Under the pieces are notes generated by a model. The model was not told where the DNA came from. It searched no databases and worked only from the letters and a program-made list of their open reading frames with translations. Made by a program: the position numbers and the translations under genes. A DNA stretch of 36,735 nucleotides from Deltaproteobacteria bacterium (GTDB lineage Bacteria; Myxococcota_A; Polyangia; JAAYKL01). The stretch is taken from contig JAUXHN010000019.1 of assembly GCA_030621515.1 (NCBI GenBank), positions 1 to 36,735 on the forward strand, in the 5' to 3' direction. The number at the start of each line of letters is the position of its first letter. Position 1 is the first letter of the stretch. Positions 1 through 36,735 of the stretch are shown here, piece after piece.

Positions 1-550
1 TCCCCGAGCCGAGCCCGCCCAGGGCAAATGCAACCCGGACCATGCAGGGGTAACCGATCTTTTCGGCTGCGGCGATGGCCTCTTCGACGCTCATGGTGGG
101 GAAGTTGCGCGGAACGTCCACGTCGATCTCGGCGAGCCGGGCCACGAATCGCTGTCGATCCTCGGTGTCGAGGATCGACTGAATCGGCGGACCGAGCACC
201 CGCACACCGTGCTTCTCGAACACCCCACGGCGATCGAGCTCGAGCCCGCAGTTGAGGGCTGTCTGTCCGCCGAATCCGAGCAGCACGCCGTCGGGTTTCT
301 CCTTGACGATCACCTGTTCGACGAACTCGGGGGTGACCGGAACGAAGTAGACCTCGTCGGCCAGCTCTTCGGAAGTCTGGATCGTCGCCACGTTGGGATT
401 GATCAGGACGGTGCGTACCCCCTCCTCCTTGAGCGCCTTGATCGCCTGGCTGCCGGAGTAGTCGAACTCCCCGGCCTCGCCGATCTTGAGCGCGGAGCTG
501 CCGAGCACCAGCACCGTTCCCGGGATACTGTGTAGGCCTTGCCTGGTCAT
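1..550 (-). CDS. carB: Carbamoyl-phosphate synthase large subunit, N-terminal part (window edge)
   Basis: The first 183 codons of the ATP-grasp subunit that uses bicarbonate, ammonia and two ATP to make carbamoyl phosphate for pyrimidine and arginine synthesis. The start ATG at 550-548 overlaps the carA stop as ATGA, so the two are translationally coupled. The visible part covers the pre-ATP-grasp domain ([20 protein letters not shown], then [16 protein letters not shown]) and runs to the first ATP-binding glycine loop (ALGGLGSG) at the edge. Wording such as [20 protein letters not shown] and GGQTALNCG resembles Bacteroidetes and eukaryotic CPS1/CAD rather than E. coli CarB. The gene is cut by the window, not broken. 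Confidence 0.97.
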
Positions 551-1665
551 ATCATAAGCCTGATCTGTTCGACGAACTCGTCGAACACCGAAGCCGTGTC
601 CAGCGGACCCGGGTTTGCCTCGGGATGAAATTGCACACCGCAAAACGGCTTGGTCACGTGCCGGATGCCCTCCACGGTGCGGTCGTTGGCGTTCAGAAAC
701 CAGACCCGCCAGTCCTCGGGCAGCCCATCCTCGCGCACGGCGAACCCGTGGTTCTGCGAAGTGATCACGCACCGTTCGGTGGGGATGGTCCCCCCGTCCG
801 GGCCCACTGTCATCTCCAGGCAGGGTTGGTTCTGGCTGCGATGGCCGAACTTGAGCTTGTAGGTTTCGGCCCCCACCGCGCGGGCGAGGATCTGGTTACC
901 GAGGCAGATGCCAAGGATCGGCTTGCCCACGGCGAGGGCATGCTCCACGTTGCGGGTAGCCGTGGTACACATCTGTGGATCCCCTGGCCCGTTGGAGATG
1001 AGCAACCCGTCGTAGTCGAGGTTCAGGAAGTAGTGATTGTCGGGTACGCGAATCACGCTCATCCCCCGGTCGAGCAGGCTTCGCAGAATGCTGGTTTTAC
1101 ACCCGCAGTCGAGCAAAACCACGGTGGGCGACCCGGCGCCGCCTCCGGTGGGGTGGTAGTGGATCACCTCCTCGACGCTGACCTTCGAAACCAGTTCGGT
1201 GACGTTGGGGTCGACGAATCCGGTCTCCTTCTCGGGGGTTTCGAGCTTGCCCAGCATGGTGCCCTTGTCGCGCAGCCGCTTTGTCAGAGCCCGGGTGTCC
1301 ACGCCGCTCAACGCCGGGATCCCCTCGTCGGCGAGCCACTGATGCAGGCTGCGAGTCGCTGTGTGGTGGCTGTAAAGCGGAGAGTGTTCCGAGACCACCA
1401 GACCGGCGACCTGAACTCGCCTGGACTCGAAACCCCGGGGGAGCCCCTGCTCGTCCTCGCCGTAACCCGGCACGCCGTAGTTGCCCACCAGCGGGTAGGT
1501 CATGACCAGGATCTGGCCGCAGTAAGAAGGATCGGTGAGCGTTTCGGGATAGCCGACCATGCCGGTGTTGAACACCACCTCCCCGGCCGCAGCCACCGGG
1601 GCGCCGAAGCCCTCCCCGGTGAGCACGGTTCCGTCCTCCAAAACTATTTTGGCGCCTGATGACAT
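547..1665 (-). CDS. carA: Carbamoyl-phosphate synthase small subunit (glutamine amidotransferase)
   Basis: Hydrolyses glutamine and channels ammonia to CarB. 372 aa, close to the usual 370-385. The N-terminal CPSase_sm_chain domain (1-130: [27 protein letters not shown]) is followed by a class I amidotransferase domain with ISNGPGDP (224-230), the nucleophile in LGICLGNQ (Cys254) and His347/Glu349 in [10 protein letters not shown] longer frame upstream exists, but the start at 1665 is chosen because GGAGGA lies 9 nt before it and the protein then begins like the family ([12 protein letters not shown]). It ends four bases into carB. The motifs [14 protein letters not shown] and [11 protein letters not shown] match the CPS1/CAD type. 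Confidence 0.97.
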
Positions 1666-1826
1666 TGCAGTAGCTCCTCCCACGCGCATGAGGTCGTTCG
1701 CTCGTTTCGGAAATTCAGTCGCGCATATCTGGTACTGCGTCAAGCCTTGGACCCGATTGAATCAAGATTACGTATGTCAGTTGGTTGCCGCGATAAGCGT
1801 CATGGATCTTGCGGGCGCTAGCTCAA

Positions 1827-2885
1827 TCAGGAGACTGCCAATAACGCAAACAAAAATCCGAAGCCCCCCGACGCGGTGTGTCCGGGCACGGTGCAGCCGC
1901 AGGAGTCGTCTCCATGGTCGACGTCGTCGTCGTCCGAATCACTGTCCGAGTCGCTGTCCGAATCGCTGTCCGAATCACTGTCCGAATCACTGTCCGAGTC
2001 GACGTCCAGATCGCCCCCGTCCGGCCCCGCGTCCGGTTCCTCGGGCGGGTTCCAGACCGCCAACACAGCCTCGATGTCGTCGACGTACGTCGCAATGTTT
2101 GTCGCCCAGGTGTCGCTCAACGGGTTGCAGATCCCGCCCTCGCCCCAGGAGTTCACCCCGGCCAGGATCTGCTCGCCTCCCACCTCGACGAACATCCCGC
2201 CCCCCGAATCGCCGTGGCACAGGCCGCACGGGTCTCCCACCTGGATGAAGGTCTCGGTTATCTCGAGCACCGTGGTCGTACCCATGCGGTGGACGCCCTG
2301 GGTGGTGTAGTCGCCGCCAATCAAGTTCCCGTAGCCCACTATTGTGGCGATGGTGCCCACGATCGGCGCGGGCGGATGCCATAGCTGGTGGTGTTCGATG
2401 GTGGTGATGTCCTCCGTCAGCAGCAGCATCCCGATGTCAACGGCGATGTCCGGGCCTTCCGTTACCAGATTGCCGTGCCAATCCGGGTGCACTATCGCCT
2501 CCTGGACATCCGCGAGGTGGAACCAATCGCCGGCCGTGTAGACATCCGAACCACCCCGGATCTCCAGCTCCTCGGGGGCGACCCGAAAGTCAGTCCCGCC
2601 GCTAATGCTCCACACGCAGTGCCCCGCAGTGAGCACAACATTTGGCGCGATCAGGGTTCCCGAACAGGCGACCGGGCCGTAGCCGTCCACTTGCCACACC
2701 ACCCCCACGACCCCCTGCCAGGACGCATAGTTCGTGGGTGTGCCGTTGGTTATCGCATCCGGATCAGGAGCAGGGCCGTCTGCGTGCTCCAGCTCGATCA
2801 TCTGGCAACCGGAACCGGCCGCCAGGATTGAAATCAGCACGAGGAGTCGAGTGTGTGAAATCAGATTGTTAGTTCGTTGAAGCAT
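1827..2885 (-). CDS. Trypsin-like serine protease lipoprotein with Ser-Asp linker (paralog 1)
   Basis: A 352-aa secreted S1-family protease. It has a signal peptide with lipobox LAAGSGC (Cys27), then a trypsin fold with His89 (TAGHC), Asp150 (VDIGMLL) and Ser227 (GDSGGG), so the catalytic triad is intact. A Ser-Asp tract (about 297-318) leads to a Cys-Gly-Cys motif (329-331) and a short hydrophobic tail ending LFALLAVS. That tail looks like a MYXO-CTERM sorting signal but lacks the final Arg cluster. ATG 2885 is preferred over the in-frame ATG 2891 because GGAG sits 6 nt upstream of it, and the paralog starts the same way (MLQRT). Last gene of the lipoprotein operon; it lies 10 nt after its paralog. 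Substrate unknown. Confidence 0.9.
   Translation of the reverse strand: MLQRTNNLISHTRLLVLISILAAGSGCQMIELEHADGPAPDPDAITNGTPTNYASWQGVVGVVWQVDGYGPVACSGTLIAPNVVLTAGHCVWSISGGTDFRVAPEELEIRGGSDVYTAGDWFHLADVQEAIVHPDWHGNLVTEGPDIAVDIGMLLLTEDITTIEHHQLWHPPAPIVGTIATIVGYGNLIGGDYTTQGVHRMGTTTVLEITETFIQVGDPCGLCHGDSGGGMFVEVGGEQILAGVNSWGEGGICNPLSDTWATNIATYVDDIEAVLAVWNPPEEPDAGPDGGDLDVDSDSDSDSDSDSDSDSDSDSDSDDDDVDHGDDSCGCTVPGHTASGGFGFLFALLAVS
1930..2005 (-). repeat. Ser-Asp coding repeat of protease paralog 1
   Basis: Short tandem units of 12 nt (plus-strand form TCCGAATCACTG and close variants) encode alternating Ser-Asp in the C-terminal linker. Ser codons alternate between TCN and AGY families. Confidence 0.85.
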
Positions 2886-2895
2886 TTTCATCTCC

Positions 2896-3951
2896 TTAGA
2901 TCGCCAGCAACGCAGACAATATTCCGGTGCCCTCCGGCGCGGCAAATCCGGGCACGGCGCAGCCGCAAGAATCGTCTCCATGGTCAACATCGTCATCGTC
3001 CGAGTCACTATCCGAATCACTGTCCGAATCACTGTCCGAATCACTGTCCGTGTCACTGTCCGTGTCGGCGTCCAGATCGCCCCCGTCGGGCCCCGCGTCC
3101 GGTTCCTCGGACGGGTTCCAGACAGCCATCACATCCTCAATGTCGTCAATGTACGTTGCAACATTGACCACCCAGCCGTCGCTCATGGAGTTGCAGATTC
3201 CGCTCGTTACCCACGAGTTGATCCCGGTCACCACCATCTCGCCACCCTGCTCGGTGAAGAACCCACCCCCCGAATCGCCATGGCAAAGACCGCACGGGTT
3301 TCCCACCTGGATGAATTCCTGGGTTATCTCGAGTACCGTGGTGCCACCCATGCGATGAACGCCCTGAGTGCTGGTGTCGCCGTCTATCGAGTTTCCGTAG
3401 CCCACTATTGTGCCGAGGGTACCCACGACAGGCGCGGGCGGCTGGCGCAAGAGGTAGGGTTCGATGGTAGTGATGTCCTCCGTCAGCAGCAGCATCGCGA
3501 TGTCGACGCTGATGTCCGTGCCTTCCACTACCAGATTGCCGTCCCAGCCCGGGTGCACTATGGCCTCCTGGACATCTGCGAGGTGGAACCAGTCGCCGGC
3601 CGTGTAGACATCCGATCCACCCCGGATCTCCAGTTCCTCGGGGGTGGTCCGAAAGTCCGTCCCACCGGCTATGCTCCACACGCAGTGCCCCGCGGTGAGC
3701 ACAACATTTGGCGCGATCAGGATTCCCGAACAGGCGACCGGACCCCAGCCGTCCACTTGCCACACTACCCCCACGACCCCCTGCCAGGACGCGTAGTTTG
3801 TTGGCGTGCCGTTGGTGATCCCGGCCGGATCCGGCGCGGGGACATCTGCGTGCTCCAGCTCTATCATCTGACAACCGGAACCGACTGCCAGGATCGAAAT
3901 CAGTATGACGAGTCGAGTGAATGAATTCAAATTGTCAGTTCGTTGAAGCAT
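2896..3951 (-). CDS. Trypsin-like serine protease lipoprotein with Ser-Asp linker (paralog 2)
   Basis: A 351-aa tandem duplicate of the next gene downstream. Lipobox LAVGSGC (Cys27), triad His89 (TAGHC), Asp150 (VDIAMLL) and Ser227 (GDSGGG), Ser-Asp/Thr-Asp tract about 296-318, then Cys329-Gly-Cys331 and a short hydrophobic tail ending ILSALLAI. The two copies are most alike from residue 46 to 160 and diverge more toward the end. The start is 3 nt after the preceding stop codon, and its GGAG lies inside the end of that gene, so coupling is expected. The stop codon abuts the ribosome site of paralog 1. Predicted surface or periplasmic protease; substrate unknown. Confidence 0.9.
   Translation of the reverse strand: MLQRTDNLNSFTRLVILISILAVGSGCQMIELEHADVPAPDPAGITNGTPTNYASWQGVVGVVWQVDGWGPVACSGILIAPNVVLTAGHCVWSIAGGTDFRTTPEELEIRGGSDVYTAGDWFHLADVQEAIVHPGWDGNLVVEGTDISVDIAMLLLTEDITTIEPYLLRQPPAPVVGTLGTIVGYGNSIDGDTSTQGVHRMGGTTVLEITQEFIQVGNPCGLCHGDSGGGFFTEQGGEMVVTGINSWVTSGICNSMSDGWVVNVATYIDDIEDVMAVWNPSEEPDAGPDGGDLDADTDSDTDSDSDSDSDSDSDSDSDDDDVDHGDDSCGCAVPGFAAPEGTGILSALLAI
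2999..3068 (-). repeat. Ser-Asp coding repeat of protease paralog 2
   Basis: Tandem 12-nt units (TCCGAATCACTG and variants on the plus strand), shorter than in the esterase gene and including Thr-Asp variants. Confidence 0.8.
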
Positions 3952-3954
3952 TCC

Positions 3955-5223
3955 CTACTCCGGAACTTCGTAGTCGCCTTCACAGACTCCGACTTCGTAG
4001 AACAGGTAGATCAACACCCACTCCTGGGCGCGAATTTCCGGTGACGGACTACTCTCCACCACCTGGTAGGTGGAGAAGAATACCTTCCCGCAATCGTAAG
4101 GAAAGGTGAGGGTGAGCGGGGCCCCCGGGTGGGCCTGTACGTCGGTGACCCAGGTGGTGGGAATGACCGGACCGCCGATCTCTCCGTCGTCGAGCACACC
4201 GTGGTCGTTGTACGAAGAGCTGCTCAGAGAATTGATCAGGATCCAGCCGCCGAAGAACGGATAGTTGTCCAGGTTTTCCGCCGGCGCAACTTCTGCCAGC
4301 CAGTCGCGCATCTCCTGATCCTCGATCTTTCCGTGGCTGTCCCACGGACCGATGTCCCCCGGATGCTCCGAGTCGATCCCGGCGAAGGCGACAATATCGG
4401 GGTACGGATTCTCGACCCAGGAGCTGGCCCAGCACGAGCTGTAGAGCTTGCCTCCGGCGGACACGTATTCCTGGATCATGGGGACGTTATGGGCCGTGCT
4501 CGCACACGGGAAGAAGATCATGTGATAATGGTTGAGCGCGGCCTGGCTGGCAAATAGGTCCGACTCAGACCCGACTGCGGACGAGAGAGACTCGGCATCG
4601 TTGTACATGTGAAATTGCTCGGTGCCGGGCTGCATGTGACCGCTCGTGTCGAGATCGGCGAGACCCATCTTGGCGAGCATGTCCTCCGGCTTGTCGTAGG
4701 TGTTGAGGACCACCGCATAGTTGGGAATCTGGTCCAGATTGTCGCTGCTGTTCTCGCCGGGCAGAGTCGTCTTGTCCACCGGGATCTGGTTTACCTGGTT
4801 GGCCACTACCTCGATGGACCTCTGGCGCTGGAAGAAGCCCTTGCGGGTTACGAGGTTGCGCTCTCCTTCCGGCACATTGGCGATCGACCAGGAACCATCT
4901 GCCTGCGACAGGGTCCACTTCTTATCGGTCATGTCGTCGCAGGTATAGCAGTAGGCCTCGTCGGGGATCTGCTCTCCGTCCCCGTTCGTCACATACACGA
5001 GGGCCCCGGAGATCGGGAACCCCGCAGCCGATTGAACCACTCCGGCAAGATCACCGGGGGGGCCATCCGAGTCGCTGTCGGAGTCCGAGTCGCTGTCGGA
5101 GTCCGTATCCCCATCCGAATCCGAGTCGGACCCGGTATCCCCGTGAGTGGAGCTCTCACAGCTTGCCTGACCGACGATCAGCAGCCAGGCGGCGAGTATC
5201 AATATCCAACTTCTAGGTTCCAT
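3955..5223 (-). CDS. Lipoprotein with carboxypeptidase-regulatory-like domain and amidotransferase-fold domain
   Basis: A 422-aa secreted lipoprotein of unknown function. Signal peptide with lipobox VGQASC (Cys22), Ser-Asp linker (about 32-54), then a beta-sandwich stretch resembling a carboxypeptidase-regulatory-like domain (about 57-150: GVVQSAAGFPISGALVYV ... SIANVPEGERNLVTRKGF). The rest looks like a class I glutamine-amidotransferase/ThuA-type fold (HYHMIFFPCAS, then YVSAGGKLYSSCWASSW, where the Cys sits near the usual nucleophile elbow). This domain call is by eye and not firm. The ATG at 5223 has AAGGAGAT 9 nt upstream. It is second of four genes in the operon, 24 nt after the esterase. 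Confidence 0.75.
   Translation of the reverse strand: MEPRSWILILAAWLLIVGQASCESSTHGDTGSDSDSDGDTDSDSDSDSDSDSDGPPGDLAGVVQSAAGFPISGALVYVTNGDGEQIPDEAYCYTCDDMTDKKWTLSQADGSWSIANVPEGERNLVTRKGFFQRQRSIEVVANQVNQIPVDKTTLPGENSSDNLDQIPNYAVVLNTYDKPEDMLAKMGLADLDTSGHMQPGTEQFHMYNDAESLSSAVGSESDLFASQAALNHYHMIFFPCASTAHNVPMIQEYVSAGGKLYSSCWASSWVENPYPDIVAFAGIDSEHPGDIGPWDSHGKIEDQEMRDWLAEVAPAENLDNYPFFGGWILINSLSSSSYNDHGVLDDGEIGGPVIPTTWVTDVQAHPGAPLTLTFPYDCGKVFFSTYQVVESSPSPEIRAQEWVLIYLFYEVGVCEGDYEVPE
5062..5146 (-). repeat. Ser-Asp coding repeat of the amidotransferase-fold lipoprotein
   Basis: Degenerate tandem codon pairs for Ser-Asp with Gly-Asp and Thr-Asp interruptions, placed directly after the lipid-modified Cys as an N-terminal linker. 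Confidence 0.75.
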
Positions 5224-5247
5224 GAGTATTATCTCCTTTGGTTGCTA

Positions 5248-6183
5248 CTACAGGGAATAGCCGGACAACCAACCGTAAATGGTGCCGGGGCTCGTGTGCC
5301 CCATCAGCCCGGAGAACAAGTGTCCCACCCCGGGGACCGGGGTCCACACGAGGGGGTGGCCTTGACTCGACAGAAAGGCCTGGGTGTCATTGGCGTAGGA
5401 ATAGAACGAGTCCGTCTGCCCGCAGATCATGTACACGGCAATGAGATAGGAAGGCGTGTTGGGATAGAACCCTCCCCATCCGAATCCCGCAACCACCAGC
5501 CCGGCGAAATCGGCGGCGTACTCCAGGCCGGCCACGCCCAGGAACAAACCCCCGTCGGAGAAACCATAGGCGTAGAGCCTGTCCACGTCCAGATTGTACT
5601 GTCCGTCAAGATCGTAAACGAGATCCAACACCTCTCCCATCTCGGCAGACATCTCGTCGTAATCGTTATTGGGGTCTCCACTCCACACCGCGAAGTCGGA
5701 GTACGGTGACTTGGTGTCCGGAACGATCAGGATGAAAGGACCACTGCTCGCCGCGCTGGTCCACCCGGTGCCCGAGCTGGTGTTGAAGAAATTGGCGCCC
5801 GAGTCCCCTGCCCCGTGGAAACCGACGACCACCGGGATGGCGGTCGACGAACTGTAGCTCGAGGGTACGTAAAGCTTGTAGTCGCGACTCAGGTAGGTGT
5901 TGGTAAATGTCCCGGGTCCACCGCTCGATTCGTAATACGTGTCGCCATCCGAGTCGGAGTCCGAATCACTGTCCGAATCCGAATCGCTGTCCGAATCCGA
6001 ATCACTGTCCGAATCACTGTCCGAATCCGAATCGCTGTCCGAATCCGAATCACTGTCCGAATCACTGTCCGAGTCCGAATCGGAGCTCGAACCGTCATCT
6101 GCGTCGCTCCCGCAACCGGCGCTCCAGCCGGCGAGCAACACGGATGCCAGAAGTAAAGATAGCAGTGTGCCGTATTTCGTCAT
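5248..6183 (-). CDS. PHB-depolymerase/LpqC-like esterase lipoprotein with long Ser-Asp linker
   Basis: A 311-aa secreted alpha/beta hydrolase. Lipobox WSAGC (Cys24), then a Ser-Asp tract of about 25 pairs, then a hydrolase domain with the oxyanion segment GFHGAGDSG, the nucleophile elbow GFSDGG, a likely acid in CGQTD and the catalytic His288 in GVGHLF. The family includes polyhydroxybutyrate depolymerases and feruloyl esterases; the substrate cannot be told from the sequence. Start 6183 is chosen over the upstream in-frame ATG because AGGAGG lies 5 nt before it and the signal peptide then begins correctly. First gene of the four-gene lipoprotein operon. Confidence 0.88.
   Translation of the reverse strand: MTKYGTLLSLLLASVLLAGWSAGCGSDADDGSSSDSDSDSDSDSDSDSDSDSDSDSDSDSDSDSDSDSDSDSDSDSDSDGDTYYESSGGPGTFTNTYLSRDYKLYVPSSYSSSTAIPVVVGFHGAGDSGANFFNTSSGTGWTSAASSGPFILIVPDTKSPYSDFAVWSGDPNNDYDEMSAEMGEVLDLVYDLDGQYNLDVDRLYAYGFSDGGLFLGVAGLEYAADFAGLVVAGFGWGGFYPNTPSYLIAVYMICGQTDSFYSYANDTQAFLSSQGHPLVWTPVPGVGHLFSGLMGHTSPGTIYGWLSGYSL
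5947..6090 (-). repeat. Ser-Asp tract with an exact 48-bp tandem duplication
   Basis: The linker of the esterase contains two identical adjacent 48-bp units at 5971-6018 and 6019-6066, each made of smaller CCGAATCCGAATC-type and CACTGTCCGAAT-type units. The exactness in DNA, not only in protein, indicates recent expansion by slippage or unequal recombination. Confidence 0.93.
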
Positions 6184-6310
6184 GACAGCCTCCTGTTTCT
6201 GGTCGGGAATCAACTCCGCCGATTTACAGGCTAAACGAAGTTATCGACCATAAGACTGTCAATATTGATACATTGAAGAGCCAAAACGGCTCATCGCCAC
6301 GTAAACAACG

Positions 6311-7471
6311 TTATTGAAGCAGACCGGTGACCTTGCCGAGCAGATCCGGCGGCAGGTGCTCCGCGTCGATGCCCTTTGCTTCTTCCACCAGGGCGGCCGC
6401 GTCGTCCAGCTGTCCGTCGAGGGCCTTTGCGTAAGCTAGTTTGAGAATGATAACTGTATTTTGAGGATCGAATTTCTTTGCGCGCAAGAAGGCGATGACC
6501 GCATCCCCGTTGCGCGTCATTTTCAGCATCGAGTCACCACGACCTGTGTGCGCAGCAGCCAGTTTCTCGTCGAGGGCGGCCGCCTTGTCGAACTTGGCCA
6601 GGGCGATGGGGGGATTTTCAAGCTTGAGCTGGATCCATCCGGCCAGAACCCACCAATCGGCCACGCCCCCGTTCAGCGCGATCGCCCGGTCGATGGACTT
6701 GGCCGCGCCCTTGAATTTCCGGGCGTTGTACCGGGAGAACGCGTGGCTGTAATGGACATCCGCCTTGCTCTTGTCCGGAAGGCTCTCAAAATGATCCGCC
6801 CCGGTGGCCCTGGTGAGAAACTCCGACTCCGCCATGTAGTCGCTTGCGGAGTTGCTCAGTGAAGCCATGCCCACATACGCGGCGGGCTCCGCCGGATCGA
6901 TCTCTATCATCTTGCCGTAGGTTTCCCCGGCCTTCTCGTCTTCACCCGCCCTGTGCTGCAACTTGGCGAGGAAACCCATGCAACCGTATGGACACAGGCC
7001 CCGTTCGGTGGCCTTTGCCAGGAAGGCCCTCGCCTGATCATCGCCGTCCGTCTGTGCCACCTTGCGCGCAAGTCGTTCGGTGGGAACCTCCATTTTCGGG
7101 TATCTCTGCATTGAACGCTCGAACGCCGAAAGTGCTTCTTCGTAACGACCGGCCTCGGCGAGAATTCTTCCTGACAGATAGTGGGGGCGATGGTCCTCCG
7201 GATCCCGCACACCCGCTTCGGTGAGGAGGTCGACGGCCTGGTTCGTCTTTCCCTGCGCGCCCAGCACCACACCGCGGCAAAGGAGCGTCTTGGAGTCCAG
7301 CGTCAGATCGTCGATGAGCCCTATCGCCTCACGCTCCTCCAGTTCCCCGGCGCACCTCTCCCACTCCTCGCTATCGAGGGGCTCCTGCACCGGCGGTAAC
7401 TTCACGGCGGGGCCGCATCCGACAAATACGAACACAGCAGATAACGACACAAGCAGGGTTGTTTTTATCAT
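6311..7471 (-). CDS. TPR-repeat lipoprotein
   Basis: A 386-aa lipoprotein with lipobox VFVGC (Cys19) and about eight TPR-like helical pairs from residue 60 to the end (for example AGRYEEALSAFERSMQRYP, GDAVIAFLRAKKFDPQN). TPR arrays bind other proteins, so a scaffold role in the envelope is likely; partner unknown. The start at 7471 has GGAG 6 nt upstream; the other in-frame ATG 21 nt further up lacks one. It follows the small lipoprotein by 49 nt and closes the kinase/phosphatase cluster. Downstream is a 5-bp hairpin (6278-6292) too weak to call a terminator. Confidence 0.87.
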   Translation of the reverse strand: MIKTTLLVSLSAVFVFVGCGPAVKLPPVQEPLDSEEWERCAGELEEREAIGLIDDLTLDSKTLLCRGVVLGAQGKTNQAVDLLTEAGVRDPEDHRPHYLSGRILAEAGRYEEALSAFERSMQRYPKMEVPTERLARKVAQTDGDDQARAFLAKATERGLCPYGCMGFLAKLQHRAGEDEKAGETYGKMIEIDPAEPAAYVGMASLSNSASDYMAESEFLTRATGADHFESLPDKSKADVHYSHAFSRYNARKFKGAAKSIDRAIALNGGVADWWVLAGWIQLKLENPPIALAKFDKAAALDEKLAAAHTGRGDSMLKMTRNGDAVIAFLRAKKFDPQNTVIILKLAYAKALDGQLDDAAALVEEAKGIDAEHLPPDLLGKVTGLLQ

Positions 7472-7520
7472 CTTCGACTCCTCGAAAATCATCGTCGAGC
7501 ACTCGGCGAGCCCGGGGATT

Positions 7521-7928
7521 TCAAAAGGGAGTTCCCGATTGATACTCCTCGGCGATCATCATCCATTCCCCGTCACGACGTTCCCAGTGCTGGACCGTCA
7601 TCGTGTCGTGGACGACCATTTCGGTTATCCGATACCAGGTGAACCTGACGGTTATTGACGCCTTTTCTGCCTTCTCGTCTACAACGAACTGAACCATCTC
7701 GGCGTTTTCCAGTCGGATCTCGCTGCCCCAGTCCTTGTGCATCTCCATGAAATGGTCCAGCGCCTCCGGATCCACGCGAGGGTATACATCTGAATAACGG
7801 CCCCAGCGGAGCCCCTCGTTGAAATTCATGGCGGTATGCTTGAGCTTCTGCCTCGGCCCCTCGGCCAGCCCGCAGGAAGCCGTCGTGAAAGCCATGGCGA
7901 AAATCAGCCAGGCAATTCGCTTGGTCAT
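7521..7928 (-). CDS. Small lipoprotein, possibly NTF2-like fold
   Basis: A 135-aa protein with a signal peptide and a possible lipobox TTASC. The mature part (TAMNFNEGLRWGRYSDV ... VRFTWYRITEMVVHDTMTVQHWERRDGEWMMI) has the helix-then-beta-sheet pattern of NTF2-like/SnoaL folds, but I do not recognise a named family. The start at 7928 follows the PP2C stop by 10 nt; the longer in-frame version would overlap that gene by 50 nt. The ribosome site is weak (AGGT). Confidence 0.75.
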   Translation of the reverse strand: MTKRIAWLIFAMAFTTASCGLAEGPRQKLKHTAMNFNEGLRWGRYSDVYPRVDPEALDHFMEMHKDWGSEIRLENAEMVQFVVDEKAEKASITVRFTWYRITEMVVHDTMTVQHWERRDGEWMMIAEEYQSGTPF

Positions 7929-7938
7929 GTCAAAAGAC

Positions 7939-8715
7939 CTATTCTTCGGCAATTTCGATGAGAACGACCGTGCTGTTGTCCTCACCACCGCGGGCGTTGG
8001 CTTTTTCGATGAGCGCAGCGGCCATCTTGGCCAGATCGTCTCGCTGGCCGATAGCCGTCTCCAGTATCTCCGAATCTTCGAGCATTCCGTTGAGCCCGTC
8101 GGAACAGAGCAGGAAGATATCTCCCACCTTGGGGATGACCGACTGCACGTCCACGATCACGTTCTCCTGCATTCCCAGCGCCCTGGTAATTACGTTGCTG
8201 GGAAGCTCCGCAAGCTGCTCGGAGCTGAGGTCGGGCGCGGCGCGAAGATAATCGTTGACCAGCGAGTGATCCATGGTCAACAACTCGATCTGCTCGTCGC
8301 GCAAAAGGTAGCATCTCGAATCACCCACGTGCGCGATGTGACAGGTCTGGTGATCGTCAACACTGAGAATGCCCACGAACGTGGTTCCCATGCCCTGGTG
8401 ATCTTCACTGGTGGAGGACTCCTTGAATATACGGTTATTCGCCAACTGTATGGAGGTTACCAGTCGGTTCACGGCAAAGGACTGATTGGGATCGAACGGT
8501 AACGGCCAGGTGATATCCTCCTTCTCGGTGTCATTGAAGAACTCCCCGACCACCGCCACAGCCATCTGGGATGCAACGTCACCGGCCTTGTGCCCACCCA
8601 TCCCGTCGGCAACGACAAAGAAATTGAACTCTGGAAACAATCCGAAACTGTCCTCGTTGTGCTCGCGCTCACAACCGACATCCGTCAATCCGGCTATGCG
8701 AAGAAATCTGCCCAT
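7939..8715 (-). CDS. PP2C-type Ser/Thr protein phosphatase
   Basis: A 258-aa cytoplasmic metal-dependent phosphatase of the PrpC/Stp1 type. All PP2C motifs are present in order: DVGCEREHNED (12-22), VVADGMGGHKAGD (34-46), a GTTFVG segment, HVGDSRCYLLR, TMDHSLV, LLCSDGLNGML and a final GGEDNSTVV. The metal-binding Asp residues are intact. The start at 8715 has an AG-rich site (GAGGGAAA) just upstream; a 13-residue longer frame begins inside a palindrome and has no such site. The Ser/Thr kinase gene lies 109 nt upstream on the same strand, so this phosphatase is likely its antagonist. Confidence 0.95.
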   Translation of the reverse strand: MGRFLRIAGLTDVGCEREHNEDSFGLFPEFNFFVVADGMGGHKAGDVASQMAVAVVGEFFNDTEKEDITWPLPFDPNQSFAVNRLVTSIQLANNRIFKESSTSEDHQGMGTTFVGILSVDDHQTCHIAHVGDSRCYLLRDEQIELLTMDHSLVNDYLRAAPDLSSEQLAELPSNVITRALGMQENVIVDVQSVIPKVGDIFLLCSDGLNGMLEDSEILETAIGQRDDLAKMAAALIEKANARGGEDNSTVVLIEIAEE

Positions 8716-8742
8716 TTTCCCTCTTCCTGAAACATTTCGCGC

Positions 8743-8754
8743 TTGAACGTTCAA
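8743..8754. promoter_or_regulatory. 12-bp perfect palindrome upstream of the PP2C gene
   Basis: TTGAACGTTCAA reads the same on both strands and lies 28 nt before the phosphatase start, inside the kinase-phosphatase gap. It may be an operator for a dimeric regulator; no regulator can be named. Confidence 0.4.
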
Positions 8755-8824
8755 TACTTCAACGTATTCTCAAGATCATTAAACGATTTCTAACACGGCA
8801 CGGATTCCACCGCAAAGAACTATG

Positions 8825-10240
8825 TCAAGAAAGCCAGCCGAGAGCAAACGCAACACCCGCAGCGGCGGCGATGAGGACCACGGTCACCACAAGGCCGATG
8901 ACGACACCTTTCATTCCGCCGGACGACGGTGACGGTGCTTCGCTGATCATCTTCGCCTCACCCTCCAGCATCTGGGCCAGAGGCATGGCACCTTCCAGAG
9001 AACCCGCCAGGTCTGATGATCGGGGTTGCTCCTCTTCGATGACTGAATCCCTGCGATAGAGCCCCGACTCACGCCATTCGCCCTTCTCCCCTATCGGGAG
9101 CGGGGAGTTGGATCCCTCGACCTGCAGTTCCGAATCCCAATCTCTGGGATCCTCGAAACCGAAGGGATTGAGCGGCTGTCCACCCGCTGTTCCGGCACGC
9201 GCCTGTTCTCCGGGTGTCTGTTCGCGCTCGTTGGCGGTACCGTCGAGGGACGCGAACCCGGCCAACTCCTCCTGGATCAGCTGATCGATGATCGACGGTC
9301 GATCTTCATCCTGCTTTTTCTTCTCTTCATCTGAAGCGATCTTCCTGACCATACGGCGAAGATCGAAGCCGGTGACCTTCAGCCGCTGGGCGAACAGATA
9401 TCCGGCAAGATCTTCCGCCATCTCCTCACAAGACCGGTAACGCTCATCCGGATCCGCCGCCAGAGCCTTGTGGACGATCTTCTCGAGGTCCGGCAGCACT
9501 TCCGGGTTGTACTCCCTTATCGGCGGGATCTGCGCCTTGCGAACCAGCTCCACGGTCTGAACGTCGGTCTCCCCGAGAAAGAGTCGCCGTGCGGTCAGCA
9601 GCTCGAAGAGAATGATGCCGCAGGCGAAGATGTCGGCGCGTCTGTCCACACTCTCGCCCCAGGCCGACTCTGGCGACAGGTAGGCGAACTTGCCTTTTAC
9701 CACTCCCGGATCGGTGTGCTCCAGCTGGCTGGTCGCCTTGGCGAGCCCGAAGTCGACGATCTTCACCTCGCCCTGCTTGGACATGAGCACATTGGGCGGG
9801 CTCACGTCCCGGTGCACGATGCCGAGGTTTACGCCATCGGCGTCTACCAGATCGTGCGCGTATCCCAATCCCCTGCAGATCTCCATCACTATGAAGATTG
9901 ACTGGGCGATGGGAAGACGGGTTTTGCGCTCCCGCATCGCCTCCATCACCTTCTTGAGGTCCGTGCCGTCCACGAACTCCATGACGATGAAGTAAGTTCC
10001 GCCTGCCTGGCCGATGTCGAACACATGCGCGACATTGGCGTGGTTCATCTGCATGCTCACCCGAGCCTCATCGAGGAACATGGCCAGGAATTTCTTGTTT
10101 TCGGCAAGGTGAGGAAGAACGCGTTTAATAGCGACCTTTTTCTTGAAGCCCTCGATGCTCTCTGCGATGCCTTGAAAGACCTCGGCCATTCCGCCGGCAT
10201 CGATCTTTCTCACAACGCGGTATTTGTCGCGCTTCGTCAT
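8825..10240 (-). CDS. Hanks-type Ser/Thr protein kinase with C-terminal membrane anchor
   Basis: A 471-aa kinase. The catalytic domain (7-275) has the Gly-loop DAGGMAEVFQG, Lys39 in VAIK, the catalytic loop HRDVSPPN (Asp145, Asn150), DFG (163-165) and SPE (189-191). HRDVSPPN, instead of HRDLKPEN, is the form common in myxobacterial-type kinases. After a charged linker (300-445) comes a single hydrophobic helix (about 447-469: VVIGLVVTVVLIAAAAGVAF) that would tether the enzyme to the inner membrane, with the kinase in the cytoplasm. No PASTA or other sensor domain follows. Only a weak ribosome site (AGG) precedes the ATG. A good sigma-70 promoter lies upstream. Confidence 0.95.
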   Translation of the reverse strand: MTKRDKYRVVRKIDAGGMAEVFQGIAESIEGFKKKVAIKRVLPHLAENKKFLAMFLDEARVSMQMNHANVAHVFDIGQAGGTYFIVMEFVDGTDLKKVMEAMRERKTRLPIAQSIFIVMEICRGLGYAHDLVDADGVNLGIVHRDVSPPNVLMSKQGEVKIVDFGLAKATSQLEHTDPGVVKGKFAYLSPESAWGESVDRRADIFACGIILFELLTARRLFLGETDVQTVELVRKAQIPPIREYNPEVLPDLEKIVHKALAADPDERYRSCEEMAEDLAGYLFAQRLKVTGFDLRRMVRKIASDEEKKKQDEDRPSIIDQLIQEELAGFASLDGTANEREQTPGEQARAGTAGGQPLNPFGFEDPRDWDSELQVEGSNSPLPIGEKGEWRESGLYRRDSVIEEEQPRSSDLAGSLEGAMPLAQMLEGEAKMISEAPSPSSGGMKGVVIGLVVTVVLIAAAAGVAFALGWLS

Positions 10241-10290
10241 CCTGGATAGGGCTCGATTCGCAATTTCCCCTTTAATAATCAGGGATTCAA

Positions 10291-10319
10291 ACTATGAACT
10301 GAATCAACGCGCACGTCAA
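10291..10319 (-). promoter_or_regulatory. Sigma-70-type promoter for the Ser/Thr kinase gene
   Basis: On the minus strand TTGACG (10319-10314), a 17-nt spacer and CATAGT (10296-10291). Transcription would begin near 10284, giving a leader of about 44 nt before the kinase ATG. Confidence 0.55.
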
Positions 10320-10348
10320 TGTTTGCGAAATTTACACAGGCAGGCTTT

Positions 10349-10393
10349 ACCCCATCCCGGCCTTCCCCTGCGAGGGGAAGGGGAAGATGATGG
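10349..10393 (+). repeat. Palindromic intergenic repeat, copy A
   Basis: A 45-bp element that begins ACCCCATCCCGGCC, has a perfect 9-bp hairpin stem (CCTTCCCCT at 10361-10369 with AGGGGAAGG at 10373-10381, loop GCG) and ends GGAAGATGATGG. Nearly the same element occurs inverted at 22129-22175, differing mainly in the loop. REP-like in character. No T-run follows the stem, so it is not a standard terminator. Confidence 0.85.
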
Positions 10394-10401
10394 CAACCGC
10401 T

Positions 10402-12579
10402 TCAAAGAGCGGCGAGCTCATCGACGATGCGCGCGGGCAAGACAAAGCTCACATCGAGGCCATCTTTCCTGGCGATGTAGCCGTCCTCCTTCTCGTCGGA
10501 GGATTTCTCTCCGAAAACCAGGACCGTGGTCCCGCCGGAATCCACACCGGATTCGGTCTGGATCTCGACGGTCAGGGCGATGGTTGAAAAACCGTCTTTC
10601 ATATCAAACGAATGCGCCCTCACCGCCTTCGCGGCGGCGAGATCGACAAGCAGCCTTTTCAGGGTCACGCTATCTACGACACCTTCGACTGCTTTCCATT
10701 CCCCGTCCGCAAGCTTCGCTTCCAGCGAGTTGCCGTTCCTCGTAAGTTTCACCCCAACAACAACCTCCAGATCCGTTGTTAGCAGATCCCGAGCGGCCAC
10801 GGGGTGCAAGAGCGCAAAGAGAGAGCGTTCCCCGATGGTAAAGACCACCGGATCACCCCCCGCCATTCTGGCGTACCGGGAGCCGTCTTCCGCAGGGGCG
10901 CCGATCTCCAGGATTATTTCCGTCTCGCCGGTCCGGTCGACCCCGGCAGTGTTATCTTGCTCGCTCACCATCCGGACCTTTATCGTGGTCCACGGCTTAT
11001 CGAGACCGTGCTTGCTTGACGCCTTGCCGGCAACGAATCTCTTCACCGGAATCTCCGCTACCAGCTGGGCCAGATTGCGTGCCGCTGTGCCGTCGGCGTT
11101 CACCGCAACGGGTTCCACCATCTCCCAGGTACCGTCCTTTTTTTCCAGTTTCTGGGGTACCGCTCCGAGGATCTCGAGCCCTATCACATCTTGGGCGTCA
11201 CCGTTGGCGATGGTCCTCCTCCTGAAGGCCAGTATATCGGGCACCGCCGCCGTGAGGAGATCCTCGGAAACGAAGAGGACAGCCATCTCGCCGTTGCGTC
11301 GAATCCTCTGGCGCCCCTGCTCATCGGCCGGGAAGATCTCCAGCTCGACAGGGCCCCTCCCATGCAGGTCCAGCACCACGCGAACCGCAGGATCGCCGAG
11401 CGCCCCGACCGCTTCGTCGCCGACCACCAGCTCTGTGGCGCGGGTCTCGCGAAGTTTTTTCAGTAGATCCCCTACCGCATCCTGCTCCACGTCCACGTCC
11501 ACGTTCACTTCGCCGGGCAAGCTCCAGATGTCGTCATCGCCCCTCTCGATGACCAGCGATTCACTCGGGCCAACCAGGGTGATCTTCTTTACGTCATCGT
11601 CCCCGAACACGGCTGGACGCATCTCGTAGTAGCGCGATCTCGGCCGCTCCAGCATGTCTACGAGATCCCTCGAGACACAGGCTACCGTACCGGAGCCCCT
11701 GACCGTGGCGAGCACTTCCAGGCCTTCCTCTCCGCACTTGTTCCCGAAAAGGACGCTCACTTCGCTCGCGGGGAGCTTTACGGAGATCTCTTGCCCGGGC
11801 TTCCCCAGACCGTACGAACCCAGCTTGTCCGGTTCCACACCGTCGGCCACGAAGGATACAGCGCGCAGGTTTCCCGCCTCGCGCAAGATCTCGTGAACCT
11901 GATCTTCTGCGGCGAGCAACCAGGAACCATCACGCTTCACGACCCACGGCCCGTCGCCCTCTCGTTTCAGCTCTATATCCCGGCTTGCCGACAACCACAC
12001 GGCGTCCGACAGGGTGCCGCTGACCAGGTGCTTGTCCCGCAGATCGGCGAGATCCTTGTCGAGGGACTCCAGGAAATCGGCGTCAACGGCGTAGAAAGTA
12101 TCTCCCTCGCCGCCGAGAGCCAGGTAAACCTTCTCTTCTGACGAGTCCACCGCGCCGATGCGGAATGTTGTGGTGGTCCCCCTCATGGTGAAGCTGCACG
12201 ATACGGCCGGATCTTCGAGCCCGTACTTCGGCTTGTCGATCTCACCCGTGTCATTGATGATTCGTTCCTTGATGAGAAAGTCGACGGCCGAGAGAATCGA
12301 ACGCACCTGCGCTCCGTCCGCTAACTGTTTCCCCGGCCCGGTGATCATCCACTCCCCGCTGCCCGCGTCGGACTTGGGGACCCGTTCAATCACTACTTTC
12401 TGGCCGCTGCTCCCCGTCACCATGAGGTTGTCGACCAGCTCCCGCTTGAACTTGTAGAACACGCGATCGGCGCGACTCTCGAGCTCGCCGGACGTCATCA
12501 AGTCGCTATCAATAAGATATATGAACGCGAACAGCGCCAGTGCGATGCAGACCACCACGATAACCGTACGGTTCTTCAC
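10402..12579 (-). CDS. DUF4340 domain protein of the Gld-type ABC operon
   Basis: A 725-aa protein with one N-terminal transmembrane helix (about 4-22) and a large extracytoplasmic part made of repeated DUF4340-like beta units (for example KPKYGLEDPAVSCSFTMRG, FRIGAVDSSEEKVYLA, HGLDKPWTTIKVRMV). Genes of this family usually sit directly after gldG-like genes and are thought to belong to the same transporter or secretion apparatus; molecular role unknown. The start codon is GTG, with GGAGGA 8 nt upstream and only 3 nt from the previous stop. Confidence 0.88.
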   Translation of the reverse strand: MKNRTVIVVVCIALALFAFIYLIDSDLMTSGELESRADRVFYKFKRELVDNLMVTGSSGQKVVIERVPKSDAGSGEWMITGPGKQLADGAQVRSILSAVDFLIKERIINDTGEIDKPKYGLEDPAVSCSFTMRGTTTTFRIGAVDSSEEKVYLALGGEGDTFYAVDADFLESLDKDLADLRDKHLVSGTLSDAVWLSASRDIELKREGDGPWVVKRDGSWLLAAEDQVHEILREAGNLRAVSFVADGVEPDKLGSYGLGKPGQEISVKLPASEVSVLFGNKCGEEGLEVLATVRGSGTVACVSRDLVDMLERPRSRYYEMRPAVFGDDDVKKITLVGPSESLVIERGDDDIWSLPGEVNVDVDVEQDAVGDLLKKLRETRATELVVGDEAVGALGDPAVRVVLDLHGRGPVELEIFPADEQGRQRIRRNGEMAVLFVSEDLLTAAVPDILAFRRRTIANGDAQDVIGLEILGAVPQKLEKKDGTWEMVEPVAVNADGTAARNLAQLVAEIPVKRFVAGKASSKHGLDKPWTTIKVRMVSEQDNTAGVDRTGETEIILEIGAPAEDGSRYARMAGGDPVVFTIGERSLFALLHPVAARDLLTTDLEVVVGVKLTRNGNSLEAKLADGEWKAVEGVVDSVTLKRLLVDLAAAKAVRAHSFDMKDGFSTIALTVEIQTESGVDSGGTTVLVFGEKSSDEKEDGYIARKDGLDVSFVLPARIVDELAAL

Positions 12580-12582
12580 GGG

Positions 12583-14097
12583 CTATCTCCTCCGTCTTAT
12601 CCACATCACCACGCCGGCGATGATGATCAAAATCACCTCACCGATGACGATCTGCCAGATGGTGGAGATGTCATCGTCGGTGAGATTCAACCGCACGTGC
12701 TCCGGATTCTTTGGCGCGATGGAGATGAGATCCATTCGCGCTGTCAGCCAACCCACCAGACCGGACCAGAAGTCCCGGTTGAACAGGCTGGAATTAACGA
12801 AAAGTTCCTCGCTCAAAAAATCGCTGTCGCCGATGATTACCAGGCGTCCCCCGTCGTCGTTGCCCTCTGCGGTGCCGGCGGCGGCCATCGCCAGAATGGC
12901 GGGTCCCGCCGTGTCGTACTGATCCTTGTTGGGCACCCTTTGCCCGGATCCCAGGGAGGCCAGGTCCATCTCTCCCCAGGATAGCTCGGAGCTCTTCGCA
13001 AGCACGTCGGCAACGATATCGGACTCCCTGTCGTGCGCCATTGACCGGGCCCCTGACAGCACCACCGGATACGCCACCGGCGGAGGCCCCGACCGGGGAT
13101 CGCTCAACGCCGCAACCGATCCGTGGGTGGTGAACTCGCTGACAAGGAACGTGACCGGCGTATCCGAGACCAATCTGCGCGGATCGACCTCGAGCATGAA
13201 ATCGTTGGCCAGCTTGATCCCTCGCCTGGAGGTGAGCCCCTCGAGGCCGTTGGGCCTGAAACGATCTCCCTCGACAATGGGATCGAGGAGGAGGAGGAGC
13301 CGCCCGCCCCTGTCCAGGTACTTCTCGAGCACCGCCGCCTCTTCCTCCATCAACGCGCGCATCGGTCCGGCCACGACGACGACCCCGCAAGACTCGGGGA
13401 CCCTGCTCGAACCCGCCGTCGCGAACTCCTCCACCTGGTAGCTGTCACTCTTGAGGCCATCCACTACCTGACCCAGGGCCCTGCCGCCGGAACCCTCGAG
13501 CTGCCACTCCCCGTGACCCCGGGTGAAACAGATCGTCGTCTGCTCGTCCGAAATGACCCGCATGATCGCCGAGGTGAGAGCCTGCTCCGCCCTGAACTCG
13601 GACATTTTCACCCCGTCCGACATCTCCCCGGAGAACCCCCCATCCCCCCAGTCCTCGAACTCCTGGGACGAAACGAACTTGACATTGTCGCCGCTCACGA
13701 CAAACACGCCGGACTCGATGCCCACGTTGCCCATCATGTCCGAGTGGATCTTGGCTCCGTACCGGTCGATGATGATCTGCACCCGCTCGGGGCTGATGTC
13801 GGGATCGATAACCTCAAGTTTGATCTTCGAGGATAGCCCGGTGTAGTTGTCGAGGAGCTCTTTGGCGTCCACGAACCGCGGATCCCCCTGGCTCCACAAC
13901 ACGTACAGGTTGACCTCCGAATCGAGCACGCTCAACACCTTCTCGGTCTTGTCCGACAGCGTGTACATGCCCGACGAGGTCCAGTCGGCGCGGTGGTAGT
14001 GCCTCATGGACAGGTAGTTGATCATCAACAGGATCGCCGCTGCAGCGATGACGGAAACGGCGGTGTTGGTTCCCAGCTTCACTCGCTCGCCGCTCAT
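12583..14097 (-). CDS. GldG-like ABC transporter auxiliary protein
   Basis: A 504-aa protein with an N-terminal transmembrane helix (about 12-29), an extracytoplasmic ABC_transp_aux domain (LSDKTEKVLSVLDSEVNLYVL ... FTRGHGEWQLEGSG ... YLDRGGRLLLLLDPI ... RLVIIGDSDFLSEE) and a C-terminal helix (about 479-499) ending in an Arg cluster. This is the GldG family, partner of GldA/GldF-type ABC components. A longer open frame runs upstream but overlaps the permease; the ATG at 14097 overlaps its stop as ATGA and is the natural start. Confidence 0.9.
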   Translation of the reverse strand: MSGERVKLGTNTAVSVIAAAAILLMINYLSMRHYHRADWTSSGMYTLSDKTEKVLSVLDSEVNLYVLWSQGDPRFVDAKELLDNYTGLSSKIKLEVIDPDISPERVQIIIDRYGAKIHSDMMGNVGIESGVFVVSGDNVKFVSSQEFEDWGDGGFSGEMSDGVKMSEFRAEQALTSAIMRVISDEQTTICFTRGHGEWQLEGSGGRALGQVVDGLKSDSYQVEEFATAGSSRVPESCGVVVVAGPMRALMEEEAAVLEKYLDRGGRLLLLLDPIVEGDRFRPNGLEGLTSRRGIKLANDFMLEVDPRRLVSDTPVTFLVSEFTTHGSVAALSDPRSGPPPVAYPVVLSGARSMAHDRESDIVADVLAKSSELSWGEMDLASLGSGQRVPNKDQYDTAGPAILAMAAAGTAEGNDDGGRLVIIGDSDFLSEELFVNSSLFNRDFWSGLVGWLTARMDLISIAPKNPEHVRLNLTDDDISTIWQIVIGEVILIIIAGVVMWIRRRR

Positions 14098-14834
14098 CCC
14101 CGCCACCTCCTCGCCTGAACCGCCTGCACGGTGCAAAACAGCGCGAAGGCGACCACCGAGCCGTAGTAGACCAGATGCCGCGTGTCCACGATGCCGCGCC
14201 CGAAGTCCTCCATGTGGGTCCACAGGTTCATGTAACCGAGCATCGAATCGGATGACCCGCCCGCGCTGATGAACTCGAATATGCCCAGCATGAATAGAAC
14301 GACTACCGCTGCGAAGGACAACAGCGCCGAGATGATCTGGTTCTTGGTGAGGGACGAGAAGAACATTCCCAGCGCCAGGAACATCATACCCACGCCGAGA
14401 GTTCCGAGATAACCCGCGAGTACGGGCCCCATGTCGATCTTGGAATAGAACGACAGCGTTATCGGATATGCCGCGGTCGGGACCCACAACACAATGTAGA
14501 ACGCCACCGCAGCCGCGTACTTGGCGAGCACGACCTGCAAGTCGCTGATGGGCGCCGTGAGCAAGGTCTCCAGCGTACCCGAGCTCTTCTCCTCGGAGAG
14601 CATCCGCATGGTGATGAGGGGTGTGACCATCATCGCGACGATCCAGAAGAAGATCGTTCCGCCGAAGAACATCTGCATGGCCGCGCCGTGGGGGGCCCGC
14701 GGATCCGACAGGAAGTCCACCACCAGCAGGAAGACGATGCCGTTCAGCACCGTGGCCGCCGCGATGAGCACGTAGGCTATGGGGGAGTAGAAGAACGCGG
14801 CGAACTCGCGCCGCATCTGGGCGAAGATGTTCAT
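14094..14834 (-). CDS. ABC-2 type permease (GldF-like)
   Basis: A 246-aa inner-membrane protein with about six hydrophobic helices (SPIAYVLIAAATVLNGIVFL, IVAMMVTPLITM, VVLAKYAAAVAFYIVLWV, GVGMMFLALGMFFSSL, ISALLSFAAVVVLFMLGIF, SVVAFALFCTVQAV). The motif MRMLSEEKSSGTLETLLTAPI is typical of ABC-2 permeases. It overlaps the ATPase gene by ATGA upstream and gldG-like gene by ATGA downstream, so the three are made together. Confidence 0.93.
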   Translation of the reverse strand: MNIFAQMRREFAAFFYSPIAYVLIAAATVLNGIVFLLVVDFLSDPRAPHGAAMQMFFGGTIFFWIVAMMVTPLITMRMLSEEKSSGTLETLLTAPISDLQVVLAKYAAAVAFYIVLWVPTAAYPITLSFYSKIDMGPVLAGYLGTLGVGMMFLALGMFFSSLTKNQIISALLSFAAVVVLFMLGIFEFISAGGSSDSMLGYMNLWTHMEDFGRGIVDTRHLVYYGSVVAFALFCTVQAVQARRWRG

Positions 14835-15817
14835 TGCGCTTCCTCCTCGTCTTCGCGGGACCCATCGACCTCGTCGTAATCATCCCTGGTTGTTATCTCC
14901 ACGAAAACATCCTCCAGGGACAGGGTCTTCGAGCTCAGTCCCAGCAACTTGAACCCGCCGGTCACGGCCGCGTCGAAGATCCGCTCCCGCACACCGATGT
15001 CCGGATCGGCGGTCACGGCGAAACGGATCAACCCGTCACCCCGGTCTTCGGGATCCTCCACCGAGCGAACGCCCGCCACTCCTTGCAGGGCCGCGCGGGC
15101 GGTTCCCCCGGGATCCCTCACCTCCACCGTTACCGAAGCGCTTCCCCCGACGATCCCGGCGCGCAACTCCTCGGGCCTGCCCTGCCCGACGATCTTGCCC
15201 TCGTTGATGATGAGCACCCGCGAGCAGACTGCCTCCACCTCCGGGAGGATATGACTCGAAAGGATGATCGTGCGCTCTTGCCCCAGCTCCTTTATCAGTT
15301 CACGGATCTGGCGGATCTGGTTCGGATCGAGCCCGATGGTCGGCTCGTCCAGGATGAGGATCCGGGGATTCCCCACCAGGGCGTCCGCCAGACCCACCCG
15401 CTGTCGATATCCCTTGGATAGCTGCCCGATGATCCTCTTGCGCACATCGAAGAGACGACAGCGCTCGATGGACTGCTCCACCGTTTTCTTTCTTTTCGAC
15501 CGGGGCACGCGTTTCAGCGCGGCGCGGTAGCCCAGGTACTCGTGAACTCGCATCTCCGGGTAGAGAGGCACGTTCTCCGGCAGGTAGCCGATGAACCTTT
15601 TCACCGCCTCCGGACGACGGAACACGTCTTGCCCGTCTACCTCCACCTTCCCGGACGTCGCCGAGAAAAAACCCGTGATGATCTTGAGAGTTGTGGATTT
15701 TCCCGCGCCGTTCGGCCCGAGGAAACCGAGCACCTCATTGGGCTGCACATCAAACGAGATATCGTCCACGGCCGTCGTCGCGGCGAATCTTTTGGTAAGA
15801 TGCTCGACTTTTATCAC
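14831..15817 (-). CDS. ABC transporter ATP-binding protein (GldA-like)
   Basis: A 328-aa ATPase with Walker A GPNGAGKS (34-41), signature LSKGYRQ (133-139), Walker B ILILDEPT (153-160) and the switch His in SSHILPEVE, followed by a C-terminal domain of about 100 aa common in ABC-2 exporters. It powers the adjacent permease. The start is GTG at 15817, chosen because AAGGAG lies 7 nt upstream and the protein then reads MIKVEHLTKRF; the ATG 30 nt further upstream has no ribosome site. The acidic tail (DDYDEVDGSREDEEEAQ) overlaps the permease start. Confidence 0.95.
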   Translation of the reverse strand: MIKVEHLTKRFAATTAVDDISFDVQPNEVLGFLGPNGAGKSTTLKIITGFFSATSGKVEVDGQDVFRRPEAVKRFIGYLPENVPLYPEMRVHEYLGYRAALKRVPRSKRKKTVEQSIERCRLFDVRKRIIGQLSKGYRQRVGLADALVGNPRILILDEPTIGLDPNQIRQIRELIKELGQERTIILSSHILPEVEAVCSRVLIINEGKIVGQGRPEELRAGIVGGSASVTVEVRDPGGTARAALQGVAGVRSVEDPEDRGDGLIRFAVTADPDIGVRERIFDAAVTGGFKLLGLSSKTLSLEDVFVEITTRDDYDEVDGSREDEEEAQ

Positions 15818-16139
15818 TAATAATCTCCTTGACGGGATGGACTCCAAAGCGCGCGTGTACGAAACGACCTACTGCCACACAAACCGCTTCGGTCGCAAGT
15901 TATTCCATTGTCGTTTGGTTAACCCCATCCCGGCCCCTCCTTCTCCAAGGCTACTCTATCAAAGACCCATATTTGCGACGCTGTCGCAATAATAGGTTGA
16001 AATTGGGTGGCCGAGCTGCCACGAGGTAAAGAACGCATAAACGTGCGGGAAGTTGACTGTGTGTCAGTCGAGCCCTTTCTCAAAAAACTCAAACCGAACA
16101 ATCCAATTGTGGGATGAGTATCGACACATGGGTCTGTCC
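15818..16139. other. Gene-free stretch between the ABC operon and the GH114-like gene
   Basis: 322 nt with no supported gene. It holds a degenerate half of the palindromic repeat (from 15922) and a 7-bp hairpin, TTGCGAC/GTCGCAA with loop GCT (15973-15989). The hairpin is not followed by a T-run on either strand. Promoter of the ABC operon should lie near its left end, but I see no clear boxes. Confidence 0.6.
15922..15935 (+). repeat. Degenerate fragment of the palindromic intergenic repeat, copy B
   Basis: ACCCCATCCCGGCC matches the first 14 bases of copy A exactly; the sequence after it (CCTCCTTCTCCAAGG) no longer forms the long stem. Confidence 0.65.
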
Positions 16140-16997
16140 CTACTCGTTAAAGTACACGTATCCATTGACGGAGGGATCTTCGCAGATGAAAGATAGTCTG
16201 TCGTTGTATATTCCGATGTAGTCATCGTAGATACCCTGACAGTCGGTTTCGTCATAGTGAATGATAATACCGAGTTGTTCCTCGTCGAGGAAGCCTTGGA
16301 GGTCTTTTCCCTCCCACCAGTCCAAGTTGTCGCTAAAGGACTCAAAAGTTCCGCCATCAAAGTCCTCGGCGCCTTCACGGGTGTTCTTGGCCATGCAGCC
16401 CATGCCTTGCCCATGGGTGTACTCACAAAGAGCTTGAAAGTAGGCTATGGCGTCTTCAGGGGTGGCTTCGAACCCGTACTCGGCGTGGTAGTCCTCGTCA
16501 AAAGCCCAGTCCATGTTGTCGTACTCAATCATGTCGCAGCCCCAGTCTGCCATGTTGTCGATACGAGTCTCCATGATCGCCATGAGACCGGGTACCGGCA
16601 TGTCGACAAAGTACTCTCCGGCCCACTCGCCCCATTGCTCTTCTACGCAGTACTGCTGCATTTCCTCAAAATCGTCGCGCCAATCCTCGCAGGTACCGAT
16701 GCTCATGTAACAACCCACGACGTTGCCCGCTGATTGCATCTCAGTAATAGCCTCCCGTGCTTCTTCGGACTCAAAAGGGTCTATTAGAACGTAGCAATCT
16801 TCAGCATTGTCGAGAATGTCACTGACACTGTCTACCTGGTAATTTTCTTGATAGGCTTGGTTATAGACACACATGGGTTGGGGCGGCAGTTCAAAGTCAG
16901 AGTCGCTGTCTGAATCACCACCACTATCGTCATCACCGCAACCAAATAGAGATGCTCCGAGTAGCACAGCCAAAACCAATATTACAAAGTACTTCAT
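16140..16997 (-). CDS. GH114/TM1410-like glycoside hydrolase lipoprotein
   Basis: A 285-aa lipoprotein (lipobox SLFGC, Cys20) with a short Ser-Asp linker and a TIM-barrel domain resembling endo-alpha-1,4-polygalactosaminidase (GH114) and TM1410-like proteins: a stretch with CYVLIDPFES, then VVGCYMSIGTCEDWRDDF, then MIEYDNMDWAFDEDY with the probable catalytic Asp residues, then MGCMAKNT. Such enzymes cleave galactosamine-rich exopolysaccharides. Start supported by AAGGAGG 5 nt upstream. Base composition is visibly less GC-rich than the surrounding genes, with many AAT, TAT and GAA codons, which suggests separate acquisition. Stands alone as a transcript. Confidence 0.8.
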   Translation of the reverse strand: MKYFVILVLAVLLGASLFGCGDDDSGGDSDSDSDFELPPQPMCVYNQAYQENYQVDSVSDILDNAEDCYVLIDPFESEEAREAITEMQSAGNVVGCYMSIGTCEDWRDDFEEMQQYCVEEQWGEWAGEYFVDMPVPGLMAIMETRIDNMADWGCDMIEYDNMDWAFDEDYHAEYGFEATPEDAIAYFQALCEYTHGQGMGCMAKNTREGAEDFDGGTFESFSDNLDWWEGKDLQGFLDEEQLGIIIHYDETDCQGIYDDYIGIYNDRLSFICEDPSVNGYVYFNE

Positions 16998-17135
16998 GAT
17001 AGCCTCCTTTTACATCACCAACATGTGGCAATCCGGTCAAGGTAGTCTGTGCGATGAACGATGATTGACGCGATATTATCACTTAAATCTCGGATGTGCA
17101 GTCCGAATTTTCAACCCTACCAACTAAAGAAAACC

Positions 17136-18317
17136 TCAAAGAACGCAAAGGTTTTCCCAGAAGTAAACCCCTCTCTTCGGGCTCGCAACAACCAAATCCC
17201 GATCCCCATCCGAATCAAGGTCGACGACGAAAGGCCGGGGAGACAGGGAACTGTCAAAGAATCCCGCTTCGCTCAGGTCCAGCCACGTCTCCTCACCCAT
17301 CCAGCCGTTTCTCATCACGCGGAGCAAGTATTCGGCGGGTCCAGGACCAGGGTTGGTGTCGACGATGAACACCACGTCGTCGTCTCCGTCCAGATCCAGG
17401 TCGCCCGTTGCGAGCGAAACGAAATCGTCTCCCGCATCGATTTGACCCGGTGCCGGCAACCATGTTTCACCGACCCCGTCCGTGTTCAGCCAGGCCGACA
17501 GAATGCTCCCTAAAGAACGATACGCAACGTCCAGATCTCCGTCCCCGTCGAAGTCCATCGGCCATATGTTCCCGAGGATTTCATGCGGGGCGGCGATCGG
17601 GTGCAACTTCCAGTCGTCCACCGGAAGCGCGTCGTTCTCGAACCAACACAGCTCTTCCGTCAAACGGAATATCACCACGATATCGACCCTGCCGTCATCA
17701 TTGATGTCGCCGGTTGTCGCTCTCACGTCGCTCGCCAGGGGGATCTCGCTCCATGTATCCGAAGGAACCTTCGCGTTCTTGAAGACGATGAAATCGGAAA
17801 ACTCGGACCATCCGTCATCGATGATATAGGTGATGCACTCGACCAGGAAATCGACCCTTCCGTCACCGTCGACGTCCTCGACCCCTTCAAGCCAATAGGT
17901 ATTGTAGTCTCCCGATACTTGGTGAACCTCCCATTCGCCGTCTCCACCCGGATTCTCCCACCAGCCGACGCCCGCCTCAGCTTGGAGAGCGGCGATTGCG
18001 TCCGGAAAACCATCGCCGTTGACATCCCGTGCGAATATCCCGCTGCCCCAGGTTCCACTGCCGACAGTGGTTCCCGTCCATTCGCTTGTCGGTGTTCCAG
18101 TGTTCTCGAGCAGAGTGATCTGGGACGACTCCATCACGAACACGTCCAGGTCGCCGTCCAGATCGGCATCCGCGAACGCCAGGTTAACCGCGTCCGTAAA
18201 ATCACCCATCACCTCAGGATCGGCGAACTCCAGCACAGGACACGACTCACCGGTAGCCTGCATGGTCCAGCACCCGCAGAGTGAAACGAGAAGCACGACC
18301 GACCACAACGCTCTCAA
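17136..18317 (-). CDS. FG-GAP/VCBS repeat lipoprotein
   Basis: About 393 aa. Signal peptide with a possible lipobox SLCGC, then seven FG-GAP-type repeats each with a calcium-loop motif (DADLDGDLD, DVNGDGFPD, DVDGDGRVD, DINDDGRVD, DFDGDGDLD, DLDLDGDDD, DLDSDGDRD), giving a predicted seven-bladed beta-propeller. Extracellular, role unknown (adhesion or ligand binding in other members). The start is not certain: TTG at 18317 gives a clean signal peptide and overlaps the stop of a 32-aa ORF as TTGA; an ATG at 18467 in frame would add 50 residues that look unlike a signal peptide. Confidence 0.8.
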   Translation of the reverse strand: MRALWSVVLLVSLCGCWTMQATGESCPVLEFADPEVMGDFTDAVNLAFADADLDGDLDVFVMESSQITLLENTGTPTSEWTGTTVGSGTWGSGIFARDVNGDGFPDAIAALQAEAGVGWWENPGGDGEWEVHQVSGDYNTYWLEGVEDVDGDGRVDFLVECITYIIDDGWSEFSDFIVFKNAKVPSDTWSEIPLASDVRATTGDINDDGRVDIVVIFRLTEELCWFENDALPVDDWKLHPIAAPHEILGNIWPMDFDGDGDLDVAYRSLGSILSAWLNTDGVGETWLPAPGQIDAGDDFVSLATGDLDLDGDDDVVFIVDTNPGPGPAEYLLRVMRNGWMGEETWLDLSEAGFFDSSLSPRPFVVDLDSDGDRDLVVASPKRGVYFWENLCVL

Positions 18318-18412
18318 GACTTCCCCCGCTTCAGGTGTCGCACATCGGCATTGATGCGCGGGTTGTCTGGATTTTCGAGTTGAAACTTGGGTCGTTTGCT
18401 TCGGCGATTCAT
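18314..18412 (-). CDS. Possible 32-aa basic peptide coupled to the FG-GAP gene
   Basis: A short ORF (MNRRSKRPKFQLENP ... RHLKRGKS) with a strong ribosome site GGAGGGG directly before its ATG, ending in TTGA overlap with the proposed start of the FG-GAP lipoprotein. It may act as a leader peptide that loads ribosomes for the weak TTG start. Rich in Arg and Lys, with no hydrophobic stretch. No family recognised. Confidence 0.4.
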   Translation of the reverse strand: MNRRSKRPKFQLENPDNPRINADVRHLKRGKS

Positions 18413-18528
18413 CACCCCTCCACCGGAAAAGATTCCTGATGTTACCAAGCAGCGCGGGGAGGGGCAAACCGGAGGGGAGATTTCTGCTCTGCCTTGACCC
18501 CTTTTTCTTCGGCCAACTGAGAACCGGA

Positions 18529-18557
18529 TTGACAATTAGCCGCCCCGGCCCTATGAT
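18529..18557 (+). promoter_or_regulatory. Near-consensus sigma-70 promoter giving a leaderless mRNA
   Basis: TTGACA (18529-18534), a 17-nt spacer and TATGAT (18552-18557). The ATG of the ATPase gene begins 7 nt after the -10 box, where transcription should start, and no Shine-Dalgarno sequence lies upstream. Confidence 0.8.
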
Positions 18558-18563
18558 ATTGTT

Positions 18564-19718
18564 ATGATTAAGAGATCAGCAGTAACCTCGATACTGGAAG
18601 CAGCAAAAACCTTTCCCATTGTCGCCATAACCGGGCCTCGGCAGTCGGGTAAAACCACTTTGAGTCGCCATGCTTTTGGTGATCGTCCATACGTTTCATT
18701 TGAAGATCCCGATACCATGCGACGGTTTGAAGCGGATCCAAAAGGATTTCTGGCTGTCTACAAAGACGGTGCGGTTTTTGACGAAGCCCAGCGGTGTCCC
18801 GATCTATTCTCGTACTTGCAAGGAGCGGTAGATGGGGACAGGCGAATGGGCCGGTTTGTCCTGACAGGTTCTTCCCAGTTTCAGTTGATCTCGGGCATCT
18901 CCCAATCCCTGGCGGGCAGAGTTGTCTCTCTGAATTTGCTGCCGTTTTCCGTCTCGGAGTTGCGCGCGGACGAACATATTGAAGACCGGCAACTTGAATT
19001 GAACAATATTCTTTTCCAGGGGCTTTATCCCCCCATCTGGGATCGATTCCCCAGGCCTTCCTTGTGGTATTCCAACTATGCGCAAAACTATGTTGAACGA
19101 GATGTCCGGCTTCTGATCAACATAAACGACCTCAACACATTTCAACGTTTTCTTCGTCTGTGCGCCGCCAGATGCGGCCAGATGATCAACTATTCGGAAC
19201 TCGCGGCAGCCACCGGCGTGACCCACAACACAATCAAAGCCTGGATCTCGGTTCTCGAGGCGAGCTACATTGTTTTTACCCTCAAACCCTTTCACAACAA
19301 TTTCTCAAAGCGCCTGGTCAAAACGCCAAAGCTCTATTTCTACGACAGCGGGCTTCTTTGCTGGCTTCTTTCAATCCAGAATAGTCAGCAACTCGATTTT
19401 CATCCCATGCGCGGCGCCATCTTTGAGTCTTTTGTAATCTGTGAGCTGATCAAGCAGCGCTTCAATTCACTGCTCGCAAACAATCTGTATTTTTGGAGAG
19501 ATAGAAGCGGGACAGAAATCGACGTGATTGAAGATGCCGGTATTGATCAACTACCCATCGAAATAAAATCCAGCCAGACATTTCAAAACCGATTTTTAAA
19601 AACAGTCACCAGATGGAAAAGCATATCAGGTTCTTCGGCGGTACCTCAGCTGATCTATGGGGGAGACAAAAGCTTCACCCATTTGGATTGCACGGTGCGC
19701 TCATGGCAGGATTTGTAG
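18564..19718 (+). CDS. AAA family ATPase with DUF4143 domain
   Basis: A 384-aa protein with an N-terminal AAA_14 domain (Walker A GPRQSGKTT at 24-32, Walker B-like GAVFDEAQR, sensor LTGSSQF) and a C-terminal DUF4143 domain (about 180-384), which has a winged-helix part and a restriction-nuclease-like segment with YFWRDRSGTEIDVI and LPIEIKSS. The family is widespread and mobile; its role is not settled. The codon use is more AT-rich than in its neighbours. It appears to be translated from a leaderless mRNA. Confidence 0.93.
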   Translation: MIKRSAVTSILEAAKTFPIVAITGPRQSGKTTLSRHAFGDRPYVSFEDPDTMRRFEADPKGFLAVYKDGAVFDEAQRCPDLFSYLQGAVDGDRRMGRFVLTGSSQFQLISGISQSLAGRVVSLNLLPFSVSELRADEHIEDRQLELNNILFQGLYPPIWDRFPRPSLWYSNYAQNYVERDVRLLININDLNTFQRFLRLCAARCGQMINYSELAAATGVTHNTIKAWISVLEASYIVFTLKPFHNNFSKRLVKTPKLYFYDSGLLCWLLSIQNSQQLDFHPMRGAIFESFVICELIKQRFNSLLANNLYFWRDRSGTEIDVIEDAGIDQLPIEIKSSQTFQNRFLKTVTRWKSISGSSAVPQLIYGGDKSFTHLDCTVRSWQDL

Positions 19719-19856
19719 AGGTAATCAATGAACAAATGAACGGGGTTTGTAAGCACGGATTTACGTGATAGTGTCACCTCCTGGACAACAGATTTGGATC
19801 GGCAACAAGAAGCGGCCCAATCAAGGGCTTCAACCGAACAATAGAGGTGGGATACG

Positions 19857-20411
19857 ATGAGCGACATCAACGAAAAATGCCTTGAGGTCTTCCCGGGCTG
19901 GCTACGATCTCTCGACGAAGACACACAAACGATCCAGAGTATTCTGGAGGCCGACGGTGTTCCCGTGGAGACCCGCAAGATTCTTGTGGGCGGCATCAAC
20001 TACCTTTTCAAATCTCTCGATCTCATCCCGGACGGCATCGACGACATCGGGTACCTCGATGACGCGTTCGTAATCCGGTTGGCCGCGAAGAACGCCGTGG
20101 AGGGAGATCTCGGCGACCTCTCCGCGGATCTTCTCAAGAAGGCCAACTTGTTGACCGACGACGCGGATCTCATCGCGCAGCTCCTCGAGGGTGATGTCTA
20201 CGACCGACTCGAGAAGTACGTTCGGGATCTCAAAAAGGGCGCGGCCCGCGGACGCATGGTTGACGAAATTATTGAAAATAAAAGTGTCTTCAAGGAGTTC
20301 TCCGCGGAGGTCGCCAGTTTCATCAAGGAATACACGTCACCCGGATTTTCCAAGGACGAGAAGAACCTGATCAAGCTCAAGGCCTTCCTGGAAGCCAAGC
20401 TCCCGAAATAA
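19857..20411 (+). CDS. DUF1232 (YkvA-like) protein
   Basis: A 184-aa protein with the DUF1232 signature LFKSLDLIPDGIDDIGYLDDAFV (about 50-72), otherwise charged and helical. Members are often membrane-associated, but this one has only the short amphipathic DUF1232 segment. Start supported by GAGGTGGG about 6 nt upstream. It converges with the DUF2752 gene, 4 nt away. Function unknown. Confidence 0.85.
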   Translation: MSDINEKCLEVFPGWLRSLDEDTQTIQSILEADGVPVETRKILVGGINYLFKSLDLIPDGIDDIGYLDDAFVIRLAAKNAVEGDLGDLSADLLKKANLLTDDADLIAQLLEGDVYDRLEKYVRDLKKGAARGRMVDEIIENKSVFKEFSAEVASFIKEYTSPGFSKDEKNLIKLKAFLEAKLPK

Positions 20412-20415
20412 AGTT

Positions 20416-20835
20416 TCAGGGAAGAGGAACGTCCCCTCTCAAAAAGACGTAGATCCAGTTCAACGCGATCATCGCCAGAAACACCCCCGTAATCCACCAA
20501 CCCTGCACACGCGACATCCCGATAGTCAGGCGACGACCGATCGCGAGGCTTGCGATCTCGTTCAGCGCGAGCAAAACACCCGCGATGGCGAGCAGGGCGA
20601 TGAGCGGGTTCACCTTGAAGGCAAAATAGGGGTTCGCGGCCAGCAGGTGACGCAGGGTGGTGGTGGTCCCACAAAACGGGCACGGAATTCCAAGGAGCGC
20701 CTGCCAGGGGCACCTGAACCCGGGTATTGCGTCCAGATTCCGCAAGACGGCGTATGCCAGGCAGACGATCACCCCGAGCGACACCGAGATGGAACTGATG
20801 CCCGTCTTGCGACCGTTGACAACCTCGAGCTTCAA
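20416..20835 (-). CDS. DUF2752 membrane protein
   Basis: About 139 aa with three to four hydrophobic helices and the family signature CPFCGTTTTLRHLLAANPYFAFKVNPL. Function unknown. The start is uncertain: TTG at 20835 overlaps the DUF4190 stop as TTGA and has GGAG 11 nt upstream; a GTG at 20862 would add nine residues but overlap the previous gene by 31 nt and has no ribosome site. Confidence 0.82.
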   Translation of the reverse strand: MKLEVVNGRKTGISSISVSLGVIVCLAYAVLRNLDAIPGFRCPWQALLGIPCPFCGTTTTLRHLLAANPYFAFKVNPLIALLAIAGVLLALNEIASLAIGRRLTIGMSRVQGWWITGVFLAMIALNWIYVFLRGDVPLP

Positions 20836-21101
20836 GCGGCGGCGATCTCCGCGGCCAACCACAAGGTATTGATGATGAGGCTGACGATCGATACGATGAT
20901 TCCGGCGGTGGTGAAGCCGTAGCCGCCGAGCGCTCCGTCACTCGCGGCGATCTGGCCCCGGGCCTTGATGGAAAGTATGAGGCCGACTATCCCGCAAAAG
21001 AACGCAGCGATGAAGCCCGATATCGCCAGGTTGTGCATGGGGCGCGGTCCCCGCGGCGCGCTGTCGCCATCCTCGAGTATCGGCTGTATTTCCTGGTTCA
21101 T
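20832..21101 (-). CDS. DUF4190-like small membrane protein
   Basis: An 89-aa protein with two transmembrane helices (LAISGFIAAFFCGIVGLILSI and FTTAGIIVSIVSLIINTLWLA) separated by a short loop, the DUF4190 plan. AAGGAT lies 6 nt before the ATG. It is coupled to the DUF2752 gene after it. Function unknown. Confidence 0.82.
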   Translation of the reverse strand: MNQEIQPILEDGDSAPRGPRPMHNLAISGFIAAFFCGIVGLILSIKARGQIAASDGALGGYGFTTAGIIVSIVSLIINTLWLAAEIAAA

Positions 21102-21135
21102 GACAAGATCCTTCTTTCTTTTCTATTTCAGTCCA

Positions 21136-22116
21136 TCAAACAATTTCAAGAGCGCGTATGGACTCGATCACGGCATCGTGAGTGACGCCGTTTGTGACGA
21201 TCACACCTCGGTTGTTCAGGAGAGTCCGGCCGCTGGTGAAATCCAGAGGAGCGCCAGTGATGTCCGTGACGCGACCCCCCGCCTCGGTTACCACGATGAC
21301 GCCCCCCGCGTGATCCCAGATCTTCTCTCGGTACTCGTCGTCCTTGGGGAGCCGCAGGTATGCCTCCGCCTCTCCGCGAGCCACGACGGCGTACTTGGCC
21401 TGGCTGTCCAGCTGTACGGAATCCGCAACTATCCCCAGGCGCTTCGCGATCCTTGCCGCGTCGCCGTGGGAAGAGTGGGCCTTCTCGACCGACTCGCAGA
21501 ATCTGATGGCAGCGGGATCGGCCCGCGTGCTCACCGACACCGGCACCGGACGTGTTTCTCCTTCAAGGGAAACCGACACCGCCCCTTCACCCTTTGTCGC
21601 CACGAAGGCCACGCCTCTTTCTCCGGGATCGCCTGAGCGAGCCGGGAGGTTCGGGCAGCCGAGCACCCCGAGCACGATCTCTCCGTTCACGACCAGGCTC
21701 AGGGAGATGGCGTACTGTTCCTTTCGCAAAAAACCCTTGGTGCCGTCGATGGGATCGAGGGTCCAGAACCGGTCCGCATATTCGCCAAAACCCCCATGAT
21801 CGATCCACTCGCAGATCTCCTTTTCGCCGGAACCGGGCAGGACGGCGCCCACGTGCTCGACGAGCCGGGCGAGCAATTCCTCGTTCGACGGTTGCCTCAA
21901 CGATTCAGCGTCTTCCTCACCGATTACGGGATCCCTTCGAAACTCCCGACCAAGCGCCCGACAGATCAGCGCCTGGGCTCCAAAATCCGCCACGGTCACC
22001 GGGCTACGGTCCTTTTTGGTCAGAACGTCCGGGGTGATCTCGGACTGAACAGCCCTGCACAACACCGCCGCAGATCGCACTGCTTCGAGGGCCACCGCCT
22101 GCTCTTTATCGTACAT
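21136..22116 (-). CDS. CysQ/HAL2-like 3'(2'),5'-bisphosphate nucleotidase (inositol monophosphatase family)
   Basis: A 326-aa cytoplasmic, metal-dependent and Li-sensitive phosphatase family member. It shows DRSPVTVADFGAQALI, GEED (metal Glu), WTLDPIDGTKGF (metal Asp residues) and the C-terminal KIWDHAGGVIVVTEAGG. The lysine-rich KKDRSPVTVAD form and size fit HAL2-type 3'-phosphoadenosine-5'-phosphate phosphatases, which clear PAP formed in sulfate assimilation, better than inositol monophosphatases. The ATG has GGAGG 9 nt upstream; part of this site comes from the end of the palindromic repeat. Confidence 0.88.
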   Translation of the reverse strand: MYDKEQAVALEAVRSAAVLCRAVQSEITPDVLTKKDRSPVTVADFGAQALICRALGREFRRDPVIGEEDAESLRQPSNEELLARLVEHVGAVLPGSGEKEICEWIDHGGFGEYADRFWTLDPIDGTKGFLRKEQYAISLSLVVNGEIVLGVLGCPNLPARSGDPGERGVAFVATKGEGAVSVSLEGETRPVPVSVSTRADPAAIRFCESVEKAHSSHGDAARIAKRLGIVADSVQLDSQAKYAVVARGEAEAYLRLPKDDEYREKIWDHAGGVIVVTEAGGRVTDITGAPLDFTSGRTLLNNRGVIVTNGVTHDAVIESIRALEIV

Positions 22117-22128
22117 TAAAGTCGGCCT

Positions 22129-22175
22129 CCATCATCTTCCCCTTCCCCTACCTCAGGGGAAGGCCGGGATGGGGT
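22129..22175 (-). repeat. Palindromic intergenic repeat, copy C (inverted)
   Basis: On the minus strand it starts ACCCCATCCCGGCC, has the 9-bp stem CCTTCCCCT/AGGGGAAGG (22141-22149 with 22155-22163, 5-nt loop) and ends GGAAGATGATGG, like copy A. Its last two bases form part of the ribosome site of the bisphosphate nucleotidase gene. Confidence 0.85.
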
Positions 22176-22247
22176 CTTCAAAATCCGCTTGAGAGGAGTG
22201 TACGGGATGGTTCCGCAAAAAGTCGACCGGGAAAATAAAGGATAGGA

Positions 22248-22850
22248 TCAGAAGGGTTGGTTGGGGCCGCCGCGGAAGGGGCGTCTTGCATTGCTTCTTT
22301 TTCCTCTACGACCTTCATTGAAGTACCCCTCCTTGATGAACTCCTCCTTGATGTCATCGAGGTATTTCTTCTGCTTCTTGGTCAGGATGTCGCGAATGAC
22401 GATCATCAGCCCCAGGTGCTTTTTCTTGATCTTGTTCTCGTATTTGAACACCTGATCCATCTGGGCGTAGATGTCATCCTTGGTGGCGCCGTTCTCGACC
22501 AGCTTGACCAGAGCGCGCGTCTGCGCCGAGAGATCCCACTTGAGTTGCTCCACCTCCGCGTTCACGTCCGTGACCACCTTGCGCAGTTTTGCGATCTGCG
22601 TGTCGGTCAGATTCAGCTCGTCCGCGTGCCTTCGCACCATCTCTATGGGGTAGACATGCTTCTTGAGGGCGAACCTCATGCCGCCGGGACCCATACCCGG
22701 ACCCTGACCCATACCCGGACCCTGACCCATGCCCATCCCCGGACCCTGACCCTGACCCGGTCCGGGGCCGCGACCCGGTCTCTGTGCGAACGCCTCGGGG
22801 ACCAGCACCATCGCAAAAGCGACTATTGAGAATATGACTAACTTTTTCAT
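22248..22850 (-). CDS. Spy/CpxP-like periplasmic protein
   Basis: A 200-aa protein with a Sec signal peptide (cleavage after AFAQ/FAQ, about residue 22), a Gly-Pro-Met-Gln repeat (about 24-56), a helical hairpin containing an LTxxQ motif (LNLTDTQIAKLRKVVTDV) and a basic tail (RRGKRSNARRPFRGG). The family includes periplasmic chaperones and metal-sensing proteins. It is the third gene of an ATGA-coupled set with an ECF sigma factor and a membrane protein, so it is probably a target or sensor of that sigma system. Confidence 0.83.
   Translation of the reverse strand: MKKLVIFSIVAFAMVLVPEAFAQRPGRGPGPGQGQGPGMGMGQGPGMGQGPGMGPGGMRFALKKHVYPIEMVRRHADELNLTDTQIAKLRKVVTDVNAEVEQLKWDLSAQTRALVKLVENGATKDDIYAQMDQVFKYENKIKKKHLGLMIVIRDILTKKQKKYLDDIKEEFIKEGYFNEGRRGKRSNARRPFRGGPNQPF
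22691..22726 (-). repeat. 18-bp tandem repeat in the Gly-Pro-Met region
   Basis: Two exact adjacent copies of an 18-bp unit (plus strand CCATACCCGGACCCTGAC) encode the GQGPGM repeat; a third, diverged copy follows. Confidence 0.85.
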
Positions 22851-23299
22851 AACAGGTTCCTTTCTTCGCCCTGATCCCAGGACGGAATCTCAATTTCCAG
22901 CAAAAAATCCGTCTCTCCGACAAACAGCCCCTCTCCGACCACCCCGTCCTCGTAGGCCAGCTCCTCGCCCGCGCCGTCTTCATCATCCGCGTAGTCCGTG
23001 TCGCTCTCGAACAGGTAGTCGAACGGCAGGGTTCCGGCATCGAACTCCACCAGGGTTTCGAGGGAAGCGATCATCTCCGCAGACGCCGTGTTTCTCGAGG
23101 GTTGGGAGAACACCAGCACCAGCGCGACGGCCGACATCGCAACGAGACCGGGCAAGAGCACCCATCTCCAGGCATCTCCCTGTCCGCTTGAGGACACACG
23201 AGCCCGAGCCCTCGTCCACACGATATCGAACTGAGGCGCCGGTTCCCCGGCGTCGATCTCTTTCAGTATTCGCTGCAGTTGTTCGTCACCGGGTTTCAT
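22847..23299 (-). CDS. Probable membrane anti-sigma factor
   Basis: A 150-aa single-pass membrane protein: about 43 cytoplasmic residues, a helix (about 46-64: VLLPGLVAMSAVALVLVF) and an acidic periplasmic part rich in Asp and Glu. Its position between an ECF sigma factor and a Spy/CpxP-like gene, with ATGA overlaps on both sides, indicates an anti-sigma factor. It lacks the zinc-binding HxxxCxxC motif, so it is not a ZAS-type anti-sigma. Ribosome site AGGAG 7 nt upstream, inside the sigma gene. Confidence 0.72.
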   Translation of the reverse strand: MKPGDEQLQRILKEIDAGEPAPQFDIVWTRARARVSSSGQGDAWRWVLLPGLVAMSAVALVLVFSQPSRNTASAEMIASLETLVEFDAGTLPFDYLFESDTDYADDEDGAGEELAYEDGVVGEGLFVGETDFLLEIEIPSWDQGEERNLL

Positions 23300-23811
23300 C
23301 TAAAATCTCCTGACAGCAATCCTTTGAGTTTCTTTTTCCCACGATGGTAGTGCGTTCTCGCCGAGCCGACCGACACACCCATCACCCGGGCTGACTCTTC
23401 CACCGTGAGCCCTTCCATGAACACCAGTGACATCACCTGCGCCTGGCGATCCGGCAATTTCGCAAGGGCGTCTTTCACTCTTGCGGAGCGCTCGCCGAGA
23501 TCTGCCGAGCTTTCGGGATCCGGAAAAGTTGCAGGGGGTTGTGGAGCATCGATCTGCATTCTCAATACGCGTCCCCAGATCGATCGCCTGCGTCTTCTGG
23601 AAGCAGCCACTCTCCTGGCCACGCCGAAAAGGAATCGCTTTGGATCGTCGGCCGCCTTAAGATCGGCCCGGCCCTCTACTACCTCCATGTATGTCTGCTG
23701 TACGATTTCCATGGCCTCCTCGCGGTCCCAGTTCGCCAGGGCCCGAGCCCAGCGGAACAGGCTGTCGTGATGTTCGGCAGCCAGCGCAGCCGCTGTTCCC
23801 GTATCGCCCAT
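23296..23811 (-). CDS. ECF-type RNA polymerase sigma factor
   Basis: About 171 aa with region 2 (HHDSLFRWARALANWDREEAMEIVQQTYMEVVEG) and region 4 (ALAKLPDRQAQVMSLVFMEGLTVEESARVMGVSVGSARTHYHRGKKKLKG, a helix-turn-helix for the -35 element). It directs RNA polymerase to stress promoters and is likely held by the next gene's product. The start is uncertain: ATG 23811 gives normal ECF spacing; a TTG at 23856 would add 15 residues with no family likeness. Neither has a good ribosome site. Confidence 0.9.
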   Translation of the reverse strand: MGDTGTAAALAAEHHDSLFRWARALANWDREEAMEIVQQTYMEVVEGRADLKAADDPKRFLFGVARRVAASRRRRRSIWGRVLRMQIDAPQPPATFPDPESSADLGERSARVKDALAKLPDRQAQVMSLVFMEGLTVEESARVMGVSVGSARTHYHRGKKKLKGLLSGDFR

Positions 23812-23871
23812 CTCACAAACCTGTGGTGCGGGGGCCGGATCGATATGACAGTTCAATCATTTTTTTTCAGG

Positions 23872-24279
23872 TCAGAGACACACTTCGCGGACTCGCTCGA
23901 TCAGCCACCTGGCCGAAGTAAGCGCCTCGTCCCCGTCCTCTTCCTGGTAAAACTGGGAGGGGGTCAGGTCCTCGCTGCCGTAGAAGGCGAGCTCCCGGTC
24001 TCTGCGCAGGCTCCTGGATATCTTCGAGAGCCTTTCGACGTCTTTGCGAATGGCCTCGGGAAGCAACGCGATGTTCGCCTTGAGCACGGGGCTCACGTCG
24101 TGAATCCTGGGCACTTCGATTTTCGACGCCCGAAGGAGCGCCTTCAGGGCGAGCTCTATGGCCTCCTGGGATTCCCGCACCACGTCGGCGAAGCTCCTCT
24201 CCTCCTGCAATACCGCTATTGCCTTGAGGCGCGCCGATGCGCGGTTTAGATAATCTTCAACCAGGGATTCGTTTCTCAT
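23872..24279 (-). CDS. HEPN domain protein lacking the RX4-6H motif
   Basis: A 135-aa all-helical protein of the PF05168-type HEPN group, with SQEAIELALKALLRA (about 36-50), HDVSPVLK and the late RRDRELAFYGSEDLTPSQFY segment. In toxic HEPN RNases (HepT) an Arg-x4-6-His motif near this last segment is catalytic; here the only His is in PRIHD, and no Arg-x4-6-His can be found anywhere. So it may be a non-catalytic partner. It overlaps the nucleotidyltransferase gene by 23 nt. Confidence 0.87.
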   Translation of the reverse strand: MRNESLVEDYLNRASARLKAIAVLQEERSFADVVRESQEAIELALKALLRASKIEVPRIHDVSPVLKANIALLPEAIRKDVERLSKISRSLRRDRELAFYGSEDLTPSQFYQEEDGDEALTSARWLIERVREVCL

Positions 24280-24859
24280 CGGGTCGTTCCGCTTTCACCC
24301 AGTAGGGTTGTCCGTAGGCGAGCCTGCGCACAACTTTACCGGAAGTAATATGATCGCGTACCTTTTTCAAAAGCAATGATGTGGCGTGCCCCTTTTCGAA
24401 CAACACGATGCCGTCCAGGGCGATTTCAAGCCAGAGGCTCCCGCAATCGGCCGGGTTTTCCGGTAAACTCACCAGGTGGGGATTGACCGGGTAGCTGAAG
24501 CCGGACGTATCGATCTTTTCGTCAAAAAGCCGGTACATGGCACGAGTCGGCGGGGTATCTGAACGAAAAACGACGAGCAGGTCTATGTCGGATGTATCGC
24601 TCTGGCTGTTGCGAGCAAACGATCCGAACAGCACAACCGCAATCGGCTCGGACAAAAAAATTCTCAATATCTTTTCGATGAACTCCCGGTCGAGCCCGAG
24701 CCCGGACCAGCGATCTACCCCTGCCTCGCCGCTCAATTTTCTTACGCAATAGGCGTTCAAAGAGAAACCCTGCTCGGCTGCCTCGGTGCTCAGCCGCGCG
24801 TGCAGATCCGACCCTACGCGCAACACAAACCGTCCGGAATACTGTTGTTTTCGACCCAT
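24257..24859 (-). CDS. HicB-like RHH domain fused to an MNT-type nucleotidyltransferase
   Basis: A 200-aa protein with two parts. Residues 6-45 (SGRFVLRVGSDLHARLSTEAAEQG ... LNAYCVRKLSG) match the HicB C-terminal ribbon-helix-helix DNA-binding pattern. Residues about 55-160 are a minimal nucleotidyltransferase with the exact signature GS-x10-DxD (GSFARNSQSDTSDIDLLVV). In MntA/HepT systems this enzyme is the antitoxin and adenylylates the HEPN partner. The fusion to a DNA-binding domain would let it repress its own promoter. Start codon lies 6 nt after the -10 box with no ribosome site, so the mRNA may be leaderless. Confidence 0.88.
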   Translation of the reverse strand: MGRKQQYSGRFVLRVGSDLHARLSTEAAEQGFSLNAYCVRKLSGEAGVDRWSGLGLDREFIEKILRIFLSEPIAVVLFGSFARNSQSDTSDIDLLVVFRSDTPPTRAMYRLFDEKIDTSGFSYPVNPHLVSLPENPADCGSLWLEIALDGIVLFEKGHATSLLLKKVRDHITSGKVVRRLAYGQPYWVKAERPDEKRIPG

Positions 24860-24861
24860 GA

Positions 24862-24895
24862 TACTATAGTACTATGATAACGATGGCGAGTCCAA
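24862..24895 (-). promoter_or_regulatory. Promoter with two nested palindromes over the -10 box of the RHH-MNT gene
   Basis: On the minus strand TTGGAC (24895-24890), an 18-nt spacer and TACTAT (24871-24866). Two perfect 10-bp palindromes, TACTATAGTA (24862-24871) and ATAGTACTAT (24866-24875), overlap each other and the -10 box. Such short symmetric sites fit ribbon-helix-helix operators and suggest autorepression. Confidence 0.6.
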
Positions 24896-24929
24896 CAAAT
24901 AATCGAGCGTGTATTGAAAAACGGGGGGA

Positions 24930-25478
24930 TTACAACAGTTTACCACTCACGGCGCGTTCGACGACATGGAGGATCAGCTCGCGGCTCCCGGACAGTGTGT
25001 GGTCGTCGTGCACGAGCAGAAGAGTCGCGGACGGTGATCGTTCCACCAAGTCGATGACGTCGTCTTTGTCAATAACGTCGTCATTTAAGCCATGGATTAC
25101 CGTGGTTCGGATCGATGGGGGAACCGAGAGTGCTCCGAATTTTTTACTCTGTTCAAACAGGCCCGGTCTCTTCTGTTCCACTTCCGGACTGATGGACGCG
25201 TAGCGATGCATTCCCACCGCCGGCGCGAGCAACACCAGATGCCGAATCCTGTCGGCGTGACGAACTGCAAATCCCAGAGCGGCCAGCCCGCCTAAGCTGG
25301 AGCCCACAATCACGGCATCGGATCCTTGCGGAATTTCTTTTTCAAGAGCGCCGACCTGCTCGTCCAGATTGAACTCCCCCAGCCAGGGAGTGACCGCGCC
25401 CAGCTTCTCGCGGAGGTAGACGGCCTTGGTTCCGTCGGGGCTACCTTCCAGACCGTGAGCGAATACGATTCTTGCCAT
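24930..25478 (-). CDS. YqiA/YcfP-like alpha/beta-hydrolase esterase
   Basis: A 182-aa compact cytoplasmic hydrolase starting MARIVFAHGLEGSPDGTKA, with nucleophile Ser in GSSLGGLAA (about 59-67), Asp in HGLNDDVI and His in VHDDHTLSG. The size and the short N-terminus fit the UPF0227/YqiA group. Substrate unknown. The ATG is 1 nt after the stop of the upstream TPR/barrel gene and has no ribosome site, so it depends on coupling. Confidence 0.88.
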   Translation of the reverse strand: MARIVFAHGLEGSPDGTKAVYLREKLGAVTPWLGEFNLDEQVGALEKEIPQGSDAVIVGSSLGGLAALGFAVRHADRIRHLVLLAPAVGMHRYASISPEVEQKRPGLFEQSKKFGALSVPPSIRTTVIHGLNDDVIDKDDVIDLVERSPSATLLLVHDDHTLSGSRELILHVVERAVSGKLL

Positions 25479-25479
25479 G

Positions 25480-27234
25480 CTAGAAACGCTGTTTCAGCTC
25501 GAGCACGACTATATCCTGACCATACCCAATCTCGAACGCCTCCATACGTATGTAATCATCTGTTTCCTCTGTTTCCTCGTCGAGGATAATGGGAACCGGG
25601 GCGCCGTCCAGATTGGAATACCGTTTTCGGTGCATGTATCTCAGTCCCAGGACTGCCCTGGACCACAGGCTCACCTGGACCTCCACCATTACCTCCCACT
25701 CGAAGTCGTGTCGGGTGAGGGTGTAGTAGTCCTTTTCGAACTGCAGGTTCTCTTCCTCGCTGAACTGGGGGTTTGACAGATATGCCGGACGAAAGGAGTT
25801 CTTTCCGTTCTTTTTGGAGTTCATGTACCAGTTGTACTTGAGCTTTCCCCCAACCAGCCCGGACAGCCGCGGGACGGGTGTGATCCATCTGAGATCGATC
25901 CATGCCTCCGGGAGCAGTCGATCGTACTTGATCACCTCGGGATCCAGATAGGCCCGATCGTAACGTCCGCCCACCAGCACCTTCAACTGAAGAGTTCGGT
26001 CAAAAAACCACCGGTTGTTCATGATCCGCAGGCGGGTTCTGACCGTGCTCCGGTCGTCCTCCATGTAGTTGGGTCGCACTTCGAGCTTGAAGCGAACGGA
26101 CCAGACGGACGACGGATCCCTTGCCATGGACCACCACAGCCTTCCACCTGTGGCCCATCCCATCATACTGAAGGTGTCCTCGTCGCGTGTCCAACCGCTA
26201 TCCTGTTCCACCGGCATGTGGTCAATGTAGGCGATCTCGGTATCGAAGCCGACCCTCAGCTCGTGCTCCAAACCGCCGGCCCGACCCCTGCCGATATACG
26301 CCAGCTGAAGCATGAAGAGCGTGGTGTTGAAATCCCGCAGCTCGAACTCACGTGCCGCAGAAGTGCCGCCCAGCTCCGCCCAGTACTGATCCCGGTACGC
26401 GGTGAAATTGCCCTGAAAACCATGGTGGTATTCCCCGGCGCCGAAGATGATGTCGCCCCTGAAGATACTCTCCAACGCACTGCTGTCGCCCATGCTCGCA
26501 TCGTCCAGAAACGACGACGTGGGATGGGAGTTGTAACCAAAGGATCCGATGACCTGCCCCGCAAAACCCTCCACCCTCGGAAACGAGCTCCACGAGCTGA
26601 CCCGGGCCACAGCCGCCTTCGCCAGATCCTCATCTGGCCCTTCTGTCACGCGATCCATCAACGCCTGCGCTTTTTCGTCCTTGCCCAGCTCCCGCGCTAT
26701 CAGTCCCCGGTAGAAGCTGTTGCGCTGGTCAAGCACGGGCGGAAGGCTCCGGCTCGCCATTGCAAACTGCCTGGCCGCCTCCTCGAACTCGCCGTTCTTG
26801 TACCTGGAATAACCCAGGTAGTAGCGTATCAGCGAGACATCCTCCACGGTCTTCGCGTTTGGAACGGCCGCCTCCAGGTGCTCGATGGCCCAGATCCAGT
26901 CCTTTCGCTCCATGAGGCTCAGGGCGAGAGCATAACGACTGCGGATGTCCTTTGGGTCGAACATGATGGCCGAGCTGAGCGCCCGCTTCACGTCCCTGGT
27001 GTTTTCCCTCGCCGCGGCCATCTCACCCCACGCGATACACGCGTCGACCACGCCGTCTTCCGCCATGCAGGCCTTTCGATAAAGCTTGTAGGCTCCGTCC
27101 TCGTCACCCTCTCCCTGGGCCACGAGTCCCAGGTTGTAGTCGATCAGGGCATCTCCCTCCCCGGCAGAGGCACTCCCGACCGCCGCAAGGCAGAGGCAAA
27201 CGATCCAGAGGGATATGCTTTGCGTAAATCTCAT
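25480..27234 (-). CDS. TPR-containing outer-membrane beta-barrel protein (Slam-like plan)
   Basis: A 584-aa protein with a signal peptide (cleaved near GSASA), TPR-like helical repeats (about 28-210) and a C-terminal part of alternating, aromatic-rich beta strands ending in Phe (VVLELKQRF), as expected for a barrel inserted by the BAM complex. N-terminal TPR plus C-terminal barrel is the plan of surface-lipoprotein assembly modulators (Slam) and other DUF560-like proteins, but I cannot show homology by eye. Given the many lipoproteins nearby, a role in surface export is possible. AAGG lies 7 nt upstream of the ATG. Confidence 0.75.
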   Translation of the reverse strand: MRFTQSISLWIVCLCLAAVGSASAGEGDALIDYNLGLVAQGEGDEDGAYKLYRKACMAEDGVVDACIAWGEMAAARENTRDVKRALSSAIMFDPKDIRSRYALALSLMERKDWIWAIEHLEAAVPNAKTVEDVSLIRYYLGYSRYKNGEFEEAARQFAMASRSLPPVLDQRNSFYRGLIARELGKDEKAQALMDRVTEGPDEDLAKAAVARVSSWSSFPRVEGFAGQVIGSFGYNSHPTSSFLDDASMGDSSALESIFRGDIIFGAGEYHHGFQGNFTAYRDQYWAELGGTSAAREFELRDFNTTLFMLQLAYIGRGRAGGLEHELRVGFDTEIAYIDHMPVEQDSGWTRDEDTFSMMGWATGGRLWWSMARDPSSVWSVRFKLEVRPNYMEDDRSTVRTRLRIMNNRWFFDRTLQLKVLVGGRYDRAYLDPEVIKYDRLLPEAWIDLRWITPVPRLSGLVGGKLKYNWYMNSKKNGKNSFRPAYLSNPQFSEEENLQFEKDYYTLTRHDFEWEVMVEVQVSLWSRAVLGLRYMHRKRYSNLDGAPVPIILDEETEETDDYIRMEAFEIGYGQDIVVLELKQRF

Positions 27235-27260
27235 TCATCGACCTTTAAAAAACGCATACT

Positions 27261-27271
27261 ACCATAATGGT
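27261..27271. promoter_or_regulatory. Palindrome in the divergent intergenic region
   Basis: ACCAT-A-ATGGT, symmetric about one base, lies between the divergent barrel and CotH genes. It is a possible shared operator. Confidence 0.3.
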
Positions 27272-27274
27272 GTA

Positions 27275-27292
27275 GTCTTTCTACGGAAAGAC
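27275..27292 (+). promoter_or_regulatory. Leader hairpin with a UACG tetraloop
   Basis: GTCTTTC (27275-27281), TACG, GAAAGAC (27286-27292): a perfect 7-bp stem closed by C-UACG-G, a UNCG-type extra-stable loop in plus-strand RNA. It is 30 nt before the CotH gene start and has no T-run, so it is a leader structure, not a terminator. Confidence 0.5.
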
Positions 27293-27322
27293 AGCGGTGA
27301 GCATTATTTGATGGGAGTTCCG

Positions 27323-29842
27323 ATGATGATCCGACAAGCAATGAGCGCGCTATTTCTCGTCGGGGTGATCCTGGTTTGCGGCGCATGTCAGCGCGCGTCC
27401 GCGAAGAATCACATCATCCCGGACGGCTTTGAGATTTGCGAGACGATGCTCTCGGGAAACGAAGGCCCAAACGGTTTTGAATACCTCAAGCGTGTGGACG
27501 TGGGCAACACCGGCGAGCAGGACGACGAATGGGAAGACGAGGAGCCCGTCGATACAGGCCCATTTTTACTGGACCGCGAGTACACGACCCAGGACGGCTT
27601 CGGATACGTCGGCGCGCAAGGAGTGGTGGCGGTCGATCCCGGCTGGAGCCTCTCGGCGTGGCCGTACGGGGGTGTTGGGAACGCCCCGATTTGTCTTTCG
27701 GGACGTGAGGGTTTCGGCGGATATCGCTTCGACGTTCAAGACGGCGTCTACTCGGTAGCGTTTCACTTCATTGAAAAGGCCGAACACTGGAGTGGTTTCA
27801 GAAGAATCGATCTCGTCCTGGAGGGAGAGACGGTTTTTTCCGATTATGACATCTTCGAGGAAGTGGGAAATCGCTTCATGGTGACCGCGAAGGCAGTCGC
27901 AAAGGTTGAAGACGGCCATCTGGACATCGAGCTTGGATCTCTGGGCGCAAAGGAATCTCCTATCCTCTCCGGACTCGAGGTCGAGACTATCGATCCTGAC
28001 AGCAACGCCCCGGCGGAGGTGACGGAACTCATCGCCCGCGGAGGATACGAGCAAGCGGTACTGAGCTGGCGCAACTCCCCTGACGATGATCTTCGCGGCG
28101 TGAACGTGTGGAGACGCGAACAGGAAAAGGGGCCGTGGACGCGGGTGAATCCCAGGGTTGTTGCGGTTGCTCACTTTGTGGATCACGGCGCGCAGGCGGG
28201 GAAGAGCTATTTTTACAAGGTGACGTCCGAGGACATTTTCTGCAACGAGTCGAAGGGAGTGGAGATCGGCCCGGTGACAATACTGGATCACTCCCAATCT
28301 TCTCTTCGGGTTTTCGATCTGGACATGTCGCCCGAGGCGATAGTCGCCATGACGAAAGACGTGAGTTCGGATACGTACGTTCCCGCGACGCTGATGATAG
28401 ACGGTCAGGCGTACTCGGTGGAAGCGCGAAACAGAGGAGCATCCACGAGGTACTTGTCAAAGCCGAACTTCAAGATACGGCTCAAGAACGATGTGCTGTA
28501 TCAGGGACGAAACGGCTTCAAGCTCAACTCCGAGGTGGTCGACGATACGACGATCAGCGAGAAGCTTGCTTACGATATGTTCAACGAGACCGATGCGATA
28601 GCGCCCGACGCGAGCTACATCCATCTCTCGTGGGCGGGAAGATACATGGGCGTCTATACCGAGATTCAGGAGGTGGACAGGCTGTTCTTCGCGGACAACG
28701 GGATCTCCGATGAGGGGAACCTTTACCGGATGGGGACCGGCATGTTGAATGTCCTCTCCGACAACGCACAGTACGAGGAAACCTACGAAAAGAAGACAAA
28801 CGAGAGCGATCCCGCCGGATACTCGGATATTATCAAGCTCACGGAGGATCTCGCCGGGACCGCGGAACACCTGTTCGCGGGATGGTTCGATCTGCAGTTC
28901 GCCTCGGACGAATACATTGATTTTCTGGCTGTAAATGCCCTCATCGCCAATTACGACATGATCGACGGAAATCAGTACATGTATCACGACACCCTGCTCG
29001 ACGAGTGGCACCACATTCCCTGGGATTACAACAACGGCACATTTGCAGCCGCCGGCCTCCCGCTGACCACGATGACCGTTTACGGCGCGGGGATGGAGAA
29101 TCCATGGTGGTTCAACTCCATCACGCGAGTGATTACAAATACGGATCTGCGGACGCGGTTGCTCGCACGGATCGAGGCCCTCATCTCTGGTGTCTTGAGC
29201 AGCGAAAAGATCGTCGAGCTGTGCAAATCCGCGGTGGAGAGCGCCGCCGTCGACGTTGCGCTGGATCCCTGGATGGTCGCGTGGAAGAGGGATCAGTCGT
29301 TCGTGAACGACGTGGTTCCCGCGATGGAGGATTTCGCTTCTCAAAGGACGGCGTTCCTGAGCGGGGAGATCGCCGCGATGCAATCGATCCACGGGCCGCT
29401 GGTGATCAACGAGTTTCAGTTGAACAACACAGGACAAATAACGGATGAGTATGGCGAGGCGGATCCATGGATCGAGCTTTACAATCGTGGAAACGAGACA
29501 GTGGAGTTGGCGGGGATCTGCCTGACCGCCGATCTGCGCGACTTCGAGGGGGTGCATTGTTTCGGGGACGTGACGGTGATCGGGCCGGGGCAGGTTCTCG
29601 TCCTCTTTGCGGACGGAGAGCCGGATCAAGGTGATCTGCACCTGGGTTTCACGCTGAGTTCAGAAGGAGGGGAGATCGGTCTCTTCTCCCAGGAAGAGGG
29701 AGAAGGTGAAGAGGAGGGCGAGAGCAGCACCGTGCACGACCTGGTGTTCTACGCCGTTCAAAACCCCGGCGAATCATATGGCAGAACGAGCAATGGCGCG
29801 GAACTATGGGGATCGATGACGGTGCCCACACCTGGATCATGA
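27323..29842 (+). CDS. Malectin-CotH-lamin-tail lipoprotein
   Basis: An 839-aa secreted protein. A signal peptide with a possible lipobox VCGAC is followed by a malectin-like carbohydrate-binding domain (about 75-230: LDREYTTQDGFGYVGAQG ... AFHFIEKAEHWSGFR), an FnIII-like segment (about 240-330), a CotH kinase domain (about 345-690, with FKIRLKN, GRNGFKLNSE, YMGVYTEIQEVDRLFF and HIPWDYNNGTF) and a C-terminal lamin-tail-like beta domain (LVINEFQLNNTG ... WIELYNRGNETVELAGICL). CotH domains are protein kinases in spore coats and atypical elsewhere. Start chosen at 27323 because GGAG lies 5 nt upstream; the longer frame runs into the opposite gene. First gene of a coupled operon. Confidence 0.9.
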   Translation: MMIRQAMSALFLVGVILVCGACQRASAKNHIIPDGFEICETMLSGNEGPNGFEYLKRVDVGNTGEQDDEWEDEEPVDTGPFLLDREYTTQDGFGYVGAQGVVAVDPGWSLSAWPYGGVGNAPICLSGREGFGGYRFDVQDGVYSVAFHFIEKAEHWSGFRRIDLVLEGETVFSDYDIFEEVGNRFMVTAKAVAKVEDGHLDIELGSLGAKESPILSGLEVETIDPDSNAPAEVTELIARGGYEQAVLSWRNSPDDDLRGVNVWRREQEKGPWTRVNPRVVAVAHFVDHGAQAGKSYFYKVTSEDIFCNESKGVEIGPVTILDHSQSSLRVFDLDMSPEAIVAMTKDVSSDTYVPATLMIDGQAYSVEARNRGASTRYLSKPNFKIRLKNDVLYQGRNGFKLNSEVVDDTTISEKLAYDMFNETDAIAPDASYIHLSWAGRYMGVYTEIQEVDRLFFADNGISDEGNLYRMGTGMLNVLSDNAQYEETYEKKTNESDPAGYSDIIKLTEDLAGTAEHLFAGWFDLQFASDEYIDFLAVNALIANYDMIDGNQYMYHDTLLDEWHHIPWDYNNGTFAAAGLPLTTMTVYGAGMENPWWFNSITRVITNTDLRTRLLARIEALISGVLSSEKIVELCKSAVESAAVDVALDPWMVAWKRDQSFVNDVVPAMEDFASQRTAFLSGEIAAMQSIHGPLVINEFQLNNTGQITDEYGEADPWIELYNRGNETVELAGICLTADLRDFEGVHCFGDVTVIGPGQVLVLFADGEPDQGDLHLGFTLSSEGGEIGLFSQEEGEGEEEGESSTVHDLVFYAVQNPGESYGRTSNGAELWGSMTVPTPGS

Positions 29843-30510
29843 AGACCGACGAATACGCCAACAAGGAGACGTTGGACGGGAAAGCGCGCCGGTGGCTCGA
29901 CGCGGTGAGGAACTCTGTTGCGCCCAGGCCGCACCTGCAGGTGGATCCGAAAAGATGCGCCCTGCTGGTGGTGGACATGCTTCGCTACTTCGCGTCGCCG
30001 CAAGGGAGGTGCTTCCTGCCAGCTTCTGCGGGCATCGCCCCGCGGATCCGGTCCCTGCTCGACGCGTGGCGCCGCAACGACGGGACGGTCGTCTTTACCC
30101 GCCATTGTCACGAGGGCGAGCACGACCTGGGCATGCTCGGACGGTTCTTTTCGGATCACATCGCCTCGGGGGAGCCGGACTCGCAGATAATTGAGATGCT
30201 GAAGCCCCTTGATGACGAACGGGTCATCACCAAGACCACATACGACGCCTTCATCGGCACCGACCTCGAGGAGTACCTCAAAAAGGAAAGGATGGAGCAG
30301 GTGCTGGTGACCGGCGTGCTGACGCACATGTGCTGCGAGACCACCGCCCGCTCCGCGTTTTGCCGCGGGTTCGAGGTCTACGTACCGGTAGACGCAACCG
30401 CCTCGAGCTGCGAGGAGCGACACCTGGCCTCGCTCATGGCCATGGCTGACGCGGTGGCGGTTGTGTTACGCACCGACGAGGTTCTGGAGCTTTGGGAAAA
30501 GAACGAATAA
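29839..30510 (+). CDS. Isochorismatase-like cysteine hydrolase
   Basis: A 223-aa hydrolase with the family triad: Asp in LLVVDMLRYF, Lys in VITKTTYDAF and Cys in VLTHMCCETTARSAFCRGF. Members hydrolyse isochorismate, nicotinamide, N-carbamoyl compounds or related amides; the substrate here is unknown. The ATG overlaps the CotH gene stop as ATGA. It is probably cytoplasmic, as no signal peptide is visible. Confidence 0.93.
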   Translation: MKTDEYANKETLDGKARRWLDAVRNSVAPRPHLQVDPKRCALLVVDMLRYFASPQGRCFLPASAGIAPRIRSLLDAWRRNDGTVVFTRHCHEGEHDLGMLGRFFSDHIASGEPDSQIIEMLKPLDDERVITKTTYDAFIGTDLEEYLKKERMEQVLVTGVLTHMCCETTARSAFCRGFEVYVPVDATASSCEERHLASLMAMADAVAVVLRTDEVLELWEKNE

Positions 30511-31388
30511 TCATCGTGGGCGCCGGCCCCGCCGGATGCGCCGCCGCCGTCCAGTGTGCACGACTGGGAGTCAAGCCATTGTTGCTCGACTCGTCGGGGA
30601 AAGCCGGCGGGCTGGTGGCCAACGCCTTTCTGGTGGAGAACTACCCCGGGCTGGAGAAACCCCTGACCGGAGAGGTGCTCGCCGGCCGATTGGCCGAGCA
30701 TCTTGCCCGGTTCGACGTGGAGATAACCGCACAGACCGTTTCGCGGGTGGAGCCCGATCCCGGCGGGTGGATTGTCCGTACCGCAGGGGATGGGTTTCGC
30801 GCACGGTGCGTGATCCTGGCCACCGGGACCGTGCCGAGATCCCTGTCGATCCCCGGGGAGCGGGATCTTGTCTCACGCGTGCTTTTCTACGAGGTGCGGG
30901 ATCTCCTGGCGGCGATGCCTTCGCCAAAAAAAATTATCGTCGTGGGCGGTGGGGAGTCTTCCTTTGATTCTTCGCTTCGCGCGGCAAACGCGGGCGCCTC
31001 GGTCTCGATCCTGGTGCGATCTGATCGGGTGAGAGTTCGCGGAAGGCTCCGGGAAATGGTCACGGGCCACCCGGAGATCTCCGTGGAACTCAACACGAGA
31101 CTCATCGCTCTCAAAAAGGTCGATGGAGGCGTGGCCGCGACCGTGATCTCTGCGGATTGCGAAAGCCTTCGCCTGGCCGATGCACTCCTTGCGGCGGTTG
31201 GCAGGAAGAGCACCGCCTCTCTGATCGTCTCGTCCCCGGATCCGTTGAGCTTGACACATGCGCCCGGGTTGTTTATCTGCGGCGACGCAAGGTCCGACGG
31301 GCTTGGACAGGTTGGAATCGCGGTAGGCGACGGACTCGCTGCGGCGGCCCTGGCCGTCCAGCGGGCAATTCCGGAGAAGGTCAAGTGA
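30492..31388 (+). CDS. Thioredoxin-reductase-fold FAD oxidoreductase without CxxC
   Basis: A 298-aa flavoprotein with an N-terminal FAD motif (GAGPAG, 10-15), ATGTVPRSL, a second dinucleotide motif (VVGGGESS) and the C-terminal FAD contact LFICGDARSDGLGQVGIAVGDG. This is the TrxR/ferredoxin-NADP-reductase architecture, but there is no CxxC redox pair anywhere. So it cannot work as a thioredoxin reductase and may instead pass electrons from NAD(P)H to a one-electron carrier. It starts with TTG, overlaps the hydrolase by 19 nt and has GAGG 10 nt upstream. Confidence 0.9.
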   Translation: MGKERIIIVGAGPAGCAAAVQCARLGVKPLLLDSSGKAGGLVANAFLVENYPGLEKPLTGEVLAGRLAEHLARFDVEITAQTVSRVEPDPGGWIVRTAGDGFRARCVILATGTVPRSLSIPGERDLVSRVLFYEVRDLLAAMPSPKKIIVVGGGESSFDSSLRAANAGASVSILVRSDRVRVRGRLREMVTGHPEISVELNTRLIALKKVDGGVAATVISADCESLRLADALLAAVGRKSTASLIVSSPDPLSLTHAPGLFICGDARSDGLGQVGIAVGDGLAAAALAVQRAIPEKVK

Positions 31389-32308
31389 CGCTCGAGATGG
31401 TTTACACTACGGGGAACGACGATCTGGCCAGGGTATTCGTGGCGCGGACAGCGGACGGATCCCTGATAGAGTTCGTCGAGTCTATTCAGCCTCCTTATCG
31501 AAGGGAGGAAAAGTGGGTGCTTATCGTCTCCACGCTCAAGGGCTGCCCAGTGGGTTGCCCCATCTGCGACGCGGGCGGGGATTATCGTGGAACACTCACC
31601 TCGAAAGAGATCCTGGCCCAGGTGGAGTATCTGGTCCGCCGCCGCTACAAAGACGGCAGATGCCCGGTGCCCAAGCTCAAGGTCCAGTTCGCGCGTATGG
31701 GAGATCCCGCTCTCAACGACCACATGCTCAACGTTCTTCGCGAGCTTCCCGAACGATTGGATCTGCCCGGCCTTCTGCCCTGCTTCTCCACCGTGGCGCC
31801 GTTTGGCCGGGACGATTTCATGGAGGAGCTCGCGAAGATCAAGCACGAGCTGTACGGCGGCGGTAGGTTTCAGATGCAGTTCTCGATTCACTCCACCGAT
31901 GAAGCCGCCAGAAGAACGCTGGTTCCGATCAAGACCTGGGATCTGAAAAAAATAGCTTCTTTTGGAGACCGCTTTTTCGAGGAAGGGGATCGCAAGATTA
32001 CCCTCAATTTCGCACCGGCGGTCGGGTTTGAGCTCGATCCCGAGGTACTCGCGCCGCTTTTTTCGCCACAGCGCTTCGTTGTCAAATTGACACCCATCAA
32101 CCCCACATTCGCCTCGCAAAGAAACGATCTGACCGGCCTCATAGATCCGACCGATGAGGATCTCAACCGATCAATCGCTGAGCGCTTCGAACGACTCGGC
32201 TACGATACGATCATGAGCATCGGCGAGCTCGACGAGAACGAAATAGGTTCCAACTGCGGCATGTATGTGACGCGTATGGAACAGCGCCCTGTCGCCGCCA
32301 ACGAATAG
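31385..32308 (+). CDS. RlmN/Cfr-like radical SAM protein without the N-terminal domain
   Basis: A 307-aa radical SAM enzyme with CX3CX2C (Cys54, Cys58, Cys61 in CPVGCPIC), an RlmN-like segment (VQFARMGDPALNDHMLNVL, equivalent to the GEP motif), FSIHSTDEAARRTLVPI, KLTPINPT and Cys291 in GSNCGMY, which aligns with the second methyl-carrying Cys of RlmN. It lacks about 70 N-terminal residues, the helical RNA-binding domain of RlmN. So it may methylate another target. GTG start overlaps the flavoprotein stop as GTGA, with GGAG 8 nt upstream. A longer frame upstream lies inside the flavoprotein gene and is rejected. Confidence 0.88.
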   Translation: MTLEMVYTTGNDDLARVFVARTADGSLIEFVESIQPPYRREEKWVLIVSTLKGCPVGCPICDAGGDYRGTLTSKEILAQVEYLVRRRYKDGRCPVPKLKVQFARMGDPALNDHMLNVLRELPERLDLPGLLPCFSTVAPFGRDDFMEELAKIKHELYGGGRFQMQFSIHSTDEAARRTLVPIKTWDLKKIASFGDRFFEEGDRKITLNFAPAVGFELDPEVLAPLFSPQRFVVKLTPINPTFASQRNDLTGLIDPTDEDLNRSIAERFERLGYDTIMSIGELDENEIGSNCGMYVTRMEQRPVAANE

Positions 32309-32386
32309 TCTTCCCTGATTGATGGTCCCGATCTTGCTTGTCATCGTGAAGTGGGGATCGTTTCCCCCTGTACGAAGGAGTAGTAA

Positions 32387-33517
32387 GTGAAACGTTACTT
32401 GATAATGATATCATTAGTAGGGTTCCTGGGCTGCGACGACTCTATCTCGCCCGGAGAGCCTGGCGGCCCGGCATCGGTCATCGACGGAACGCAGACACCC
32501 GGCGAACTCGGGTTCGAAATCAACCGTCTCGAAACCAACGCCGTTGGCGGAAACATCGCAGTCTACGGTGAAACACTGTACCAGGGCTGCAGCGGAACCC
32601 TCGTGGGTGACAGGCTCGCTGTCACGGCTGCTCATTGTGTCGTTTCCAACCAGGATGAATGGACCGATGAAGGCGCGGATGCCATTCTTTCCTCCACCAC
32701 GAACTGGCGATTCGCCCTGGGAGACGACGTGGAAGATCCCGACTGCCTTTTTCACGCACAGTCGTTTCACATTCACCCGGAAGCAGTAACCATGGGGGGG
32801 GGGTTCGAGGGCTTCGATCACGACATGGCGCTGGTGGTGCTCGAGGAATCGGCGGTCGAAACATGTCCGGAAGCGGTGCCACTGCAGGTCAACTGGGAGC
32901 AGATGACAGATGGGATGATAGGTGAGGAGCTGCTCCAGGGAGGCTTCGGATCCCTGGACGGAACCTTTGACTTCTCGCCAATCCGTTACTGGGCGCTCGT
33001 GGGCCTTGATTCCTACGAGGAAGACTACCTGACCTTAACGGACCTGGACGACGGCTTTCCCACCTACGGCGACTCGGGCGCCGGCGCCCTGCGCAGGTTC
33101 GACGACGGATCCTTGCGGGTAATGGGTGTGGTATCAAGGCACCAGGTCATCGGAACGATGATGTTCACCCGCATGGATTCCTACTTTGATTTCGTGGAAA
33201 CAATCGCGACTGAAGAGTTGATCTGCGGGTCCGTGGATGAGGATGGAATTTGCGTGGACGAATTCCTCGTCACCTGTTCAGATCACGGTTTCACATCCGT
33301 CGATTGCTCGCTGGAGAATTGCTCGCCGAACTGTGCCTGTCTTTGCGACACGACCGACGAATGCGAAGCGGACTGCGCGTGCGACGAAGACTGCCCCGTG
33401 GACGCGGGTGTGGACGCGGGAAGCAGCGGCGGCAATGACAACTGCTCCGTCACCGGCGGTCTCGGCGCGAAGAAGGGGAAACCCTCATTGCTCGCGCTTT
33501 TCGCCTGGGTTTTCTAA
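32387..33517 (+). CDS. Trypsin-like serine protease lipoprotein with Cys-rich tail
   Basis: A 376-aa secreted protease. Lipobox VGFLGC (Cys16), His in VTAAHC, Asp in FDHDMALV and Ser in YGDSGAG; the usual GDSGG has Ala at the last position. After the protease domain comes a Cys-rich segment (about 280-345, with repeated Cys spacing such as CSPNCACLCD and CACDEDC), a linker and a hydrophobic tail (PSLLALFAWVF) that stops abruptly. This tail resembles a MYXO-CTERM signal without the Arg cluster. GTG start with AAGGAG 6 nt upstream. Only distantly related to the tandem proteases at 1827-3951. Confidence 0.88.
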   Translation: MKRYLIMISLVGFLGCDDSISPGEPGGPASVIDGTQTPGELGFEINRLETNAVGGNIAVYGETLYQGCSGTLVGDRLAVTAAHCVVSNQDEWTDEGADAILSSTTNWRFALGDDVEDPDCLFHAQSFHIHPEAVTMGGGFEGFDHDMALVVLEESAVETCPEAVPLQVNWEQMTDGMIGEELLQGGFGSLDGTFDFSPIRYWALVGLDSYEEDYLTLTDLDDGFPTYGDSGAGALRRFDDGSLRVMGVVSRHQVIGTMMFTRMDSYFDFVETIATEELICGSVDEDGICVDEFLVTCSDHGFTSVDCSLENCSPNCACLCDTTDECEADCACDEDCPVDAGVDAGSSGGNDNCSVTGGLGAKKGKPSLLALFAWVF

Positions 33518-33529
33518 CCCCATCCCGGC
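33517..33529 (+). repeat. Fragment of the palindromic intergenic repeat, copy D
   Basis: ACCCCATCCCGGC, the conserved left end of the repeat, begins at the last base of the protease stop codon and fills the gap to gyrB. Confidence 0.6.
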
Positions 33530-33530
33530 T

Positions 33531-36047
<2,517 letters not shown>

Positions 36048-36336
36048 CGACATTACATCAAATAACCCCTTTCGCTCTTATCGGATGGAATCGGCAATCA
36101 TGACCGCATGTACAGTTAAATCTCGGCAAAATCTCTCGGACTCGTTTTCATTATTTGTGGGTAAACCAGGTAATTCTCCCGATCATGGATAACCGGTCAG
36201 ATGTGGCGTTAAGCCTCCTTGACAGGTTTTTACACATCTCTTTTGGGGAAAAAGTGAATCATGACTTACGCTTGCAATTTCTGCTCTGATTTTTAGTGTA
36301 GATGTATCCTTTTGTAAACAAAGGGGATTTTCGAAT

Positions 36337-36370
36337 ATTGACCGGTAACTATGCGTCAATTAGCGGTAAC
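36337..36370. promoter_or_regulatory. Inverted repeat and GGTAAC direct repeats upstream of the histone-like gene
   Basis: ATTGAC (36337-36342) and GTCAAT (36355-36360) form an inverted repeat with a 12-nt gap. GGTAAC occurs at 36344-36349 and 36365-36370, 21 bp apart, i.e. about two DNA turns. The site lies about 50 bp upstream of the -35 box, where an activator could bind. Confidence 0.3.
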
Positions 36371-36417
36371 ATCGTCTAATAGTCACCTAAGTTATATCTA
36401 AGTTTTTACTTTTTATG

Positions 36418-36446
36418 TTGACATCGGTCGGGAGTAGCAACATAAT
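36418..36446 (+). promoter_or_regulatory. Sigma-70 promoter for the histone-H1-like gene
   Basis: TTGACA (36418-36423), a 17-nt spacer and CATAAT (36441-36446). Transcription would start near 36453, giving a short leader with AAGGAG 7 nt before the ATG. A strong promoter by sequence. Confidence 0.75.
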
Positions 36447-36479
36447 CCGAGTCAAAGTCAGCCACCAAGGAGAATCCAA

Positions 36480-36735
36480 ATGGCTATCGCTAAAAAAGCA
36501 AAGAAACCTGTTGCCAAGAAGAAACCGGCCGCCAAGAAGAAAGTAGTCAAGAAGAAGACTACCGCCAAGAAGAAGGTCGCCGCCAAGAAAAAACCGGCCG
36601 CCAAGAAGAAGGTTGCCAAGAAGAAACCGGCCGCCAAGAAGAAGGTTGCCAAAAAGAAGGTAGTCAAGAAGAAGACTGCCGCCAAGAAGAAACCGGCCGC
36701 CAAGAAGAAGGTTGCCAAGAAGAAACCGGCCGCCA
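36480..36735 (+). CDS. Histone-H1-like Lys-Ala-Pro repeat protein, N-terminal part (window edge)
   Basis: 85 codons visible, no stop before the edge. After MAIAKKAKKPVA the protein is built almost only of Lys, Ala, Pro, Val and Thr in units such as AKKKPAAKKKVAKKK, like histone H1 C-terminal tails and bacterial H1-like nucleoid proteins. It probably binds and compacts DNA through charge. The ribosome site AAGGAG is 7 nt upstream. The opposite strand carries an open frame of Phe, Leu and Ala only, which is an artefact of the repeat. Confidence 0.88.
   Translation, partial: MAIAKKAKKPVAKKKPAAKKKVVKKKTTAKKKVAAKKKPAAKKKVAKKKPAAKKKVAKKKVVKKKTAAKKKPAAKKKVAKKKPAA

Follow-up and report, generated by a model that had tools for sequence, protein, structure and literature searches.

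A HicB-type ribbon-helix-helix nucleotidyltransferase paired with a class II HEPN protein: a probably autoregulated variant of HEPN/MNT pairs

On the minus strand of a 36,735-nucleotide stretch of DNA from a Deltaproteobacteria bacterium (hereafter, the window), two overlapping genes code for a nucleotidyltransferase (NTase) having a HicB-type ribbon-helix-helix (RHH) domain at its N-terminus and for a HEPN protein of family PF05168. The pair is best read as a variant of the class II HEPN/MNT pairs, its new parts being the RHH fusion and a set of palindromes just upstream. We hold it fairly probable that this is an autorepressed class II module working like a toxin-antitoxin system.

The gene pair and its distribution

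The NTase gene (nt 24257–24859, minus strand; 200 aa) comes first and is followed by the HEPN gene (nt 23872–24279, minus strand; 135 aa). The ATG at 24859 is the only in-frame start of the former, and the start Met of the latter is kept in 73/79. The 23 nt overlap of the two genes (nt 24257–24279, minus strand), already reported in the initial annotation, was confirmed by the ORF coordinates. Chance or mis-called ORFs were ruled out, both proteins and the gene order being conserved in relatives, such as the locus L002, which shares both genes (40% and 56% identity).

Right after the HEPN gene, the same strand carries a likely envelope-stress operon (nt 22248–23856), comprising an ECF sigma factor (nt 23296–23856; Pfam Sigma70_ECF, E 1.3e-10), a possible anti-sigma factor of 150 aa, encoded by an overlapping gene and containing a single hydrophobic stretch, and a protein rich in Gly, Gln and Met whose resemblance to LTXXQ (Spy/CpxP) falls short of the Pfam cut-off. 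A large protein with malectin, CotH kinase and lamin-tail domains (Pfam) is encoded at nt 27215–29842 of the plus strand.

In 84,980 species genomes, a single scan based on a HEPN alignment yielded 451 pattern hits, with 334 relatives confirmed; the best 80 were retrieved. These 80 loci were picked by the HEPN patterns DVVRE[SCA]QE and FYG[SAD]EDLT, and this selection accounts in part for the conservation within the two patterns; it does not for that of His60, the RRDRE cluster and the whole NTase, which lie outside them. An NTase was found directly upstream of the HEPN in 77 of the best 80 loci; L117 has none, and the remaining two lie at the edge of a contig. The search for the same fusion in other genomes, recommended by the initial annotation, was successful: 72 of the 77 upstream NTases start with an RHH domain, in at least nine phyla (Acidobacteriota, Bdellovibrionota, Myxococcota, Pseudomonadota, Gemmatimonadota, Spirochaetota, Planctomycetota, Deinococcota and Hydrogenedentota), thus indicating that the fusion is not due to chance. 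In related genomes, the NTases of other class II pairs lack the RHH. The occurrence of the RHH-NTase/HEPN pair is patchy, and within the phylum of the window an RHH-NTase is rare, being found in 3 of 379 genomes when only the best candidates per genome were scored.

Neither a conserved third gene nor a defence context was found around the pair among the family loci, the largest flanking gene clusters being antisense shadow ORFs of the NTase-HEPN pair itself. A search for phage or plasmid copies of the pair gave no match, and no specific model for it was found in NCBIfam and PADLOC. In three loci (L013, L014 and L017) the NTases lack an RHH, are longer and end in sequences such as WDLKPDF, and the HEPNs are of the same broader type; these loci are a possible sister branch.

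The NTase protein

The HicB-like RHH domain proposed at the N-terminus of the NTase was borne out by Pfam, which matched HicB (PF05534) at residues 5–42 (nt 24734–24847, minus strand; E 2.3e-11) and NTP_transf_2 (PF01909; E 7.7e-10), both above the cut-off. The HicB domain was matched in 59 of 64 NTase relatives by the Pfam scan, with the RHH Arg14 invariant (64/64) and Asn35 kept in 63. In the AlphaFold2 model (mean pLDDT 92), a short extended segment precedes two helices (residues 17–29 and 34–42), which is the arrangement of an RHH monomer, so that the structure prediction suggested for residues 6–45 returned RHH-type helices and not a different fold. The linker between the RHH and the MntA-like NTase domain is less certain in the model.

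The NTase sequence GSFARNSQSDTSDID (nt 24581–24625, minus strand) corresponds to the catalytic motif GSx10DxD, whose G79, S80, D91 and D93 are invariant in all the 64 relatives. The best PDB matches of the model were the MntA antitoxins 7bxo, 6m6u and 8xeh, and structural similarity with ANT/KNTase enzymes was also observed. In this superfamily, the third catalytic carboxylate is often located on the strand corresponding to NTase residues 125–131 (nt 24467–24487, minus strand); in the family this segment reads roughly [VI]xPHFVH and a conserved acid is absent. Trp143, Glu145, Gly183 and Trp187 are invariant in the family instead.

The HEPN protein

Among the HEPN families considered, only PF05168 reached the Pfam cut-off (E 2.2e-18), and the class I families PF01934 and PF08780 did not. 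The AlphaFold2 model (pLDDT 90) matched the PF05168 structures 1wol, 1ufb, 2hsb and 1o3u, and the sacsin HEPN 3o10. Inspection of the sequence agreed with the initial annotation that the HEPN of the window has no R-x4-6-H. Its reading of this absence as an anomaly was mistaken, the missing motif being a class trait of PF05168 HEPN/MNT pairs (PMC7641770; PMC3710099).

In the alignment of 81 family HEPNs, the region lining up with the RX4HXY motif reads RRDREL[A/S]FYG, with R93-D-R-E-L-A98-F-Y100 at nt 23980–24003 (minus strand) of the window. The His position is occupied by Ala in 71 sequences and by Ser in 10, and hence the alignment does not place a conserved Arg and His in the catalytic site. 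Arg93 is kept in 79 sequences (Lys in two) and Tyr100, matching the AMP acceptor position of HepT, in 78. An R-x4-6-H occurs elsewhere in 37 of the 81 sequences, but at scattered and unconserved positions.

His60 (nt 24100–24102, minus strand) is kept in 80 of the 81 sequences, the adjacent Asp61 in all of them, and the cluster R92 R93 D94 R95 E96 is nearly invariant. Members of the HEPN-T class often lack the His of the motif, yet have another conserved His N-terminal to it, and an alternative active site has been proposed for this class (Anantharaman 2013, PMC3710099), His60 being a candidate for such an alternative catalytic His. AbiV has been linked to the HEPN-T class by its alternative His (PMC3710099), and it is called an RNase in the title of PDB entry 9bj6. 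An alternative RNase site formed by His60 and the RRDRE cluster is possible, judging from these conserved residues. In a loose alignment, His60 was present in 8/8 alignable class II sequences from relatives, including the window's own copy, and the RRDRE cluster was missing in most of them.

Upstream palindromes

Tandem palindromes at the start codon were first seen in the window (TAGTACTATAGTATCA) and in the locus L012 (TGGTACCATGGTACCA), before the 80 loci were retrieved. In the window, the tandem TAGTACTA-TAGTATCA, with 8-bp spacing (nt 24859–24874, minus strand), abuts the start codon and ends on it. The degenerate word TRRTAYYA was fixed after reading the new upstream regions, its test being consequently not fully blind; of 74 RHH loci, 72 have this palindromic 8-mer in the 130 nt preceding the RHH, and 53 have it in two or more copies, against 0.8% (twice or more, 0%) in random control windows from the same loci and 3.4% (two or more copies, 0.05%) in mononucleotide shuffles. 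A word-free count gave TAGTATCA (35), TGATATCA (25) and TAGTACTA (21) among the commonest upstream 8-mers, the highest 8-mer count in control windows being at most 9. Ordinary class II pairs carried TRRTAYYA in 2 of 25 cases, over a longer 270 nt stretch.

The word was found upstream of none of the five RHH-less family loci. These loci (L082, L088, L101, L108 and L109), whose NTases have no RHH, also have no upstream palindromes, as if the RHH domain and the putative operator had been lost together. On the tree the direction of the joint loss is consistent, with one independent pair on supported branches and four on all branches, too few for a test.

The spacing between TRRTAYYA copies is mostly 8 bp (27) or 21–24 bp (24). 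On the HEPN tree, many forks of which have poor support, just two changes of this layout are seen. The tandem is present at a single site of the whole 4.64-Mb genome, namely its own locus. The -35/-10 elements of the window itself are weak. Boxes resembling -35 at 16–18 bp spacing over the operator were counted in 14 loci, against 1–8 at other spacings, which is suggestive only of a consensus promoter over the operator. That the palindromes represent a candidate operator at the pair's own promoter is well supported by the upstream sequences.

Comparison with known systems

With the class II HEPN/MNT pairs (Makarova 2009, PMC2701414), defined by Yao 2020 (PMC7641770) as PF05168/PF01909 pairs without RX4HXY, the pair shares the PF05168 HEPN devoid of that motif (catalytic His in 0/81), the conserved tyrosine (Tyr100, 78/81) and the upstream GSx10DxD NTase, which is adjacent in 77 of the 78 loci whose upstream region is long enough (none in L117). 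Unlike in class II pairs, a HicB-type RHH stands at the N-terminus of the NTase and conserved palindromes precede the operon; moreover, the HEPN reads RRDREL[A/S]FYGxEDL where other class II members have ARYP.

Gene order, overlap, GSx10DxD, NTase fold and position of the acceptor Tyr are all shared with the type VII (class I) MntA/HepT system, as in S. oneidensis SO_3165/SO_3166. However, the HEPN belongs here to PF05168 and not to PF01934/PF08780, its catalytic His is missing, and the NTase has an RHH whereas MntA has no predicted DNA-binding domain (PMC4621449). We filed the pair under class II and not under type VII because both RX4HXY and PF01934/PF08780 are lacking, though it may still work like type VII. 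In the paREP1 fusions an RHH is likewise joined to a HEPN/MNT-type component (Makarova 2009, PMC2701414), but there it stands on the HEPN, in archaea and without an MNT operon, while here it stands on the NTase.

The RHH domain and the putative palindromic operator at the pair's own promoter are also found in type II systems with RHH antitoxins (RelB, VapB/FitA, HicB), where the antitoxin-repressor is encoded first and the operator lies at the start; in the present case, by contrast, the antitoxin-like role falls to a nucleotidyltransferase enzyme, with a HEPN protein as its partner. The pair differs from HicAB in that neither a HicA toxin partner nor the HicB RNase H-like fold was found in the Pfam scan of the window, and the resemblance to HicB appears limited to the RHH part of the NTase. 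An RHH-MNT fusion or an operator of this kind was not found in our literature search, whose coverage of subscription papers was poor, so that absence is not proof.

Proposed mechanism and alternative explanations

Autoregulation of the pair, one of the two possibilities raised by the initial annotation, is well supported by the conservation of the RHH and of the palindromes just upstream of the RHH loci. In the autorepressed module that we favour, the N-terminal RHH of the NTase would dimerise on the tandem 8-bp palindromes at its own promoter, thus shutting off the pair. The second gene would provide the PF05168 HEPN effector, which the NTase would bind and, most likely, adenylylate at Tyr100, leaving it silent, as MntA does on Tyr104 of HepT (Yao 2020, PMC7641770). 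Once the NTase is lost, the operon would be derepressed and the HEPN, no longer held silent, would attack RNA by way of an alternative site made of His60 and the RRDRE cluster, or else would simply bind it.

In favour of this reading, TRRTAYYA distinguishes the RHH loci (72/74) from the RHH-less ones (0/5), no third gene is conserved and the occurrence is patchy. Repression by the RHH-NTase, which we infer together with the RNA target of the HEPN, fits the operator and the precedent of S. oneidensis SO_3165 MntA, that represses its own promoter without a DNA-binding domain (PMC4621449). A first position of the NTase gene is the usual antitoxin order (PMC3710099). No class II pair had been studied biochemically as of Yao 2020 (PMC7641770), so that toxicity of the HEPN and its AMPylation by the NTase are proposed by analogy; the same paper noted in class II HEPNs a conserved tyrosine as a possible site of adenylylation. 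The toxic act of the HEPN is the weakest step of the mechanism. Counting against the favoured reading are the loss of the RX4HXY His in all sequences, the lack of a conserved acid on the strand that often holds the third carboxylate, the weak -35/-10 and the failure to find phage or plasmid copies.

The replacement of the RX4HXY His by Ala or Ser in all 81 HEPNs would also suit a catalytically dead RNA-binding protein, blocking translation instead of cutting RNA, in line with the non-catalytic action proposed for motif-less HEPNs (Anantharaman 2013, PMC3710099). We regard this as rather unlikely, since His60 and R92 R93 D94 R95 E96 are nearly invariant, and the alternative active site proposed for the HEPN-T class, to which AbiV is linked, speaks against it. 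Roles might otherwise be reversed or merged: the NTase would be the effector, with RNA, protein or a small molecule as the target that it modifies, and the HEPN would serve it as a regulatory or substrate-binding subunit. An NTase effector with a HEPN-type subunit was reportedly proposed early for HI0073/HI0074, and such an arrangement of effector and substrate-binding parts is seen in kanamycin nucleotidyltransferase. The invariant NTase residues beside a HEPN without canonical RNase motif (81/81), the resemblance of the NTase model to ANT/KNTase enzymes and the first casting of MNT as the toxin (Makarova 2009, PMC2701414) go in this direction; nevertheless the DNA-binding domain and first gene position of the NTase are antitoxin traits, its closest folds are MntA antitoxins, and a mere scaffold would have no need of the strongly conserved charged cluster of the HEPN, so that we consider the reversal improbable.

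A regulatory device derived from a toxin-antitoxin pair, the other possibility of the initial annotation, is less likely, the 4.64-Mb genome containing a single tandem operator, immediately upstream of the pair, and the flanking genes being unconserved. These same facts, together with the patchy distribution, weigh against a domesticated switch, where the RHH-NTase would control other genes of the cell and be tuned by a non-toxic HEPN; the conservation of the RHH along with its palindromes and the absence of the classical HEPN motif would be compatible with it, but we deem it very improbable. Coming back to the autorepressed module, a bolder form of it is conceivable, and we put it forward tentatively, in which the pair would define a hitherto undescribed toxin-antitoxin family, one protein joining type II and type VII logic: the RHH repressor would also adenylylate and so inactivate the HEPN toxin, occupancy of the promoter would depend on the state of the latter, and the HEPN would hit RNA via a site other than RX4-6H.

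Implications for class II HEPN/MNT pairs

There are thousands of class II HEPN/MNT pairs, and the RHH branch addresses the question of whether they are toxin-antitoxin systems. A branch having a repressor domain and upstream palindromes, spread over at least nine phyla, argues that they are, and the sequence evidence suggests that class II pairs can be wired in such a way. The branch also offers compact candidates, in which the proposed acceptor tyrosine, a candidate histidine and the DNA site are all specified, and it illustrates a way for an enzymatic antitoxin of the type VII kind to acquire the conventional autoregulation of type II systems.
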